From NCBI GenBank assembly GCA_038746285.1, contig JBCDKT010000001.1:1-64000 (forward strand): a DNA stretch of 64,000 nt, read 5' to 3'. The stretch's first letter is position 1, and each line of letters starts with the position of its first letter. Both the position numbers and the translations under genes were made by a program. Source of the DNA: Bacteroidota bacterium (GTDB lineage Bacteria > Bacteroidota > Rhodothermia > Rhodothermales > JANQRZ01). Below are positions 1 to 64,000 of this stretch, piece by piece. The notes beneath the pieces were generated by a model. That model was not told the origin of the DNA. It saw nothing but the letters and a program-made list of their open reading frames with translations, and searched no databases.

Positions 1-210
1 CGCGTGTTTGGCTGGGCGTGGGCAGTGGTGCATCGAGAGCCGGGTCAGCGTGGGTTCGTAGTGCTGAAGAAGCGTTGGATCGTGGAGCGGACGTTCGCGT
101 GGTTCGGTGGCTACCGTCGGTTGTCGAAGGACTACGAATATATCCCGGCGGTCAGCGAGGCGATGGTGCATCTGAGCGCGATCCGCTTGATGCTTCGTCG
201 AGTAGCATAG
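1..210 (+). CDS. IS5-type transposase, C-terminal fragment (5' end outside the window)
   Basis: The reading frame is open from the first base and stops at the TAG at 208-210. The visible 69 residues carry the segment [19 protein letters not shown] followed by SKDYE. This matches the C-terminal region of IS5-family (IS427/IS1031-like) DDE transposases, where the Glu in the VER motif is the last acidic residue of the catalytic triad. The rest of the gene lies left of the window, so activity cannot be judged. Seventeen bases after the stop the sequence resumes a leucine-rich-repeat gene on the opposite strand, so this is the right-hand end of an inserted IS. Confidence 0.85.
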
Positions 211-214
211 CTTA

Positions 215-227
215 CCAAACAGTCTCT
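215..227. repeat. Right terminal inverted repeat of the IS element
   Basis: The bases CCAAACAGTCTCT lie just after the transposase stop and exactly where the interrupted gene resumes. The reverse complement, AGAGACTGTTTGG, is nearly the same as the ends of the small non-coding elements at 2253-2466 and 29513-29675. The left IS end is outside the window, so the exact boundary and target duplication cannot be fixed. Confidence 0.6.
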
Positions 228-869
228 AAGACTATCTAGACCTGAGAGCGACTGTAACGAGTTGTTATTCTGTATGGAGAGACCGCCTCCACCGAACGTA
301 ATAGAAGCGAGACCCTCCAGCCCTTCCAACGTCTCCAACGCTCCGTTTCCAAGGAGAGAAAAACCTGTTGCAGAGGTGAGGTTCTCTAACCCCGACAGCG
401 AAATGAGTCCACTGTTCTGAAGGATTCTAACATCATCGCCAACAGAGGCGAGCCCTTCTAATCCTGAGAGCGACGTCAGTGCTCCATTCGATGAGATCTC
501 TACTGAACCACCGACAGAGACGACCCCATCTAGCCCTGAGAGGGACGATAGGGCAATGTTGCTCTCTATGACCAAGTCATCTCCAACCGAGCCTATGCTT
601 TCTAGGCCCGCCAGCGATTCCAAAGCGACGTTACGCCTTATGAAAAGGTCCTCACCGACAGAGGTAAGTCCAGATAAAGGAGAGAGACTGATGATATCGG
701 ACGCATTCGGGAAAGTGCCAATGAAGAGACTCCCTGTTACCTCCGTGCAATCGAACGCGTCGACATCGTCTTGATCGCTGAGTATAATAGTCCCCTCGCA
801 CACCTGTGCCTGAGCGGGCGGTACGGTGCTGGCGAGGGCGAGGAGAGCGAGAAACAGTAGGTAGCGCAT
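228..869 (-). pseudogene. Secreted leucine-rich-repeat protein, 3' end removed by IS insertion
   Basis: The gene starts with a signal peptide (residues 1-21, MRYLLFLALLALASTVPPAQA). About eight LRR-like repeats with the core SLSGLxGLxSVGxxxxIxxN follow, resembling the receptor-L/BspA-like cell-surface repeat. The repeat register runs to about residue 213 and stops at the IS end near position 228. The frame then continues into IS sequence with unrelated residues. The natural C-terminus, probably more repeats plus a sorting or anchor domain, is missing. It probably encoded an exported adhesin-like or surface protein, but no specific ligand can be named. Confidence 0.75.
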
Positions 870-995
870 AGCAAGCGTGAGGTTGGTTTAGTGTGAGCCT
901 TAGCTAACTCCAAAGTATGGGTCACCCACCAAACATGTGGCGCTTCCGACCGATTACTTCTGGCGCACCGCGCTGAGATGCTTATCCAGTACCCC

Positions 996-2171
996 CTACG
1001 AGCGACCCGTCTCGGACTGCTCCGCTGGCACCTCCGGCCGGACCGGCACCGGCTCTGCGGTCTGGCCGTCGCCCGCCTCGCGCACCGGCTCCAGCGTCGC
1101 GTCCTCGGCCGTCGCTACGGTGTCGTCGAGGTCGCTGAACTCCTCGATGAACATCTCCCAGACGGTGATGAACAGCCCCGCGATGATCGGGCCGATGACG
1201 AAGCCGGAGAGGCCGAAGGCCACGATCCCGCCGAGCGTCGAGAACAGGATCACGTAGTCCGGCAGCTGGGTGTCGCGCCCGACGAGGAGGGGCCGGAGGA
1301 CGTTGTCGACGAGTCCGATCAGGAGGGCCCCGACCGCGATCAGGATGATGCCTTTGGCGACCGACCCGGTGGCGATGAGGTAGACCGCCGCCGGCCCCCA
1401 CACGAGCGCCGAGCCGACCGCCGGGAGCATCGAGAGGATCGTCATCACAACCCCCCACAGCACCGGCGCGCCGAGCCCGAGCACCCAGAAGAGCAGCCCC
1501 CCGAGCGTCCCCTGCACGATGCCGACGACGAGCGTCCCCTTCACCGTCGCCCGCGAGACCTGGGCGAAGCGGGCGAAGAGCTTGCGCTCGCGCGGGTCGC
1601 CGAGCGGGAGCGCCCGGATCAGCCCTTCGATGAGGCGGTCCCCGTCGCGCAGGAAGAAGAACAGCAGGTAGAGCGTGAGCACGAACAGGATGAGCACGTT
1701 CACGGCCCCCTGCCCGAGCGCAATCGCCTGCGAGGCCACGAACTGGCTCACCGTGACGGCCGTGTTCTCGAGCGACTCCCGCACCCGGTCGAAGTCTACG
1801 TTGAAGCGCTGCATCTGCTCGCTGGCCAGCGGGAGCCACCGCTCGAACGCCTCCACGGGGGCCGTCACGTCGATCTCGCCGGAGGCCACGCGGTCGTAGA
1901 CCGTCACGGCCTCGCCCGTCACCGCGATGCCGATCCCGGTCAGCGGCAGGATCACGAGGAGCACGACGGCCCCGATCGTCAGCACCGACGCGAGCGTGCG
2001 CCGGCCGCCGAGTTGGTCGCGCAGCGCCTCGTAGACCGGGTTGAACAGGATCGCCAGCACGACGGCCCAGAAGACCGGCTCCAGAAATGTCCGCAGCAGC
2101 CCCAGGAACGCGAGCGTCACCAGGACGACGAGCGCGAGGAAGGAGGCGTTTTCGACCGTGCGGATGCGCAT
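996..2171 (-). CDS. AI-2E family transporter (PF01594-type permease)
   Basis: A protein of 391 residues with about eight hydrophobic segments. The first pair is near residues 8-45, then a soluble stretch, then the dense C-terminal membrane block typical of the family, which includes GLVDNVLRPLLVGRD near residue 285 and the FGLSGFVIGPIIAGLF segment. Members of this family (YdiK, TqsA, PerM) are inner-membrane permeases, some linked to AI-2 export or Na+/H+ antiport; substrates vary, so none is assigned here. I chose the ATG at 2171 because the longer upstream extension is proline-rich and unlike the family. A MITE-like element begins about 80 bases upstream. Confidence 0.85.
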   Translation of the reverse strand: MRIRTVENASFLALVVLVTLAFLGLLRTFLEPVFWAVVLAILFNPVYEALRDQLGGRRTLASVLTIGAVVLLVILPLTGIGIAVTGEAVTVYDRVASGEIDVTAPVEAFERWLPLASEQMQRFNVDFDRVRESLENTAVTVSQFVASQAIALGQGAVNVLILFVLTLYLLFFFLRDGDRLIEGLIRALPLGDPRERKLFARFAQVSRATVKGTLVVGIVQGTLGGLLFWVLGLGAPVLWGVVMTILSMLPAVGSALVWGPAAVYLIATGSVAKGIILIAVGALLIGLVDNVLRPLLVGRDTQLPDYVILFSTLGGIVAFGLSGFVIGPIIAGLFITVWEMFIEEFSDLDDTVATAEDATLEPVREAGDGQTAEPVPVRPEVPAEQSETGRS

Positions 2172-2252
2172 ACTTGGGGGCGCGGAGAGGAGAAGCGTGC
2201 CGTAAGGTAGCGCTCCTACGCGGCGCGGCGGCAGAGGGTGCACGAAAGTGTG

Positions 2253-2466
2253 AGAGACTGCTGAGGATTCACCTGAGCGGGCTACGCGCGGCTGCGACGC
2301 CCCGCCTCGGCGTCGCGCTGCATCGACGCACCGCAGAGGGTGCGCCTGGTGGGGTCGCTATGCTCCCCGATCCTACGGATTCGCGCTTCTTGAGGCAGAT
2401 CGTCTCGCTCGCGCTCGCCTTCACTCTGGAAACGAAGTTCGGCGCAGCCAAATCTCAACAGTCTCT
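2253..2466. mobile_element. MITE-like element A
   Basis: A 214-bp non-coding block bounded by an imperfect terminal inverted repeat: AGAGACTGCTGAGGATT at 2253-2269 against the reverse complement of 2450-2466, 15 of 17 matching. The ends resemble the IS right end at 215-227. The inner part (2346-2386) matches 60600-60640 in element C at 37 of 41 positions. There is no plausible coding frame. It sits between the divergent promoters of the AI-2E gene and the DUF3179 gene. Most likely it is a non-autonomous element moved by an IS5-type transposase. Confidence 0.65.
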
Positions 2467-2543
2467 AACGTTTCCGCCGGCACCGGAGCTTCGAGCCCGA
2501 GCACGGATACACGCACCACCTCCCTCGCCACCGCACCGCTCCT

Positions 2544-3671
2544 ATGCTGCCTCGCCTCGCGCTCTGCGCCCTCGCACTCACCCTCGCCGCCTGCGCCACG
2601 GCCCAAGATGAGGGGTTGACCGACCGCACCCTCCCCGGCTTCTCGACCAACACGGCCCAGCGCGCCATCGACCTCGGCGAACTCCGCGCCGGCGGGCCGC
2701 CGAAAGACGGCATCCCGTCGATCGACGAGCCGGTGTTCGTCTCGGCGGGCGAGGCTGCCGACTGGCTGGAGCCGCAGGAGCCGGTCGTCGCGCTCACCCT
2801 CGGCGGCGAGACGCGGGCCTACCCGCTCCAGATCCTGACGTGGCACGAGATTGTCAACGACGTGTTCGAGGGCGGCGCGGCCCCGGTGGCGGTGACGTTC
2901 TGCCCGCTCTGCTACAGCGCCGTCGCCTTCGACCGGCGGGTCGAGACCGAGGGCGGCACGCGAACCCTCACGTTCGGCGTCTCGGGGTTTCTCCGCTACT
3001 CCGACCTCGTGATGTTCGACCGCGAGACGGAGACCCTCTGGCAGCAGCTCACGGGCGACGCGCTCGTCGGCGACCTCCTCGGGACCCAACTCACGGTGCA
3101 CCCGGCGCAGATCGTCTCGTTCGAGCAGTTCCGCGCGGCCTACCCCGAGAGCCGTGTCCTCTCCCGCGAGACCGGCCACACCCGCGACTACGGGCGCAAT
3201 CCCTATGCGGGCTACGACGACATCGACCGCCAGCCCTTCCTCTTCGACGGCCCCGAGGACGACCGGCTCCGCCCGATGGAGAAGGTGGTCGCGCTCAAGC
3301 TCGACGGCGCGGAGAAGGCCTACCCGTACACGCTGACCCGCGAGCAGCGTGTGGTGAACGACGAGGCGGCCGGCACCCCACTCGTCGTTTTCCACGCCGA
3401 CGGGGCCGTCTCCGCCCTCGACGCCGCCGAGATCGCCGCCTCCCGGCAGGCCGGCTCGACCGGCGTCTTCGACCGGCGCGCAGGCGGGCAGACGCTGACG
3501 TTTCAGTGGGACGATGGGTTTGTGGACACCGAGACCGGGAGCCGGTGGGACGTGACGGGCCGCGCCGTCGCCGGGCCGCTCGCGGGCACCCAGCTCGCCC
3601 GCCTCCCGCACGGCGACTACTTCGCCTTCGCGTGGCTCGCGTTCAAGCCCGAGACAGAGATCTACCGGTAG
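2544..3671 (+). CDS. DUF3179 domain-containing lipoprotein
   Basis: A 375-residue protein with a lipoprotein signal ending in the lipobox LAAC (Cys17), so it should be anchored in an envelope membrane. The body has the DUF3179 hallmarks: YPLQILTWHEIVND near residue 93, then FCPLCYS near 120 and TFGVSGFLRYSDLVMFDR near 145. A second half-repeat carries the motif KAYPYTLTREQRVVND. The function of DUF3179 is not established; the conserved Cys-Pro-Leu-Cys pair suggests a redox or metal-related role, which is inference. The start is supported by the signal peptide. A toxin-antitoxin pair begins 6 bases after the stop on the other strand. Confidence 0.85.
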   Translation: MLPRLALCALALTLAACATAQDEGLTDRTLPGFSTNTAQRAIDLGELRAGGPPKDGIPSIDEPVFVSAGEAADWLEPQEPVVALTLGGETRAYPLQILTWHEIVNDVFEGGAAPVAVTFCPLCYSAVAFDRRVETEGGTRTLTFGVSGFLRYSDLVMFDRETETLWQQLTGDALVGDLLGTQLTVHPAQIVSFEQFRAAYPESRVLSRETGHTRDYGRNPYAGYDDIDRQPFLFDGPEDDRLRPMEKVVALKLDGAEKAYPYTLTREQRVVNDEAAGTPLVVFHADGAVSALDAAEIAASRQAGSTGVFDRRAGGQTLTFQWDDGFVDTETGSRWDVTGRAVAGPLAGTQLARLPHGDYFAFAWLAFKPETEIYR

Positions 3672-3677
3672 GGCACA

Positions 3678-3983
3678 TCACCGCCGCGCCAGCTTCTTCA
3701 CCAGGTCCTGCCTGCTGTGCGCAATCGCAAGTGGTTCTACCTCACTACCGTCTTCTAATGCAAGGTAGACGACGCGAAATCCTTCGACGATCAGCTCCCA
3801 AAACGCCTCGTTCCCTATCTCCGGCACTTGGCGGCCCATGCACGGGAAGTCTTCCAACCGGGATACCGACTCGAACAACCGGCTGACGATGGGGCGGGCG
3901 TACTCCGGCGAGCGGTCTTCGTAGTAATCGCGGATCGTTGCCAAGTCTTGCCGGGCGGCTACCGACCACGCTATGACAGCCAC
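3678..3983 (-). CDS. ParE/RelE-superfamily toxin
   Basis: A 101-residue protein with the ParE pattern: N-terminal WSVAARQDLATIRDYYEDRS, central FPCMGRQVPEI, then FRVVYLALEDGSEVEPLAIAHSRQDL at the C-terminus. ParE-type toxins inhibit gyrase, while RelE relatives cleave mRNA on the ribosome; the sequence cannot separate these safely, but the FP.mGR.vPE motif favours the ParE side. It starts with GTG at 3983 and overlaps the 3' end of the antitoxin by 13 bases. A paralogue with the same start codon and overlap lies at 33491-33805. Confidence 0.8.
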   Translation of the reverse strand: MAVIAWSVAARQDLATIRDYYEDRSPEYARPIVSRLFESVSRLEDFPCMGRQVPEIGNEAFWELIVEGFRVVYLALEDGSEVEPLAIAHSRQDLVKKLARR

Positions 3984-4168
3984 TGCTCGAACTCCTCGCG
4001 CACCTCGTCGTGCGGCACGGTGCGCCCTGCCCGCACGTCCGCCAGCCCGCGCTCGACTTTCTGGAGGAAGTATAGTTCGTACAGGATGTCCTCGAACGTG
4101 ACATCCTCATCGAGGCGCTCGATCAGGCGCAGGGAGGCTTGCTTGTCTGAAAGCGTGCAGGGAGGCAT
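3971..4168 (-). CDS. Antitoxin of the ParE-type module
   Basis: A 65-residue acidic protein with the motif DVTFEDILYELYFLQKVERG and then RAGRTVPHDEVREEFEQWLS. This is the small antitoxin commonly found before ParE-like toxins. The same motif order (DITFEEVMERVYMLQKIERG, then IPHDEAKRR) recurs in the antitoxin at 33793-33984. It probably wraps the toxin with its C-terminal helix and represses the operon. It is upstream of and overlaps the toxin, so the two are translationally coupled. It ends up tucked between two unrelated genes that converge on it. Confidence 0.75.
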   Translation of the reverse strand: MPPCTLSDKQASLRLIERLDEDVTFEDILYELYFLQKVERGLADVRAGRTVPHDEVREEFEQWLS

Positions 4169-4221
4169 GGGTCGGGTTAGGGTCGCTTGTTCTCGGTTCT
4201 ACGCCCGGGACGCAGATTGTT

Positions 4222-6870
4222 CTACGCACCCGCTCTCGCCCGGAGGTGCGCCTGCGCGGCGGCGAGGCGGGCGATGGGGACGCGGAAGGGCGAGCACGAG
4301 ACGTAGTCCAGCCCGGTCTCGTAGAAGAACGCCACCGACTCTGGCTCCCCGCCGTGCTCGCCGCAGATACCGATCTTGAGGCTGGGCTTCGTCGCCCGGC
4401 CCTGCGCCGTCGCCGTCTGGACGAGGAGGCCGACGCCCTCGCGGTCGAGGACCTGGAACGGATCGTCGGGGAGGAGGCCGTGCGCGGTGTAGTGCGGGAG
4501 GAAGGTGCCCGCGTCGTCGCGGCTGTAGCCGAAGGTCATCTGCGTGAGGTCGTTCGTGCCGAAGGAGAAGAAGTCGGCGGCCTCGGCGATGGGGCCCGCC
4601 ACGAGCGCGGCGCGCGGCACCTCGATCATCGTCCCGACGAGGTAGTCGACGCGCGCGCCCTGCTCCTCGAAGACGGCCTCGGCGGTCGCCTCGATGAGGG
4701 CGCGCTGGTGGGCAAACTCGGCGACGGTCCCGACGAGCGGGACCATGATCTCGGGCCGGACCTCGCCCCCCTCGTTCTCCAATTCGACGGCCGCTTCGAG
4801 GATGGCGCGGGCCTGCATCTCGGTGATGGCCGGGACGGTGATGCCGAGGCGGCAGCCCCGGTGCCCAAGCATCGGGTTGAACTCGCCGAGCGCTTCGACG
4901 CGGGCCTGCACGGCCTCGGCCGTCATCCCGAGGCTCTGGGCGAGCGCCTGCTGGTCTTCGGCGTCGTGCGGGAGGAACTCGTGGAGCGGCGGGTCGAGCA
5001 GGCGGACCGTGACCGGCCGGCCGGCCATCGCCCGGAAGATGCCCTTGAAGTCCTGCTTCTGGTGCGGCAGGAGGGCGTCGAGCGCGGCGCGGCGCTCGGC
5101 CTCGCTCTCGGCGAGGATCATCCGGCGGACCGTCGTGAGGCGCTCGGCGTCGAAGAACATGTGCTCGGTGCGGCAGAGCCCGATGCCCTCGGCCCCGAAG
5201 CGGACCGCCTGCGCGGCGTCGGCCGGCGTGTCGGCGTTCGTGCGGACGCGGAGGGTGCGGAAGCCGTCGGCCCAGCCGAGGACGGTCGCAAAGGCGTCGC
5301 TCATCTCGGGATCGACGAGCGTCTGCTCGCCCCGGATCACCTCGCCCGTCGTGCCGTTGATCGAGAGCCAGTCGCCCTCCTGGATCGTCGTCCCGTTCGC
5401 AGCGAACGACCGGGTGCCGTAGTCGATGCGAATGTCGCCGCAGCCGGCGACGCACGGCTTACCCCAGCCTCGGGCCACGACGGCGGCGTGCGAGGTCATC
5501 CCGCCGCGTGCCGTCAGGATCCCCTCGGCGGCGTCCATCCCACCGATGTCTTCGGGGCTGGTCTCGACGCGGACGAGGATCGTCGGCGTGCCCTCGGCCC
5601 GGTGCGCCTCGGCGTCCTCGGCGCTGAAGACGGCCCGCCCGACGGCCGCCCCCGGCGAGGCGGGGAGGCCAGTCCCGATCACGTCGGCGCTGTAGTCGGC
5701 GTCGTCGGCGAAGCGGGGGTGGAGGAGCGCGTCGAGGTGGCCCGGCTCGACGCGGTCGCGGACGACCTCCTCCTCGGTCGCCAGCCCGGCCTCGACGAGG
5801 TCCACGGCGATGCGGACGGCGGCGGCTCCGGTGCGCTTGCCGGTCCGGGTCTGGAGGAGGTAGAGCGCGCCCTCCTGGACGGTGAACTCGATGTCCTGCA
5901 TGTCGCCGTAGTGCCGCTCCAGGCGGCCTGCCACGTCGACGAGCTGGTGGTAGGCCTCGGGGAAGGCGGCCTCCATCTCGGCGATCGGCTTCGGGGTGCG
6001 GATGCCCGCGACCACATCCTCGCCCTGCGCGTTCTGGAGGAACTCGCCGTAGAGTTCGGGGGCACCGGTCGAGGGGTTGCGCGTGAAGCAGACGCCGGTG
6101 CCGCTCCCCGCGCCGGTGTTGCCGAAGACCATCGCCTGGACCGTGACGGCGGTGCCGAGGAGCCCCCCGCCGAGGCGGTTGATCTTGCGGTAGCGGATGG
6201 CGCGCTCGTTGTTCCACGACGCGAAGACGGCATCGATGGCGAGGCGAAGCTGCTCGGCCGGGTCGGTCGGGAAGTCGCCGCCGGTGTGGGTGCGGTAGAC
6301 GGCTTTGTAGCGCTCGACGAGGTCCCGGAGATCGGCGGCGCTCAGGTCTAGGTCGTGCCGGGCGCCCCTCTCTTTTTTGAGCGCGTCGATAGCTGCCTCG
6401 AAGTGCTCGTGGTGGACGCCCACGACGACGTCGCCGAACATGTCGATGAAGCGGCGATAGGCGTCGTAGGCGAAGCGCTCGTTGCCGGTCTCGGCCGCGA
6501 GGCCGGCCACCACCTCGTCGTTCAGGCCGAGGTTGAGGACCGTGTCCATCATCCCCGGCATCGAGATCGCCGCACCGCTGCGGACTGAGACCAGAAGCGG
6601 GCGCGCCGCATCCCCGAGCCGCCGCCCCATCGCCTCTTCGACGTGGCCCAGGCCGCCCTGGACATCGGCCTCCATGCCGTTCGGCCACGCGCCGTCGTGC
6701 TCGATCACGTAGCGGCAGGCGGCGGTCGAGATCGTGAACCCGGGCGGGACAGGCAGGCCGATGCTGCTCATCTCGGCGAGGTTCGCGCCCTTGCCGCCGA
6801 GGAGCGATTTCATGGAAGCGCTTCCGGCCGCGGTTCCGTTTCCGAACTGGTAGACGTGCGAGGTGAGCAT
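4222..6870 (-). CDS. ppdK: Pyruvate, phosphate dikinase
   Basis: An 882-residue cytoplasmic enzyme that interconverts pyruvate, ATP and phosphate with phosphoenolpyruvate, AMP and pyrophosphate. The N-terminal ATP-grasp region begins with [12 protein letters not shown] and includes [21 protein letters not shown]. The central phosphohistidine domain has [19 protein letters not shown], the His being the phosphate carrier. The C-terminal TIM barrel contains [17 protein letters not shown] and [10 protein letters not shown], with CGEHGGEP near the end. The length equals that of bacterial PPDKs. It is probably transcribed alone; the CCA-type enzyme upstream on the same strand is separated by about 100 bases. 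Confidence 0.96.
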
Positions 6871-6973
6871 GGTAGCGGGTTGTGGGGCAGGAGTGACGGC
6901 GCGCCCTCGGTCCTGCCGCTAGCGTGCCACGGCTGCGAGGAGGCGGATAGTGCGCCGAGAGGGAAGAGACGGG

Positions 6974-8584
6974 CTACGCGGGCGATGCACTGTCCGGCTG
7001 GGCCGCGCTCGCGATGCCCCGCAGGTAGGCGACCGCTTCGGCGTGCTCGGCCGGGACGTCGCTCCAGAATACGGCCTCTTTGATGGCCCCGGTGGCGGCG
7101 CGCTCCGGTCCTTCCAGCGTCGGGACAACCTCGTCGAAGAGGGCGGCCCGGCGGAGCGCCTCGTCCTTCTTCGCCATCATGAACGCGAAGGCGGGGTCGT
7201 GCTCGTTCGGGATCTCGCCCTCCAGGATCGCCTCGCGGATCCACTCCTTGACGATCCCGACGGCGACGCCCTCGCGCACGCCGAGCGTCTCCATGATCTC
7301 GTGCCCGTCCACCGGCGGCTCGAAGTGGCGCAGCCGGTCCTTCTCCTCGACCTCGGCGAACTTGGCCTCGACCCTGTCGAAGGCGGCGAGGTAGCGGCGG
7401 ACGCGGCTCGGGTTCTTACTCGTGATGTCGGCGCGGACGAGCAGCATCAGGTCGTCGATCCGGTCGCCGGCGTCGAAGAGGAGGCGGCGCACGGCGGAGT
7501 CGGTGACGGCGTCGTCGACGAGCGCGACGGGGCGGTGGTGGAGCGCGACGAGGTCGCGGACATAGATCATCCGCTCGTCGAGCGGGAGCTTGAGGCGGCG
7601 GAAGAGGGTCGGGACGTTGCGCGCACCGCGGTCCTCGTGGCCGTGGAAGGTCCAGCCCGAGGCCTTCGAGAAGCGCTTGGTCTCGGGCTTGGCGTGGTCG
7701 TGGAGGAGCGCCGCCCACCGGAGCCACAGCACGCGCTCGTCGTCGCGCTCGGCGGTCATCGCGGCGAGGTTGTCGACCACCTCGAGGGTGTGGAAGAAGT
7801 TGTCCTTGTGGCTCTGCCCGCCGACGGTCTCGACCCCCGCGAGCGCTGGAAGCTCGGGCAGGAAGTGCTCCAGCAGCCGGGCCTGGTACAGAATCTCCAG
7901 CCCGACCGACGGCTTGGGCGAGAGGAGGATTTTGTTCAGCTCGTCCACGATCCGCTCGGCGCTGACGATCGCGAGGCGCGGGGCCCGGTCCCGCATCGCG
8001 CGCTCGGCGTCGATGTCGAGGTCGAAGCCGAGTTGGGCGGCGAAGCGGGCGGCGCGGAGCATCCGCAGCGGGTCGTCCTCGAAGGTGACGTGCGGGTCGA
8101 GCGGCGTGCGGAGCTTCTTGCCGACGAGGTCGATCATGCCGCCGAAGGGGTCGAGGACGTTGCCGAAGCGCTCGGCCCCCAGCGCGAGGGCGAGGGCGTT
8201 GACCGTGAAGTCGCGCCGGGCCTGGTCCTCCTCCAGGGTGCCGTCCTCGACGAGTGGCTTGCGGCTCTCGGCGCGGTAGCTCTCTTTGCGCGCCCCGACG
8301 AACTCCAGCACCAAGCTGCCTTCCGACTCGGGCAGGCGGATCGCGGCCGTCCCGAAGTTTTCGTACACATGCACCGTGCGTCCGCCCATCTTCTTCCCCA
8401 CCGCCTTCGCCAGCGTGATCCCGCTGCCGTTGCCGATAGAGACGAAGTCGAGATCGGTCGTTGGACGCCCGAGGAAGGCGTCGCGGACGGCCCCGCCGAC
8501 GGCGTACGCCTCGATCTTGAGCCTGTCGGCGACGGCCCCGACAGTGCGGAGCACGGCCTCGTGCGGAAGAGGGGTATCGCTCAT
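6974..8584 (-). CDS. cca: CCA-adding tRNA nucleotidyltransferase / poly(A) polymerase family with HD domain
   Basis: A 536-residue protein with the class II nucleotidyltransferase signature AYAVGGAVRDAFLGRPTTDLDFV (residues ~27-49), which contains the metal-binding Asp pair. Next come the RRDFTVNALAL motif and the EDDPLRMLRAARFAAQLGF head region. The C-terminal HD domain has WAALLHDHAKPETK near residue 290. Known members repair or add the 3'-CCA of tRNA or add poly(A). The two tRNA genes in this window do not encode CCA, so an adding enzyme is required, which supports the CCA role. It is longer than E. coli Cca, as is usual in Bacteroidota. Start ATG at 8584. Confidence 0.9.
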   Translation of the reverse strand: MSDTPLPHEAVLRTVGAVADRLKIEAYAVGGAVRDAFLGRPTTDLDFVSIGNGSGITLAKAVGKKMGGRTVHVYENFGTAAIRLPESEGSLVLEFVGARKESYRAESRKPLVEDGTLEEDQARRDFTVNALALALGAERFGNVLDPFGGMIDLVGKKLRTPLDPHVTFEDDPLRMLRAARFAAQLGFDLDIDAERAMRDRAPRLAIVSAERIVDELNKILLSPKPSVGLEILYQARLLEHFLPELPALAGVETVGGQSHKDNFFHTLEVVDNLAAMTAERDDERVLWLRWAALLHDHAKPETKRFSKASGWTFHGHEDRGARNVPTLFRRLKLPLDERMIYVRDLVALHHRPVALVDDAVTDSAVRRLLFDAGDRIDDLMLLVRADITSKNPSRVRRYLAAFDRVEAKFAEVEEKDRLRHFEPPVDGHEIMETLGVREGVAVGIVKEWIREAILEGEIPNEHDPAFAFMMAKKDEALRRAALFDEVVPTLEGPERAATGAIKEAVFWSDVPAEHAEAVAYLRGIASAAQPDSASPA

Positions 8585-8620
8585 GCGAACACGACCGTAT
8601 TCATTTCAACTGGAGAGCAC

Positions 8621-8778
8621 GTCATCCTGAGCGGAGGCCGTAGGCTGGAGTCGAAGAACCCGAAGGCTCGGCGAAGCCCATCTCTTCGGAGAAAGCCTCA
8701 GCAGCATGGTATCCCGGTGCCCGAAAAGATCCATTCGACTGCGCTTCGGGCTGCGCCCTCCGCTTCGCTCAAGATGAC
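8621..8778. repeat. GTCATCC-ended dispersed repeat, copy 1
   Basis: A 158-bp non-coding block starting GTCATCCTGAGCGGAG and ending in CGCTCAAGATGAC, which is an imperfect inverted repeat. Its core AACCCGAAGGCTCGGCGAAG is shared with the copies at 21316-21512 and 22241-22436. It is the most diverged of the three and lies between the divergent CCA-enzyme and nuclease genes. Confidence 0.75.
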
Positions 8779-8952
8779 CCGGTGGAAAGCGTGGGGTCTC
8801 ACGGCTCAAAGCGCCGAGGGAAAGCTACCAACCCGAGCCCGCCTTCGCACACCCGGCAGCGTCTTCGCTCTGTTTTGATGCGTCGGCGCTGAACCCGGTC
8901 CCCGACGTGTATGTTGGACGCACCGTGCCTTCTCTCCTCGATCCCTGCCGCT

Positions 8953-10128
8953 ATGCGCCTGCTGCTACTCCTCCTTCTTGCTGCCCCTCTTGCGGCGCAG
9001 GACATCCCCGCCGTCGGCACCGAGCAGACGCTCGACGTGGCGACGTGGAACATCGAGCGCTTCGGTGATGCCGGCGGTCCGAGCGACGCAGGGCAGTTCG
9101 CCAACGCACTCGCCGTGATCCGGGCGGCCGAGATCGACCTGTGGGCGCTTCAGGAAATGAACGACGAGGACGACTTCGAGGCGCTCGTCGATTCGCTCGG
9201 CGACGGGTGGGAGGGCGAGTGGCGGCGCGGCGGGCCGCTCGGCTACGGCTTCATCTACAAGACGGACATCATCAGTCCGCTCCTCGACCTCGTCATCCTG
9301 GACGAGTTCTCGTTCGCCTTCGCCAGCCGGCCGCCGCTCCTACTCCTGGCGAACGTCACGCTGCCCGACACGACCGTCCGGGGCCTCCACTTCATCGACA
9401 TCCACGCCAAGTGCTGCAGCGACCAGCCGAGTTACAACCGTCGCCTCGACGCGTCCGGGGCGCTCAAGGACTACCTCGACGAGGAGATCCTGGCCGACGG
9501 CGACAAGGCGATCATCCTCGGCGACCTCAACGACGAACTGCGGAGCTCGATCACGCCGGGCGAGGTCTCGCCCTACCAGAACTTCCGCGACGACGGCGAC
9601 AACTACCGCTTCCTCACCGAAGTCCTCGACCTCGCGAACGTCCCGACGTTCTGCTCGAACCAGTCCTGCACCTCGGGCTCGACGCTCGACCACATCCTCC
9701 TCACGCGCGAGGTCGAGAGCGACTACCAGGACCGCTCGCTGTCGCGCTTCGACGAGGTGCTCGAAGAAATCCCGAACTACACCTCCACGACCTCGGACCA
9801 CGTCCCGGTCTACGCCCGCTTCGACTTCGCGCCGGTGGTCTCGACCGAGAACGAGACCGCGCCGACCGCCTTCGCGCTCCGCGCCCCGTTCCCCAACCCG
9901 TTCCGCGAGGCGACCACGCTGGCCTACGACCTCCCGGCGGCCGCCACCGTGCAGCTCGAAGTCTTCGACGCCCTCGGCCGCCGCGTGGCGACACTCGGCC
10001 AGGGTCCGCGCTCGGCTGGCACGCACGAGGTCACTTTCGCCCCGGTCCGCCTCGTCCCCGGCCTCTACCTTGTCCGGCTGACAGCGGACGGGCAGACCGC
10101 GACGCGGCGGCTCGTGCATGCACGATGA
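8953..10128 (+). CDS. Secreted endonuclease/exonuclease/phosphatase-family protein with T9SS sorting domain
   Basis: A 391-residue protein. Residues 1-16 are a signal peptide (MRLLLLLLLAAPLAAQ). The central EEP fold shows DVATWNIERFG, LWALQEMND, ILGDLNDEL and STTSDHVPVYARF, the standard metal and catalytic motifs of DNase I-like enzymes. The last ~80 residues (FPNPFREATTLAYDL to the end) form a type A T9SS C-terminal sorting domain. This predicts export across the outer membrane and surface attachment or release. Likely an extracellular nuclease or phosphodiesterase; the substrate is not determined. The start is placed at the ATG directly before the signal peptide. Confidence 0.88.
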   Translation: MRLLLLLLLAAPLAAQDIPAVGTEQTLDVATWNIERFGDAGGPSDAGQFANALAVIRAAEIDLWALQEMNDEDDFEALVDSLGDGWEGEWRRGGPLGYGFIYKTDIISPLLDLVILDEFSFAFASRPPLLLLANVTLPDTTVRGLHFIDIHAKCCSDQPSYNRRLDASGALKDYLDEEILADGDKAIILGDLNDELRSSITPGEVSPYQNFRDDGDNYRFLTEVLDLANVPTFCSNQSCTSGSTLDHILLTREVESDYQDRSLSRFDEVLEEIPNYTSTTSDHVPVYARFDFAPVVSTENETAPTAFALRAPFPNPFREATTLAYDLPAAATVQLEVFDALGRRVATLGQGPRSAGTHEVTFAPVRLVPGLYLVRLTADGQTATRRLVHAR

Positions 10129-10139
10129 GAACTCATCGT
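10122..10139. promoter_or_regulatory. Palindrome upstream of vapBC, possible operator
   Basis: Perfect 8-bp arms (ACGATGAG and CTCATCGT) separated by AA. It overlaps the stop codon of the nuclease gene and lies 41 bases before the antitoxin start. VapB-type antitoxins usually repress their own operon through such palindromes. It could instead be part of a transcription terminator, but no T-run follows. Confidence 0.4.
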
Positions 10140-10180
10140 CAGGCGCGGGGTAGATGCTGCTCGCACAGAGGAAAAGACCC

Positions 10181-10408
10181 ATGAGTTTGCAAGAGCTTAT
10201 CGAGGCCGTCCGGCAGCTCCCGCCGGAGCAGCGCCGCCAGTTTGAGGTGGCGTACGAGCGGATGCGGTCCGGCGGTGACGGGGCCGAGGCCGACGAGCGC
10301 AGCGCCTACGACAAGTTGAAGCACCTCATCGGCAGAGCCGAAGGTCCGCCCGATCTGAGCACGAACCCTGACTATATGAAGGGGTTTGGCGAGGACTCAC
10401 TGTCGTGA
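10181..10408 (+). CDS. VapB-like antitoxin
   Basis: A 75-residue protein beginning MSLQELIEAVRQLPPEQRRQF. The LPxEQ-type helix is common in small antitoxins paired with PIN toxins. Highly charged, with a disordered-looking C-terminus (DLSTNPDYMKGFGEDSLS) suited to binding a toxin. It overlaps the PIN gene by 4 bases (GTGA), which indicates translational coupling. I chose the ATG at 10181 over an in-frame ATG nine codons upstream because the family pattern begins there. Confidence 0.65.
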   Translation: MSLQELIEAVRQLPPEQRRQFEVAYERMRSGGDGAEADERSAYDKLKHLIGRAEGPPDLSTNPDYMKGFGEDSLS

Positions 10409-10815
10409 GCCCGACCGCGATTGCTGACACGGGCTTTATCGTAGGCCTGCTCAACCGGCGCGACACCTATCACGATTGGGCAACTGGGCACGTCGGGCGT
10501 TTCTCTGTCCTCCATACGTGCGAAGCCGTCATCACCGAGGCGTGTTTCCTGATGCACGAACGAACCGGCAGCGCCGAGTTAGTGATCGGGATGCTCTCCA
10601 CCGGCGGCCTTGTCGCCAGCTATAGTGTCCAGGGTGACGAGGCCCGCATCGAGGCGCTGATGGCGAAGTACGCCGACGTGCCGATGAGCTTTGCCGACGC
10701 CTGCCTCGTGCGGATGAGCGAGCGGCACCCTGAACGCGAGATCGTCACGGCCGACGGCGATTTCCGCGTGTACCGTCGCAGCGGCAGCGACATGATCCCT
10801 GCGATCCTTCCCTAG
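10405..10815 (+). CDS. PIN-domain toxin (VapC-like ribonuclease)
   Basis: A 136-residue protein starting at GTG 10405. It has the PIN acidic residues in order: IADTGFIVGLL (Asp), VITEACFL (Glu), SFADACLVRM (Asp) and IVTADGDF (Asp). PIN toxins cleave RNA, often tRNA or rRNA, using Mg2+ or Mn2+. It is fused by a GTGA overlap to the antitoxin. The module sits between a secreted nuclease gene and the iron transporter operon and seems unrelated to either. Confidence 0.8.
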   Translation: MSPTAIADTGFIVGLLNRRDTYHDWATGHVGRFSVLHTCEAVITEACFLMHERTGSAELVIGMLSTGGLVASYSVQGDEARIEALMAKYADVPMSFADACLVRMSERHPEREIVTADGDFRVYRRSGSDMIPAILP

Positions 10816-10886
10816 CATCGCTGCCGCACGCTGCGCGTGCTTTGTCTTCACGCGCTTCTCGTGCTCGCCGGAGGTATTGGTTTTTA

Positions 10887-10903
10887 TTTTGAACCAGTCT
10901 AAA
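10887..10903. promoter_or_regulatory. Putative iron-responsive operator before the fbp operon
   Basis: A 17-bp imperfect inverted repeat, TTTTGA-ACCAG-TCTAAA, fitting TTTAGA-N5-TCTAAA with one mismatch. The right arm ends 19 bases before the ATG of the ferric-binding lipoprotein. The same element with the same 19-base spacing precedes the FG-GAP/TonB receptor pair at 61001-61017. Shared position before two iron-uptake-type operons suggests a DtxR/Fur-like metal repressor site; the regulator is not in the window. Confidence 0.55.
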
Positions 10904-10922
10904 CAACAAGCCCCAACCCGCC

Positions 10923-11960
10923 ATGTATCGCCCGCTGCTCTTCCTCCTCGCTGCTCTCCTTGTCCTCCCCGCCTGCCAGACATCTGACTCTGACGTGACC
11001 GCCGACGGTGCCACCGCCGAGTCCGGCGAACTCGTCATCTACTCCGGCCGCAAGCAGGCCCTCATCGAGCCCATCGTGGACCGCTTCCGCGACGAGACCG
11101 GGATCGACGTCCAGGCCCGCTACGGCAGCGACGCCGAGATGATCGCGGCGCTCGAAGAGGAGGGCGACCGCAGCCAGGCCGACCTCTTCCTCGCCAACAC
11201 CGCCGGCGCGCTCGGCGCGGCGCGCAACGCCGGCCTGTTCACCGACCTCCCGGACAGCTTGCTCCAGATGCCGTCGGGCTTCGTCCCGTCGAGTGGGCAG
11301 TGGGTGCCGGTGACGGTCCGCTTCCGCGTCCTCGCCTACGACAGCACGCGCGTCGACCCGAGCACGCTCCCCGCCTCCGTCCTCGACATGCCGGGCGCGT
11401 CGAACCTGGCCGGCCGGATCGGGTGGACGCCGACGTACTCCAGCTTCCAGGACTTCATCACCGCCCTCCGCATCGACCAGGGTCCCGAGGCGACCGAGGC
11501 GTGGATCGAGGGCGTGCAGGCGCTCGAGCCGAAGGCCTACGGCTCGAACACGCCGATGCTCGAAGCCCTCGCCGCGGGCGAGATCGACGTGGCGCTGACG
11601 AACCACTACTACGTCCTCCGCCTCCTCAACAACGCCGCCGACGCCCCGCCGCCGGTGGGGACCCACCGCTTCGCCGAGGGCGACGCGGGCAACCTCGCGC
11701 TCGTCACCGGCGCGGGCGCGCTCGGGACCGGGCAGAACCGCGAGAGCGCACTCCGCTTCCTCTCGTTCCTCCTCCAGCCCGAGACGCAGGCACTCTTCGC
11801 CGAGGAGGTGCGGGAGTACCCGGTCGTGCGCGGCGTGGACGTACCGCCGGCGCTCCTGTCGTTCGACGAGGTCCAGAACCTCAGCCCGGACATCGACTTC
11901 GAGGAACTCCGCGACCTCGAAGGCACGCTTGCCCTGCTCCGCGACGAAGAACTGCTCTGA
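10923..11960 (+). CDS. fbpA: Ferric iron ABC transporter, substrate-binding lipoprotein (FbpA/FutA-like)
   Basis: A 345-residue protein with a lipobox LPAC at Cys18. The mature part begins GELVIYSGRKQALIEPIVDRF, the usual start of iron(III)-binding proteins of the FbpA/AfuA/FutA type. Further on come QADLFLANTAGALGAARNAGLF and, near residue 225, VALTNHYYV, containing the paired Tyr residues that bind Fe3+ in this family. The hydrophobic-anchor signal places it in the periplasm. It is the first gene of an operon with the permease and the ATPase. Confidence 0.9.
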   Translation: MYRPLLFLLAALLVLPACQTSDSDVTADGATAESGELVIYSGRKQALIEPIVDRFRDETGIDVQARYGSDAEMIAALEEEGDRSQADLFLANTAGALGAARNAGLFTDLPDSLLQMPSGFVPSSGQWVPVTVRFRVLAYDSTRVDPSTLPASVLDMPGASNLAGRIGWTPTYSSFQDFITALRIDQGPEATEAWIEGVQALEPKAYGSNTPMLEALAAGEIDVALTNHYYVLRLLNNAADAPPPVGTHRFAEGDAGNLALVTGAGALGTGQNRESALRFLSFLLQPETQALFAEEVREYPVVRGVDVPPALLSFDEVQNLSPDIDFEELRDLEGTLALLRDEELL

Positions 11961-11961
11961 G

Positions 11962-11989
11962 CGACGAGCTACGAACGACGAGCTACGAA
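11962..11989. repeat. Tandem 14-bp repeat, copy 1
   Basis: Two exact copies of CGACGAGCTACGAA in the gap between fbpA and fbpB. A related pair (CGACGAGTGACGAA and CGACGAGTGTCGAA) lies on the opposite strand at 53417-53444 between the tRNA genes. Confidence 0.6.
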
Positions 11990-12007
11990 CGGGCGTACCC
12001 TGCCCCC

Positions 12008-13582
12008 ATGCTCTCACTCGACGTTCGCCGCTCGCCGTTCGCAACACGCTGGTATCTCTGGACGCCGGTGGCGCTCGTCGTCATCGGCGTCTCTGTGCCG
12101 CTGGCCTACCTCGTAGTCCGGGCGTTTGAGGCGGAGGCGGACACGCTCGTCTCGCTGGTTTTTCGAATGCGGAACCTGCGGCTGCTCGGCAACACGGTCG
12201 GGCTGGCCGCGGCGGTCCTCGGGGCGACGGCGGCGCTGGCGCTCCCGCTCGCGTGGCTCTCGGCGCGGACCGACGTGTGGGGCCGCCGGGCGGTGACGCT
12301 CCTCGGCGTGCTCCCGCTCGCGGTGCCGGGCTACGTGATGGCCTACGCCCTCCTCGCCACGGCCGGGCCGAACGGAACGCTCGCCGACCTTGCCGGACTC
12401 GTCGTCCCCCGGCCGCACGGGTTCGTCGGAGCGTGGCTCGCGCTCAGCCTCTCGACGTTTCCGTACCTCTTCCTAAACCTTCGGACGGCGCTGCTGGGTC
12501 TCGATCCGGCGCTGGAGGAGTCGGCGCGGTCGCTCGGGGCGACGCGGCGGGCCGTCGTGGGGCGCGTCGTGCTGCCGCAGCTTTTGCCGGCCTTTCTCGC
12601 GGGCGGGCTGCTCGTCGTCCTCCACGTCCTGGGCGACTTCGGGGTCGTCTCGCTGATGCGGTTCGAGACGTTCAGCTACGCGGTCTACCTCCAGTACGCG
12701 GCCTCGTACGACCGGATCTACGCAGCGTGGCTGGCACTGATGCTGCTGGCGCTGACGGGCTCGCTGCTCTGGGGCGAGGCGCGGCTGCTGCGGGGGCGGC
12801 GCTTCGACCGGGCCGGGAGCGGGGCCGTGCGGCGCCGCCGGCGGACCCGGCTCGGGGCGTGGCAGTTCCCGGCGGTCGGGTTCGCAGGCAGCGTCGGGCT
12901 GCTCTCGGTCGGGGTGCCGGTCGTGACGATCGTGTACTGGCTCGGGCGCGGGACGGAGCGCGACACCTGGGGCCACCTCGCCGCCGCGCTCGCCGACTCG
13001 GCAACGGCGAGCGCACTCGCGGCGGTGCTGGCGGCGACGCTCGCGGTGCCGGTGGCGTACCTCGGCGTGCGGCAGGCGACGCGCGGGACGCGGATCCTGG
13101 AGCGCGTCGCCTACCTCGGCTACGCGACCCCGCCGCTCGCGTTCGCGCTCGCGTTCGTGTTCTTCTCGCTGCGCGCGGTGCCGTGGGCGTACCAGACCCT
13201 TGGGCTGCTCGTCTTCGCCTACGCGCTGCACTTCCTCGCCGAGGCGCTCGGGCCGGTGCGGAGCGCGCTCTACCAGGCCCCGCCGCAGGTCGAGGAGGCG
13301 GCGCGCTCGCTCGGGCGCTCGCCGGTCGGGGCGTTCTTCGCGGCGACGTTTCCGCTCCTGCGCCGGGGTCTCGTGGTGAGTGCGGCGTTTGTGTTCCTCT
13401 CGGCACTGAAGGAACTCCCGATCACGTTTCTGCTTTCTCCGCTCGGCTTCGAGTCGCTGGCGATGCGGCTGTGGAGCGCGGCGAGCGAGTCGCTCTTCAG
13501 CGCCGCTGCACCCTACGCCCTCGCGCTCGTCCTGGCCTCGGCGGTGCTCGTCGGGCTGCTCTTACAACGGGAGGAAGAGTAG
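12008..13582 (+). CDS. fbpB: Ferric iron ABC transporter, fused permease (FbpB/FutB-like)
   Basis: A 524-residue protein with roughly twelve membrane segments. It forms two homologous permease halves, each with the EAA-type loop for the ATPase: LEESARSLGATRRAVVGRVVLP near residue 170 and VEEAARSLGRSPVGAFFAATFP near 430. Fusion of the two halves is typical of FbpB/SfuB. It imports Fe3+ from the periplasmic binding lipoprotein encoded just upstream. The 47-base gap to that gene holds a tandem 14-bp repeat. The start at ATG 12008 avoids a long unlikely upstream extension. Confidence 0.9.
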   Translation: MLSLDVRRSPFATRWYLWTPVALVVIGVSVPLAYLVVRAFEAEADTLVSLVFRMRNLRLLGNTVGLAAAVLGATAALALPLAWLSARTDVWGRRAVTLLGVLPLAVPGYVMAYALLATAGPNGTLADLAGLVVPRPHGFVGAWLALSLSTFPYLFLNLRTALLGLDPALEESARSLGATRRAVVGRVVLPQLLPAFLAGGLLVVLHVLGDFGVVSLMRFETFSYAVYLQYAASYDRIYAAWLALMLLALTGSLLWGEARLLRGRRFDRAGSGAVRRRRRTRLGAWQFPAVGFAGSVGLLSVGVPVVTIVYWLGRGTERDTWGHLAAALADSATASALAAVLAATLAVPVAYLGVRQATRGTRILERVAYLGYATPPLAFALAFVFFSLRAVPWAYQTLGLLVFAYALHFLAEALGPVRSALYQAPPQVEEAARSLGRSPVGAFFAATFPLLRRGLVVSAAFVFLSALKELPITFLLSPLGFESLAMRLWSAASESLFSAAAPYALALVLASAVLVGLLLQREEE

Positions 13583-13606
13583 GGGTTTGATTAATCAAAC
13601 CCCTAC
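13579..13606. repeat. 28-bp perfect palindrome, GTAGGGG family, copy 1
   Basis: The outer arms GTAGGGG and CCCCTAC flank an inner palindrome TTTGATTAATCAAA. It overlaps the stop codon of fbpB. Two other members with the same outer arms but different, still palindromic, inner sequence are at 31391-31418 and 41151-41178. It could fold in RNA as a perfect hairpin and act as a transcript end or processing site. Confidence 0.8.
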
Positions 13607-13677
13607 GGGTGCCAGGCGAGAGCGATGATGCTAGCTTCTTGCCCACTGTCTTACCGTCCACCGTCTCACCGTTCACC

Positions 13678-14745
13678 GTGCCGTCCCTTCTCACGGTCTC
13701 CTGCCTCTCGAAACGTTTCGCCGCCGGCGCGCTGCCGGTCGTGAACGGCCTCTCGTTCGAGGTCGCCGAGGGCGAGACGTTTGCCCTCCTCGGGCCGAGC
13801 GGGTGCGGGAAGACGACGGCGCTCCGCTGCATCGCGGGCTTCGAGCAGCCCGACGGCGGGACGGTTGCGCTCGGCGGCCGGATGCTCGTGGGCGAGGGGG
13901 CGCTCGTCCCGCCGGAGCGGCGCGGGATCGGGTTCGTGTTCCAGGACTACGCCCTCTTCCCTCACCTCTCGGTGCGCGACAACGTCCTCTTCGGCCTCGG
14001 CACCCTGCCCAAGCGGGAGCGCCCGGCCCGCGCCGACGAGGTGCTTCGGCTGGTCGGCCTCGGCGGGCTGGAGGACCGCCGGCCGCACGCGCTCTCGGGC
14101 GGGCAGCAGCAGCGCGTGGCCCTCGCCCGCGCGATGGCCCCGCGCCCCCGGCTCCTCCTCCTCGACGAGCCGTTTTCCAACCTCGACGCGCTCCTCCGGC
14201 AGGAGATGCGCGCCCGCGTCCGCGACCTCCTCAAGCGCGAGGGCATGACCGCGCTTCTCGTCACCCACGATCAGGAAGAGGCCCTCTCGTTCGCCGACCG
14301 CGTGGCGGTGATGCAGGCCGGGCAGATCGACCAGACGGGAACGCCAGAGGAGATCTACACGACGCCGCGCACGCTCTTCGTCGCCCAGTTCCTCGGGCAG
14401 ACCAACCTCCTGCTGACCCAGGCCGAGGGCGACGAGGCGGAGACCGTCCTCGGGCGTCTCAGGCTGGACCGGGCGGCGCACGGCTCCGTCCTGCTCTCGA
14501 TTCGGCCGGAGCACCTGGCGCTGGCTGCGTTCCCCGAGACGGAAGCATGCCTCGCGGGCACCGTCCTTGCGAGGGAGTACCGCGGTCACGACATCACCTA
14601 CCGCGTCGGGCTCGGGACGGACGGCGGGGTGGACTGCCTCGTCCACTCCGACAACCGGACGACCTTTGCCCCGGGCGATGCTGTCTGGGTGCGGGCGCTG
14701 GAACCGGCGGTCGTCCTGGAGAAGATCGGCGCGGCTCCGTCGTGA
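13678..14745 (+). CDS. fbpC: Ferric iron ABC transporter, ATP-binding protein (FbpC-like)
   Basis: A 355-residue ABC ATPase. Walker A is GPSGCGKTT, the Q-loop FVFQDYALFPHL, the signature LSGGQQQRVALARAM, Walker B LLLLDEPFSNLD, and the H-loop LLVTHDQEE. The C-terminal ~110 residues form a regulatory TOBE/OB-like region as in FbpC and related import ATPases. It completes the operon with fbpA and fbpB. I prefer the GTG at 13678, because the family normally starts a few residues before LLTVSCLSKRF; an in-frame ATG at 13609 would add 23 unlikely residues and overlap nothing useful. Confidence 0.88.
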   Translation: MPSLLTVSCLSKRFAAGALPVVNGLSFEVAEGETFALLGPSGCGKTTALRCIAGFEQPDGGTVALGGRMLVGEGALVPPERRGIGFVFQDYALFPHLSVRDNVLFGLGTLPKRERPARADEVLRLVGLGGLEDRRPHALSGGQQQRVALARAMAPRPRLLLLDEPFSNLDALLRQEMRARVRDLLKREGMTALLVTHDQEEALSFADRVAVMQAGQIDQTGTPEEIYTTPRTLFVAQFLGQTNLLLTQAEGDEAETVLGRLRLDRAAHGSVLLSIRPEHLALAAFPETEACLAGTVLAREYRGHDITYRVGLGTDGGVDCLVHSDNRTTFAPGDAVWVRALEPAVVLEKIGAAPS

Positions 14746-14790
14746 CCGAGGCCGCGAGCCGATCCTGTCCTTACTCATTCCGACAGCACT

Positions 14791-15156
14791 ATGCGTACTG
14801 CGATCTCCATCCTTCTTCTCGGCTCCACCCTCGTCCTCGCCGGGTGCGACGCCAGCGAGACCGACCAGGCCATCGACCTGCTAACGGACGGCGCGTGGCG
14901 GATCGTCGACCCAGCGGCCAATCCCGATTTGCCCGTGCGCTACGAGTTCCGGCAAAACAACCGCGGCGGCCGTCTCGACCTCACCTTTGCCAACGGTTCC
15001 GAGCTGACCACGGAGTGGGCGCTCGACGAGAACGCTACGGTCCTCGTCTACCGAGACCAGGGCGGTGAGCAGATCAACATCCCGATCCTGACGCTCACCG
15101 AAACCGACCTCAGGCTGGAGTTCGACGGCACGCCCGTCGATTTCGTCCGGGCGTAG
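14791..15156 (+). CDS. Small lipoprotein, lipocalin-like pattern
   Basis: A 121-residue protein with a lipobox VLAGC (Cys19). The mature part reads LLTDGAWRIVDP, then YEFRQNNRG, WALDENATVLVY and ILTLTETDLRLEF. The pattern "L...W.....f.....-....W.l......l" resembles the small lipocalin-like (DUF4923/DUF5004-type) lipoproteins common in Bacteroidota, but I do not recognise a specific family. It follows fbpC by 45 bases in the same direction, so it may be read from the fbp promoter. No function is assigned. Confidence 0.7.
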   Translation: MRTAISILLLGSTLVLAGCDASETDQAIDLLTDGAWRIVDPAANPDLPVRYEFRQNNRGGRLDLTFANGSELTTEWALDENATVLVYRDQGGEQINIPILTLTETDLRLEFDGTPVDFVRA

Positions 15157-15165
15157 GCTACGGCC

Positions 15166-15579
15166 TTAGACGTCGCCGTCCGGGGCGACGCGGATGTCCC
15201 AGGCGAGCATCTGCTCGATGTCAGCGTAGTCCTCCTCGTCGTCGCCTTCGAGTAGGAACTTGTAGTCGCCGAGGTCGCCGCGCTGGCTGGCCTTGACGCG
15301 GCTCCAGGCGGTCCCGTCGGTGTCGGTGAAGGCGTCCGGGAACGGACTCGGAATCCGGTGCGACGGGTGGTAGTTGCGGTAGGTCTTCTGGGCTTCGTAG
15401 AGCGCGGCCCGGCGCGCCCCGGCCCGCGTCACGCTCCGGCCCTCGACCCGGAAGGGGGCGACCGTGATGCTCGCGCGCACCTCGTCGCCGCCGCTTTCCT
15501 CCTCGGGGTCGAGGTACTCTGGGCGCATCACCTTGAAGTCGTCGGGGTGCGGGTAGGCACTGCGTTCGGCGTCGTACAT
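15166..15579 (-). CDS. Hypothetical protein, conserved-looking
   Basis: A 137-residue soluble, acidic protein with no signal peptide or membrane segment. It reads EVRASITVAPFRVEGRSVTR, then AQKTYRNYHPSHRIPSPFPD and ends DIEQMLAWDIRVAPDGDV. I do not recognise the family. Codon use matches the surrounding genes and no competing frame is better, so I consider it real. It converges on the small lipoprotein gene with a 9-base gap. Confidence 0.6.
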   Translation of the reverse strand: MYDAERSAYPHPDDFKVMRPEYLDPEEESGGDEVRASITVAPFRVEGRSVTRAGARRAALYEAQKTYRNYHPSHRIPSPFPDAFTDTDGTAWSRVKASQRGDLGDYKFLLEGDDEEDYADIEQMLAWDIRVAPDGDV

Positions 15580-15717
15580 GGGGCGGCGTTGCTTTTTCTC
15601 TGGATGCAGCGTTTGCAGGTAGACAGGGCGTCGTAAACTACCGACGCCCCGCCGAGCCTCCCACCAAGACCCCTCGAAGTTTCGCGCTCGGCCTCACCCG
15701 AACCACGCGACGACGAC

Positions 15718-15924
15718 ATGGACCCGCACCCCCTGGCGATGCCGGCCGCCCTGGGCGACCTGCCCGACGGTATCGACTTCGAGGACGACGACGACCTCCT
15801 CGACGACGACGAGTTCGACGACAGCGACCTCGAACTCGACGACGACGACTTCGACGAGGACCTCGACTTCGAAGAGGATGAGTTCGACGACGACGACCTC
15901 GTCTTTGACGACGACGATTTTTAG
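15718..15924 (+). CDS. Extremely acidic small protein
   Basis: A 68-residue protein. After the first ~20 residues the chain is almost only Asp and Glu spaced with Phe and Leu (for example FEDDDDLLDDDEFDDSDLEL). No cysteines and hardly any basic residues. This composition suggests an intrinsically disordered, strongly negative protein that could act as a nucleic-acid mimic, a cation buffer or a charged tail. The repetitive GAC/GAG pattern also allows that it is only a low-complexity open frame. It is not clearly linked to its neighbours. Confidence 0.5.
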   Translation: MDPHPLAMPAALGDLPDGIDFEDDDDLLDDDEFDDSDLELDDDDFDEDLDFEEDEFDDDDLVFDDDDF

Positions 15925-16062
15925 AGGACGAGACGCTGGTGCCGGATCGGCTGACCGGTAGCGGCGACCGGTGGCGAGGCAGCGGGCACGCGTGATAGCC
16001 GTTATCGGTTCAGCTAGGATGCTGTTATTGTGGCCTGCCGGTCGGGCCTCGCCTGCGCGCGG

Positions 16063-16211
16063 TTATCCACAGGGGCTGTCGTTCTGTGTATTGTTGTGCA
16101 TAACGGATATATTGCGTGCGTATACACGCTCTGTTCGTCGCTCTCGCTTGACGAACGGGTGTGGACAAGCCGGTACGAAAGCCGGCTCACGGGTGTAGAT
16201 ATCGTGTGGGA
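16063..16211. promoter_or_regulatory. DnaA-box cluster upstream of nrdJ
   Basis: A perfect DnaA box TTATCCACA lies at 16063-16071, and a second consensus box (TTATGCACA on the minus strand) at 16095-16103. Two weaker ones follow: TTGTCCACA on the minus strand at 16160-16168 and TTTCCCACA near 16205-16213. The surrounding 15925-16307 interval is non-coding and has lower GC than its flanks. DnaA is known to regulate nrd genes in E. coli, so a link between replication initiation and dNTP supply is plausible. A small secondary DnaA-titration site is the alternative. Confidence 0.55.
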
Positions 16212-16307
16212 AAGTTGACTTGCAGGAAAGGCCAATGTCCGGTTATTTACTGGGCACGGCTCTACGCGAATCTGCCTCCTCCCCACATCAATAACGGACA
16301 CCCCGCC

Positions 16308-19300
16308 ATGCCCCGTACCACGAAGACGCCCCCGCCCTCCGACACTGCGCACGGCCTCACCGTCGACCGCACGTTCTCCACCGAGGGCGACGGCCCCTTC
16401 GACAGCCTCGAGTGGGAGCACCGCGACGCGGCCATCAAGAGCCACACCGGCGAGGTCATCTTCGAGCAGAAGGACGTCGAGTTCCCGACCTCGTGGAGCC
16501 AGCTCGCGACGAACGTCGTCGCCTCGAAATATTTCTACGGCGACATCGCCGCCGGCAACGGGACCCCCGCCGACGGGCAGCGCGAGTACAGCCTCAAGCA
16601 ACTCGTCCACCGCGTCACGCGCACGATCGCCGACTGGGGCCGCGACCAGCACTACTTCGCCTCCGACGCCGACGCCGAGACGTTCTACGACGAACTGACC
16701 TGGCTCTGTGCCAACCAGTACGGTGCCTTCAACTCGCCGGTCTGGTTCAACGTCGGGCTCCACCACCAGTACGGCATCCGGGACTCGGGCGGCAAGACGA
16801 TCTACGGCTGGGACCCGGCGACGGACACCATCCAATCGGTCGACCCCTACGAGCGCCCGCAGGGAAGCGCGTGCTTCATCATCTCGGTCGACGACTCCAT
16901 CGACGACATCTGGAAGCTGATGGAGGAGAGCGCCCGGCTGTTCAAGTTCGGCTCGGGCGTCGGGGCAGACTGGAGCACGCTGCGCTCGACCCACGAGAAG
17001 CTCTCCGGCGGCGGCATCCCCTCGGGCCCGGTCTCGTTCATGAAGGTCCAGGACGCCACGGGCGGGACGATCAAGTCGGGCGGCAAGACGCGCCGCGCGG
17101 CGATCATGCAGACGCTCAAGTCGTGGCACCCGGACATCCGCGAGTTCGTCGCGGCTAAGATGGAGGAGGAGAAGAAGGCCCACGCCCTCATCGAGCAGGG
17201 CTACGACGGCAGCTTCAACGGCCCCGCCTACGGCTCGGTCGCCTTCCAGAACGTCAACCAGTCGGTGCGCGTGGACGACGCGTTCATGCAGTCCGCCGCC
17301 GACGGCACCCCCTACGCGCTCCGCGCCGTCACCGACGGCGCGACCGTCGAGACGGTCCAGGCCAAGACGATCCTCGACCAGATCGCCGAGGGCACCTGGG
17401 TCTGCGGCGACCCCGGCCTGCAGTACGAGGACACGATCCAGCGCTGGCACACCTGCCCCAACTCGGCCCCGATCAACTCATCCAACCCGTGCGTGACCGG
17501 CGACACGCTCGTCGCCACCGAGGCCGGCCTCCAGCGCATCGACGCGCTCGTGGGGACCACCCCGAAGGTCGTCGGCCTCGACGGGAGGCTCCACGACACA
17601 ACGCGGGTGATCGAGACGGGGATGAAGCCGGTCTACCGCCTCCGCACGCGCGCCGGCTACGAGCTGCGCCTCACGGCCGACCACCGCGTGTGGACCGAGA
17701 ACCGGGGCGACGTGCCCGCGGCCCAGCTCACCAAGGACGACATCGTCCGCCTCCAGCCGGCGCCCTTCGGCACCGAGACGCTGGGCGGCGACACGGCCGA
17801 GTACGTCGGCCTCGTCCTCGGCACGGACCGGCCGAGCGGCGAGGCCCCGGCCCCGTACGACGCGTGGGAAGAGGCGGTCGCCGACAAGGCCCTCACGACA
17901 GCGCGCAGCCTCGGCGACGGGGCCCCCCTCTCGCCGAGCCGCTTCGGGACGCTACCCGGCGGCGGCGTGACCGTCGCCCAGCGCACCAGCACCTCGAACG
18001 CCGCCGCCGTCTACCGGACGGCGGCGAGCTACGCCATCTTCGACGCCGACGCCTCGGCGCAGCGCCTCACCGACCGAGCGCTCCGCCTCGACCGCAGCGG
18101 CGCGGCGGCGCTCCTGCGCGGCCTCTTCACCGCCGCCGGCGTGGTGGTCAACTACGGCAACCGGAGCCAGTACGTCGGCCTCAACTCGACCTCGGAAGAA
18201 CTGCTCCAGCAAGTCCAGCTCCTCCTGCTCAACTTCGGCATCCGGTCGAAGATCGTCCGCAACCGCCGCCCGCTCGGCCAGATGACGGCGCTCATCCCCG
18301 ACGGCGAGGAGCTGCGCGAGCAGAAGATCGACCAGATGCACAGCCTCCGCATCTGCCGCTCCAGCCGGATGCAGTTCCAGCAGGAGATCGGGTTCATGGA
18401 AGAGAGCCGGAAGGCCGGCGAGCTGCGGACGCTCAACGCCCGCATCCGCACCTACCGCGACCGCCTCGTCGACCGCGTGGACAGCCTCGCCCTCCTCGGG
18501 ATCGAGCCCGTCTACGACCTCACGGAGCCTGCTACGAGCCACTTCGCCGCCAACGGCGTGGCCGTGCATAACTGCTCCGAGTACATGTTCCTCGACAACT
18601 CGGCCTGCAACCTCGCCTCGCTCAACCTCCGCAAGTTCCAGCAGGAGGACGGGACCTTCGACGTGGACCGGTTCTGCGCGGCGTCGCGGATCTACCTCAC
18701 GGCGCAGGAGATCATCGTCGACAACGCGGGCTACCCGTCGGCCAAGATCGCCAAGAACTCGCACGACTACCGGCCGCTCGGGCTCGGCTTCGCCAACCTC
18801 GGCGCGCTCCTGATGTCGATGGGCCTCCCCTACGACTCCGACGAGGGCCGCGCCGTCGCCGGCGCCATCATGGCGATGGAGCACTGCGAGGGCTACGCCC
18901 GCTCGGCCGAGATTGCGGCCAACGAGAAAATCGGCCCCTTCAACGGGTTCGAGGCCAACCGCGAGCCGTTCCTCGCGGTGATGCGGATGCACCGCGACGC
19001 TGTCGCCGAGATCGACGAGTCCTGCCCGGCCTACCTCCGCGAGGCCGCCCAGGCCTCGGCCGACCGGATGGTCGCGCTCGGCGAGGCCCACGGCTACCGC
19101 AACGCCCAGGCGACGGTCCTCGCCCCGACCGGCACGATCGGGTTCATGATGGACTGCGACACGACCGGCATCGAGCCCGACATCGCGCTCGTCAAGTACA
19201 AGCTCCTCGCAGGCAAGGGCGAGGGCATGATGAAGATCGTCAACAACACCGTCGGCGACGCCCTCGCCGCGCTGGGCTACTCCGCCCAGGACGCCGAGGC

Positions 19301-20420
19301 GATCCTCACCTACGTCGACGAGAACGACACGATCGAGGGCGCGCCCGAGCTCAAGGACGAGCACCTCGACGTCTTCGACTGCGCCTTCAAGCCCTTCAAC
19401 GGCGAGCGGTCGATCCACTACGAGGGACACATCAAGATGATGGCCGCCTGCCAGCCGTTCATCTCGGGCGCGATCTCGAAGACGGTCAACCTCCCCGAGA
19501 GCGCCACGCCCGAGGACATCGCGGGGGCCTACCAGCAGGCGTGGGAGCAGGGCGTCAAGGCCGTCGCCATCTACCGCGAGAACTCGAAGCGCAGCCAGCC
19601 ACTCTCGACCAAGGAAGGCGGCAACACGAAGAACAAGGAGGTCGAGGTCTCCGGCGACGTGTCGGGCGACGGAGCCCTCACCGAGGCCGTCCTCGGCGAG
19701 CCGGAGGTCGTCGAGCGGATCGTCTACCAGCCCATCCGCAAGCGCCTCCCCGACGAGCGCCCCTCGATCACCCACAAGTTCTCGATCGCGGGCCACGAGG
19801 GCTACCTCCACATCGGGCTCTACCCCGACTCGCAGCTGCCCGGCGAGATCTTCATCACGATGGCGAAGCAGGGCTCGACGGTCTCGGGGATGATGGACGC
19901 CTTCGCGACGGCGATCTCGCTCGCGCTCCAGTACGGCGTCCCGCTCGAGGACCTCTGCTCGAAGTTCAGCCACATGCGCTTCGAGCCGGCCGGGTTCACC
20001 AACAACCCCCAGGTCCCGATTGCGAAGTCGATCATGGACTACATCTTCCGCTACTGCTCGGTCAAGTTCCTCGGCGGGGCCGAGCCGGAGGCCGACCCGC
20101 CCGGCATCACGGACGACGTGGGGGAGGATGTCGTAAACCCTAGCGAGGCCGTTGCGGCCGAGGTTGACCGCAACGGCCCTGCCGCCGACCAGGTCCAGAT
20201 GAGCATCTTCGACGCCCCGACCGCTGAGGTCAACCCGCTCGTCGGCCAGACGATTGACGCGTTCATGCAGGCTGCCGACGCGCACGCCGTGGCCGAACCG
20301 AAAATCGCGTTCCGGAACCAGGAGGACGCCCCCGCCTGCCACGTCTGCGGCAGCATCACCATCCGCGCCGGAGCATGCTACAGCTGTCCCAACTGCGGCG
20401 CGTCCACAGGCTGCGGTTGA
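16308..20420 (+). CDS. nrdJ: Adenosylcobalamin-dependent ribonucleotide reductase (class II), intein-containing precursor
   Basis: A 1370-residue precursor; about 1009 residues remain after splicing. It reduces ribonucleotides to deoxyribonucleotides using a B12-derived radical. N-terminal motifs: CANQYGAFNSPVWFNVG and GSACFIISVDDSIDDIWKLM. Then GSGVGADWSTLRS and, at the active site, SNP followed after the intein by CSEYMFLDNSACNLASLNL. Later come APTGTIGFMMDCDTTGIEPD and KTVNLPESAT. A C-terminal zinc-ribbon-like region has paired CHVC and CPNC motifs. The NPCSE motif corresponds to N437/C439/E441 of E. coli NrdA, so Cys756 of the precursor is the thiyl-radical residue. Start at ATG 16308 because upstream sequence in frame is regulatory and AT-rich. 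Confidence 0.95.
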   Translation: MPRTTKTPPPSDTAHGLTVDRTFSTEGDGPFDSLEWEHRDAAIKSHTGEVIFEQKDVEFPTSWSQLATNVVASKYFYGDIAAGNGTPADGQREYSLKQLVHRVTRTIADWGRDQHYFASDADAETFYDELTWLCANQYGAFNSPVWFNVGLHHQYGIRDSGGKTIYGWDPATDTIQSVDPYERPQGSACFIISVDDSIDDIWKLMEESARLFKFGSGVGADWSTLRSTHEKLSGGGIPSGPVSFMKVQDATGGTIKSGGKTRRAAIMQTLKSWHPDIREFVAAKMEEEKKAHALIEQGYDGSFNGPAYGSVAFQNVNQSVRVDDAFMQSAADGTPYALRAVTDGATVETVQAKTILDQIAEGTWVCGDPGLQYEDTIQRWHTCPNSAPINSSNPCVTGDTLVATEAGLQRIDALVGTTPKVVGLDGRLHDTTRVIETGMKPVYRLRTRAGYELRLTADHRVWTENRGDVPAAQLTKDDIVRLQPAPFGTETLGGDTAEYVGLVLGTDRPSGEAPAPYDAWEEAVADKALTTARSLGDGAPLSPSRFGTLPGGGVTVAQRTSTSNAAAVYRTAASYAIFDADASAQRLTDRALRLDRSGAAALLRGLFTAAGVVVNYGNRSQYVGLNSTSEELLQQVQLLLLNFGIRSKIVRNRRPLGQMTALIPDGEELREQKIDQMHSLRICRSSRMQFQQEIGFMEESRKAGELRTLNARIRTYRDRLVDRVDSLALLGIEPVYDLTEPATSHFAANGVAVHNCSEYMFLDNSACNLASLNLRKFQQEDGTFDVDRFCAASRIYLTAQEIIVDNAGYPSAKIAKNSHDYRPLGLGFANLGALLMSMGLPYDSDEGRAVAGAIMAMEHCEGYARSAEIAANEKIGPFNGFEANREPFLAVMRMHRDAVAEIDESCPAYLREAAQASADRMVALGEAHGYRNAQATVLAPTGTIGFMMDCDTTGIEPDIALVKYKLLAGKGEGMMKIVNNTVGDALAALGYSAQDAEAILTYVDENDTIEGAPELKDEHLDVFDCAFKPFNGERSIHYEGHIKMMAACQPFISGAISKTVNLPESATPEDIAGAYQQAWEQGVKAVAIYRENSKRSQPLSTKEGGNTKNKEVEVSGDVSGDGALTEAVLGEPEVVERIVYQPIRKRLPDERPSITHKFSIAGHEGYLHIGLYPDSQLPGEIFITMAKQGSTVSGMMDAFATAISLALQYGVPLEDLCSKFSHMRFEPAGFTNNPQVPIAKSIMDYIFRYCSVKFLGGAEPEADPPGITDDVGEDVVNPSEAVAAEVDRNGPAADQVQMSIFDAPTAEVNPLVGQTIDAFMQAADAHAVAEPKIAFRNQEDAPACHVCGSITIRAGACYSCPNCGASTGCG
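17490..18572 (+). other. Intein inside NrdJ (precursor residues 395-755)
   Basis: A 361-residue intein. Its first residue is Cys in CVTGDTLVATEAG (block A). Block B is LRLTADHRVWTENRG, with the TxxH motif written as TADH. Block F/G is GIEPVYDLTEPATSHFAANGVAVHN, ending in His-Asn before the extein Cys of CSEYMF. These are the residues needed for standard class 1 splicing, so splicing is expected to work. Between blocks B and F the endonuclease region has YVGLVLGTDRPS and LLRGLFTAAGVV where active LAGLIDADG enzymes have GDG and DADG. The key Asp residues appear lost, so the homing endonuclease is probably dead. It sits immediately before the thiyl-radical cysteine. Confidence 0.92.
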
Positions 20421-20432
20421 TCTGACGTAGAG

Positions 20433-20465
20433 GGGGAGGCTGCATCCGAACTAAGCAGCCTCCCC
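20433..20465. terminator. Hairpin after nrdJ
   Basis: Perfect 11-bp arms GGGGAGGCTGC and GCAGCCTCCCC around an 11-base loop, starting 13 bases after the nrdJ stop. There is no clear T-run afterwards, so factor-assisted termination or mRNA 3'-end protection is more likely than classical intrinsic termination. Confidence 0.55.
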
Positions 20466-20627
20466 AATTCAGACATCGAGAGGTGCTCTCCTTTCACTCC
20501 ATCTAGAAATAGCTCAGCCCCGACAGTTGCCGCTGTCGAGGCTGAGAAGTAGCGTTCTGAAAAACGTCGTCTTTGGTGCAGGCCAGCAACCAGCAGACAG
20601 TCTCCAGTCCACTCACTTTGGTCCTTC

Positions 20628-21215
20628 ATGGTACGGAATCAGTTCGACAGAATCAAATCGGAAAATCGGTTTTCAAATAACTACGACACGCTCAATTCGC
20701 CAGGTTCGCGTGGTCATCGCCTTCGTCAATCGGTCTTAGTCGGGGACCTATTCAGAGGACTGCTCGGAGGTTATACATTCCTCGCAGACGAGGACATCTC
20801 CACCAATGAAATCAACGTCCTCCGTGACCGTGACTACGAAGTGCGAGCAGTGCTCGAGGAATTGCCGGGTGCAGATGATACTGACGTTCTTTCTTTAGCG
20901 TCCCAGGAAGGCCTGGTACTGCTCGGATGCGATAAGGGTTATGGGACTCTCATCTTTCGCGACGGTCATCCACCGCCATTAGGCGGAATACTATTCAGGG
21001 GCCAGCCGCGTAACATCGCGGACTTGACAATGGACGTACTATGTTCGGGAATAGCGCTAATGGGGAATTACATCGTAGTGAGGCCAGGGCAAATGGTTTC
21101 TAGGTCTCGTCCACTTCCCCCCCGTTCCAACGGTGAAACTAAGATGGTACTTCTCGAACCTCCACGTCCTCGCATAATCACCCTCGGAGAAAACAAACAG
21201 ACTGGTTCTTCCTGA
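20628..21215 (+). CDS. DUF5615-like PIN-related protein, possibly degenerate
   Basis: The central part matches the pattern of DUF5615 (Mut7-C/PIN-like) proteins. It has FLADEDISTNEINVLRDRDY, then VLEELPGADDTDVLSLASQE, LLGCDKGYGTLIFRDG and GNYIVVRPGQMVSRSRPLP. In this family the chain usually starts right at the LADEdI motif and ends just after the RxRPLP motif. Here ~57 unrelated residues precede it and ~35 follow, so the true start may be elsewhere, or the gene is a remnant. The usual partner antitoxin (DUF433) is not visible. Base composition is lower in GC than the neighbours, pointing to transfer. Confidence 0.5.
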   Translation: MVRNQFDRIKSENRFSNNYDTLNSPGSRGHRLRQSVLVGDLFRGLLGGYTFLADEDISTNEINVLRDRDYEVRAVLEELPGADDTDVLSLASQEGLVLLGCDKGYGTLIFRDGHPPPLGGILFRGQPRNIADLTMDVLCSGIALMGNYIVVRPGQMVSRSRPLPPRSNGETKMVLLEPPRPRIITLGENKQTGSS

Positions 21216-21251
21216 CCATGCCGATGTCCTGAAACGCTCCTCTCCGTAGAT

Positions 21252-21282
21252 CTCTCCACTCGCTGCGCTCGGTCGAGATGAC
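21252..21282. repeat. Partial GTCATCC-ended repeat (one end only)
   Basis: The bases TCTCCACTCGCTGCGCTCGG followed by TCGAGATGAC resemble the right end of the repeats at 21316-21512 and 22241-22436. No matching left end is present, so it is a truncated relic next to the full copy. Confidence 0.5.
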
Positions 21283-21315
21283 AAAGGGAAGGGGCCTGTG
21301 GTGAGTGCCCATCGA

Positions 21316-21512
21316 GTCATCCCGAGCGGAGTCTCGGAGAGGCGCAGTCGAGGAACCCGAAGGCTCGGCGAAGCCCATCTCTAGTGGCACAGCGTTCAAG
21401 GCGCTCGCATCCCTGTGCCCGGAGCGTTATTCCTCGTCCCGCTTCCGGTCATAGAAGCGACGGGCTGCTGACGGCTTCCCCGGAAAGATCCCTCGACTGC
21501 GCTCGGGATGAC
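21316..21512. repeat. GTCATCC-ended dispersed repeat, copy 2
   Basis: A 197-bp block beginning GTCATCCCGAGCGGAGTCTC and ending CTGCGCTCGGGATGAC; the ends form an inverted repeat of about 13-16 bp. The first ~110 bases are almost identical to copy 3 at 22241-22436, in direct orientation. The two copies bracket the VapBC-like pair at 21611-22224. No protein is encoded. Confidence 0.85.
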
Positions 21513-21610
21513 GTTGGGGAAACCGGTGTTCCTATCGCAATGACAGGCGGGGGTGAGGCAACCTAGCTCTGTGTGCGGAAGTACCACGGAGCAGACCAAC
21601 CGAGCGAGCC

Positions 21611-21835
21611 ATGCAGGCCCACCGCGCCGAAGCCACCGTAGCCGGGGACGGAAGCATCACCGTCCGCGACGTTCCCTTCTCCGAGGGCGAGGAGGTCGAG
21701 GTCATCGTGCTCCCGCGCGTGTCGGCCTCTCCGTCGGACCGCGATGCTTTGAAGGGCAGCGTGCGGCGCTACACCGATCCGTTCGATTCCGCCGTAGACC
21801 CGGATACGTGGGACGCAGGACGCAAAGCGTCGTGA
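21611..21835 (+). CDS. Antitoxin paired with PIN toxin
   Basis: A 74-residue protein starting MQAHRAEATVAGDGSITVRD and continuing VPFSEGEEVEVIVLPR. This beta-rich N-terminus is like the small DUF104/AbrB-like antitoxins found before VapC-type toxins; the charged C-terminus (RYTDPFDSAVDPDTWD) would bind the toxin. Its stop codon overlaps the GTG start of the PIN gene (GTGA). Both lie between two long direct repeats. Confidence 0.7.
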   Translation: MQAHRAEATVAGDGSITVRDVPFSEGEEVEVIVLPRVSASPSDRDALKGSVRRYTDPFDSAVDPDTWDAGRKAS

Positions 21836-22224
21836 TCGTTCTCGATACGCACGTCTGGATCTGGTGGGTGACAGGAAACGACCGGCTCACGGAGTCGCAA
21901 AAGGAAGCTCTGCGTGAGGGCGAGCAAGACGGCATCGGCGTCAGTGTCATCTCATGCTGGGAGGTGGCAAAGCTCGTAGAGATCCGTCGTCTGGACTTGG
22001 ACCGGCCCATCGCCGAGTGGCTCCGCCTCGCCCTCAGCTTATCTGGTGTCCGTCTGCTCGACCTGACACCCGAAATCGCTGTCGCCTCCACCACACTACC
22101 CGGCGATTTCCACCGCGACCCCGCCGACCAGATCATTGTCGCCACGGCTCGCTCGGCAGGTTGTCCGCTCGTCACGTCGGACCGGCAGATCATCGCATAC
22201 GAGCACGTAGAGACGATAGCCTGA
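21832..22224 (+). CDS. PIN-domain toxin (VapC-like ribonuclease)
   Basis: A 130-residue protein starting at GTG 21832 (MIVLDTHVWIWWVTG). PIN-domain acidic residues: Asp in LDTHVWIWW, Glu in SCWEVAKL, Asp in RDPADQIIVATA and Asp in LVTSDRQII. This is the LDTHxxLW subtype of VapC. It probably cleaves RNA when released from the antitoxin. The GTGA overlap gives translational coupling. It ends 16 bases before repeat copy 3. Confidence 0.85.
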   Translation: MIVLDTHVWIWWVTGNDRLTESQKEALREGEQDGIGVSVISCWEVAKLVEIRRLDLDRPIAEWLRLALSLSGVRLLDLTPEIAVASTTLPGDFHRDPADQIIVATARSAGCPLVTSDRQIIAYEHVETIA

Positions 22225-22240
22225 CGGCCGGCACGGATGT

Positions 22241-22436
22241 GTCATCCCGAGCGGAGTCTCGGAGAGACGCAGTCGAGGAACCCGAAGGCTCGGCGAAGCC
22301 CATCTCTAGTGGCACAGCGTTCAAGGCGCTCGCAGCCCTGTGCCCGGAGCGACGCTCATCGCCCCGCTTTCGGTCCTAGGAGTGCTGGGCTCCGACAGTT
22401 TCCCCGGAGAGATCCCTCGACTGCGCTCGGGATGAC
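22241..22436. repeat. GTCATCC-ended dispersed repeat, copy 3
   Basis: A 196-bp block with the same ends and almost the same first 110 bases as copy 2, in direct orientation 925 bp further on. The inner right half (about 22355-22400) has diverged. With copy 2 it forms a composite-like unit around the VapBC pair. Confidence 0.85.
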
Positions 22437-22487
22437 GTCGGAGAGAGAGTGCGCTTACCTTCTGAGCCTAACTGGAGAAGCACCGTC

Positions 22488-22805
22488 ATGGCAAAGACGT
22501 ACTGGGTCTACATCCTCACCAACCGCTCGGGGACGCTCTACATCGGCATGATGAACGACCTGGAGCAGCGGGTGGCGGAGCACCGGGCGCAGGCGGACTC
22601 GGGGGCGTTCACGGCGCGCTACGCGACGGACCGGCTGGTCTACGCCGAGTCGTACCCGACACCGACTGAAGCCATCCGGCGGGAGAAGCAGCTCAAGGCG
22701 TGGCGGCGGTCGAAAAAGGTCGCGCTCGTTAGCGCCGCAAACCCGTCGTGGCGGAACCTGAGCCAACCCCCTGAGCAAGTCGTCTCAAGTGAGGCTCGTG
22801 GTTAG
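22488..22805 (+). CDS. GIY-YIG nuclease family protein (UPF0213/YhbQ-like)
   Basis: A 105-residue protein with TYWVYILTNRSGTLYIGMMNDLEQRVAEHR, the GIY-YIG motif pair followed by the conserved Arg. Next are YAESYPTPTEAIRREKQLKAW, with the catalytic Glu, and a WRRSKK motif. Single-domain GIY-YIG proteins are found across bacteria and are thought to act on DNA or RNA; the role is unclear. Start at ATG 22488, directly before the domain. It lies just after the repeat-bounded toxin-antitoxin region. Confidence 0.85.
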   Translation: MAKTYWVYILTNRSGTLYIGMMNDLEQRVAEHRAQADSGAFTARYATDRLVYAESYPTPTEAIRREKQLKAWRRSKKVALVSAANPSWRNLSQPPEQVVSSEARG

Positions 22806-22881
22806 GGCCGAAGAACCAGCGGAGCTAGCCTGCCGGTCGAGGGAGCCGTCCACTGAGTCCCGACTCTGAGCGTGCCGCCCG

Positions 22882-23544
22882 TCACTGGGTCATCGCGTAG
22901 ATGAGGAGGTTGGTGCCCATCCGCAGCGCGGCCTGGCGCTTCTCCGGCGGGTTGTCGTGGACGCCCTCCGGCTCCCACCCGTCGCCGAGGTCGCTCTCGT
23001 AGGAGTAGAAGACGACGAGCCGCCCCTCGTGGAACAGCCCGAGGCCCTCGGCGGGCTGGCCGTCGTGCTCATGGATCTTGGGGAGGCCGTTCGAGAACTG
23101 GAAGTGCGCCTGGTAGACCGGGTGGTCGAACGGGACGCGGGCGAAGTCCTGCTCGGGGAAGACCTTCCTGATCTCCTGCCGGAGCGTAGCGTCGAGCCCG
23201 TAGTCGTCGTTGACGTGGAGGAAGCCGCCGCCGAGGAGGTAGCGCCGCAGCCGCTCCGCCTCGCGGTCGGTGAAGCGGACGGTGCCGTGCCCGTTGAGGT
23301 AGAGGTACGGGTACTGGAACAGCTTGTCGCTCGTGAGCTCGACGATCTCTTCGCGCGGGGCTACGTCGAGGAGGGTATGCTCGCGGACGAAGGCGAGGAG
23401 CGTCGGGAGCGATTCCTCGCCGCTGTACCAGTCGCCGCCGCCGCCGTACTTGACGCGGGCAATCGTGACCTCGTGCCCGTCGGTCTGGGCGAGCGTGTCA
23501 AGGGGTAAGGCGAGGAGGGTCAGCAGAAAGAGAAGGCGGAGCAT
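22882..23544 (-). CDS. DUF4159 domain-containing exported protein
   Basis: A 220-residue protein with a signal peptide (residues 1-19, ending LDTLAQ). It carries DUF4159 motifs: TIARVKYGGGGDWYSGEESL, LFQYPYLYLNGHGTVRFTD, RYLLGGGFLHVNDDYGLD and VFYSYESDLGDGWEPEGVHD. The family is common in Bacteroidota near MoxR/BatA-type clusters, but no such genes are near here. It is a glutamine-amidotransferase-like fold without known activity. Its 5' end faces the putative replication origin. Confidence 0.85.
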   Translation of the reverse strand: MLRLLFLLTLLALPLDTLAQTDGHEVTIARVKYGGGGDWYSGEESLPTLLAFVREHTLLDVAPREEIVELTSDKLFQYPYLYLNGHGTVRFTDREAERLRRYLLGGGFLHVNDDYGLDATLRQEIRKVFPEQDFARVPFDHPVYQAHFQFSNGLPKIHEHDGQPAEGLGLFHEGRLVVFYSYESDLGDGWEPEGVHDNPPEKRQAALRMGTNLLIYAMTQ

Positions 23545-23640
23545 GCGGAGTGGGTAGCGTTTCGGGCTTCAACGGGAAGGGTACCCGCGTGTTTTGCCTC
23601 ATGTGAACGTGGCAGTCTCTCGGCGTCGTACCGGCGGCAG

Positions 23641-24050
23641 AAGGTTTTCCACCCTGTGGAGAAGGGTGTGGAGAACGGTGGACGCGGCGGGGACAGATGC
23701 TGCGCTGCTCCGAACTGCCAAAAAGGCCCGCCCGTCAAGCCCTCATCGTCCACGCGATATCCAGCCTGCATCCACAGGCCCTCCGACGTTGACATCGTGT
23801 GGAGGAAGCGGGCCGCGCTGTGTGGACGAGCGTGGATACGTGGACAACATCGTCAGACCGAGCCAGGCGATACCACCGGCAGCATTCTTAGCCGTCTCGG
23901 TTGTGGACAGCTTCGCGGATAACAGCGGGAGTTTATGCACCGCTTCCCACAGTCTGTTCTTTTTTCCCTTCTCCACATGTCCACAGGCCCTACTACTACA
24001 TCAACATCACTTATTAAATACTTTATATAGATAGAGCGTGTGGAAGACAC
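23641..24050. other. Putative chromosomal replication origin (oriC)
   Basis: A non-coding interval crowded with DnaA-box-like 9-mers on both strands. One mismatch from TTATNCACA or its complement: TGTGGAGAA at 23655 and 23667, TTATGCACC at 23933, TTCTCCACA at 23969. Two mismatches: TTTTCCACC 23645, GCATCCACA 23768, TGTGGAGGA 23798, TGTGGACGA 23821, CGTGGACAA 23839, TGTGGACAG 23902, CGCGGATAA 23914, ATGTCCACA 23977 and one near 24039. An AT-rich stretch follows at 24011-24034. No frame here looks coding. recF, parS and the rpmH-rsmG cluster are within 30 kb, as is usual near an origin. dnaA itself is not in the window. Confidence 0.68.
23969..24034 (+). other. Basal unwinding element-like module of the putative oriC
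   Basis: In order: DnaA-box-like TTCTCCACA (23969-23977) overlapping ATGTCCACA (23977-23985), a GC patch GGCCC (23986-23990), then triplets TACTACTACATCAACATCAC (23991-24010), then TTATTAAATACTTTATATAG (24011-24030). This DnaA box - GC patch - TAC/ATC triplets - AT-rich order matches the bacterial basal unwinding system with DnaA-trios described for Bacillus and other phyla. It gives the likely side of initial strand opening. Confidence 0.6.
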
Positions 24051-24149
24051 CTCAGCCCCTTATATCGGCCTATACCAGTCCGGGCTTAAGCGACCCGTGC
24101 TGCGCGCGTGCCGTACCTTGCAGCCCTCACCTCCGCCTCCCACCTCGCC

Positions 24150-25007
24150 ATGCTCAAGCGCATCCTCGTCGCCCTCGACTTTGATTCCGATACCTCCGTT
24201 GCCACCCGCTACGCTATCGACATCGCCCAGCGCTCCGGTGCTGAGGTGACGGGCCTCGCGCTCGTAGACCGCAAGGGTGCCGAGGACGAGGCTACGGGTG
24301 CAGGGCTCGGAGCGATGTACTACGCCGAGAAGCTCCAGCACGAGCTTTCCGCCGAAGCCCGCGCCCAGGCTCAGGATCTCATCCGGGCGTTCGCGGCCGA
24401 GCTCGACCGCGCCGGCGTCCGCCACGGGCGCGACCACGTCGAGGAGGGCGTCCCGTTCGAGCGAATCGTCGAGGACATGAAGTACCACGACCTCCTGGTC
24501 GGTGGACACGAGTCGCACTTCTTCTACCCCGACCGCGACAAGCGCACGCACGCGATGAACGAGGTCGTCGAGAAAGGGGCCGCCGCGACGCTCATCGTGC
24601 AGCCGACCCACCGTCCGGTCCGCCGGGTTCTCGTGGCCTACGACCGGAGCGTAAGCGCCGCCCGCGCCATGCAGAAGTTCGCGCAGCTAGACGCCTTCGG
24701 TGCCGAGCACGTCGAGGTCGAGATTGTCAACGTGCGCGCCGACAACGACGACGCCCGCGCCGAGTCGGAGCTGATGCTCGGCCTGGCAACCTCGTACTTC
24801 GAGGCGCACGGGTTCAGCAGCGTCGCCGGGACGAGCCTGCCCGGCAGCACACCGAAGGACCTCCTCCTCGACCACGCCGACCGCACCGGCGCCGACCTCA
24901 TCGTGGCCGGGTCGCACGCCAAGGCGGGCCTCTCCAAGTTCCTCTTCGGCTCCACGGCCACCGGTTTCATCGAGGAGGCTACCCTCCCGCTGTTTCTGTA
25001 CCACTAG
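24150..25007 (+). CDS. Universal stress protein with tandem Usp domains
   Basis: A 285-residue protein with two UspA domains. The first begins MLKRILVALDFDSDTSVATR and contains DLLVGGHES; the second begins PVRRVLVAYDRSVSAARAM and ends with ADLIVAGSHAKAGLSKFLFGSTATGFIEEA. The second domain keeps the ATP-binding pattern GSH..G..K.lfGS; the first is weaker. Such proteins act in stress survival. Start at ATG 24150, 100 bases right of the putative origin. A start at 24108 would add a non-family extension. Confidence 0.9.
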   Translation: MLKRILVALDFDSDTSVATRYAIDIAQRSGAEVTGLALVDRKGAEDEATGAGLGAMYYAEKLQHELSAEARAQAQDLIRAFAAELDRAGVRHGRDHVEEGVPFERIVEDMKYHDLLVGGHESHFFYPDRDKRTHAMNEVVEKGAAATLIVQPTHRPVRRVLVAYDRSVSAARAMQKFAQLDAFGAEHVEVEIVNVRADNDDARAESELMLGLATSYFEAHGFSSVAGTSLPGSTPKDLLLDHADRTGADLIVAGSHAKAGLSKFLFGSTATGFIEEATLPLFLYH

Positions 25008-25186
25008 CGCGGTCGCGTTATACCGCTGCAAGACACGGCTGCGCACAGAACTAGAGTCGTACTGAAATACTCCAGGCGTGCATGGGCGATCGCTTACTCG
25101 CGAGGATGTGAGTCTACTACGCGTCCGGCAGACGCGTTACATTGCGTCTCGTCGACACTTGATTACCGGCTCTACCACCTCGCGCC

Positions 25187-25792
25187 ATGCGCAATCCGAT
25201 CCGTCGGAGCCGAAAAATTGGTAAGACGCAGGGCGGCCGGGTCAAGGACGGTCGGCCGGAAGAGAAGTGGAGTCGTCTATTCCCGGTCAACATCTATCGC
25301 CAACTCTCCGAGAACGGGGAGAAGTGGCAGGTGCTTCGGGAGAACCCTTCGCGCGACTACTACCACCCGTGCTCAGGCGACGACTACCTCGCCGTCCTCG
25401 ACCGGCTCCCGGACGACTTGACCGAGTGCGTCCGCGCCATCGTACTCCGCCGATTACCAAAGGGGGATGAGCGTCTCGGGATTGACGCCCGGCAGCGGTA
25501 CTCGTGCGTCATTATGAACTCGTTCCCGAAGTCGAACGAGATGCCATGGTCGAAGCGACCAACCAAAACAGCGGTCCAGCACCTCGCGCCGTGGTGCGAC
25601 CGCTGGCGCTCAGACGGGGACCACTGGCGGCTCGTGTGGGAACCGGAGGAAGTTCAGCGGTACTACCTCTACCACGTTTTTCTCCACGAGGTCGGCCACA
25701 TCAACCAGCCGTGGTCGTACTCGCACCGCCAGCGCGAGGCGTTCGCAGAAAACTTCGCACTGGAATGGGCTCGCAAACTCGGTGTGCTGTGA
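25187..25792 (+). CDS. Hypothetical protein with HExxH metalloprotease-like motif
   Basis: A 201-residue protein with a very basic N-terminus and no signal peptide. The C-terminal region carries FLHEVGHINQPWSYSHRQRE followed by AFAENFALEWARKLG. HEVGH with a Glu-containing helix ~18 residues later is the geometry of gluzincin-type zinc peptidases, so it may be a small metallopeptidase (inference). Middle part: DDLTECVRAIVLRRLPKGDE. I do not recognise a named family. Codon use is slightly less GC-rich than in the core genes around it. Confidence 0.65.
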   Translation: MRNPIRRSRKIGKTQGGRVKDGRPEEKWSRLFPVNIYRQLSENGEKWQVLRENPSRDYYHPCSGDDYLAVLDRLPDDLTECVRAIVLRRLPKGDERLGIDARQRYSCVIMNSFPKSNEMPWSKRPTKTAVQHLAPWCDRWRSDGDHWRLVWEPEEVQRYYLYHVFLHEVGHINQPWSYSHRQREAFAENFALEWARKLGVL

Positions 25793-25838
25793 GTCGGCGG
25801 TAGAGATCTGTTCCCACTGCGAGCGACACCGGGGCGCT

Positions 25839-26903
25839 CTACTTCACGACGAGGTAGTCGTAGACGATCCGCCCGCGCCGGTTGGTGGTGCCGCGTCCGC
25901 GGACGACGACGACCTCGCCACCGACGTAGCGCTTGGCCAGGGTCCGCTGGAGGCCGCTGAGCTCGTCGAACGCGCCGAACACCTGGTGGTCGCGCTCGCG
26001 GTTGAGGATCGTCTGGCTGCCGCCGGCAAAGCCCACCGCGAGTTGCTGCGGGATCTCTACCCCTTCCATCCGGCGGGTGGACACCTCGCGGACGGTGTCA
26101 GGGCGTCGCAGGCGGAAGCGGCCGCCCTCGCGGACGGCGGCGAAGCCCACCACCCGGTCCTCGAATCGCGAGGCCGGCAGCACGAAGTAGCCCACCTCGG
26201 CGTCGCGTCCGTGCTGCACGTAGCGGTAGGCGGCGCGGACGAGCTTCGGCGCGAAGTCGGTCTGGAAGGTGTGGTCCATCGTGGCCGTCCCGGAGACGCG
26301 CTCGGTCCGCCCGTCGATCGTGACCGTCCCCGAGACACGGGCGTAGGGGATGTGGAGGAACATCCCGATCTGCTCGTCGCCGAGCCGGAAGACGCCGTCG
26401 CCCCACGTCAGCCCGGCGGCGATGTCGGAGAAGGCGAGGTCGACCTCGTACTGGACACCGTTCTTGCTCGCCTTGAAGTAGGCCCGGTGGCGCTGCGGGA
26501 GCGCGCCCTCGAAGTAGATGTTCGGGTGGACCTGGAGCCGGTGGGCCCCTTCGGAGAAGACTAGGTCTTCGGCGTCGTACTGCTTGGCAGCGCGGTACGT
26601 CCGTCCGCCGAAGCCGGAGATCGAAAACTCGGCCCCGGACACGGAGGACATCAGGCTGCCGAGGTTGGCGCGGGTGAGGCTGAACGTCGCCTGCATCCCG
26701 CCGTCGAGGGCGAAGGCGTAGGCCCACGCCTCGTTGTAGGTGTTGCCGGTCGCCCGGTGCGGCCGGAGGTCGGCGACGGTGAGGCCGCGCTGTCCGCCCT
26801 CAGGCACCGTCACGCGCTCGTCGGCACCTCGCGCGTCCGCTGCTGCCGTGACCGGCGCTGCGAGGAGGGTCGCGAAAAGAACCGGCAGGAGGAATCGGGT
26901 CAT
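25839..26903 (-). CDS. Exported lipocalin-like protein (AttH/CrtC/Svf1-type fold suspected)
   Basis: A 354-residue protein with a signal peptide (residues 1-22). The mature region is beta-rich. It has YNEAWAYAFALDGGMQATFS and ANLGSLMSSVSGAEFSISGF, then SGTATMDHTFQTDFAPKLVR, where the DH..... pattern resembles the GxGYxDHxW-like signature of lipocalin-like CrtC/AttH proteins. The match is by pattern only and is moderate. It starts 2 bases downstream of the stop of the RND exporter gene (26906) on the same strand, so it is likely cotranscribed and may bind or deliver a lipid moved by that exporter. Confidence 0.6.
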   Translation of the reverse strand: MTRFLLPVLFATLLAAPVTAAADARGADERVTVPEGGQRGLTVADLRPHRATGNTYNEAWAYAFALDGGMQATFSLTRANLGSLMSSVSGAEFSISGFGGRTYRAAKQYDAEDLVFSEGAHRLQVHPNIYFEGALPQRHRAYFKASKNGVQYEVDLAFSDIAAGLTWGDGVFRLGDEQIGMFLHIPYARVSGTVTIDGRTERVSGTATMDHTFQTDFAPKLVRAAYRYVQHGRDAEVGYFVLPASRFEDRVVGFAAVREGGRFRLRRPDTVREVSTRRMEGVEIPQQLAVGFAGGSQTILNRERDHQVFGAFDELSGLQRTLAKRYVGGEVVVVRGRGTTNRRGRIVYDYLVVK

Positions 26904-26905
26904 CG

Positions 26906-29407
26906 TCAGGCGTGGGGCTGCGGACCGGCGGCGTGCCGGTCTTCGAGCCATTGCAGGAGGGCGGGCAGGAAAAAGAGCGCGGCGAGGAGCGTCGTCCCGA
27001 TCCCGATCACGGCGAGCAGGCCGATGGACCGGAGGCCGGGGTGGAACGAGAACAGGAGGCCGGAGAAGCCGATCATCGTGGTCAGCGCTCCCATCGTGAC
27101 GTGCTCGCCGGTCGAGCGGAGCACGTCGCGGAGCGAGCCGCGCCCCTCTTCGCGGTAGCGGTGGACGAGGTGCACCCCGCAGTCATTCCCGATCCCGAGC
27201 ACGGCCGGCAGCACGACGAGGTTGTAAAACGTCAGCGAGACGCCGGTTAGTACCGTCATCCCGAGCATCCACAAAATCCCGACCACGAGTGGCAGGAGGG
27301 CGAGGAGCGTCCACTTCAGGGACCGGAAGACGAGGAGCATGAGGAGCCCGATCAGAACAAACGTGAGGCCAATCATCAGCGGGCTCTCGGCCAGCATCAG
27401 CCGCAGCATCTCGGCCGCCACGATCGAGGTCGACCCCGCGTGGTACGTCGTCCCGCCCACCTCGACCGTACCTACTTCGTCGGCAAACGCCATCGAGAGG
27501 CGGGCGTCGCGGGAGAGCGGGACGGCCGGGTAGACGATCACGAACGTGCCGACCTCGCCGGACTTCGAGGTGAACGTCCGCTTGAGATCGACGGGCACGT
27601 CGCCGAGCGGGATCGGCTCCGTCGTGCTGGCGGCGCGGCGGACGCGGGCGATCTGGCCCGTCGTGTCCTGGCGCAGGAACGGATCGTTCGTGAGGTCACG
27701 GATGCCGTCCAGGCGAGCGAGCTTGGCGCGCGACGCGGCGGGCGTCGTCGGGAAGCGCTCCTGGAGGCTCTCGACAGCGAGGATGAGGGTGTCCTCCTCG
27801 GCGCGGCGGCGGAGCTCGTCCACGACGGGCTGCACGTCGGCGGTGTCGTCGAGGACGAGGTAGGCTGGGTTGCGGCGGCCACCGCTGCCGCCGAGCGCGG
27901 GGCGGATGCGGTCGGCGCGGTCGTAGTAGGCCCGGTACTCCGGTTCGAGGCTGCTGAAGTTGTACTCGAACCGCTCCTGCGGCAGCGCGAGGACCGAGAG
28001 CACGACGGCGACGGCGCTCGCGGCGAGGACCGGCTTGACGGCCGGGAACGGGCGCGGGTCAGAGGCGAAGACGGCCTCGCCTGAATCGACATCTAGGCGC
28101 GGATCGAGCCGGAGCAGGCCCCACCGCTCGGCGAGGGCGAGGAGTGCCGGGAGGACGACGAGCATCGCCACGAGCGCGAACAGGATCCCCACGCCGCCGA
28201 TCAGCCCGAACTCGCTGAAGCCCCGGAAGTCGGCAATCGTGAGGGCGAAGAGGGCGACCGAGGTGGTGAGGGCGCTCACGGCGACCGCAAGGCCGGTCGA
28301 GACGAACGTGGTCTCGGCCGCGTCCTCGACCGTGCAGCCCGCGCCGCGCTCCTCGGCGTAGCGGGCGTAGAAGTGGATCCCATAGTCGATCCCGAGCCCG
28401 AAGAGGACGAGCGCGAGCGTCGAGGTCATCAGGTTCAGCGTCCCGAAGGCGACGCCGGCGACGCCGAAGGTCCACGCGAGGCTCATCACGAGCGGCAGCC
28501 CGATCATCAGCGCTGTCACCGGGAGCCGCGCCAGCTCGCTGAGGATCGTCTCGCGCCGGACGCCGCGCACCTGGAGCGCCTTGTAGAAAAAGTAGAGCAC
28601 GACGAAGAGCAGCACCGCGCCCGCGCCCAGCCCGAAGCTGCCGCGCACGTCGTCCGTAATGGCGTCGATCTCGATCTGCTGCCGGAGGAGCCGCCCGGCC
28701 GTCGTCACTTCCATCTCCGGCTGGAAGCCCGCCGGGCCGAGCGCGGCGACGAGGGAGTCGAGCCGCCGGTAGGTCGTGCGGATGCCGCCGATGTTGGACT
28801 GCGCACCCGTCGGGAAGAGGCGGACGGCGAGTACGGTCGAGTCTGGGGAGACCGGGTACTCCTGCACTTGCAGGTTGCCGAGCGAGGCTTCGAGGCCCTC
28901 AGTGTCTTCCTCGTCCTCCAGCCCGAGGTCGTCGTCGAGGTCGACGAAGAACGGGTTGGCAGCGAGGCGGGCGTCCTCGGCCTCGGTTTCGAGAAAGGCC
29001 TCGAGTTGGTCCAGCTCCTCGCCCGAGGCGAAGTAGAGCGCGTTGAAGGCGAGGAACGTCGTGTCCTTGCGGAACTCGGCGCGCGAGAACAGCGGCTCGT
29101 CGCCCGCCCGCAGCGCGAGCGCCTCGGGGATCAGCGCCTCGGCAAAGGCGAGGTTCGCCTCGAACGACGGGCTCTCGATCCCGACATCGACCGGCGTTTC
29201 CGAGCCGACCGTCTCGCGGAGCCGTTCGAGGGCCTGGACGCTCGCGTAGTCCTCGGGCAGCAGGTTCGCGAGGTCGGTGTCGATTCGCAGGTCGGACGCC
29301 GCCAGGAGGCCCGCAGCGGACAGTGCGAGGCCGAGCAGAACGACCGCGAGCGGACGCCGGACGACGGCGCGGATGAGCGGGCGGAGGGCGTCGAAGAAGC
29401 GTTCCAC
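26906..29407 (-). CDS. RND/MMPL superfamily lipid-type exporter
   Basis: An 833-residue inner-membrane protein with the RND layout: one N-terminal helix (LAVVLLGLALSAAGLLAASD), a large periplasmic loop, five or six helices, a second loop, and a last block of helices ending FLPALLQWLEDRHA. Motifs LFGLGIDYGIHFYARYAEER and GIGNDCGVHLVHRYREEGRG are the paired GxGxDyxxh segments of MMPL/HpnN-type transporters. HpnN relatives move hopanoids; the substrate here is not known. I chose GTG 29407, because the longer frame would run into MITE-like element B. The next gene encodes a lipocalin-like partner. Confidence 0.85.
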   Translation of the reverse strand: MERFFDALRPLIRAVVRRPLAVVLLGLALSAAGLLAASDLRIDTDLANLLPEDYASVQALERLRETVGSETPVDVGIESPSFEANLAFAEALIPEALALRAGDEPLFSRAEFRKDTTFLAFNALYFASGEELDQLEAFLETEAEDARLAANPFFVDLDDDLGLEDEEDTEGLEASLGNLQVQEYPVSPDSTVLAVRLFPTGAQSNIGGIRTTYRRLDSLVAALGPAGFQPEMEVTTAGRLLRQQIEIDAITDDVRGSFGLGAGAVLLFVVLYFFYKALQVRGVRRETILSELARLPVTALMIGLPLVMSLAWTFGVAGVAFGTLNLMTSTLALVLFGLGIDYGIHFYARYAEERGAGCTVEDAAETTFVSTGLAVAVSALTTSVALFALTIADFRGFSEFGLIGGVGILFALVAMLVVLPALLALAERWGLLRLDPRLDVDSGEAVFASDPRPFPAVKPVLAASAVAVVLSVLALPQERFEYNFSSLEPEYRAYYDRADRIRPALGGSGGRRNPAYLVLDDTADVQPVVDELRRRAEEDTLILAVESLQERFPTTPAASRAKLARLDGIRDLTNDPFLRQDTTGQIARVRRAASTTEPIPLGDVPVDLKRTFTSKSGEVGTFVIVYPAVPLSRDARLSMAFADEVGTVEVGGTTYHAGSTSIVAAEMLRLMLAESPLMIGLTFVLIGLLMLLVFRSLKWTLLALLPLVVGILWMLGMTVLTGVSLTFYNLVVLPAVLGIGNDCGVHLVHRYREEGRGSLRDVLRSTGEHVTMGALTTMIGFSGLLFSFHPGLRSIGLLAVIGIGTTLLAALFFLPALLQWLEDRHAAGPQPHA

Positions 29408-29512
29408 AGACGAGGCAGGGTGAGGCCGAATGGAAGCCGACGCCGGGCCGCGCGGGGTCACATGAAGCCGAGGCGAAGGCGGCCCAGATACGCCGCGCGC
29501 CGTGGCGGGTTC

Positions 29513-29675
29513 AGAAACTGTTTGGCGAACGAAAGTCGCGGCCTGCGACCGGCTATGGCCACCCGCTGCGGCGTCGCGCTCCATCGCCGATGCCTCAGCA
29601 TCGGCTGCTTCGCGCTCCTTGCGGCGGTCGGACTCGCTCGGTCTCGGCTTCCCGCTCCTTCCCCAAACAGTTTCT
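29513..29675. mobile_element. MITE-like element B
   Basis: A 163-bp block bounded by a perfect 13-bp terminal inverted repeat, AGAAACTGTTTGG at 29513-29525 and its complement at 29663-29675. The ends match the IS right end at 215-227 with one base changed (AGAGACTGTTTGG). The right end touches the stop codon of the chromate transporter gene. The inside is non-coding and shares a GGCGTCGCGCTcCATCG-like stretch with element A. Confidence 0.7.
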
Positions 29676-30880
29676 CAGGTCAGCACCCACCCCGCGAGCG
29701 CCCCGCCGAGGACGATCCAGGCGGCGTTGACCTTGAACCGCAGCGCGAGCACCGCGGCGACGGCGAAGATCACCCACGCGCCCGGGCTGACGAGCACGTC
29801 CGCGCCCAGCTTCAGCGTCACGACGGCCATCAGGGCGACCGCGCTCACGTTGACGGCGTCGAGAAATGCCGCCGTCCACCGCGAGTCGCGCAGGCGGGGC
29901 ACGACCGGGTTGAGGATGCCGACGAACACAAATGCGGGCAGGAAGATGCCGAGCGTGGCGACGGCCGCGCCGGGCACGCCGCCGAGGACGTAGCCGATGA
30001 ACGTCGCCGTCGTCAGCACCGGCCCCGGCGTGAACTGACCGATCGCAATCGCGTCGAGGAGTTGCTGCTCGGTGAGCCAGCCGTAGTCCTCGACGAGTCC
30101 GCCTTCGAGGAAGGCGATGAGCACGTAGCCCGAGCCGTAGAGGACGGCGCCGACCTTGAGGAAAAACAGCCCGAGCGCCCACAGCGACACGCCCGCCGCT
30201 GCCCCCGTCGCCCCCACCGCCACCGCGACCGAATCCTGCGGCACAACCGGCAGCAGGAACCCTCCTCCGCTCTTCCGCTCTTCTGCTCTTCCCTGCCAGA
30301 TTCCCAACACCCCCATCCCCACGATCCCGCCCGCCAGTAGCGCCCACAGCTCGCCCAGCCCCAGCGCCAGCGCCGCGCCGACCGCGAGGCCGAGCACGGC
30401 CAGCGTCCAGCTCTTGACGGCCTTCTTCCCGAGCCGCCACAGCGCGCCGAGGATGACCGCCATCACGGCCGGTTTGATGCCGGCCAGAAACGGCGCGACC
30501 GCCGGGACCTCGCCGTAGCGGACGTAGAGCCACGCCAGCAGGCCCGTCGAGAGCGCCGCCGGGAAGATGAACGCCCCGCCCGCCACGAACAGGCCGGGCC
30601 ACCGCCCGCGCTCGTAGCCGACGTGCATCGTCATCTCGGTCGAGTTCGGGCCGGGGACGAGGTTGGTCGCGCCGATCAGGTCGAGGAAGTGCTGCCGGCT
30701 GAGCCAGCCGCGGCGCTCGACGATCTCGTCCTCCATCATAGCGATGTGCGCCGCCGGCCCGCCGAACCCGATCACGCCGAGCTTGAAGAACACGCGGGCG
30801 AGCACGCCGAGGCCGCCGGATGCGTCGGGGGACGATGGGGACGGGTCGGGCTGCAACTGAGGGCGGGGCGATGGGTACAC
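29675..30880 (-). CDS. chrA: Chromate transporter family protein (ChrA-like, long type)
   Basis: A 401-residue membrane protein built from two homologous CHR domains. The first has FFKLGVIGFGGPAAHIAMME and IGATNLVPGPNSTEMTMHVGY; the second has FFLKVGAVLYGSGYVLIAFLEGG and AIGQFTPGPVLTTATFIGY. The GPNSTEMT and TPGPVLTT loops are family signatures. ChrA lowers intracellular chromate by efflux; in many bacteria the role is broader. The last codons abut MITE-like element B, with the stop inside its terminal repeat. The N-terminal 25 residues are proline/serine-rich and may be cytoplasmic. Confidence 0.92.
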   Translation of the reverse strand: MYPSPRPQLQPDPSPSSPDASGGLGVLARVFFKLGVIGFGGPAAHIAMMEDEIVERRGWLSRQHFLDLIGATNLVPGPNSTEMTMHVGYERGRWPGLFVAGGAFIFPAALSTGLLAWLYVRYGEVPAVAPFLAGIKPAVMAVILGALWRLGKKAVKSWTLAVLGLAVGAALALGLGELWALLAGGIVGMGVLGIWQGRAEERKSGGGFLLPVVPQDSVAVAVGATGAAAGVSLWALGLFFLKVGAVLYGSGYVLIAFLEGGLVEDYGWLTEQQLLDAIAIGQFTPGPVLTTATFIGYVLGGVPGAAVATLGIFLPAFVFVGILNPVVPRLRDSRWTAAFLDAVNVSAVALMAVVTLKLGADVLVSPGAWVIFAVAAVLALRFKVNAAWIVLGGALAGWVLT

Positions 30881-30924
30881 GGGGCGACGCTCCCGGTACA
30901 GTCCGGCCTCGCGCCCGTTCCCCG

Positions 30925-31368
30925 ATGCAGATTACCGAACCGCTATCCGACCCCGCGCCGGTCGACGACGCGCACCCCGTCGTCCTGTTCGACGGCGTCT
31001 GCAACCTCTGCAATGCGGCCGTCAACTTCATCATCGACCGCGACCCCGAAGCCGTCTTCCGGTTCGCCCCGCTCCAGTCGGAGGTCGGGCAGCGGCTGAC
31101 GGCCCGCTGCGGCGTCGGCGGCGGAATGGAGACGATGGTGCTCGTCGAGGGCGGGCGGTGCGCGGCGCGCTCGACAGCGGCGCTCAGGATCGCCCGGCGG
31201 CTCGGCGGGGCGTGGCCGGTGCTCTCCCTCCTGCTCGCCGTCCCGGCCCCGCTCCGCGACGCCGCCTACCGCCTCGTTGCCCGCAACCGATACCGGTGGT
31301 TCGGCCAGCGCGACGCGTGCCGCCTCCCGACGCCGGAGTTGCAGAGCCGTTTCCTCGGCACGGCGTAG
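30925..31368 (+). CDS. DCC-family thiol-disulfide oxidoreductase-like protein (DUF393/YuxK)
   Basis: A 147-residue soluble protein with VVLFDGVCNLCNAAVNFIID, the CxxC motif in the position that names the family (usually DxxCxxC). It continues FRFAPLQSEVGQ and ends with the helix RNRYRWFGQRDACRLPTPEL. DUF393 members are thioredoxin-like; no defined substrate is known. Start ATG 30925, 36 codons inside a longer frame whose upstream part overlaps the divergent chrA gene. It is followed by a palindromic repeat. Confidence 0.85.
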   Translation: MQITEPLSDPAPVDDAHPVVLFDGVCNLCNAAVNFIIDRDPEAVFRFAPLQSEVGQRLTARCGVGGGMETMVLVEGGRCAARSTAALRIARRLGGAWPVLSLLLAVPAPLRDAAYRLVARNRYRWFGQRDACRLPTPELQSRFLGTA

Positions 31369-31390
31369 ATTCCCGCTCGCCCTGTCACCC

Positions 31391-31418
31391 GTGGGGGCGT
31401 ATCGCTATACGCCCCTAC
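31391..31418. repeat. 28-bp palindrome, GTAGGGG family, copy 2
   Basis: Outer arms GTGGGGG and CCCCTAC (one change from the family) around the inner CGTATCGCTATACG, which is again palindromic apart from the central four bases. It lies between the DCC-family gene and the MaoC-like gene. See 13579-13606 and 41151-41178. Confidence 0.75.
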
Positions 31419-31432
31419 GCTGTCTCCCTCCC

Positions 31433-31852
31433 ATGCCCGAGCACACCTACGACTCCATGCAGGTCGGCGACACCTTCGAGTGGAGCCGCACGATTTCCGC
31501 CGCCGACGTGCAAGCCTACGCCGACGTCTCCGGCGACGACAACCCGCTCCACCTCGACCCGGAGTACGCCGCCACGACGCCTTTCGGTGAGCCCATCGTC
31601 CACGGCGCGTTCCTGCTCGGCGTCGTCTCCAAAGTTCTCGGCCGGGACTATCCGGGGCACGGCAGCGTCGCCGTCTCGCTCTCCGCCAAGTTCCTCCGGC
31701 CCGTCCCCATCGGCTCTGAGGTGCGCATCGAGGTCAAGGTGGCCGAAAAGGTCGAGCGCTTCGGACACGTCCGCGTCCGCGTCACGGCCTACAACGAGGC
31801 CGGCAAGACCGCCCTCGGCGGCGAGGCCGTCGTCATCCCGCCGAAGGAGTAG
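31433..31852 (+). CDS. MaoC-like (R)-specific enoyl-CoA hydratase
   Basis: A 139-residue hotdog-fold protein. It has the hydratase-2 motif: Asp in ADVSGDDNPLHLDPEYAATT, then the His in IVHGAFLLGVVSKVLG. These are the conserved Asp/His of (R)-hydratases such as PhaJ, which supply (R)-3-hydroxyacyl-CoA, so a role in fatty-acid or polyester metabolism is likely. The start is ATG 31433. The last 31 coding bases (31817-31847) are repeated exactly 541 bp downstream, beyond a toxin-antitoxin pair. Confidence 0.88.
   Translation: MPEHTYDSMQVGDTFEWSRTISAADVQAYADVSGDDNPLHLDPEYAATTPFGEPIVHGAFLLGVVSKVLGRDYPGHGSVAVSLSAKFLRPVPIGSEVRIEVKVAEKVERFGHVRVRVTAYNEAGKTALGGEAVVIPPKE
31817..31847 (+). repeat. Direct repeat (proximal copy), 3' end of the MaoC gene
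   Basis: The 31 bases starting GGCGGCGAGGCCGTCGTCAT and ending CCGCCGAAGG are inside the MaoC-like gene. The identical 31 bases recur at 32358-32388. The toxin-antitoxin pair at 31875-32293 lies between the two. Confidence 0.9.
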
Positions 31853-31874
31853 CAAGCGTTGCACGATGATTCGG

Positions 31875-32096
31875 TCATATTCCGCGTGGGATCCAATCCA
31901 GCGCCACCGCCCGATAGTCGCGCCCGATGCGGACCGACCACAACAGCGGAGATGTGCCGGGCAGCTTTTTGAAGTGGAGCGACGGGTGGCGTGGGTCGGC
32001 TTCGAGCAAGCGGTAGTTCTTTCGCGCCAGTCGCTGCACCGACTCGGGCAGCCGGTCGAACTGCTTCCAGAAGCCGGCCGTTGTGCGGTGCGTCAC
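31875..32096 (-). CDS. RelE/HigB-type toxin, small
   Basis: A 73-residue protein: FWKQFDRLPESVQRLARKNY, then RHPSLHFKKLPGTSPLLWSV and RIGRDYRAVALDWIPRGI. This is the RelE-superfamily pattern (L..lP..vq..a....l...p..p.l..k.l.g....sirig..yRa.). It probably cleaves mRNA or inhibits the ribosome. It overlaps the antitoxin by 4 bases (ATGA). The module sits between two exact 31-bp direct repeats. Confidence 0.78.
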   Translation of the reverse strand: MTHRTTAGFWKQFDRLPESVQRLARKNYRLLEADPRHPSLHFKKLPGTSPLLWSVRIGRDYRAVALDWIPRGI

Positions 32097-32293
32097 GGAA
32101 GCGGTCGGGTACGCCCCGCCTCGATATCCGCTTCAGCCTCACGGACGAGCGCGTCGAGCCTCCCGGCACGGGCGTCTTCTTCGATCTGCCGGTCCCACTC
32201 GTTGGCCCGGTACTCCGCTACCCACTCGGCGAACAGGGCAAGGTCCTCCGACGAGAGTTTCGTAACGGCTGTTTCGAGTTCCTCGATGCTCAT
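32093..32293 (-). CDS. Antitoxin of the RelE-type module
   Basis: A 66-residue protein MSIEELETAVTKLSSEDLAL followed by FAEWVAEYRANEWDRQIEED and a C-terminal GRLDALVREAEADIEAGRTRPL. The DxxLxxxxxEADxdixAGRTrpL ending is typical of the antitoxins that go with this toxin class. Start at ATG 32293; in-frame codons upstream run into the distal direct repeat and are unlikely to be translated. It overlaps the toxin by 4 bases. Confidence 0.75.
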   Translation of the reverse strand: MSIEELETAVTKLSSEDLALFAEWVAEYRANEWDRQIEEDARAGRLDALVREAEADIEAGRTRPLP

Positions 32294-32357
32294 GGTCCTG
32301 GAGGCAGAACAAGATGCCTCTCCAACGGGAGCCTGTACGTTTGGTTCAGTCAGCACT

Positions 32358-32388
32358 GGCGGCGAGGCCGTCGTCATCCCGCCGAAGG
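32358..32388 (+). repeat. Direct repeat (distal copy) of the MaoC gene 3' end
   Basis: Identical for 31 bases to 31817-31847. Read in the MaoC frame it also continues into a stop (GCA TAG instead of GAG TAG), so it looks like a duplicated gene end rather than random sequence. Upstream and downstream flanks differ from those of the proximal copy. Confidence 0.9.
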
Positions 32389-32405
32389 CATAGGGACAGG
32401 ATGGA

Positions 32406-33414
32406 TTATGGCTTCTCGGCGCGAAGTACAGCGTCCTCCGATGCGTAGTCAAGAGGTAGTGTGTCGCGGTGTCGCCGCTCCCACGCGATGGTTCGTTTCA
32501 GGGCCTCACGCCGACCGACGGGCTCGGCATAGCCCAGTTCTTCGCGGATACGGCTCGTGTCTGTGGCGAGACCGTAGCGGACGTCAAACGGAGGCCGGAG
32601 AGGCTCGGGCAAGCGCTCGGCCGGAACGGTGACGATCCGTCCTGTCCAGCCAGCCACCGCTCCAATCTGGCCCACCCACTCCCGCTCGGTCGGTGTCGTC
32701 GCCTCTCCGATGTTATAGACGCGCCCGGCTGCCCGTTCGTCAGTCACCGCGAGGGCGATAGCGGCCGCCACGTTCTCAACGTAGCCTCTCGTCCACTGCC
32801 AGCCCGCTTGCTTTTCCGACAGCAGAATGGCGGGACGGCCGTCGTCCATGCGCCGGAGGTACGGCCGGAGCCGGTGCTGCCGGTCGCCCGGTCCGTAGAC
32901 GGCGGGGAGCCGGAGGACGGTGCCGAGCAGGTCCGGCGCGCTCAGGACAGCCTGCTCGACCAAAAATCTTGTCGTAGTCGTCAGCCCACGGCTGCGGGAG
33001 GCCGCAGCCTCGGTACGGGAACCGCGTCTCGCGGAGTGGGGCATCTTCCCGGAGCGGGGCCGGATCCGGCGAGGCTGTCGCCTGCCCGCGCGCGCCGTCG
33101 TAGTTCCGGTACACGTCGGCGCTGCTGAGGGCGATGACGCGTCGGGCAAGGCCTCGGAGCGCCTCGACCAGGGTGCGAGCGTGCTGCTCGGTGTAGAGGA
33201 TCAGGTCGAGGACGACTTCTGGCGCGAACCGCTCTAGCTCGGAAGCCATACCAGAGAGGCTGCTGCGGTCGCCGAGGATGTGCCGTGCGCTGGCCGGCAG
33301 GTCGGCGCTCGTCTCGCCGCGATGGAGCACGGTGACCTCATGCCCCTGCTCGACCAGGAAGCGTACGGTGTGAGGGCCGATGAATCCGGTCGCTCCGATG
33401 GCAAGGACTCTCAC
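32406..33414 (-). pseudogene. NAD-dependent epimerase/dehydratase, frameshifted
   Basis: The N-terminal half reads VRVLAIGATGFIGPHTVRFL (Rossmann GxxGxxG), then VVLDLILYTEQHARTLVEAL, VIALSSADVYRNYDG and ADDYDKI. The frame then runs into unrelated arginine/proline-rich sequence. In another frame the expected continuation LVEQAVLSAPDLLGTVLRLP and AVYGPGDRQHRL follows directly and runs to the stop at 32406. The break is at a run of five T on the coding strand (A at 32962-32966); deleting one T restores D-Y-D-K-I-L-V-E-Q. Either a real frameshift or a sequencing error. It is a short-chain SDR related to sugar nucleotide epimerases; substrate unknown. Start GTG 33414. Confidence 0.85.
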
Positions 33415-33448
33415 TGGGACATTCCTGCTGCTGAGAGCGATGTTGCGC

Positions 33449-33492
33449 TCAGCGCTGGGGCAGCTTGAGGGGGGTGCCGGCCGAGATCTGCT
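33449..33492 (-). repeat. Direct repeat (distal copy) of the M48 gene 3' end
   Basis: Forty-four bases, 43 identical to 34057-34100 (the last 14 codons and stop of the M48 peptidase gene). It lies 608 bp away on the other side of a ParE-type toxin-antitoxin pair and overlaps the toxin stop by 2 bases. Confidence 0.92.
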
Positions 33493-33805
33493 AAGGTTCG
33501 CGCCCTTCGCTTCCACCGAACTGCCGGGTCGAGTGGAACACCGAGAGAATCTCTACCTCTTCCTCGCCCTCTGCGTCACTGACGAGGTGGAAGATGCGGT
33601 AGCCTTTGTAGATAATCTCGCGCAGCGCAGCGTCCTCGATCTCCGGCACCGCACGGCCTGAGTTGGGGAAGACCTCCAAGCGCTCGACCGCAGCGAACGC
33701 GCCGTCTACGAACGCCTGAGCGTAAGTCGGTGCCTCGCGTGCGAGGTAGTCGCCGACAGCTTCGAGGTCGGCCAGCGCCTGCGGAGACCAGATTACTCGT
33801 GCCAC
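33491..33805 (-). CDS. ParE/RelE-superfamily toxin (second copy)
   Basis: A 104-residue ParE-like toxin: VIWSPQALADLEAVGDYLAR, FPNSGRAVPEIEDAALREII, YRIFHLVSDAEGEEEVEILS and VFHSTRQF. Similar to the one at 3678-3983, with the same GTG start and 13-base overlap with its antitoxin. The two modules are paralogues that have diverged a lot in sequence. It is bracketed by a duplication of the M48 gene end. Confidence 0.83.
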   Translation of the reverse strand: MARVIWSPQALADLEAVGDYLAREAPTYAQAFVDGAFAAVERLEVFPNSGRAVPEIEDAALREIIYKGYRIFHLVSDAEGEEEVEILSVFHSTRQFGGSEGREP

Positions 33806-33984
33806 CGCTTCATCCGGCGCTTTGCCTCATCGTGCGGGATACCCTCTCCGGCGGCGAGTTGCTCGCGTCCGCGCTCGATCTTCTGGAGCATGTAGACCCG
33901 CTCCATCACCTCCTCAAAGGTGATGTCGCTTGGCATCTCTTCCACGGCGCGGAGCACCCGGTCACGGACAGTCGTTTCGGTCAT
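33793..33984 (-). CDS. Antitoxin of the second ParE-type module
   Basis: A 63-residue protein MTETTVRDRVLRAVEEMPSD followed by ITFEEVMERVYMLQKIERGR and IPHDEAKRRMKRWHE. Same motif order as the antitoxin at 3971-4168. Predicted to neutralise the toxin and to repress the pair. Start ATG 33984; 72 bases separate it from the duplicated M48 gene end. Confidence 0.78.
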   Translation of the reverse strand: MTETTVRDRVLRAVEEMPSDITFEEVMERVYMLQKIERGREQLAAGEGIPHDEAKRRMKRWHE

Positions 33985-34056
33985 AGTGTTGCGTTTGCTG
34001 GCAGCGTCAAGGCCTAGTGGTACGATAGTACAAACGGTGCGTTTCTCTGAGCACGT

Positions 34057-34100
34057 TCAGCGCTGGGGCAGCTTGAGGGGGGTGCCGGCCGGGATCTGCT
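34057..34100 (-). repeat. Direct repeat (proximal copy), 3' end of the M48 peptidase gene
   Basis: These 44 bases encode the C-terminal residues GEQIPAGTPLKLPQR-like end and TGA stop of the peptidase. The near-identical copy is at 33449-33492. The only difference is G at 34092 against A at 33484. Confidence 0.92.
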
Positions 34101-35541
34101 CGCCGAGCGACACCTCGTTCATGATGGCGAGGCCGTTGGCATCCAGACCGGTCGGCATCGGGCGGCCGCTGAGGAACGTCTGGAACGGCGCCGTCCGGTT
34201 GGCCTCGAATACGTCGAGGCGAACAGGCTGGCGGTTCAGCTTGTCGCTGTCGGTCAGGCGGTCGAAGCTGCGGGCGGTGCGGTCGAACGCGTCGCGGTAG
34301 GTGCCGAGGTCGCCCGCGCCGGTGTACCCGAGGAATTGGAAGACGTTGCCGTCATACTCGACGAACGTGGCGAGGAGCGCGACCTCGCCCTGCTGCGTGC
34401 TGGCCGTCCCGGTGACGGTGTAGGCCGTGTTGCCGTTGATGCGGGTGGGGCTCTGGTCCGAGACCTGCAACCCCTGCTGCCCGGCGAAGGCCCGCCCGGC
34501 GGCCTGCGCCGAGGATTCCTGCGCGAACGTGAACTGGATGATCGCCCGCCCGTTCTGCTCGGCGATCTGGACCGCCGCCGCGCCATTCGCGACCTGCCAG
34601 CCGTTGGGGTAGTCGAACTCGAAGCGGAGGTCGGGGTGGTAGAAGACGCCGTTCTCAGTAAAGCCCTGGCGCGGGTTCGTGCCGAGGACGAGGCCGTCGA
34701 TCTGGCGGAGGTAGGCGGCGCTGTTGACGGCGGTGCCGGTGTCGTACTGCGCGGCGAGCTGGGGGATCGTCTGCTCGCGCTCGCCCGGGTCGGGGTGGGT
34801 CGAGAGGAACGAGGGGAGGCTGCCGCCGCCCTGGGCGCTCAGGCGGCTGAGCGAGCGGAAGAAGCGCGCGGCCTCGGCCCCGTCGTAGCCCGCGAACTCG
34901 GCGTAGGCCACGCCGGCGCGGTCGGACTCGCGCTCGGCCTCGCGGCTGTTGGAGAGGAAGAGGAGCTGGACGCCGGTCCCGCCGTAGTTCAGGATGCCCT
35001 CGGCCACACCCCCGCCGCCGACGACCCCGCCGAGCACCGCCGCGCCGAGCAGCCCGATCTGGCCCTGCTGCGCCCGCAGCGCTCGCTGCGACGAGTGCCG
35101 CCCGAGGACGTGCCCGATCTCGTGCCCGAGGACGACGGCGAGCTGGGCCTCGTTTTCGAGGTGGGCCAGGAGGCCGCGCGTGATGTACGTGTAGCCGCCC
35201 GGCAGGGCGAAGGCGTTGACCACATCGCTGTCGAGGAGGCGGAAGTAGAACGGCGTGTTGCGGATCTCGGCCGGCGTGGTGGGCTCGGAGTAGGCACTCG
35301 TCTGGAGCACCTCCTGGCCCATCCGCTCGACGTAGGCCTCGAGGCCGGGATCGTCGTAGAGACCGAACTGGGCGATGATCTGCTGGTCGGCCTCGCGGCC
35401 GATCTGGACCTCCTGCTGCCAGGTATACGCCCCGCGCACGGTCTCGCCGGTGATGAGGTTGGTCGACGCCTGGCCGCACCCGACGAGGGGCAGCGCGGCG
35501 AGCAGGAACAGGAAGAAGAGGGGCCGGAGGTGGGGATTCAT
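34057..35541 (-). CDS. M48-family metalloprotease lipoprotein
   Basis: A 494-residue protein with the lipobox LVGC (Cys22). The M48 domain follows: VVNAFALPGGYTYITRGLLA, the zinc motif LGHEIGHVLGRHSS (HEIGH at residues 140-144), and SNSREAERESDRAGVAYAE with the third ligand. The C-terminal ~200 residues (from NGVFYHPDLRFEFDYPNGW) are an extra beta-rich part as in BepA/YfgC-like and LoiP-like envelope proteases. It probably removes misfolded outer-membrane proteins. The very last codons are duplicated 608 bp away. The start is set by the signal peptide. Confidence 0.9.
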   Translation of the reverse strand: MNPHLRPLFFLFLLAALPLVGCGQASTNLITGETVRGAYTWQQEVQIGREADQQIIAQFGLYDDPGLEAYVERMGQEVLQTSAYSEPTTPAEIRNTPFYFRLLDSDVVNAFALPGGYTYITRGLLAHLENEAQLAVVLGHEIGHVLGRHSSQRALRAQQGQIGLLGAAVLGGVVGGGGVAEGILNYGGTGVQLLFLSNSREAERESDRAGVAYAEFAGYDGAEAARFFRSLSRLSAQGGGSLPSFLSTHPDPGEREQTIPQLAAQYDTGTAVNSAAYLRQIDGLVLGTNPRQGFTENGVFYHPDLRFEFDYPNGWQVANGAAAVQIAEQNGRAIIQFTFAQESSAQAAGRAFAGQQGLQVSDQSPTRINGNTAYTVTGTASTQQGEVALLATFVEYDGNVFQFLGYTGAGDLGTYRDAFDRTARSFDRLTDSDKLNRQPVRLDVFEANRTAPFQTFLSGRPMPTGLDANGLAIMNEVSLGEQIPAGTPLKLPQR

Positions 35542-35600
35542 GGGACCGATGGGAGTAGATGGAGAGAGGCAGAGAGAGGAGAGAGGGCCACGCCGAAATC

Positions 35601-36758
35601 TTACGAAACGTCGGCATCGACGGGCGCGGCGACTCCTCCGTGTACGATGCGAATCGCCCGGTGAGTTTCCGCGCCGAAGTCCACGGCGTCGTCGAACGGC
35701 TCGCTGCGGGCGGCGGTGATCAGGCTCTGGCCGACGGCGTCGGACTGCAGAAGCTGCAGGAAGATGTCGGCCCGGCGCGGGTCGAGGTCGCCGAAGACGT
35801 CGTCGAGGAGGAGGAGCGGTGTTTCTTCGAGGCGGTCGCGGAGGTAGAAGTACTTGGCGAGCTTGAGCGCGAGGCCGAACGTCCGGTGCTGGCCCTGCGA
35901 GGCGTAGGGGCGGACCTCGAACGTGTTGAGCCGGAAGACGAGCTCGTCGCGGTGCGGGCCGGCGAGCGTGCGGCCCCGCTCGCGCTCGCGCCGGGCGAGG
36001 CGGTGGAGGGTGGCCCGGAACGCCTCGGCGATGTCGGCCTCGGTCGTCTCCTCGGCCAGCGGCACGGCGGTCTGGTATTCGATGCTCGGCTCCTCGCCTA
36101 CGGCCTCGATCCGGGCGTAGGCCTCGGCCAGAAACCCCGCGAACTCGGCGATGAACCGCCGCCGCCGCTCGATCAGCCGCGCCCCGAGCGTGACGAGTTC
36201 TTCGTTCCACGCCTCCAGCGCGGCGGGGTCGGGCGCGGTGCGGCTCCGGCGATGATGCAGCAGAAGCGCATTGCGCTGCTTCAGCGCCCGCCGGTAGCCC
36301 ATCAGGTCGCCCAGGTAGGTCGGCCGCGCCTGGCTGAGCGTGTTGTCGAGGAACCGCCGCCGCTCCTCCGGCCCGCCCGCCGTCAGCGCCCCGTCTGCCG
36401 GCGCGAGCACGACGACCGGAAGCTGCCCAACGACCTCCGAGAGCCGGTCGATCGGGGCCTTGTTGAGGAAGAGCCGCTTGCCCTCGTCGGGTACGTAGAC
36501 GAGGCGAGCGGTGAGGCTCGGCCGCTGCTCGCCCTCGAACGCGCCCTCGACCTCGAAGTAGGGGCAGCCCTGCCGGAGCGCGTGGGTGTCGGTCGAGGTA
36601 AGGAAGCTCTTGGTCAGGCAGAGGTAGTGGACGGCCTCCAGCAGGTTCGTCTTCCCCGCCCCGTTCGGGCCGACGATCAGGTTGACGCCCGGCGCGAAGG
36701 CGACCTCGGTCTCGGCGTGGGCGCGGAAGGAGAGCAGGCGGAGCGAGCGGAGGCGCAT
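35601..36758 (-). CDS. recF: DNA replication and repair protein RecF
   Basis: A 385-residue SMC-like ATPase. It starts MRLRSLRLLSFRAHAETEVA and has Walker A VGPNGAGKTNLLEAVHYL (~30-37), LNKAPIDRLSEVVGQLPVVVLAP, then the signature ASQGQHRTFGLALKLAKYFY and Walker B PLLLLDDVFGDLD. RecF loads RecA on gapped DNA together with RecOR. In most bacteria it lies next to dnaN and gyrB near oriC; here it stands alone beside the M48 gene. Start at ATG 36758, because the family begins directly with the first beta strand. Confidence 0.95.
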   Translation of the reverse strand: MRLRSLRLLSFRAHAETEVAFAPGVNLIVGPNGAGKTNLLEAVHYLCLTKSFLTSTDTHALRQGCPYFEVEGAFEGEQRPSLTARLVYVPDEGKRLFLNKAPIDRLSEVVGQLPVVVLAPADGALTAGGPEERRRFLDNTLSQARPTYLGDLMGYRRALKQRNALLLHHRRSRTAPDPAALEAWNEELVTLGARLIERRRRFIAEFAGFLAEAYARIEAVGEEPSIEYQTAVPLAEETTEADIAEAFRATLHRLARRERERGRTLAGPHRDELVFRLNTFEVRPYASQGQHRTFGLALKLAKYFYLRDRLEETPLLLLDDVFGDLDPRRADIFLQLLQSDAVGQSLITAARSEPFDDAVDFGAETHRAIRIVHGGVAAPVDADVS

Positions 36759-36910
36759 GCGGACGTGGGAGAGGAGCGCGGGGTGATACCGGTGCCTGCC
36801 GGGCGGGTTCGGCGGCACCTGTATCCGAAAGCGCATGCCGATTGCGCTGCATATTTACCTGCGAAGAGGTAGCTTAGGCCGGAAGCGTAGGATACACTCG
36901 CTTTGCTGCC

Positions 36911-39595
36911 ATGCGCGTTCTCTCTCTCCTCTTCCTGCTCATGCCCGGCGTGCTTGCCCGGCCGGACTGCGAGGCCGTGTTCCAGCGTGCCCAGGCTTCC
37001 TTCGACCGGCTCGACACCCGGACGGCGGATTCGCTCGCGGTGGCCGCGACGCGGCGTGCGTTCCAGGAGGCCCGCGCCTGCTACGCCGCGACGCCGACCC
37101 TCGACAGCACGGCGGCGAACCACCTCGCCCGCGCCTACGGACGCGACGCGCAGATTCTCCTCGAGACCGGCCAGATCGACGAGGTCGCGGCGCTCATCGA
37201 CACGTTCTTCGACGGGCCGTACCTCCGGGCCGACTCCGCCGGCGTGCGCTACATGCTGGAGTTTCGGGGGTTCATTCTGGACCAGCAGGGGCGCGTCGAG
37301 GAGTCGCTGCGCGCGCGGCTGCGGCTGCTCGACTATGCCGCCTCGGCGACGCCCGCCGTCCGCACGCGCATCTGGATGGGGCTGGCCGGAGCCTACGACC
37401 GGCTCGGGCAGTGGGACGAGGCCCTAGCCATCTACGAAACGGTTCAGCGCACGCTTGGGGCCGAGCCTGAGCTTGAGCTGCAGCTCCGCGTCAGCCTCGC
37501 CCGGGCCTACACGCGGGAGGCCGAACTTCGGATCCGCCAGTCTCGTCGCCCTGACGCAGCCGCGCGGAGCCTCGTGGCGGCGCGCACTGCGACCGACTTG
37601 CTGCGCGGCCTCCCCTCGCCCCGCGCCGAGCACTTTCTGGTCTTCGCACGGATCACCCTCGCCGATGCCTACCTCGCGCAGGGCCAAGCCGACTCGGCGC
37701 TCGTCGTGGTGCAGGCGGCGGCCGACCTCGCGGCGCGGTTGCAGCGGCCCTCGCGCAGCGCAGAGATCACGAGTTGGGAGGCCGTTGGGACGACGCACCT
37801 TGCGCTCGGCCAGGCCGAGGCCGCGCGCGCGGCGTTCGAAGAGGCACTGGCCGTGGGCGACCGCTACGGCGTGCAGATCCGCCGCCCCGATCTCTTCGGC
37901 AGCCTCGCGCAAGCCTCGATGCGTCTCGGCGACTTCGCGCGCGCCGACTCACTCGTCGGGCAGGCCCTCCGCCTCGTCGAGGCCGAACGGGCAGGGCTGA
38001 GCGCCGAGGTCGAGGCGAGCCGGGCCGGGACGTGGTACGACACCTACCTCACCCGCGTCAGCCTCCTCCTAGCGCGGCAGCGCCCGACCGACGCCTTCCT
38101 TGCCCTCGACGAGGCCCGCGCCCGCGTCCTGCGCGACCTGCGCCACCGCCGCGTGCTGCTCGGCGACCTCGCGCCGGAGACCCGCCGCCGCGCCGACAGC
38201 CTCACCGCGACGCTCGAAGCCCGCCACCGCCGCTTCGCCGAGCCGGACCTCGACCCGGTGGAGCGGCTTCGGCTTCGCGGGGAGATCGAGGCCCTCGAAG
38301 CGGACCGGGCCGCCGTGCTCGGAGACGGGGGCGCGAGCGTCACGGCGGACCTCGGCCGGATGCAGCAGACGCTCGCCGCCCGAGGCCAGGTGCTGCTCAC
38401 CTACCACCCCGCTGCGCCGCAACACGCCTTCGTACTGCGCCCCGACACCCTCGTCGCTGTGCCTCTTGCCGATGACCTCGACGCGGCCCGGATCGAAGCG
38501 CTGATGGCGGCCGTGAGCCCGCTCTGGGTGGAGGGCAGCGGCCCGGTGGACCCGTTAAACCTCGCCTTCGACCCGGCTCCGCTGAAGACGCTTTACGACC
38601 TCCTGATCGCACCGGTCGCGCCCTACCTGCCGGAGGGTGCAGGACTCGTCGTCGTGCCAGAGGGGCCGCTGGCCCAACTGCCGTTCGGGCTGCTGCTCGA
38701 AGAGGCCGTCGCGCCCACGGACCCGATGGGCACGGCCCCGTTCCTGCTGCGTCGTCATGCGATCTCGACTGAACTGGCAGCGGGACTGCTCGCGGAGGAC
38801 GAAGCCCCGTCAGGAGCGGCTTCGGACCTGGTCGCCTTCGGGCGGAGCGCCTTCGGCGGGGTCGAGACCGACTCGCCGCTACGCTCGGTCTACGAGGAGG
38901 GTGCGCCGCCGGACCTCCCGAACGTGGCGCGCGAACTGGCCGACCTGGGGCGCCGCTTCCCGTCGGCCTTCGTCGCGCTCGACGAGGAGGCGACGGAGTC
39001 GCGGTTCTACGAGCGCCTGGAGGACGCGCGGCTGCTCCACATCGCCTCGCACGCCTTCGTCGAGGACGCCAACCCGCTCGGGAGCTACATCCAACTCTCG
39101 CCCGACCCCGACAGCACCGAGGACGGGCGGCTCTACCTCTACGAGCTGATGCAGCAGCCGCTCGCGGCTGACCTCGTGGTGCTGAGCGGGTGCCGCACGG
39201 CGCGCGGGCGCGACCTCCTCGGCGAGGGTGTCCTCGGCCTGCAGTACGCCGTCCGCGCCGCCGGGGCCGCGAGTACGCTCGGCACGCTCTGGCGCGTGGA
39301 CGACGCCGCGACGGTCGAGCTGATGGACGGGTTCTACGCCCACCTCGCGCGCGGCGAGCGCAAAGACGTAGCCCTCCAGCAAGCGCAGCTCGACTACCTC
39401 GAAACCCACGGCGGGCTGCGCAGTAGCCCCTTTTTCTGGGCCGCGCCGATCCTCTACGGCGACCCGAGTCCAGTCCCCATTCCGTCCGGCTTCGGGGTCT
39501 GGTGGTGGATCGTTGGCGCGGGCCTGGTTGCCTCGGCCCTGCTGCTGCCCCGCGCGTTGCGCCGCAGGAGGCCCGGCACCCCTCCCCCCGCGTAG
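36911..39595 (+). CDS. TPR-CHAT (caspase-like) protein with C-terminal membrane anchor
   Basis: An 894-residue protein. Residues 1-16 resemble a signal peptide (MRVLSLLFLLMPGVLA). Residues ~20-400 are alpha-helical TPR-like repeats (for example AYDRLGQWDEALAIYETVQR and LGQAEAARAAFEEALAVGDR). The C-terminal CHAT caspase-like domain has LVVVPEGPLAQLPFGLLL, HIASHAFVEDANPLGSYI with the probable catalytic His714, and VVLSGCRTARGRDLL with Cys761. A final transmembrane helix (~862-882) precedes a basic tail. CHAT proteases are used in Craspase-like and gasdermin-linked defence, but others are housekeeping. No partner such as gasdermin is next to it, so the role is open. Confidence 0.87.
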   Translation: MRVLSLLFLLMPGVLARPDCEAVFQRAQASFDRLDTRTADSLAVAATRRAFQEARACYAATPTLDSTAANHLARAYGRDAQILLETGQIDEVAALIDTFFDGPYLRADSAGVRYMLEFRGFILDQQGRVEESLRARLRLLDYAASATPAVRTRIWMGLAGAYDRLGQWDEALAIYETVQRTLGAEPELELQLRVSLARAYTREAELRIRQSRRPDAAARSLVAARTATDLLRGLPSPRAEHFLVFARITLADAYLAQGQADSALVVVQAAADLAARLQRPSRSAEITSWEAVGTTHLALGQAEAARAAFEEALAVGDRYGVQIRRPDLFGSLAQASMRLGDFARADSLVGQALRLVEAERAGLSAEVEASRAGTWYDTYLTRVSLLLARQRPTDAFLALDEARARVLRDLRHRRVLLGDLAPETRRRADSLTATLEARHRRFAEPDLDPVERLRLRGEIEALEADRAAVLGDGGASVTADLGRMQQTLAARGQVLLTYHPAAPQHAFVLRPDTLVAVPLADDLDAARIEALMAAVSPLWVEGSGPVDPLNLAFDPAPLKTLYDLLIAPVAPYLPEGAGLVVVPEGPLAQLPFGLLLEEAVAPTDPMGTAPFLLRRHAISTELAAGLLAEDEAPSGAASDLVAFGRSAFGGVETDSPLRSVYEEGAPPDLPNVARELADLGRRFPSAFVALDEEATESRFYERLEDARLLHIASHAFVEDANPLGSYIQLSPDPDSTEDGRLYLYELMQQPLAADLVVLSGCRTARGRDLLGEGVLGLQYAVRAAGAASTLGTLWRVDDAATVELMDGFYAHLARGERKDVALQQAQLDYLETHGGLRSSPFFWAAPILYGDPSPVPIPSGFGVWWWIVGAGLVASALLLPRALRRRRPGTPPPA

Positions 39596-39610
39596 CCTGT
39601 CGACCCTGCG

Positions 39611-40144
39611 ATGCGATCCATTCTGCTCAGGCGTGTAGGAGCGTACGGCATCGACATCACGCTGCTTTTCGTCATCCTGACGCCGCTCGGCTTCCTCGTC
39701 CAATGGATGCTCGGGCTCGGGCCTTCGTCCACACCCCAGGAGGTCTACTTCACCCTCGTCCTCAACTTCTCGCTGCCCGTCTGGGTCTACTTCACGCTGG
39801 CGGACCGGTCCGAGAGCGGGGCGACGCTCGGCAAGCGCTCCCTCTCGATTTGCACCCAGGCGGAGGGCGGAGAGCCGGTGGGATTGGGGCAGGCGCTGGC
39901 GCGGACGGCAGTCAAGATGGTCCCGTGGGAGGTCACGCACGCCTCGGCGTTCCTGTTCGCCCCCGCCATCGGCGAACTAGCGACGGAAAACTGGGTAGGG
40001 ATCGGCGCGGCGTACGTGCTGGTCTTCGTCTACCTCGTCGTTGCATGGCGCACGCAGGGCCGCCGGAGCGTCCACGACCTCGTCGCCTCCACGAGCGTCG
40101 AGCGCGCCGCTACGTCCCTCTCGCACTCTGCCTACGTCTCGTAG
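39611..40144 (+). CDS. RDD-family membrane protein
   Basis: A 177-residue protein with three or four membrane helices and the RDD pattern. It starts MRSILLRRVGAYGIDITLLF (Arg-Asp), then SGATLGKRSLSICTQ and ends TQGRRSVHDLVASTSV (Asp). The family is membrane-embedded, with transport or Na+/H+-like functions suggested for some members. It follows the CHAT gene by 15 bases in the same direction and is probably cotranscribed; whether the two work together is unknown. Confidence 0.8.
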   Translation: MRSILLRRVGAYGIDITLLFVILTPLGFLVQWMLGLGPSSTPQEVYFTLVLNFSLPVWVYFTLADRSESGATLGKRSLSICTQAEGGEPVGLGQALARTAVKMVPWEVTHASAFLFAPAIGELATENWVGIGAAYVLVFVYLVVAWRTQGRRSVHDLVASTSVERAATSLSHSAYVS

Positions 40145-40181
40145 ACGCATTTGCCTCCGCACTGCACTCCCTCTCCTTCCG

Positions 40182-41102
40182 ATGGCTGAGTCCGACCTCT
40201 TCCGCGAACTGCAGGCGCTCACGACCGAGACCCGCAACCCGCGCTCGATGCGGATCGACGCGGCCTCGACCGAGGACATCCTCCGCATCATCAGCGACGA
40301 GGACGCACGCGTCGTCCCCGCCGTCCGCGCCGAGCTACCGTACGTCGCCGAGGCCGTCGAACTCGTGGTCGATGCGTTCAAAAACGGGGGGCGTCTAGTC
40401 TACGCCGGGGCCGGGACGAGCGGACGGCTCGGCGTCCTTGACGCCGCCGAGTGCCCGCCGACGTTCGGGAGCGACCCCGAGCAGGTGCAGGGCCTGATCG
40501 CAGGTGGCCAGGCGGCGATGTTCGTCGCCCAGGAAGGGGCCGAAGATCACGAGTCGAACGGGCGCGACGCGCTCGGCGAGGCGGGCGTGACCGAGCGGGA
40601 CGTGGTCTGCGGGATCGCGGCGAGCCGGCGGACGCCGTTCGTGGTCGGGGCCGTCAAGCACGCCCACGCGCTCGGGTGCACGACGCTCTTCGTGACCTGC
40701 AACCCGCGCGAGGCGTTCGACCTCCACGAGGTCGTCGATGTGGCGATGTGCCCGGCGGTCGGGCCGGAGGTCATCATGGGGTCCACGCGGATGAAGAGCG
40801 GGACGGCGCAGAAGCTCGTCCTCAACATGATCACGACCGCCGCCTTCGTCCGGCTCGGGAAGGTCTACGAGAACATGATGATCGACCTCCAGATGACGAA
40901 CGCGAAGCTCGTCGAGCGCTCGAAGCGAATCGTGATGACGGCGACCGGCGTGGGCTACGAGGAGGCTGCCGGCATCCTCGCCGAGGCCGATGGGCACGTC
41001 AAGACGGCGCTCGTGATGCTCCTGGCCGAGGTCTCCGCTGACGCCGCCCGCGAGCGTCTCGCGGCGGCCGGCGGGTTCGTCCGGCAGGCGATTGCGGGGT
41101 GA
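40182..41102 (+). CDS. murQ: N-acetylmuramic acid 6-phosphate etherase
   Basis: A 306-residue SIS-domain enzyme that splits the lactyl ether of MurNAc-6-P to GlcNAc-6-P plus D-lactate during peptidoglycan recycling. Motifs: RLVYAGAGTSGRLGVLDAAE, IAGGQAAMFVAQEGAEDHES, VCGIAASRRTPFVVGAVKHA, GPEVIMGSTRMKSGTAQKLV and LNMITTAAFVRLGKVYENMM. The catalytic Glu is in AAEC/EDHES. The C-terminal ~50 residues are the usual UBA-like helical domain. Start ATG 40182. Confidence 0.96.
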   Translation: MAESDLFRELQALTTETRNPRSMRIDAASTEDILRIISDEDARVVPAVRAELPYVAEAVELVVDAFKNGGRLVYAGAGTSGRLGVLDAAECPPTFGSDPEQVQGLIAGGQAAMFVAQEGAEDHESNGRDALGEAGVTERDVVCGIAASRRTPFVVGAVKHAHALGCTTLFVTCNPREAFDLHEVVDVAMCPAVGPEVIMGSTRMKSGTAQKLVLNMITTAAFVRLGKVYENMMIDLQMTNAKLVERSKRIVMTATGVGYEEAAGILAEADGHVKTALVMLLAEVSADAARERLAAAGGFVRQAIAG

Positions 41103-41150
41103 GCGTCGAGGGACCCGTCGGGCTGCCTGTTCGTTGCACAGGACCCAACC

Positions 41151-41178
41151 GTAGGGGCGCAGCATGCTGCGCCCCTAC
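41151..41178. repeat. 28-bp perfect palindrome, GTAGGGG family, copy 3
   Basis: Outer arms GTAGGGG and CCCCTAC around the inner CGCAGCATGCTGCG; the whole 28 bp is a perfect palindrome. It sits between murQ and mfd and overlaps an in-frame ATG at 41164, which makes that ATG an unlikely mfd start. Confidence 0.85.
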
Positions 41179-41205
41179 CCGTGTTTCACCGACCCCTCTC
41201 TCCTC

Positions 41206-44200
41206 GTGTCCCTCACTTCGATTCGCACCCGCGTCGCCGCCGCGCCGTTCTTCGTCCAGCTTCGCCGCGACGCGGCCAGCCTCGCCTCCGGCGACCGGCT
41301 GCGGCTGCGCGGCACCGTCGGCTCGCTCCCGGCCTTCGCCCTCGCCGATCTCGCGGACGCGGGCACCCCGCTCTGCTGCCTCCTCCCCGAGCACGAATCG
41401 GCGACCTACCTCCAGAGCGACCTCGAACAACTCCTCGGCGAGGACACCGAGGTGCTGCTCTTCCCGCCGACCGGGCAGGCACCCTACGACCGCGACCGGG
41501 TGGCCGAAAGCGCCGCGCTCATCCGCCGAGCCGACGTGCTCCAGCGCTTGCAGGAGGGCTTCGCCGGAACCGTCGTGACGAGCGTCGAGGCCGTCGCCGA
41601 ACTCGTCGCGCCCCCTGAGACGGTCGCCCAGGAGACCCTCACGATCCGCGTCGGCGACGAGGTCGGGCCGGAGGCCCTCGTGGAGCGGCTCGTCGGGCAA
41701 GGGTTCGAGGCTGCCGAGTTCGTCGAGCTGCCGGGCGAGATCGCGCTCCGCGGCGGCATCCTCGACGTCTACCCCTTCGCGGGCGACTACCCCGTCCGCA
41801 TCGAGTTCTTCGGCGACGAGATCGACTCGGTCCGCGAGTTCGACCCGCAGACGCAGCGCTCGGTCAGCCGTCTGAGGCAGGCCCGGATCGTCCCCAACCT
41901 CGACGCGCCGGCCTTCGACGCGGTCGCGCATGTCGCTCTGCTCGACTACTTTCCCGGCGGCACCCTCTTCGCGCTCTTCGACTCCGTCCGGCTCAGCGAG
42001 CGCGCTGATGCCGTCTACGCCGAGGCCGCCGACGCCTTTGCTGCGCTCGAGGACGACGAGGCTCCGCCGCCGGACCGGCTCTACCTCACCGGCGACGCGC
42101 TCGGCGACAAGCTGTCCGACCGCCCTGCCCTGCTTTTGGGCACGTTCTCCGACGACGCCGACCGGACATTCGCGCTCGATGCCCAACCGCAGCCCGACTT
42201 CAACGCCGACGTGCGCCGCCTCCGCGAGCACCTCGCCGAACTCAAAGACCGTGGGTTCGAGGCGCACGTCCTCTGCGACAGCCAGGGCCAGCGCGCCCGC
42301 CTCCGCGAACTCCTCGGCGACGAGGAGCACGAGCCGGACGCTGCGCTCACCGTCGAGTCGCTCCACGAGGGGTTTGTCCTCCCCGACGAGCGGCTCGCGG
42401 TCTACACCGACCACCAGGTCTTCAACCGCCACCACCGCCCGACGGCGCGCAACCGCAAGCGCGTCCGCGGCGGCCTCTCGCTCCGCGACCTCCAGGGCCT
42501 CAGCCCCGGCGACTTCGTCGTCCACATCGACTACGGCATCGGGCGTTTCTCCGGCCTACACACGATCACGGTCCGCGACAAAAAGCAGGAGGCCGTCAAG
42601 CTCCAGTTTCTCGGCGGCGATGAGCTATTCGTCAACGTAAACGCCCTGCACAAGCTGCACAAGTACTCGGGTAAGGAAGGACACCAGCCGAGACTGACTA
42701 AGCTCGGAAGCGGACAATGGGAGAAGGCGAAAAGCCGTACCAAGAAGCGAGTCAAAGACATCGCCCGCGACCTCGTCAAGATCTATGCGAAGCGCAAGGC
42801 GAGCCCGGGCTTCGGCTTCGCACCCGACTCGGTGTGGCAGCGCGAACTTGAGGCGTCGTTCAAGTGGGAAGACACCCCCGACCAGGCCCTCGCGGCGAGC
42901 GCGGTCAAAGAGGACATGGAAGCCTCGGTCCCGATGGACCGGCTCGTCTGCGGCGACGTCGGGTTCGGCAAGACCGAAGTGGCGGTCCGGGCAGCGTTCA
43001 AGGCCGTGCAGGACGGCAAGCAGGTCGCCGTCCTCGTCCCGACCAGCATCCTCGCACTCCAGCATTTTGAGACGTTTTCAGAGCGTTTAGGCCGGTATCC
43101 GGTGCGTATCGCTCAACTTTCGCGGTTCGCCACGACCGCCGAGCAGAAAGAGACGCTCGGCCGGATCGAGCGCGGCGAGGTAGACATCGTGATCGGCACC
43201 CAGCGGCTCGCGGGCAAGAAGGTCAATTTCAAAAACCTCGGGCTGCTCATCATCGACGAGGAGCAGCGGTTCGGGGTCGCGGTGAAGGAGCGGCTGCGGG
43301 CAATGCGCGCCGAGGTGGACACCCTCACGCTGACCGCGACCCCAATCCCGCGGACGCTCCAGTTCTCGCTCCTCGGCGTGCGTGACCTCTCGATTATGAA
43401 TACCCCACCGCCGAACCGGCAGCCGGTTGTCACGGAGATTCATACCTTCGATAGAGACCTTATACGAGATGCTATTTCGTACGAAGTAAATCGAGGCGGG
43501 CAGGTCTTCTTCGTCCACAACCGGGTGCAAACGATTGAGGAGATGTCGGCTATGATCCAGGCGCTCGTGCCGGACGTGCGCATTAAAGTTGCGCACGGGC
43601 AGATGAAGGCGTCCGACCTCGAAAACGTGATGCACGACTTCATCCAGCACCGGTTCGACGTGCTCGTCTCGACTAACATCGTCGAGAGCGGGATCGACGT
43701 GACGAACGCCAACACGATCATCATCGACCGGGCTGAGCGGTTCGGGTTGGCAGACTTGCACCAACTCCGCGGGCGGGTCGGGCGCAGTGCGCAGAAGGCG
43801 TTCTGCTACCTCCTCGTGCCGAGTGTCCACACGCTCACGCGCGAGGCCCGGATGCGGCTCCAGGCCGTCGAGGAGTTCTCCGACCTCGGCAGTGGGTTCA
43901 ACATCGCCATGCGCGACATGGACATCCGGGGTGCCGGCGCGATGCTTGGGGCCGAGCAGAGCGGATTCATCGAAGACCTCGGCTACGAGACCTACCACCG
44001 GATCCTGGAAGAGGCCGTGCAGGAGCTGCGCGGCGAAGAGTTCAGCGACCTCTTCGCGGACGAGGCTCCGCCCCCGTCTGGCGATGCAACGATTGATGTG
44101 TCTGAGGACGCGTTCATCCCGACCGCGTACGTCTCCAACGGCACCGAGCGGATGAACCTCTACCGCCGCCTTGCCGACCTCCGCGCCCCCGACGACCTCG

Positions 44201-44550
44201 CCGCGTTCCGGCAAGAACTCGGCGACCGCTTCGGCCCGATCCCGAAAGAAGTCGACGCGCTCCTCACCGCCGCCGAGATGAAGGCCGACGCGCAGGCGCT
44301 CCGGCTCCCCCGCGTGCAGTTCAAAAACCAGCGCCTCTTCCTCGATCTCCCTACTCAGGACGCCGACCCGCACTTCTACGAATCGACGTTCCATCCGCTT
44401 CTCGAAGCACTCGGCGGCCTCGACCGGCGCTACGTGATGAAGGAGACGCCCGGCGGCAAACTCCGTGCGATCATCCAGAACGTCCCCGACCTCGCCACGG
44501 CGAAGCGCCTGCTAGAGCGGCTGCGTCCCGCCGAAGCGCTCGCGCTCTAG
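41206..44550 (+). CDS. mfd: Transcription-repair coupling factor Mfd
   Basis: A protein of 1114 residues. The N-terminal UvrB-like module leads into FVVHIDYGIGRFSGL (RNA polymerase-interacting domain). The RecG-like helicase follows: LVCGDVGFGKTEVAVRAAF (Walker A), LLIIDEEQRFGV (DEEQ), LTATPIPRTLQFSL (motif III), VSTNIVESGIDVTNANTIII and QLRGRVGRSAQKAFCY (motifs V and VI). The C-terminal TRCF domain contains YRRLADLRAPDDLAAFRQEL. Mfd removes stalled RNA polymerase and recruits UvrA. I use GTG 41206, since the ATG upstream lies in the palindromic repeat and the N-terminal family pattern begins after it. Confidence 0.95.
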   Translation: MSLTSIRTRVAAAPFFVQLRRDAASLASGDRLRLRGTVGSLPAFALADLADAGTPLCCLLPEHESATYLQSDLEQLLGEDTEVLLFPPTGQAPYDRDRVAESAALIRRADVLQRLQEGFAGTVVTSVEAVAELVAPPETVAQETLTIRVGDEVGPEALVERLVGQGFEAAEFVELPGEIALRGGILDVYPFAGDYPVRIEFFGDEIDSVREFDPQTQRSVSRLRQARIVPNLDAPAFDAVAHVALLDYFPGGTLFALFDSVRLSERADAVYAEAADAFAALEDDEAPPPDRLYLTGDALGDKLSDRPALLLGTFSDDADRTFALDAQPQPDFNADVRRLREHLAELKDRGFEAHVLCDSQGQRARLRELLGDEEHEPDAALTVESLHEGFVLPDERLAVYTDHQVFNRHHRPTARNRKRVRGGLSLRDLQGLSPGDFVVHIDYGIGRFSGLHTITVRDKKQEAVKLQFLGGDELFVNVNALHKLHKYSGKEGHQPRLTKLGSGQWEKAKSRTKKRVKDIARDLVKIYAKRKASPGFGFAPDSVWQRELEASFKWEDTPDQALAASAVKEDMEASVPMDRLVCGDVGFGKTEVAVRAAFKAVQDGKQVAVLVPTSILALQHFETFSERLGRYPVRIAQLSRFATTAEQKETLGRIERGEVDIVIGTQRLAGKKVNFKNLGLLIIDEEQRFGVAVKERLRAMRAEVDTLTLTATPIPRTLQFSLLGVRDLSIMNTPPPNRQPVVTEIHTFDRDLIRDAISYEVNRGGQVFFVHNRVQTIEEMSAMIQALVPDVRIKVAHGQMKASDLENVMHDFIQHRFDVLVSTNIVESGIDVTNANTIIIDRAERFGLADLHQLRGRVGRSAQKAFCYLLVPSVHTLTREARMRLQAVEEFSDLGSGFNIAMRDMDIRGAGAMLGAEQSGFIEDLGYETYHRILEEAVQELRGEEFSDLFADEAPPPSGDATIDVSEDAFIPTAYVSNGTERMNLYRRLADLRAPDDLAAFRQELGDRFGPIPKEVDALLTAAEMKADAQALRLPRVQFKNQRLFLDLPTQDADPHFYESTFHPLLEALGGLDRRYVMKETPGGKLRAIIQNVPDLATAKRLLERLRPAEALAL

Positions 44551-44584
44551 CTGTAGTTTCCCGACAGCGGAGCGTGCTCGGCTG

Positions 44585-44606
44585 GAGCCGTTTTTGCGAA
44601 CGGCTC
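44585..44606. terminator. Hairpin between convergent mfd and WYL genes
   Basis: Perfect 8-bp arms GAGCCGTT and AACGGCTC around a six-base loop TTTGCG. It lies in the 98-base gap between two convergent genes, where a bidirectional terminator is expected. No long T-run follows. Confidence 0.5.
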
Positions 44607-44648
44607 TCAGACGATCGGCCAGGGTCTAAAAGTCTGAATAGATTGGTC

Positions 44649-45647
44649 CTATGCTTCGACGGGTACAGCACCGTAGTGCTCGGCGAGGCGGGTCGCCCGT
44701 TCGCGGAGCGTCTCCCGCAGCGCGTCCGGCTCCAGAGCCTCAACATCGGTCCCGTAGCGAAGCAGCCACTGCGCGATGTAGCCGATGTTCTCGAAGTAGA
44801 ACGTCACCCGCACGCCGTCGTCGGTTGCGACCTCCTCCTCGATCTCGGCTGGGATGCCGCGCTTGGCCCAGCGGTAGGCGCGGGGGTTGAACCGAAGCGT
44901 GATCCGCTCACTTCGCGGGTTCGACCCCTTCTCCTTAAGGTACTCGTTCAGGTCGAAGTCCTCCGGGCGCTTGAAGGTGTCCATCATCATCCGCATCTTC
45001 CTGATCCGGTCGAGCCGGAAGTTGCGGACGTCTCCCCGGAGGTGGTCGTAGGCGATCAGGTTCCAGGAGTCGGAGTAGTAAACCAGCCCGAGCGGATTCA
45101 CCTTGCGCTTCGTCAGTTCGTCGCGGCTGGCGACGTAGTAGTCCATGTAGACGCAGCGCTGCTTCGCCACGGCCTCGCTGAGGTCGTACCACCGGCCCTC
45201 ATCGTCGTGCGCGCCCTGGCCGGGTTCGAGGTTGCGGATGTAGGGCGCAATGACGGTGCTCTCTTGCAGCCGGTCGATGTAGTCGCGGATCGGGCCGGGA
45301 AGGACCGAGCGAATCTTGAGCGCCACGTCGTCAGCGTCGGTCCGAAGCGACTGGTCGGGCTGGATCTTAGTGAACGCTGTGCCGACGAGGAGGGTGGCGG
45401 CCTCGCGGGCGGTGAACATCAGCGGCGGAAGCTGGTAGCCCTCGAGGATCTCGTACCCGCCGCCGTCAGCATAGGTGAGCGGCACGCCCGACTCGCCGAG
45501 TGTGCGGAGGTCGCGGAAGATGGTCCGCCGGCTGACCTCGAAGTACTCGGCGAGGTCCTTCGAGGTCATGTTGGGACGGTTCTGGAGCAGCAGGACCAGG
45601 GCGAAGAGCCGTTCCGTTTTGTTCAGCGTGCGGTCGGACTGGGACAT
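44649..45647 (-). CDS. WYL-domain transcriptional regulator
   Basis: A 332-residue DeoR/YafY-like regulator. N-terminal winged HTH: LNKTERLFALVLLLQNRPNM, TSKDLAEYFEVSRRTIFRDL and RTLGESGVPLTYADGGGYEI. The central WYL domain includes YYVASRDELTKRKVNPLGLV and YYSDSWNLIAYDHLRGDVRN. A C-terminal WCX extension follows. WYL regulators sense nucleic-acid ligands or effector molecules and control diverse genes including defence systems. I chose ATG 45647 over 45671, because the upstream one lies inside the palindromic operator-like site at 45666-45681. Confidence 0.88.
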   Translation of the reverse strand: MSQSDRTLNKTERLFALVLLLQNRPNMTSKDLAEYFEVSRRTIFRDLRTLGESGVPLTYADGGGYEILEGYQLPPLMFTAREAATLLVGTAFTKIQPDQSLRTDADDVALKIRSVLPGPIRDYIDRLQESTVIAPYIRNLEPGQGAHDDEGRWYDLSEAVAKQRCVYMDYYVASRDELTKRKVNPLGLVYYSDSWNLIAYDHLRGDVRNFRLDRIRKMRMMMDTFKRPEDFDLNEYLKEKGSNPRSERITLRFNPRAYRWAKRGIPAEIEEEVATDDGVRVTFYFENIGYIAQWLLRYGTDVEALEPDALRETLRERATRLAEHYGAVPVEA

Positions 45648-45665
45648 CGAGATTCCGGTGAGGTG

Positions 45666-45681
45666 TGACATTAAAATGTCA
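45666..45681. promoter_or_regulatory. Operator-like palindrome upstream of the WYL gene
   Basis: Perfect 7-bp arms TGACATT and AATGTCA with a two-base spacer. Its centre is about 26 bases before the chosen WYL start and about 130 bases before the divergent outer-membrane protein start. It is the only strong palindrome in the divergent region, so autoregulation and control of the neighbour are plausible. Confidence 0.55.
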
Positions 45682-45800
45682 ACGCATAGAGACCCGTTCG
45701 GTTCGCGGGTAAAAGTTCGTGCCCCGCCTTTTTTTGCGTCTTCTGGTGGTTTCTTGCTGTGCGTTTTTCCTTGCTCCCGTCCCTTTATTCGACGTACTCC

Positions 45801-46436
45801 ATGCGACCGTTTTTCCTCCTTGTGCTCGGTCTCGTTGCGGCGGGATACAGCTCTTTGGCCTCGGCGCAGAACACGTTTGGCATTCGGCTCGGCATCAGCA
45901 CCGCCACGCTCACTGGCGACTTCGCTTCAGTCAATGGTGCCGAGCGCAGAACAGGCTTTGCGGCGGGCATCTACGGTGCTGTACCGCTCCGGTACGGCAT
46001 CATTGTTCAGCCAGAGATACTCTATATGCAAAAGGGCTTTCGCCCTACAGATCCGATGCAGGTCGGCAGCGCTGAGCCTGTCGTGGAGTTGACCTACATC
46101 GAGATGCCCCTGCTGTTCAAATACCCGCTTTACGTGGGTGCGTTGCGGATCGACCCGTACGTCGGGCCGTTCGCGGGCTTTGAACTCGCGGAGCGTGTGC
46201 GCATCGATGAGGTGGGGGAGGGCGCTTCGGAGCGGGCCAGTGATCTGGTATCGCCGGACCTAGGCTTCGTGGTGGGCAGCGACTTCAACTTCACGCTGGA
46301 GACCCTGGACCTGGTGTTCGGCGTCCGGTTCAGCCGCGGCTTAAGAAACATACTAGAACCAGATGCAGCCCTCCGGGGCAACTCCACCGACGTCTTCACC
46401 CGAACGACCTCACTACTCGTTGGCCTGAACTTTTAG
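45801..46436 (+). CDS. Outer-membrane beta-barrel protein (porin family, PorT-like)
   Basis: A 211-residue protein with a signal peptide (MRPFFLLVLGLVAAGYSSLA, cleaved after ASA). The mature chain begins NTFGIRLGISTATLTGDFAS, and alternates beta strands such as GIIVQPEILYMQKGFRP, LTYIEMPLLFKYPLYVG and VGPFAGFELAERV, ending with an aromatic residue (LLVGLNF). This is the "porin family / outer membrane protein beta-barrel (OMP_b-brl_2)" pattern of Bacteroidota. It is convergent with rsmG, with a one-base gap. Confidence 0.85.
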   Translation: MRPFFLLVLGLVAAGYSSLASAQNTFGIRLGISTATLTGDFASVNGAERRTGFAAGIYGAVPLRYGIIVQPEILYMQKGFRPTDPMQVGSAEPVVELTYIEMPLLFKYPLYVGALRIDPYVGPFAGFELAERVRIDEVGEGASERASDLVSPDLGFVVGSDFNFTLETLDLVFGVRFSRGLRNILEPDAALRGNSTDVFTRTTSLLVGLNF

Positions 46437-46437
46437 C

Positions 46438-47121
46438 CTAGGATGACGACTCGGCGTGCACCGTGACAATCACCTTGCTCTCGAAGTACGGAGCGCCAAG
46501 CAAGGGGAGAAGGGGGCAGTTTTCGACGCGCAGTCCGGAATGCATATCGCGGAGTTCTGCTAGCTCGTTTGTCAGATCACCACCCTTGAGACAGATCAGA
46601 CCGGGCTTCCAGTGGTCTGAGGGGGCATCGAGCGGAGAGAAGCAGCGGCTGTGCCACGCCCAGAGTGTAGCAAGCGGTGATGTTGCACGTGAAACACTGT
46701 AACTCGCGGACCCCTGCCACTGCTCGGCTCTGCTGTGATAGGTGCGCACGTTCGGCAGCTCGAGCCTGCGCGCCATAGTCTCGACGGCTCGGATCTTCTT
46801 GCCGACTGAGTCCACGAGATGAAAGGTGGTCTCGGGAAACGCGATGGCGAGGGGGAGGCCAGGCATCCCGCCTCCGGTGCCCCAGTCGACGACATCGGAG
46901 CCAGGTGGAAAAGGGCGTGAGGCCAGCGCTAGACAGTGCAGCAGGTGGCGCTCCCGAAAGTGCTGCGTGCTCTCTTTGGAGTACAGGTTGAGTTGCCGGT
47001 TAAGCCGAAGTGCAAGCGCCTCCAACTCGGCTAGCATTCCGCGCTGGTCCTCCCTGAGCAGCGTGTCGGTGAAGAGGGTAGCCATTTCACGAGGGGAGAA
47101 CCTGTGTTTCACGTGAAACAC
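46438..47121 (-). CDS. rsmG: 16S rRNA (guanine527-N7)-methyltransferase
   Basis: A 227-residue SAM-dependent methyltransferase. Motifs: [20 protein letters not shown] (SAM-binding motif I), [20 protein letters not shown], and [15 protein letters not shown]. It methylates G527 of 16S rRNA. The first codons, MFHVKH, are encoded by a perfect parS site (47105-47120), a combination seen in other bacteria. It overlaps the 3' end of mnmG by 35 bases, so the two are cotranscribed. Confidence 0.92.
46681..46696. promoter_or_regulatory. parS-like site (one mismatch)
   Basis: TGTTGCACGTGAAACA differs at one base from the ParB-binding consensus TGTTTCACGTGAAACA. It lies inside rsmG in the region for the conserved SRAT motif, so the match might partly be due to the coding need. 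Confidence 0.5.
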
Positions 47122-49015
47122 TGGGGGTGCTCTTTGTGAAACGACCGCTCTTGAGCAAAACCGTGAGGGCAGAGATGTCGGCCGGACTAATCCCGCTGAT
47201 GCGCGAGGCCTGACCTAGCGTGTCCGGGCGAATGAGAGTGAGCTTCTCGCGTGCTTCCATCGTGATGCTGCTGATGGCACCGTAGTCCACACCAGATGGG
47301 ATGGTCCATCCTTCCATCTGGTGCATCTTCTCCACGAGCTCCTGCTCGCGGTCGAGATAACCCCTGTACTTGATCTCGACCTCTGCTAGATGAGCGGTGG
47401 ATTCCATACCCGGAGCGGGCGTCACGATATGTTCCTGCCCGAGGAACTCTAGCAGGTCGGGCAGTGAGACCTCGGGACGGGAGACGAGCCGGTCGAGTCG
47501 AACAGGCGTGGCGATAGGCGCGGTGCCAACCCGTTCGAGATAGCCGTTCGCCGCATCGGGTGCGACGGGCGTGGCCCGGAGCGCTGCGAGGGTAGCGGTG
47601 AGCGCTTCCCGTTTCCCGTGCGCTCGGTCGAGACGCTCACGGGAGACCAGGCCGAGGTCGTAGCCGAGCTGCGTGAGGCGCTGGTCGGCGTTGTCTTGCC
47701 GGAGCAGGAGGCGGTGCTCGGCGCGCGAGGTGAACATCCGGTACGGCTCCTCGGTGCCTTTAGCCACGAGATCGTCGACGAGGACGCCGACATACGCCTG
47801 CGAGCGCTGAAGGACGAGCGGGCCGGCGTCGCCGAGGTGCCGGACGGCATTGACGCCGGCGACGAGGCCCTGGGCAGCTGCCTCCTCGTAGCCCGTCGTA
47901 CCGTTGATCTGCCCAGCGAAGAAGAGACCTCGCACCGCCTTTGTTTCGAGACTGTAACGGAGCTGGTAGGGCGGGAAATAGTCGTACTCGATAGCATAGC
48001 CGGGACGAAGCATATGGGCGTACTCCATGCCCGGTACCTGCTGGAGGGCCGCAATCTGGACCTCCTCCGGCAGCGACGTCGAAAAGCCGTTGACGTAGAC
48101 CTCGTACGTGTCCCACCCCTCGGGTTCGAGGAAGAGTTGGTGCTGGCTCTTGCCTGCGAACCGGTCGATCTTGTCCTCGATCGACGGACAATAGCGAGGC
48201 CCCGTGCCCTGAATCCGGCCGGCGAACATAGGGCTGCGGTCGAAGCCTGTGCGGAGTGTCTCGTGAACGGCGGGAGTGGTGTACGTCAGCCAGCACGAGC
48301 GCTGCTGGCTCGGGAGCGCGTCCGTCATGAACGAGAACGGGCTCGGAGTCTCATCGCCGGGCTGTTCCTCCAGGCTGGCGTAGTCAATGGTGCGACCGTC
48401 GACGCGGGGTGGGGTGCCGGTCTTGAGACGTCCGATCTCGAAGCCGAGCCGCTCCAGGCTTGCGCTGATGCCCGTGGCGGCGCGCTCGCCCGCCCGACCC
48501 CCGCCATGCTGCTGCTCGCCGATGTAGATCGTGCCGTTGAGAAAGGTGCCGCTCGTGAGGATCACACACCGGGCGCGGAAGACCTGGCCTGTCTGCGTCT
48601 CCACACCGGTCACGCGACCGTCTTCGACGAGCACGTCCGTTGCCATGTCTTGTCGGAAGAAGAGGGTAGGGACGGCTTCGAGCGCTTCGCGGACCGCGGT
48701 GGCGTAGAGCGTGCGGTCGCTCTGGGCGCGCGGACTCCAGACCGCCGGTCCCTTGCTCCGGTTCAGCATCCGAAACTGAAGCCCGGAGCGGTCGGCCACG
48801 CGGCCCATCAACCCGCCGAGTGCATCGACCTCGCGGACGATCTGGCCTTTGCCGATGCCGCCGATCGCGGGATTGCAGGACATCCGCCCGAGCGCTTCGA
48901 GGCTCATCGTGATGAGCAGCGTGCGGGCACCCATGCGGCCAGCAGCATGTGCAGCCTCGGCTCCGGCATGGCCACCGCCGACAACGATCACATCGAACTG
49001 GTCGGGATTAAGCAT
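47087..49015 (-). CDS. mnmG: tRNA uridine-5-carboxymethylaminomethyl modification enzyme MnmG (GidA)
   Basis: A 642-residue FAD enzyme. It begins [20 protein letters not shown] (FAD dinucleotide-binding), then [39 protein letters not shown] and [16 protein letters not shown]. Later motifs: [50 protein letters not shown]. With MnmE it modifies the wobble uridine of several tRNAs. I used ATG 49015; the longer frame needs a TTG start. Its C-terminus overlaps the parS site and rsmG. Confidence 0.96.
47105..47120. promoter_or_regulatory. parS site (perfect consensus)
   Basis: TGTTTCACGTGAAACA, a perfect 16-bp palindromic ParB-binding site. It lies in the overlap of rsmG and mnmG, encoding MFHVKH in one frame and the SVSRET part of the MnmG tail in the other. 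parS sites cluster near oriC and seed ParB-SMC loading for chromosome segregation. Confidence 0.9.
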
Positions 49016-49111
49016 AACGATCAAGTCGTAAAGACGGTTGTTGAGAAGAAAATACTAACGTCTTGAATCGGGACTACTATGTGCGGTGGTGCGCTGGAGC
49101 GCCGGAGAAGC

Positions 49112-49128
49112 CGTTTCACCGTGAAACA
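49112..49128. promoter_or_regulatory. parS-like 17-mer with expanded centre, copy 1
   Basis: CGTTTCACCGTGAAACA: the two parS half sites (GTTTCAC and GTGAAAC) separated by an extra base. It lies in the 120-base gap between mnmE and mnmG. The identical 17-mer is present again at 49602-49618. Whether ParB accepts a spacer of one base is not known from the sequence. Confidence 0.5.
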
Positions 49129-49135
49129 CGCAAGG

Positions 49136-50584
49136 TCACTTCCCGATGCAGAACTGCGAGAAAATGGCACCGAGCACGTCATCGTTGGTGATCTCGCCGG
49201 TGATGGACCCGAGTTCGTGCAGGGCGGTGCGGAGGTCGAGCGCGAGCGTTTCGCCTGTGGCCCCGGTTGCCAGTGCTTGCCCCGCGGCATGCACCGCGTC
49301 GAGCGCCCGGCCGAGGTGCTGACGGTGCCGCTGATTGACCACGACCGGCGTAGCCTCGGCGTCCGACAGGTCGCCGAGCACCGCATCAACGAGCCAGGAC
49401 CGCAGTGGGTCCAGCAGCTCTCCATCGGTGAGCGCATGGCGCGCCGAGACGAAGAAAAGGGGAAAGCTAGAAGCAGCGTCGTCGGTAGCCTCTTCAAGCA
49501 GGTCCTGCTTGTTAGCGACGAGCAGAATCGGCGGCCCGGGCTGCGTGGCTGCTTCCACCTCTACTTCGCTGCGTTGAGCTTCGTTGAGTCTACCTTCGCT
49601 ACGTTTCACCGTGAAACAGTCGAGCCAGTCGCGCTCCTCAGCGTCGAGGCCGAGCGTGGCGTCGAAGACGTAGAGCAGCGCGTCGGCTCGGGCGATGGCG
49701 TCGCGGGTGCGGCGGACGCCTTCGGCTTCGATGGCGTCTTCGGTCTCGCGCAGCCCGGCGGTGTCGACGAACCGGAAGCTGAGCCCGCCGATCTCGACCT
49801 CAGCCTCGATCTCGTCCCGCGTCGTGCCGGGGGTCGGGCTGACAATCGCGCGGTCGTGCCCGGCGAGCGCGTTGAGGAGCGTCGACTTGCCCGCGTTCGG
49901 CCGGCCGCCGATGACGACGCGGACGCCGTCGCGCACGAGCGCGCCGAGGCGGTACGAGTCGAGCAGCCGCGAGAGGAGGGAGGCCGTGCGGCCGAGGAGC
50001 GCTTCGAGTTGGGCTTTGTCCGCGAACTCGACGTCTTCCTCAGCGAAGTCCAGCTCTAGCTCCACGAGCGCGCAGGTTTGGAGCAACTCCTGCCGGGCGG
50101 CAGCGACGGCCTCGGAGTAGCGACCCTGCAGGTGGCTCAGCGAGACGCGGTGCGCAAGCGACGACTGCGCGTGGATAAGGTCGGCCACGGCCTCGGCTTG
50201 CGCGAGGTCGAGCTTGCCGTTCAGGAAGGCGCGCTCGGTGAACTCGCCGGGCCGAGCGAGGCGTGCCCCGGCATCGAGGAGTGCTTTGAGGATGAGCTGC
50301 GGAGCCACGTCGCCGCCGTGACAGGTGACCTCGACCACGTCCTCGCCCGTTGCCGAGCGCGGCGCTCGAAACAGCGTCACCACGACCTGGTCGATCCGCT
50401 CGCCCTCGGGCGTCGTGACGAACCCGACGTGGGCCGTGTGCGAGCCGGCCGCGGCGAGGTCCTTCGACGGGAACAGGCGGTCAGCGAGGGCGACGGCTTC
50501 GGGGCCGGAACAGCGGACGACGGCGAGGGCTGCGCGGCCCCGCGCCGTGGCAATCGCGGCAATCGTGTCAGCGACTAGGACCAC
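49136..50584 (-). CDS. mnmE: tRNA modification GTPase MnmE (TrmE)
   Basis: A 482-residue protein. It starts at GTG 50584 with DTIAAIATARGRAALAVVRC and has the N-terminal folate-binding domain, then the G domain: GRPNAGKSTLLNALAGHDRA (Walker A), PGTTRDEIEAEVEIGGLSF, FVDTAGLRETEDAIEAEGVR (DTAG) and LLVANKQDL (NKxD). The C-terminus ends FSQFCIGK, with the catalytic Cys of the family. About 28 extra residues near CFTVKRSEGRLNEAQRS distinguish it from E. coli MnmE (454 residues). It acts with MnmG in wobble-uridine modification. Confidence 0.96.
   Translation of the reverse strand: MVLVADTIAAIATARGRAALAVVRCSGPEAVALADRLFPSKDLAAAGSHTAHVGFVTTPEGERIDQVVVTLFRAPRSATGEDVVEVTCHGGDVAPQLILKALLDAGARLARPGEFTERAFLNGKLDLAQAEAVADLIHAQSSLAHRVSLSHLQGRYSEAVAAARQELLQTCALVELELDFAEEDVEFADKAQLEALLGRTASLLSRLLDSYRLGALVRDGVRVVIGGRPNAGKSTLLNALAGHDRAIVSPTPGTTRDEIEAEVEIGGLSFRFVDTAGLRETEDAIEAEGVRRTRDAIARADALLYVFDATLGLDAEERDWLDCFTVKRSEGRLNEAQRSEVEVEAATQPGPPILLVANKQDLLEEATDDAASSFPLFFVSARHALTDGELLDPLRSWLVDAVLGDLSDAEATPVVVNQRHRQHLGRALDAVHAAGQALATGATGETLALDLRTALHELGSITGEITNDDVLGAIFSQFCIGK
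49602..49618. promoter_or_regulatory. parS-like 17-mer with expanded centre, copy 2
   Basis: Exactly the same 17 bases as at 49112-49128, here inside mnmE, where it codes for CFTVKR. This occurs in a stretch (LDCFTVKRSEGRLNEAQRSE) that does not match the usual G-domain loop of MnmE and looks like an insertion. Confidence 0.5.
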
Positions 50585-50589
50585 GCGAC

Positions 50590-52416
50590 CTACGACTTCT
50601 TGGCGCGGGGCTTCTTCCGCTTCGTGGCCTGCCCGTTCGTCTTCGCGCGGGCCCGGCCGTTGCGGCTCGGCTTCTTCGCCTTCGGGGCGTCGCCGGATGC
50701 GGCGGCGGTTTCCACCTCCTTGTTGATCAGCTTCTGCTGTACGATCGTCAGGACGTTGAAGGTCAGGTAGTAGAGGCTGAGGCCCGAGGCGAGGCGGTTG
50801 AAGACGACGAAGAGGATCAGCGGCAGGAAGTACATCATCACCTTCGCCTGCGTCCCGCCGCTGTCCGGCATCGAGACCTTCATCTGCACGATCATCGTGA
50901 GGCCCATGATGAGCGTGAAGCCCGCCACGAAGTCGCCGTAGAACGGGATCGCAAACGGCAGGCCCAGGATCGGGTCCGGGGCCGAGAGGTCGGCCGCCCA
51001 GAGGAACGACTCCTGCCGGATGACAATCGAGTTCTGGAAGTAGCGCCAGAGCGCGATGATGATCGGGTACTGGAGGAGGAGGGGGAGGCAGCCGGCGAGC
51101 GGGTTGACGCCCGTCTCGCGGTACATCTTCATCATCGCCTCCTGCTGCTTCTGAGGGTCGTCGGCGTACTTCTCCTTGATGACCTCCATCTTCGGCTGCA
51201 GCTCGCGCATCCGCGCCGTGTTCTTGTACGACACCTTCGTCAGCGGGTAGAGGAGCAGCTTGACGAGGATGCCGAACAGAATGATGACGAGGCCGTAGTT
51301 CGGGAGCAGGCCGCCAAGGAAGCGGAATGACGGGGAGATGATGTACTTGGCGATGGGCCGCGTCATGAACGCCCCGAAGCCGTAGTCGATCACGTCGTAG
51401 AGGTCGGGATCGAACGCCGCGATCCGGTCGAACTCCATCGGGCCGACGTAGAGGCGGAAGTCGTTCGCCTCCCCCCGAGGCCGCGGCATGTCGAGCCGGG
51501 CCGAGAAGTCCTCGGCGAACTCGAGGTCGCCGATCTCGCCGACGCGGTTGCCTTCAAGCTCGGCCCCGTCGGAGGGCGACTCTGGGCGGACGGTGGCGAC
51601 GAAGTACTTGTTCTTGACCGCCACCCAGTCGACGGCTCCGTTGAGCCGCTGCGAGCCGGCCGCGTCCGAGGCCAGGTTGATCTTCTCGACTTCGCCGCCG
51701 CTGCGGGCGTAGGCCCCGGACGCCGTCGCGTCGAGCCCGCTCAGTTCTTCGGCGAACGGGATCGACCCGTCCCAGGCGATCTCGTACCCGCCGGACGCCG
51801 AGAGCAGCGTGCCGCCGACCTCCTCGACGCGGAGGCCGATCTCGTAGGTGTCGGGGGAGAAGGTGTAGGTCTGGCGCAGCGTCCCGCCGGGCAGGGCAAC
51901 CTCGAAGCTCAGTTCGCGTGGCGCGTCGGTGACGGCGAGCCGGTCGCTGCTCAGACCGGGCGTCTCGAAGAAGAGCACGCGCGTGTCGAGGTAGCGCCCC
52001 TGCGGCGGCGTGAAGGCGAGCGCGAGCGCCCCGTCCTCGGACGACACCATCTCGACCGGCGCGCCGCTTTCGCCCGCGACGTTGTAGTTCTTCAGCACGA
52101 ACGAAGTCGGCGTCGCGCCCTGGGTCGAGAACACGGCGCGGTAGCGGTCCGTCTCGACCGTGATCGCCCGCGCCTCGCCCGTGGTGACCGCTGCAAACGC
52201 CGAGTCGACCGGCACCACTATGCCTTCGTCCGGCCCGACCTCCGGTGGGGCTACGGATTCGGCGGCTTCGAGCGAGTCTGGGCGTGCAGAATCCGCAGGT
52301 CCGGGCGGCGGCGGTTGCGGCCTGAAGTAGACGAGCCACACGGCCATGATGATCGAGATGAGGATCATCCCGATGACGCCGGTGCGGTCGAGGCCCGGTT
52401 CCTGGTTCAGTGACAT
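50590..52416 (-). CDS. yidC: Membrane protein insertase YidC
   Basis: A 608-residue inner-membrane protein of the Gram-negative type. It has an N-terminal helix (TGVIGMILISIIMAVWLVYF), a large periplasmic beta-domain (residues ~50-360), and the insertase core with five helices: YGLVIILFGILVKLLLYPLT, ARMRELQPKMEVIKEKYADD, QQEAMMKMYRETGVNPLAGC, LPLLLQYPIIIALWRYFQNS. The tail is Lys/Arg-rich (KPSRNGRARAKTNGQATKRK), typical for ribosome binding. It inserts inner-membrane proteins. It is part of the rpmH-rnpA-yidC-mnmE-mnmG-rsmG cluster. Confidence 0.97.
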   Translation of the reverse strand: MSLNQEPGLDRTGVIGMILISIIMAVWLVYFRPQPPPPGPADSARPDSLEAAESVAPPEVGPDEGIVVPVDSAFAAVTTGEARAITVETDRYRAVFSTQGATPTSFVLKNYNVAGESGAPVEMVSSEDGALALAFTPPQGRYLDTRVLFFETPGLSSDRLAVTDAPRELSFEVALPGGTLRQTYTFSPDTYEIGLRVEEVGGTLLSASGGYEIAWDGSIPFAEELSGLDATASGAYARSGGEVEKINLASDAAGSQRLNGAVDWVAVKNKYFVATVRPESPSDGAELEGNRVGEIGDLEFAEDFSARLDMPRPRGEANDFRLYVGPMEFDRIAAFDPDLYDVIDYGFGAFMTRPIAKYIISPSFRFLGGLLPNYGLVIILFGILVKLLLYPLTKVSYKNTARMRELQPKMEVIKEKYADDPQKQQEAMMKMYRETGVNPLAGCLPLLLQYPIIIALWRYFQNSIVIRQESFLWAADLSAPDPILGLPFAIPFYGDFVAGFTLIMGLTMIVQMKVSMPDSGGTQAKVMMYFLPLILFVVFNRLASGLSLYYLTFNVLTIVQQKLINKEVETAAASGDAPKAKKPSRNGRARAKTNGQATKRKKPRAKKS

Positions 52417-52482
52417 GCGAGGTTCGTCAGGTTCGAGCGCGGTACGGAGTCGCGTGCGGGCCGTTTCACTTGGGTGTGGAGT

Positions 52483-52929
52483 TTACGCCTCCTGGTGGGA
52501 GGGCTCGGCAAAGTCGGCGGCGATGCGGTAGAGCGCCTCGGGTAGGTCGCGGCGGATCGCGGCGCTGGCTCCCTCGGTGCGGCCTCGGTAGAGCACCATG
52601 AGCGTCAGCGTTTCCGGTCGGTCCGCGAAGGCGTCGGCAAGGGTCTGCTGGTGGAGCCGGAAGCTCTCGCGCAGCAGCCGCTTGATCCGGTTGCGCGTCG
52701 GCTTCGAGCCGAGGTGCCGCCCCGTCGCAAAGCCAACCTGAAGCGGTACTGCAAAGCTCACGTCCTCGGGCGCGGCGAGTCGGTAGCGGACCAGGAGCGT
52801 GCCGACCCGGACCGCGTGTACGTCTTTCCGGCGACGGTCGAAGAGCGGCCGGATCAGGCGCTGCCGCTTGAGCCGGGCCGCGCGCGGAAGCCGGTAGTGC
52901 CCAGTCTCCTGGGTCGGCGGGCCGGCCAC
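52483..52929 (-). CDS. rnpA: Ribonuclease P protein component
   Basis: A 148-residue basic protein. After HYRLPRAARLKRQRLIRPLF it has VGFATGRHLGSKPTRNRIKR, including the RNR motif (NRIKRLLRESFR) of RnpA, then LTLMVLYRGRTEG. It is the protein partner of the RNase P RNA, which matures tRNA 5' ends. Start at GTG 52929; the family usually begins near LPRAARL, so a shorter start is possible. It follows rpmH with a 4-base gap. Confidence 0.9.
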   Translation of the reverse strand: MAGPPTQETGHYRLPRAARLKRQRLIRPLFDRRRKDVHAVRVGTLLVRYRLAAPEDVSFAVPLQVGFATGRHLGSKPTRNRIKRLLRESFRLHQQTLADAFADRPETLTLMVLYRGRTEGASAAIRRDLPEALYRIAADFAEPSHQEA

Positions 52930-52933
52930 CGGA

Positions 52934-53089
52934 TCACTTGCCGGGCTTGGAGTCGCTGACGGTGAGGCGCTTGCGGCCTTTGGCGCGGCGGCGTGCGAGG
53001 AGGCTGCGGCCGTTCTTGGAGGCCATGCGCGAGCGGAAGCCGTGCTTGTTGGCGCGCTTGCGGCGGCTCGGCTGGTAGGTTCTTTTCAT
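52934..53089 (-). CDS. rpmH: 50S ribosomal protein L34
   Basis: A 51-residue protein beginning [20 protein letters not shown] with [20 protein letters not shown] following, the full L34 signature. It is slightly longer than the usual 44-47 residues. Start ATG 53089. First gene of the rpmH-rnpA-yidC-mnmE-mnmG-rsmG run. Confidence 0.97.
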
Positions 53090-53297
53090 GACAGGTACGA
53101 AGCGTGGGGCGGAGCGGTGACGTAGCTTTCCGGGCAGCGCGCGCGGTCCGGCGTCGGGATGCGGCGAGCGGAGCGTAGAAACATACGGAAGGGGAGGGGA
53201 GGAGCCGGCCCGGCCGTTGACTTTCGCAGAGAATGCGATTAAGTTGCCCCCCTGCACGCCGGCCCGCGGAGCGCTTCCGCCGAGGCCGGCGCAGAGC

Positions 53298-53370
53298 GCG
53301 GGAATAGCTCAGTTGGTAGAGCATCAGCTTCCCAAGCTGAGGGTCGCGGGTTCGAGTCCCGTTTCCCGCT
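53298..53370 (+). tRNA. tRNA-Gly (anticodon CCC)
   Basis: The cloverleaf folds well: acceptor GCGGGAA with TTCCCGC, D-arm AGCTCAGTTGGTAGAGC, anticodon arm TCAGC-TTCCCAA-GCTGA with CCC in the loop, and T-arm GCGGG-TTCGAGT-CCCGT. The discriminator is T and no CCA is encoded. Followed on the same strand by tRNA-Val. Confidence 0.92.
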
Positions 53371-53416
53371 CTGCACAGCGATGAGTGACGAGCGCCGCAT
53401 ACCGAGAGGCCGCCTG

Positions 53417-53444
53417 TTCGACACTCGTCGTTCGTCACTCGTCG
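53417..53444 (-). repeat. Tandem 14-bp repeat, copy 2
   Basis: On the minus strand CGACGAGTGACGAA then CGACGAGTGTCGAA, almost the same as the pair at 11962-11989 (CGACGAGCTACGAA twice). It lies between two tRNA genes. A small tandem repeat that is found at distant sites and on both strands may be a dispersed element. Confidence 0.5.
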
Positions 53445-53452
53445 TTTCACCA

Positions 53453-53527
53453 GGGCGGTTAGCTCAGTTGGTTTAGAGCACCTCGTTTACACCGAGGGGG
53501 CCGGGGGTTCGAGTCCCTCACTGCCCA
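53453..53527 (+). tRNA. tRNA-Val (anticodon UAC)
   Basis: Acceptor GGGCGGT with ACTGCCC, anticodon arm CCTCG-TTTACAC-CGAGG with TAC in the loop, T-arm CGGGG-TTCGAGT-CCCTC (one non-canonical pair). CCA is not encoded (the 3' end reads ACCG). Confidence 0.92.
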
Positions 53528-53544
53528 CCGAGTTACCAAGACAA

Positions 53545-53580
53545 GCGAGGGCACGGCTGCCGAAGCAGCCGCGCCCTCGC
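53545..53580. terminator. Strong hairpin after tRNA-Val
   Basis: Two near-perfect arms (GCGAGGGCACGGCTGC and GCAGCCGCGCCCTCGC, one mismatch) around CGAA. It begins 18 bases after the tRNA and is probably the end of the tRNA transcript. No T-run follows. The 53581-54018 interval beyond holds only unconvincing short frames, and I see no other gene in it. Confidence 0.6.
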
Positions 53581-54018
53581 CTGTTGGACTCCGCCGGTTC
53601 GCCACCGGGCGACGGTAGAGGGTCTTTGCTCAGCTCAGTCCCCACGGGCGAAGCTGCGAGGGAGTAGGTCGCTGTCGGCGTGGTCAGCAGTGCCGCTGTC
53701 GGCGAAGAGGCCAGCATCGATAGGACTGCGCACGCTCGTGGTAGTCCGTAGCGGGTTCCGGTAATCGGTAGACAGACTTCTGATGTCTTGATGCTGGTTT
53801 CGCATGCATATGCCAAGGCAGATTTGCGCGAGTATCCCAACACTTCGTATGAGTCTGTATATGTTCAGAAAATACCTGTACCGCGTTTGCGAAATGGCTC
53901 GGTCATGCGTGGTCGCTTGCAGCGCTACTATCGGGTCCATCTCACTGGGGGCTACACCGCATGCAGGGTTTCGCGGCATCCTCCTTCCTTTCTGTTGGCG
54001 CGCTAACTGAGGACCCAC

Positions 54019-54504
54019 ATGGCTACAGACAAGATTTCGGTCGACCGGCTTCCTTCCGACAGCCTCTCGCGCAGACGCGTGAAGCACGCTCGCCAGTCTT
54101 CCAGCACGGGCGACACCACCGCTCGAGTCGTGCGACGCAGCGGAAAGCTCCGGCAGGCCCCCGCAGTCTCCCCCGCTCAGCAGGTTCCGATCACGGAGGC
54201 TGTCAGCCTTCTCGAAGCGCACTACGCTAGCGCCTGGTCATTCCGCCTTCAGCGTCCGATAACAGTCAGGGAGTACCTGGCTGACATCCTGGACACCCTC
54301 GAAATCAACCGGTTCGTGTCCATCGTGACGACGGCCCCTACCTCGGAACTGCCGGGGGGTGCGCCGTCCTCGAATGGTGCGTCTTCCTTGGAGTGGGTCA
54401 CCCTCGCGTATCCGGCAGTCAGGGGGTCGGACGAGAAGACCGAGCGAATGCTTCCCCTCGTGCCCCGCGTAGCGCAGGCAGCCGACGCATCCGCTACGTC
54501 GTGA
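54019..54504 (+). CDS. Hypothetical protein
   Basis: A 161-residue protein with a good ribosome-binding sequence (GAGG about eight bases before the ATG). The middle part ITEAVSLLEAHYASAWSFRL followed by ITVREYLADILDTLEINRFV may be a helical, DNA-binding-like segment. The ends are low-complexity. I do not recognise a family. It lies between the tRNA genes and the response regulator on the other strand, and there is no clear functional link. Confidence 0.45.
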   Translation: MATDKISVDRLPSDSLSRRRVKHARQSSSTGDTTARVVRRSGKLRQAPAVSPAQQVPITEAVSLLEAHYASAWSFRLQRPITVREYLADILDTLEINRFVSIVTTAPTSELPGGAPSSNGASSLEWVTLAYPAVRGSDEKTERMLPLVPRVAQAADASATS

Positions 54505-54597
54505 ACGCTGCTGAGCCTCGATGTGCCTGCAGAGATGAACACCGTTGGGGCCGCACGGAGGCGCTGCGACCTCGGACAGCTCTTGAGCCGCCGCTCG

Positions 54598-55260
54598 TCA
54601 GCGCAGTGAGGATTCGCGCCAGAGGACAGCCTGTTGGAGCAACTCTGTAGCGCTCGACAGCCCCAGCTTCCGCTTGATGTTCTGCTTGTAGCTGTCGACC
54701 GTCTTGACGCTGATCTGCATCCGCTCTGCCGTCTCTTTGCTCGTGAGGCCGCCTCCGACGTGCTCGAAGGTTTCGAGTTCGCGGTCCGTCAACTGCTCGA
54801 CACCAGGGATTCCGCCGGTGTCACCGAGGCCACCGGGGCGGCCCATGAGGCGCGTCATCAGCACATCTCGAAACGACTCCGTCACGAAGACGCGGCCGCC
54901 GAGCACATGACGGATCGCCTCGATGATGGCCCTCGGTGCTTCCTGCTTCATCAGGTAGCCGTTCGCACCGGCAGAGAACGCGCGCTCGGCGTAGAGTACG
55001 TCGTCGTGTGCGGACACGACGAGCACGTAGCCTTCGAAATCGACGGAGCGCAGTCGCTTCAGCAGTTCGATCCCGTTGATGCCGGGCAGGGAGAGGTCGA
55101 GCAAGACCAGGTCCGGGCTCAGGTCCGGGATCGAAGCGAATGCCTCTTCTGCCATGGCTGCCTCGCCGCACACCTCCAGGTCGCTCTCGCCCTTGATGAT
55201 GCTCACGTACCCCTCGCGCATGACGGGGTGATCCTCGACGATGTAGATGCGGCGGGCCAT
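54598..55260 (-). CDS. NarL/FixJ-type response regulator
   Basis: A 220-residue protein. The receiver domain begins RRIYIVEDHPVMREGYVSII and has the phospho-acceptor Asp55 in LVLLDLSLPGINGIELLKR, with the T/S and K in VVSAHDD and GYLMKQEAP. The C-terminal LuxR-type HTH has LTDRELETFEHVGGGLTSKE followed by SVKTVDSYKQNIKRKLGL. It should be activated by the hybrid sensor upstream (55345-60378), separated by 84 bases on the same strand, and then bind target promoters. Confidence 0.92.
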   Translation of the reverse strand: MARRIYIVEDHPVMREGYVSIIKGESDLEVCGEAAMAEEAFASIPDLSPDLVLLDLSLPGINGIELLKRLRSVDFEGYVLVVSAHDDVLYAERAFSAGANGYLMKQEAPRAIIEAIRHVLGGRVFVTESFRDVLMTRLMGRPGGLGDTGGIPGVEQLTDRELETFEHVGGGLTSKETAERMQISVKTVDSYKQNIKRKLGLSSATELLQQAVLWRESSLR

Positions 55261-55344
55261 GGCGGTATCGCTGTCGCAGGGGGACCGCGGGTGGGGGTAG
55301 ACAGGGGCGCGAATGTACGACGGATGAGTTCAGCCAGTACAGCG

Positions 55345-58300
55345 TTAGACCCGAAGCGGTGCTCGGAGGATCACGCGCGTCCCGTTGCCAGCGTCGGAGA
55401 CGATCTGCAGCGTCCCTCCGATGAGGTGGAGGCGCTCGCGGACGCTGAAGAGCCCGAAGCCTGCCCGCTCCTCGTCGCGGTCGTGCTGCAGCGCCGCCTC
55501 GTCGAAGCCGCGCCCGTGGTCTGCCACCTCCACGCGCAGCATCTCCCCGTCGGCTTCCACGGTCACGTCAGCCCCGTCCACGCCGGCGTGCTTGACCACG
55601 TTGAAGAGCAACTCGCGGACGAACTGGAAGAGGAGCACGTGGACGCTCATGTCCAGTTCGGCGTAGCTGCGCACGTGCAGCGCCGTGTCGAGGCCGTACG
55701 CTTCGCGCATCCGCGCGATCAGCCATTCGAGGGAGCGGTCTAGCCCTTCACCGGCCAGCACGGGTGGGCTGAGGTCGACCGTGAGCGTCCGCGCAGCTTG
55801 GATGGCCTCGTCGAGAATCTCGATGCCGCGCTCCACGAAAGGCTGGGCCTGCGCCTGCGAACCCGCGCTGCCGATCTGCTCCAGCTTCATCTGCAGGGCG
55901 TAGAGGTACTGCTGGAAGTCGTCGTGAAGCACCTGCGCGATGCGCCGACGCTCCTGCTGCTCGGCCTCGGTGAGGTCGTTGGCGAGCGTGCGGACCTGCT
56001 TCGTGCGCTCCCGGACGCGGTCCTCTAACTCCGCCGTAAGCGCTTCGAGCCGGCGTTGGGTCTCTTTCAGCGCGGTGACCTCCTGCACAGTGACGCTCAC
56101 GTAGGCTACGGCTCCCTCCTCGTCGAGGATGGGGTGGTAGCTCACGAGCCAGTCCCGCCGCTCGTCGGGCGACGAGGGCACCGGGAGCAAGTAGAGCACA
56201 TTCGTCTGGGCCTTGCCCGTCGCGTAGACGCCTTCCAGGTTGGGCCGCACCTCCTCGGCGATGTCGCCAAACAGGTCGTAGGCTACATGTCCGAGGTGCT
56301 CCTCGACGGAGCGGCCCTGGATCTCGGCGAGGCGCTGGTTGATGCGCACGAACCGGCGCTCGCGGTCGAGCAGGCACAGGCCGACCGGCGTGGACTCGTA
56401 GATGCTCGATATCTCCGTACGCCGACGCTCGGCCGCCTCCTCGGCATGCTTGCGCGCCGTCACGTCGAGGACGACCCCTGCGAGGCGGACGGGGTGGCGC
56501 TGCCCCTCCTCGTCCGTCTCGAAGAAGCACCGCCCGCGCGAGATCACCCAGCGCGTCGCGTCCCGGTTGAGGCGGTGCTCGAAGTCGTAAGCGTCCTGCT
56601 CGTCGCCGGGGTCGAGCGCCCGCGCGATGACGTCGGCGACGAGGGCGCGTTCGTCGGGATGGACGTTTTCGAAGCCGGCCTCCAGCGACACGGTCTCGGG
56701 AAGCCCTGCGATCTCGGCGGCGCGGGCGTCGAACGAGAGCGTCTCGGTTTCCGGGTCGAGCGTGAGGCTGCCGAGCCGGCCTCCTTCGAGGGCGAGCTGG
56801 AGCCGCTGCTCGCTCTCGGCGAGCCGCTCCCGGGTGCGGATCAGCTCGGTCACGTCGCGCACGACGACGTTGATGCCGACGATGCGCGACTCGACGCGCT
56901 GCGGGACGTAGCTCGCCAGGAAGATGCACTCCTCGCCGGGGTAGCGGGGCGTGGATCCTCGGATCTCGACGTTCAGGACCGACTCGCCGCCGTCAAGCAC
57001 GCGGTCATAGAGCGCTTCAAGTTGGTCGGCTAGCGTGGGGAGGACCTCGCGGACGGAGCGGCCGAGGTGCTCCTCAATCGGCTTTCCGTCGATCTCAGCG
57101 AGGAGGTGGTTGATGCGAACGAAGCGGTAGTCTCGGTCGATGAAGGCGAGCCCCACCGGCGCGGTGTCGTAGACGGCCTCGATCTCGCTGAGTTGGGAGG
57201 CGATCACGGCCTCGTCATGGTCGCGCTGCAGCGCGGCGCTGAGCACGTTGGCGACGCTCTGCACGAAGCCGATGTCTTCGGGCTGGAAGTGGCCGGGCGT
57301 GCGGTGATAGACGCCCAGCACCCCGAAGGGCGATGCGCCCGGCCCGGGAATGGTGACGCTGATGCCGCTCGCCACCGCGTGCTCGGTGAGGAGCGCCGGC
57401 GCGCTGAAGCGGGCCTCTTCGGCGACATTCGCCACGAGCACGGGGCCGTCGGTGAGGAGGGTGTAGCCGGCCTGCGAGCCGCCGCCTCTCGGGACGCGCG
57501 CGCTGCCGACGAGGCCGTCGTCCCACCCGACCCCTTCGCGCAGGAGCAGGGATTCACGGTCGGTGCCGAGTTCGAGCACCTCGCACAGCGGGGCCTCGGC
57601 GGCGGCGGCGGCGGCCTCGACGGCCTGGCGCATCAGCTTATCGAGCGCGCCGCCGCCGAGGGCGGCCCGACCGAGCTCGGCTACGGCCGCTTGCTGGCGC
57701 GCCTGCCGTGCCGCCTGCTGCTCCGCGCGCTTCGTCGCGTCGACGTCGACGAAGGTGACGACTACCCCGTCGATCAGGCCGTCCTCTGTGCGGTAGGGCA
57801 GCATCCGCAAGAGGAACCACCGCCCGTCCCGGTCCTGCACCTCCTCCTCGACGTGTTCGAGCTGCTCCAGCACGCGCTGCGCGAGTGCGGGGAGCGGTAG
57901 CCCTGAAGGCAGCGTCTGCCTGTCGAGGCGGTGGGAAAGGTGCGCGAAGGGCCGCCCCACGTCGGACGGGATCACGTTGAAGAGCTCGTCGGCGCGCGGC
58001 GTGAACCGCTTCAGGTGCAGGTGCCGGTCGAGGAAGAGCGTCCCGATGTCGGTCGAGGCGATGAGGTTTTGCAGGTCGCTGTTGGCGCGGCCCAGCTCCT
58101 CGATCTTGTTCTTGAGCTCCTGGTTGACCGTGCGCAGCTCCTCGTTCATCGACTGGAGCTCTTCCTCCGACGTCTCCAGTTCCTCGGTCGTGGACTGGAG
58201 CTCCTCGTTCATCGACCGCAGCTCCTCGTTCGAGGCCTTGAACTCTTCGTTCGAGGTCTCCCGCTCCTCGATCATGGCCTGGAGGTGCGCGCGCGTGACC

Positions 58301-60378
58301 CGGAGCTCTTCCTCCAGGCGCGGGACGCGCGGGTCCTCGTCGGCCCCGTGGGCGTCGGGCACCGACGACCCGAGCAGCCGCGTCGAGGCGGGATCGAGCT
58401 CCAGGAAGGCGACCTCGACGAGGCGCTCTGGGAACCCGTCCTCCTCGACCGGCCCCACGCGCATCCGCACGATCCGGTCCTCCCCGGCGACCTCTATCCG
58501 CTGGAACAGCGTCTCCGTCACCGCGTGTGCCTCGAAGGCCCGGAAGAGCGCTCCGCGCAGATCGAGCCGCAGCGCACGCTGCACCTTCTCGGTGACCCTC
58601 TGCGTGGCCGGTCCTTCCCGGTCGCGGAGGAAGCGCCCGGCCTCACCGAACACATGCGTGATGTCGTAGTCTTCGTTCACGAGTAGCCGGGACGGCGCGT
58701 AGCGCCGGAGCGTCCAGTCCCGGTAGCGCTCCATCAGCGAGCGCTCGTCAATGGGGCCGTCCCCCGTGTCGCTGCGGTCAGCGGGACGCGGCACATCTAC
58801 ATTCCGCACGGGAAACGTCGACGTGGCCGCGACGCCGTCCCGCCGCTGGAAGAGGCGCTCCCGCTTGCCCACGTCGCGGAACGTCTTCGAGAGCGAGTCC
58901 AGCGCTTCCGATGACCCGAGGAAGAGGTAGCCGCCCGGCCGGAGCGCGTAGTGAAAGGCGCTGAAGACGCGCGCCTGCACGTCGCGCTGGAGGTAGATGA
59001 GCAGGTTGCGGCACGAGACGAGGTCGAGCCGCGAGAACGGCGGGTCGTGGATGAGGTTGTGGCTGGCGAAGAGCACGGTCTCGCGGAGGTCCGGCCGGAC
59101 GCGGTAGCCGTCCGCGTTCTCCTCGAAGAAGCGGCCGAGCCGCGCGGGGCTCACGTCGGCGGCGATGGCGTCCGGGTAGAGGCCCTCGCGCGCGAACTCG
59201 AGCGCCTCCTCGTCGATGTCGGTGGCGAAGACTTGGAGGTCGGGGGCGGAGTCGAGCGTGGCCGCGTGCTCCTTGAGCAGTAGGGCGATGGAGTAGGCCT
59301 CCTCGCCCGTAGCGCATCCGGCCACCCAGACGCGCACCTGGTCGCCGGCGCGCTTCCCCTCGAAGAGCGCGGGGACGACGTCGGCTTCGAGCTTCTCGAA
59401 GGCGTCGCGGTCCCGGAAGAAGTTGGTCACCGAGATGAGGAAGTCCCGCATGAGGTCGTGCAGCTCCTCCGGGTTGTCGCGCGCGAGGCGGAGGTAGGCG
59501 GGCAGCCCCTCCGCGCCGACGATCTGCATCCGCCGCCCGATGCGGCGTAGGATGGTCGAGCGTTTGTAGTCGCGGAAGTCGTGGCCGGTCTGCTCCTGGA
59601 GCCGCGTGAGGAGCCGGTGCAGCGCCTCGGCGTCGGTGGTGGGGAGCGCCTCCTCGTCCCCGGGGAGGTCCGCGAGATCCGCCGCCCGCCGCACCTCGAC
59701 GAGCTTGGCCGCTAGCTCCGCCGCCGTGCCGGTGAGGTCCACGAACCCGGTGCCGATGGCGCTGCGCGGCATCCCGTCGTACTCGGCGTCGGCGGGGTCC
59801 TGCGCCATCGTGAGCCCGCCGCGCTCCTTGACGGCCCTCAGCCCGAGCGTGCCGTCGGAGCCCGTCCCTGAGAGTACGATGCAGACGGCGCGCTCGCCGA
59901 GGTGCTCGGCGAGCGAGCGGAAGAACAGGTCGACCGGGGAGCGGTGGCCGCGCGCCCGCTGCGGATCGGAGAGGCGAAGCCGTCTGCCCGCCACCTCCAG
60001 GTTCTTCCCAGGCGGGATGACGTAGACGCGGTTGGGCTGGATCTCCGGGTGGTCCTCCACCTGGGCCACTTCCAGGTCGGTCTTCGCCTGGAGCAGCTCG
60101 GCAAGCTCGCTCTCGTGGTCCGGTGAGAGGTGCTGCACGACGATGAACGCCATGCCGGGCTGGACCGGGAGGGCCTCGAAGAAGGCCTGGAAGGCCCGCA
60201 GCCCTCCCGCCGACGCGCCGACGCCCACGACCGGGAACGCGACACCCCCCGCTGCAGCGTCATCGGGCCTCGCCGTCTCCGGGGACGGGGCCTCCGTGGA
60301 CGGCGTGTCCTCCGAGGGGGGCGAGTCCAGAGGTGGACTGGACGAGTCGGGAGCGTTAGAGCGGGTATCGCGATTCAT
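55345..60378 (-). CDS. CheB-CheR-PAS/GAF-histidine kinase fusion sensor
   Basis: A 1677-residue protein. Order: Ser/Pro-rich leader; CheB methylesterase (VGVGASAGGLRAF, residues ~51-63, then VVQHLSPDHESELAELLQAK and LSGTGSDGTLGLRA); CheR methyltransferase (MRDFLISVTNFFRD, VWVAGCATGEEAYSIALLL, VSCRNLLIYLQ); a coiled coil (repeats of NEELRSMNEELQSTTEELET near residue 720); a PAS-like domain; a GAF-like domain; PAS domains with VGLAFIDRDYRFVRINHLLA and VGLCLLDRERRFVRINQRLA; a HisKA_3 dimerisation helix with the phospho-His in RRRIAQVLHDDFQQYLYALQ; and a C-terminal HATPase (VADHGRGFDE, GFGLFSVRERL). This is the CheB/CheR-PAS family; the NarL-type regulator downstream is its partner. No transmembrane segment is seen. 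Start ATG 60378. Confidence 0.93.
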   Translation of the reverse strand: MNRDTRSNAPDSSSPPLDSPPSEDTPSTEAPSPETARPDDAAAGGVAFPVVGVGASAGGLRAFQAFFEALPVQPGMAFIVVQHLSPDHESELAELLQAKTDLEVAQVEDHPEIQPNRVYVIPPGKNLEVAGRRLRLSDPQRARGHRSPVDLFFRSLAEHLGERAVCIVLSGTGSDGTLGLRAVKERGGLTMAQDPADAEYDGMPRSAIGTGFVDLTGTAAELAAKLVEVRRAADLADLPGDEEALPTTDAEALHRLLTRLQEQTGHDFRDYKRSTILRRIGRRMQIVGAEGLPAYLRLARDNPEELHDLMRDFLISVTNFFRDRDAFEKLEADVVPALFEGKRAGDQVRVWVAGCATGEEAYSIALLLKEHAATLDSAPDLQVFATDIDEEALEFAREGLYPDAIAADVSPARLGRFFEENADGYRVRPDLRETVLFASHNLIHDPPFSRLDLVSCRNLLIYLQRDVQARVFSAFHYALRPGGYLFLGSSEALDSLSKTFRDVGKRERLFQRRDGVAATSTFPVRNVDVPRPADRSDTGDGPIDERSLMERYRDWTLRRYAPSRLLVNEDYDITHVFGEAGRFLRDREGPATQRVTEKVQRALRLDLRGALFRAFEAHAVTETLFQRIEVAGEDRIVRMRVGPVEEDGFPERLVEVAFLELDPASTRLLGSSVPDAHGADEDPRVPRLEEELRVTRAHLQAMIEERETSNEEFKASNEELRSMNEELQSTTEELETSEEELQSMNEELRTVNQELKNKIEELGRANSDLQNLIASTDIGTLFLDRHLHLKRFTPRADELFNVIPSDVGRPFAHLSHRLDRQTLPSGLPLPALAQRVLEQLEHVEEEVQDRDGRWFLLRMLPYRTEDGLIDGVVVTFVDVDATKRAEQQAARQARQQAAVAELGRAALGGGALDKLMRQAVEAAAAAAEAPLCEVLELGTDRESLLLREGVGWDDGLVGSARVPRGGGSQAGYTLLTDGPVLVANVAEEARFSAPALLTEHAVASGISVTIPGPGASPFGVLGVYHRTPGHFQPEDIGFVQSVANVLSAALQRDHDEAVIASQLSEIEAVYDTAPVGLAFIDRDYRFVRINHLLAEIDGKPIEEHLGRSVREVLPTLADQLEALYDRVLDGGESVLNVEIRGSTPRYPGEECIFLASYVPQRVESRIVGINVVVRDVTELIRTRERLAESEQRLQLALEGGRLGSLTLDPETETLSFDARAAEIAGLPETVSLEAGFENVHPDERALVADVIARALDPGDEQDAYDFEHRLNRDATRWVISRGRCFFETDEEGQRHPVRLAGVVLDVTARKHAEEAAERRRTEISSIYESTPVGLCLLDRERRFVRINQRLAEIQGRSVEEHLGHVAYDLFGDIAEEVRPNLEGVYATGKAQTNVLYLLPVPSSPDERRDWLVSYHPILDEEGAVAYVSVTVQEVTALKETQRRLEALTAELEDRVRERTKQVRTLANDLTEAEQQERRRIAQVLHDDFQQYLYALQMKLEQIGSAGSQAQAQPFVERGIEILDEAIQAARTLTVDLSPPVLAGEGLDRSLEWLIARMREAYGLDTALHVRSYAELDMSVHVLLFQFVRELLFNVVKHAGVDGADVTVEADGEMLRVEVADHGRGFDEAALQHDRDEERAGFGLFSVRERLHLIGGTLQIVSDAGNGTRVILRAPLRV

Positions 60379-60510
60379 GAGACGGGGCCCGGGTGGTGGG
60401 TGTTGCCGCAGACCGTAGAGCCGGGTACGCATGGCTCCGGCGCATCTGTGGCTGGAGGGCATAACGATAACCCCGGCACATGTCTGAGTCAAACACGCAC
60501 CATTCACCTA

Positions 60511-60702
60511 GGGCCTGTCTGAGATTCGGTCTCCGGGCTCCACCTCGGCCTGCGATCCGCTCGCTACGTTGCGCTACATCGCCGTAGCTGGCGCTACGTC
60601 TGGTGAGGTCGCTACGCTCCCTGATCCTGCGGATTCGCGCGCCTTCCGAGCAGCTTCCAGTCCGTCGGTTCGCCTGCGAATCTCCAATCTCAGACAAGGC
60701 TT
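60511..60702. mobile_element. MITE-like element C
   Basis: An element of about 190 bp with an imperfect terminal inverted repeat: GGCCTGTCTGAGATT at the left against the complement of AATCTCAGACAAGGCT at the right (11 bp perfect core TGTCTGAGATT). The inner 60600-60640 is 37 of 41 identical to 2346-2386 of element A. No coding frame. It lies between the sensor kinase and the FG-GAP gene. Confidence 0.6.
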
Positions 60703-61000
60703 AGCTTCACCCGTCGCAGTAGGGCCCGTCGCGAATACTGCCCTGCTCGCGCGTCCGCCTCGGCGCGTCCGTTCTCTGCGCTTCACGAGCGAGCGCTCGG
60801 TCTCGCTGCGGCCCTTTCGCTGGGACTGACGACGGGGACGGCGTGGCCGCGGTGCTGGACGCGCCCACGCCGAGACCCCGCAAGGTTTCGTCTCGCGGGA
60901 GCTTGTTCTGTTCGCGTTCGGGGCGAGGCTCGCGCGCCGGCGAAACCGGCGCGTGCGGGGCACCTTCGCGTAATCTGCACGGCATCCGACGCCGGTCTTA
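60703..61000. other. Intergenic region, no gene recognised
   Basis: About 300 bases of very GC-rich sequence with several short inverted stretches (for example GCGCGCCGGCGAAACCGGCG near 60930-60950, a hairpin). No open frame has a convincing start, codon bias or family. It ends at the operator before the FG-GAP gene. Confidence 0.4.
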
Positions 61001-61017
61001 TCTAGATTGGGTCTAAA
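61001..61017. promoter_or_regulatory. Putative iron-responsive operator before the FG-GAP/TonB receptor pair
   Basis: TCTAGA-TTGGG-TCTAAA, an inverted repeat of TTTAGA-N5-TCTAAA with one mismatch. It ends 19 bases before the ATG at 61037, exactly as the site at 10887-10903 does before fbpA. The downstream CAA is shared as well. Confidence 0.55.
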
Positions 61018-61036
61018 CAATAGGCCGCCCAGCTCC

Positions 61037-62482
61037 ATGCCCCGCCTCGCCCTTCTCCTCGCCCTGCTCGCTGCGCCGGCGGCGCTTGCCCAGCAGCCCT
61101 ACACGCTCGTGCAGCCCATGAGCATCCCCACGGGCACCGCGGCGCAGTTCACCGAACTCGACCTCGCCCCGACGCTCGACCTCGCCATCGCCAGCGGGGG
61201 CAGTGCCGGAAGCTCATCGTCCAACGGCGACGTCACCTTCCCGCTCTACCAGCCCGGCTTCGGGGACAACTTCGTGCCGATTCCGGGCGGGCTCGGCGAG
61301 GTCTACACCGAGATCACCGGCTTCGCCATCGCCGACTTTGTCGGGGGCGGCCTCCAGCCCGTCGACGGCGTTGTCCTCGGAACGCGGACGGGGCAGGGGA
61401 CGGCGTCGATCACGACGCTGATCAACAAAGGCTTTCCGTTCGTCCCGCTCACGGTGGAGCAGGAGCTAGCCACGGGCATCCAGGCCGGCCGCGTGGTCCA
61501 GGTGGCGGACCTCTCCGGCGACGGCATCCTCGACATCGCCGCCTTCTTCACGAACGCCTCGGGCACCGGCCAGGCCGTCTACTACCCGGGCGACGGGGCC
61601 GACGTCTTCGGGACAGCCCGCACGATTGCGGCCCCCAACCGGCTCGTGAACGTCGAGGGCGCGGCGGTGGCCGACGTGGACAGCGACGGCGACCTCGACG
61701 TGCTGACGGCTTCGCAGAGCGAGGTCCTCGCCTTCCTCAACACTGGCAGCGGCTCGTTCGGCGCGCCCGTCGTGATTGACGCCGCGCTCGCCTCGGCCCA
61801 GGACGTGGCGGTGGCCGACATCAACCGGGACGGCAACCCGGACGCCGTCGCAGCCGGGGCGTCGGGCGTGATCGCCTACTACGCCGGCAACGGGGCCGGC
61901 GGCTTCGGGTCGCGCTTCACCGTCACCGACGCGGCGACCGGGGCCACGCGCCTCGACCTCGGCGACGTGGACGCGGACGGCGACGTCGACATCGGGGCGG
62001 CCGAGGCGTCGCGCTTCACGATCTACCTGAACTTCGCCAGCGGCCGCTTCACCGAGCCCTACACGGTGGTCACCGGCTCCGACCCCACGGACATCCTCAT
62101 CGGCGACATCGACCAGGACGGCGACGGCGACGTGGTGACGATCGACCGGGGCGGGACGAGCGGGTTCTACCGCAAGACGAGCCAGGGCTTTCCGGTCTCG
62201 TCCGAGGACGGCGCGGCCCCGAGCGAGGACCTCGGGCTGAGCGTCTACCCGAACCCCGTGGGTGCCGATGCCACCGTCCTGCTGCGCGGCGAGGCCGGCG
62301 GCGCGGTCCGCGTCCGCGTCGTCGACGTGCTCGGCCGCGAGGTGGCCGTGCTCCACGACGGCCCCACGACTACCCTGCACCCGCTGCGCCTCGACGCAAG
62401 CCAGCTGCCGGCCGGCGTCTACCTCCTCCAGGCGCACGGGTTGCAGGGGTCTGTTTCTCACCCCCTCACCGTGGTGCGATGA
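61037..62482 (+). CDS. FG-GAP/VCBS-repeat surface protein with T9SS sorting domain
   Basis: A 481-residue protein. Signal peptide: residues 1-18 (MPRLALLLALLAAPAALA). The body is a beta-propeller of FG-GAP repeats with Ca2+-type loops DVDSDGDLDVL, DINRDGNPDAV, DVDADGDVDIG and DIDQDGDGDVV. The last ~80 residues (LGLSVYPNPVGADATVLL onward) are a type A T9SS sorting domain, so it should be placed on the cell surface. Its stop overlaps the start of a TonB-dependent receptor gene (ATGA), so the two are translationally coupled. It may be a surface partner that captures ligand for that receptor. Confidence 0.9.
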   Translation: MPRLALLLALLAAPAALAQQPYTLVQPMSIPTGTAAQFTELDLAPTLDLAIASGGSAGSSSSNGDVTFPLYQPGFGDNFVPIPGGLGEVYTEITGFAIADFVGGGLQPVDGVVLGTRTGQGTASITTLINKGFPFVPLTVEQELATGIQAGRVVQVADLSGDGILDIAAFFTNASGTGQAVYYPGDGADVFGTARTIAAPNRLVNVEGAAVADVDSDGDLDVLTASQSEVLAFLNTGSGSFGAPVVIDAALASAQDVAVADINRDGNPDAVAAGASGVIAYYAGNGAGGFGSRFTVTDAATGATRLDLGDVDADGDVDIGAAEASRFTIYLNFASGRFTEPYTVVTGSDPTDILIGDIDQDGDGDVVTIDRGGTSGFYRKTSQGFPVSSEDGAAPSEDLGLSVYPNPVGADATVLLRGEAGGAVRVRVVDVLGREVAVLHDGPTTTLHPLRLDASQLPAGVYLLQAHGLQGSVSHPLTVVR

Positions 62483-64000
62483 CGCGCGCTCCGCTGCTGG
62501 TCCGGGCCACGAGCACGCCGGTCCTGCTGGCTGCGTGGCTGCTGTGCATCCTCTTCGCGCAGGGACCCGCTGCCCAGCCCGCGACAGGGCAGATCGAGGG
62601 GCGCGTCACCGATGCCGAGACGGGCACGCCGGTCCCCGGCGTCAACCTCGTCGTGGAGGGCACCCCGCTCGGAACCTCGTCCGGGATCGACGGGCGATTC
62701 GCGCTGGACGCGGTGCCGGCCGGTGAGCAGACGCTCGCGGTGTCCGCGCTCGGGTACGAGCGGGCGACCCGGTCGGTGGCGGTGCGCGCCGGGGAGACGG
62801 CGCGGCTCGCGCTCGCGCTCCGGCCCGACCTCGCGGCGCTCGGCGAGGTCGTCGTGACCGGGCAGAAGGTGCAGCGCTCGCTCGTGGACACCTACGCCAG
62901 CGTCGGCGTGCTCTCGCCGCAGGAGATCGAGGCGTTCGGCGTCAACGACCTCGCCGAAGCCATCGCGCTCGTCGGCAACGTCAACCTCGTCGAGGCCGAC
63001 AACCGCAAGAGCATCTCGCTGCGCGGGATCAACTCCGACGGCCTGACGCAGCCGTCGGGTGACATCCGCTCGGTCCAGGTCGTGATCGACGGGGTGACCC
63101 AGACCAGCATCGCCACGCGGCGGGGCCTGCGCGGGCTGTGGGACCTCGCCCAGGTCGAAGTCCTGCGCGGGCCGCAGTCGGCGACCTACGGCCGCAACGC
63201 CGTCGCCGGGGCTGTCGTGATCGAGACCGCGCGCCCGACCTACGGCTGGGCCGCGCGCGCGCGCCTCATCACCGACGCCGAGGAGGGCCGCGAGGGTGCC
63301 TTCGCTGTCGGCGGGCCGCTCATCACCGACCGCCTCGCGTTCCGCGTGAGCGGGCAGCTCGCCACGGACGAGTTCGGGATCGAATTCACGACGCCGGGCA
63401 ACGAGACCCTCGACGACGCCGAGTACCGCAACCTCCGCGGGCGGCTCCTGGTCGAGCCCGATGTGCTGGAGGGCCTGACGATCTTGGTCAGCGCCTCGAC
63501 CTCGTTCGACCAGCCCGGCAGCGCCCAGGTCTCCGGCCCCGACTTCTTCGCGCGCGTCGCCGACCTCCCGCCGAGCCTGGAGTTCCGCGAGACCCGCCTC
63601 GAGAGCTACGGCGCGAACGCCACGCTCGACCTCGGCTCCGGCCTGCAGGTCGAGTCCATCACCGCGCGCGCCGTGGGCGACACCGAGATCTTCACCCCGG
63701 ACTCGTCCAACTTCATGCGGGACGAGCTGCGCGCCGAGGAGTCGCTTACCCAGGAGGTGCGGGCCACCTACGCCCCGACCGGCGGCCCCCTCGCCGAGCG
63801 GCTCTCCGGCACCGCCGGCGTCTTCTACGGGCGCTTCGACAACGACCGCGACTCCGACGTCGCGATAGGGGTGCTCCCGTTCCAGCAGATCGAGAGCGCG
63901 GGCCGGACTGTCAGCCGGGACGCCTTTGCGAGCGGGCGCTTCCGCGTCATCGGCGGGCTGACGGCGATCGCCGGGCTGCGCTACACCCGGACGACGCTCG
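62479..64000 (+). CDS. TonB-dependent receptor (3' end outside the window)
   Basis: The frame is open from the ATG at 62479 to the window end (507 residues seen). After a signal peptide (to about residue 33) comes a CarboxypepD_reg-like domain: GQIEGRVTDAETGTPVPGVN, LGTSSGIDGRFALDAVPAGE. Then VVVTGQKVQRSLVDTYASVG (TonB-box/plug start), plug motifs ISLRGINSDGLTQPSGDIRS and VEVLRGPQSATYGRNAVAGA, and the first barrel strands. The plug keeps the LRGPQSxxYGRNAxAG signature of receptors for siderophores or metal complexes. It is coupled by an ATGA overlap to the FG-GAP surface protein and shares its putative iron operator. Confidence 0.93.
   Translation, partial: MTRAPLLVRATSTPVLLAAWLLCILFAQGPAAQPATGQIEGRVTDAETGTPVPGVNLVVEGTPLGTSSGIDGRFALDAVPAGEQTLAVSALGYERATRSVAVRAGETARLALALRPDLAALGEVVVTGQKVQRSLVDTYASVGVLSPQEIEAFGVNDLAEAIALVGNVNLVEADNRKSISLRGINSDGLTQPSGDIRSVQVVIDGVTQTSIATRRGLRGLWDLAQVEVLRGPQSATYGRNAVAGAVVIETARPTYGWAARARLITDAEEGREGAFAVGGPLITDRLAFRVSGQLATDEFGIEFTTPGNETLDDAEYRNLRGRLLVEPDVLEGLTILVSASTSFDQPGSAQVSGPDFFARVADLPPSLEFRETRLESYGANATLDLGSGLQVESITARAVGDTEIFTPDSSNFMRDELRAEESLTQEVRATYAPTGGPLAERLSGTAGVFYGRFDNDRDSDVAIGVLPFQQIESAGRTVSRDAFASGRFRVIGGLTAIAGLRYTRTTL

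Follow-up and report, generated by a model that had tools for sequence, protein, structure and literature searches.

The M48 and MaoC gene ends and their inserts

On its reverse strand the window, that is, the whole 64,000-nucleotide stretch of DNA that was analyzed, carries a gene for an M48-family metalloprotease (34057–35541; PF01435, E 3.7e-29) whose 3' end occurs twice. The last 44 nucleotides of the gene, TGA stop codon included (34057–34100), recur on the same strand at 33449–33492 with 43 of 44 positions identical and a spacing of 608, and an extension of the repeat by 3 nt yields 45 of 47. The outer edge of the genic copy coincides exactly with the stop codon, and the single change in the other copy is from P to S; this second copy is read as an older end of the M48 gene, which would have remained as a scar, and is referred to as the relic. 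Between the two copies resides a gene for a ParE-family toxin of 104 aa (33491–33805, reverse strand; PF05016, E 3.9e-18, above the cut-off), which is full length when compared with homologues, these being of similar length, and whose TAG stop codon lies across the inner edge of the relic. The start of the toxin gene is overlapped by an ORF of 63 aa (33793–33984, reverse strand), which matches no Pfam family and reaches the NCBIfam RelB model only below threshold; based on its position, it is a putative antitoxin gene. Together, the two genes are predicted from the match of the toxin to the ParE/RelE superfamily to form a type II toxin-antitoxin (TA) pair of the ParDE type. They are all that the insert of 564 nt encodes: neither a transposase nor an integrase gene is present, and the edges lack an inverted repeat. 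An earlier reading of the window, made from the sequence alone, had described this duplication around a ParE-type pair and had taken it for the product of a mechanism rather than chance. Both claims were confirmed. When the sampled sequence was simulated twice with an order-3 Markov model, the two sets, together 2.2 Mb, did not contain any local repeat scoring at least 19, while the M48 repeat scores 41; a chance origin of this repeat is thus ruled out.

Similarly, the 3' end of a MaoC-like gene (31434–31852, forward strand), located 1.7 kb from the M48 case, is duplicated. The gene owes its name to the sequence-only reading, its translation being without a Pfam match. Its end (31817–31852) recurs as a relic at 32358–32393 on the same strand with 34 of 36 positions identical, and this repeat is genuine as well. 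The layout is the same as that at M48, with a second module on the reverse strand (31875–32293) between the gene end and the relic, consisting of a ParE-like toxin gene (31875–32096; PF24732, E 2e-4, below the family cut-off) and a putative antitoxin gene (32093–32293). An NAD-dependent epimerase-like gene (32406–33412, reverse strand; PF01370 on the C-terminal part) sits between the M48 and MaoC relics; it is split over two frames and is, therefore, probably broken or misassembled. A further TA locus of the window, L083 (21316–22438, forward strand), harbors a gene for a PIN toxin (21835–22197) within a pair of near-identical non-coding repeats of about 199 nt (21316–21514 and 22241–22438), next to which a GIY-YIG gene follows. 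As these repeats resemble a dispersed repeat family, this locus is possibly a different case.

A comparison with relatives shows the gap between M48 and MaoC to be a recurrent insertion place. In G002, a genome of the same family but of another genus, the two genes are convergent with their stop codons about 75 bp apart and nothing in between, which represents the empty site that the sequence-only reading had proposed to look for. In G001, which belongs to the same genus and has an M48 gene 88% identical to that of the window, the gap is likewise devoid of a TA module. Other genes occupy it: an FG-GAP gene adjoins MaoC, and a small ORF is present together with 23 nt that copy the MaoC end, so that in G001 a non-TA gene is flanked by the MaoC end and its copy. 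The epimerase-like gene is missing at the locus in both genomes. The donor form, a ParDE pair directly adjacent to M48, was found in none of 245 genomes of the class, and the best ParE homologue is 57% identical.

Occurrence of bracketed modules in Rhodothermales

In the window's genome, about a dozen modules are located between copies of the end of a neighboring gene. The genome contains 14 ParE and 19 PIN places, and local direct repeats bracket 8 of these 33: in addition to M48 and L083, these are L077 (start of murJ), L079 (end of acnA), L095 (end of mutS), L101 (end of a uvrD-like gene), L103 (end of a methyltransferase gene) and L104 (end of a T9SS-type gene). A ParE or PIN match was not obtained at all in the same-genus genome G001, a striking contrast in TA load (33 places versus 0). 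A sample of about 1.09 Mb of unselected genome stretches, from which tandem paralogues and terminator pairs were removed as candidates by flank similarity and partly by eye, added a bracketed HicB-family module (PF21748) and a bracketed DhiT-type toxin gene (NCBIfam match just under the cut-off; DUF4160). The layout thus reappears where neither the module nor the gene end is related, as claimed from the M48 and MaoC cases, and does so at many further loci.

It is not restricted to TA modules, however. In the same sample, a GIY-YIG gene at recG and a DUF4864 gene at the locus fd58k are bracketed in the same way. In the array C10 (L155–L157, 20763–25101), which lacks TA genes, the 3' end of an SbcC-like gene is present three times (at 20763, 22677 and 25038), the copies separating a cassette of AraC and SDR genes from one of MarR and transporter genes; in the array C50 (L161, 849–2487), three copies of a gene-end segment (at 849, 1464 and 2423) enclose two different small inserts. 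Gene-end copies around random regions without TA genes, if as frequent as around TA modules, had been named by the sequence-only reading as speaking against its view, and in part the view has to be revised; the over-representation of TA modules, in contrast, stands. About 4 of 16 ParE/PIN loci are bracketed, compared to about 5 of some 1,050 other genes, a number estimated from length (Fisher p about 4e-6, and 1.5e-4 if the dispersed-repeat case is omitted). These statistics cover the 1.09 Mb sample plus the TA loci, among which the bracketed cases were chosen partly by eye; the position of a repeat edge is accurate to about 2 nt. TA modules are, thus, frequent passengers of the layout, enriched but not exclusive, and not proven agents. 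TA-specific transposition was rejected as an explanation, as the non-TA inserts bear the same scars.

Among 45 TA loci scanned in eight other Rhodothermales genomes, about ten are bracketed, including loci in the single-contig genomes G009 and G012. Accordingly, the layout is lineage-wide in Rhodothermales and more general than first claimed. At one G012 locus (L247, 124–1008), 36-nt repeats at a spacing of about 72 nt occur near a PIN gene and probably represent a CRISPR array.

Origin of the gene-end repeats

The two M48 copies differ by one base, so that this locus alone cannot distinguish a homology-anchored insertion from a local duplication, and for the mechanism at M48 we infer from other, more informative loci. 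Across 17 loci, the outer edge of the repeat is no more than 2 nt away from the stop codon in 10 cases and no more than 7 nt away in 15; in 7 of the 17 it lies inside the gene, and at murJ (L077) and L225 it is found at the start codon. A cutting enzyme is blind to codons, whereas homology between orthologues ends there, and the edges at stop codons therefore argue against a target duplication of the transposon type, from which edges independent of gene structure would be expected. Such a duplication would also yield copies that are identical at birth and later acquire neutral changes. Instead, 34 of 63 differences pooled over the loci fall on third codon positions (p = 6e-4), with M48 contributing a single change; at carB, 7 of 8 differences do so, and of the changed codons six are synonymous and one is non-synonymous.

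The ancestry of the copies leads in the same direction. In G001, the recG relic forms one continuous stretch with the 711 nt that follow it (747 nt, 86%). The genic copy, in contrast, proceeds beyond the repeat edge with different codons and still encodes V-G-stop; this genic tail is accordingly a true recG end that stems from another allele. The mutS relic is likewise contiguous with its downstream DNA in G001, the genome in which no ParE or PIN match was found. At uvrD, the relic agrees with G001 at 5 of 6 differing positions, while at most loci it is the genic copy that resembles G001, in total at 41 of 56 differing positions. A rule by which the genic copy is always that of the donor was hence discarded; the donor-derived copy seems to vary by locus. 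Edges, codon bias and ancestry together fit two alleles of one gene end that are joined in series. At the informative loci, the repeat looks like a tract of homology between two alleles and not like a duplication made by the module.

At one locus, fd58k, there is direct evidence that a piece of the chromosome of a relative, ending at an arbitrary break, can serve as an insert. The insert comprises the DUF4864 gene and about 100 nt of the next, comM-like gene, followed by the relic; G002 has, downstream of the same gene, a small ORF, DUF4864 and comM in this order, and the insert matches this region at 77%, the break being located inside comM. The inner joint often lies 0–27 nt from the last stop codon of the cassette. 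This closeness gives the impression of a defined unit, which a homology-anchored insertion does not directly predict; as a guess, useless DNA might have been eroded up to the selected gene.

These data bear on several alternatives. The one that survives best, albeit as an unlikely explanation, is a long and variable target duplication as proposed for restriction-modification (RM) systems, in which the module inserts and about 40–180 bp of target are duplicated. Near-identical copies are in accord with it, as found at M48, MaoC, mutS (58/59), L263 (145/148) and, in relatives, L230 (178/178), the latter requiring a same-species donor or gene conversion if insertion was anchored by homology. The compact inserts with ends close to the TA genes would also fit, and for RM systems long target duplications of variable length, on a scale of 100 bp, are reported (PMC3874152). 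In its plain form this was our initial idea, which was abandoned after the copies had been compared with G001 and G002. Apart from the edges at stop or start codons and the third-position bias with the synonymous-rich relic at carB, it would require that at the 7 of 17 loci with intragenic edges the genic end derives from the insert, V-G-stop at recG included; in addition, the uvrD relic is more ancestral than the genic copy, and the inserts comprise non-TA genes and, in one case, a segment of the gene order of a relative in which a gene is cut short.

Still less probable, in our estimation, is a recombination among existing cassettes, in which excised circles integrate by a single crossover, so that cassettes would shuttle by homologous recombination with gene ends in the role of attachment sites. 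Duplications of 109–950 bp resulted in E. coli when molecules that had been partly degraded and re-circularized underwent single crossovers (PMC3240628), and arrays with three gene-end copies would be readily explained. A reciprocal crossover would leave the relic diverged from G001 on its inner side and the genic copy on its outer side; this is what uvrD, recG and hicg show, but sbcC, mtase and fd58k do not display this pattern, and how a gene end and a cassette first came together is left unexplained. Site-specific recombination by an integrase that uses gene 3' ends as attachment sites is very improbable: tyrosine integrases typically integrate at gene ends and regenerate the gene, but the sequences duplicated here, 35 to 435 nt long at about 17 loci, show no relationship to one another, and none of the inserts examined encodes an integrase. 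We give equally little credence to an assembly artefact in which two strain variants are strung together, as might be suspected for a genome in 134 contigs, since single-contig genomes exhibit the same pattern, the copies diverge by up to 20%, more than strain mixing would produce, and some relics lack stop codons.

Proposed homology-anchored insertion and related systems

The scars are, thus, best explained by homology-anchored insertion, which we consider likely: a second allele, consisting of gene end and cassette, would be joined to the resident gene through homology at one side, whereas the joint at the other side would be illegitimate. At M48, the incoming DNA would have carried an M48 orthologue's end with the ParDE-type cassette behind it. 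The conserved gene end would pair with the resident M48 gene, and the other end of the fragment would be joined without homology inside the last tens of bases of that gene; alternatively, the fragment might circularize and then cross over once. The product would be the gene with its new end, the cassette, the old end and the old downstream DNA in this order, so that the host gene remains whole and the older end persists as a relic. Later recombination between the copies could remove the cassette and leave the gene unharmed. Homology between donor and recipient at one end is supported by the genic tail at recG, by uvrD and by carB, from which we infer the same for M48. The arrays C10 and C50 with their three copies and the empty sites at M48 also speak for this explanation. 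Repeats beyond a few hundred bp may be under-represented due to collapse by recombination. With regard to uptake, natural transformation is plausible. Homologues of dprA and comEC are present in the window's genome, in which no Ku was found; as such homologues also occur in bacteria not known to be competent, their presence is permissive only.

Events of a similar kind have been described. Competent bacteria are known to undergo homology-facilitated illegitimate recombination (HFIR), and in E. coli truncated single-crossover integration gave partial duplications of the homologous gene (PMC3240628). As in HFIR, homology at one end would anchor foreign DNA while the other end is illegitimate, and inserts of about 1 kb are a shared feature (PMC3240628); unlike in HFIR experiments, which usually reveal deletion along with insertion, part of the gene end is here kept twice, at recG without loss of the downstream DNA. 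An HFIR-like event has also been proposed for the arrays of type VI secretion immunity genes in V. cholerae, where new modules enter beside a conserved gene part and older ones are shifted downstream (PMC5361080). The order is similar here, but many unrelated housekeeping gene ends, with TA or other cassettes, take the place of a single type of toxin locus. The small variable segments of E. coli, attributed largely to homology-assisted illegitimate recombination, are short inserts as well, and 10–18% are flanked by direct repeats; most of these repeats are shorter than 30 bp, and the parts of that study drawn on here (PMC2884548) do not connect them with gene ends or TA modules.

Taken from sequence comparison, our findings suggest that TA and similar genes settle beside ordinary genes by using the conserved tail of the neighbor as a recombination handle, and not by transposon-like jumping. 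This addresses the question of how chromosomal TA modules move without transposases, and the scars provide a sequence-level record of the handle gene, its older copy and the order in which cassettes arrived. More tentatively, it might be speculated that small cassettes, for the most part TA modules, form a common pool in Rhodothermales, for which the conserved 3' ends of housekeeping genes are general docking sites by homology. Such cassettes would circulate and assemble into arrays through ordinary recombination, with no dedicated enzyme involved, and leave readable scars. The insertions of RM systems resemble those described here in that addictive modules are enclosed by direct repeats, tens to hundreds of bp long, while the loci are otherwise intact (PMC3874152). 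In the model proposed for RM systems, the repeat is made at insertion; in contrast, codon-limited edges and diverged copies in Rhodothermales point to pre-existing homology. Edges at codon boundaries and synonymous differences between copies would allow a test of whether the long target duplications of RM systems are, in fact, also tracts of homology.
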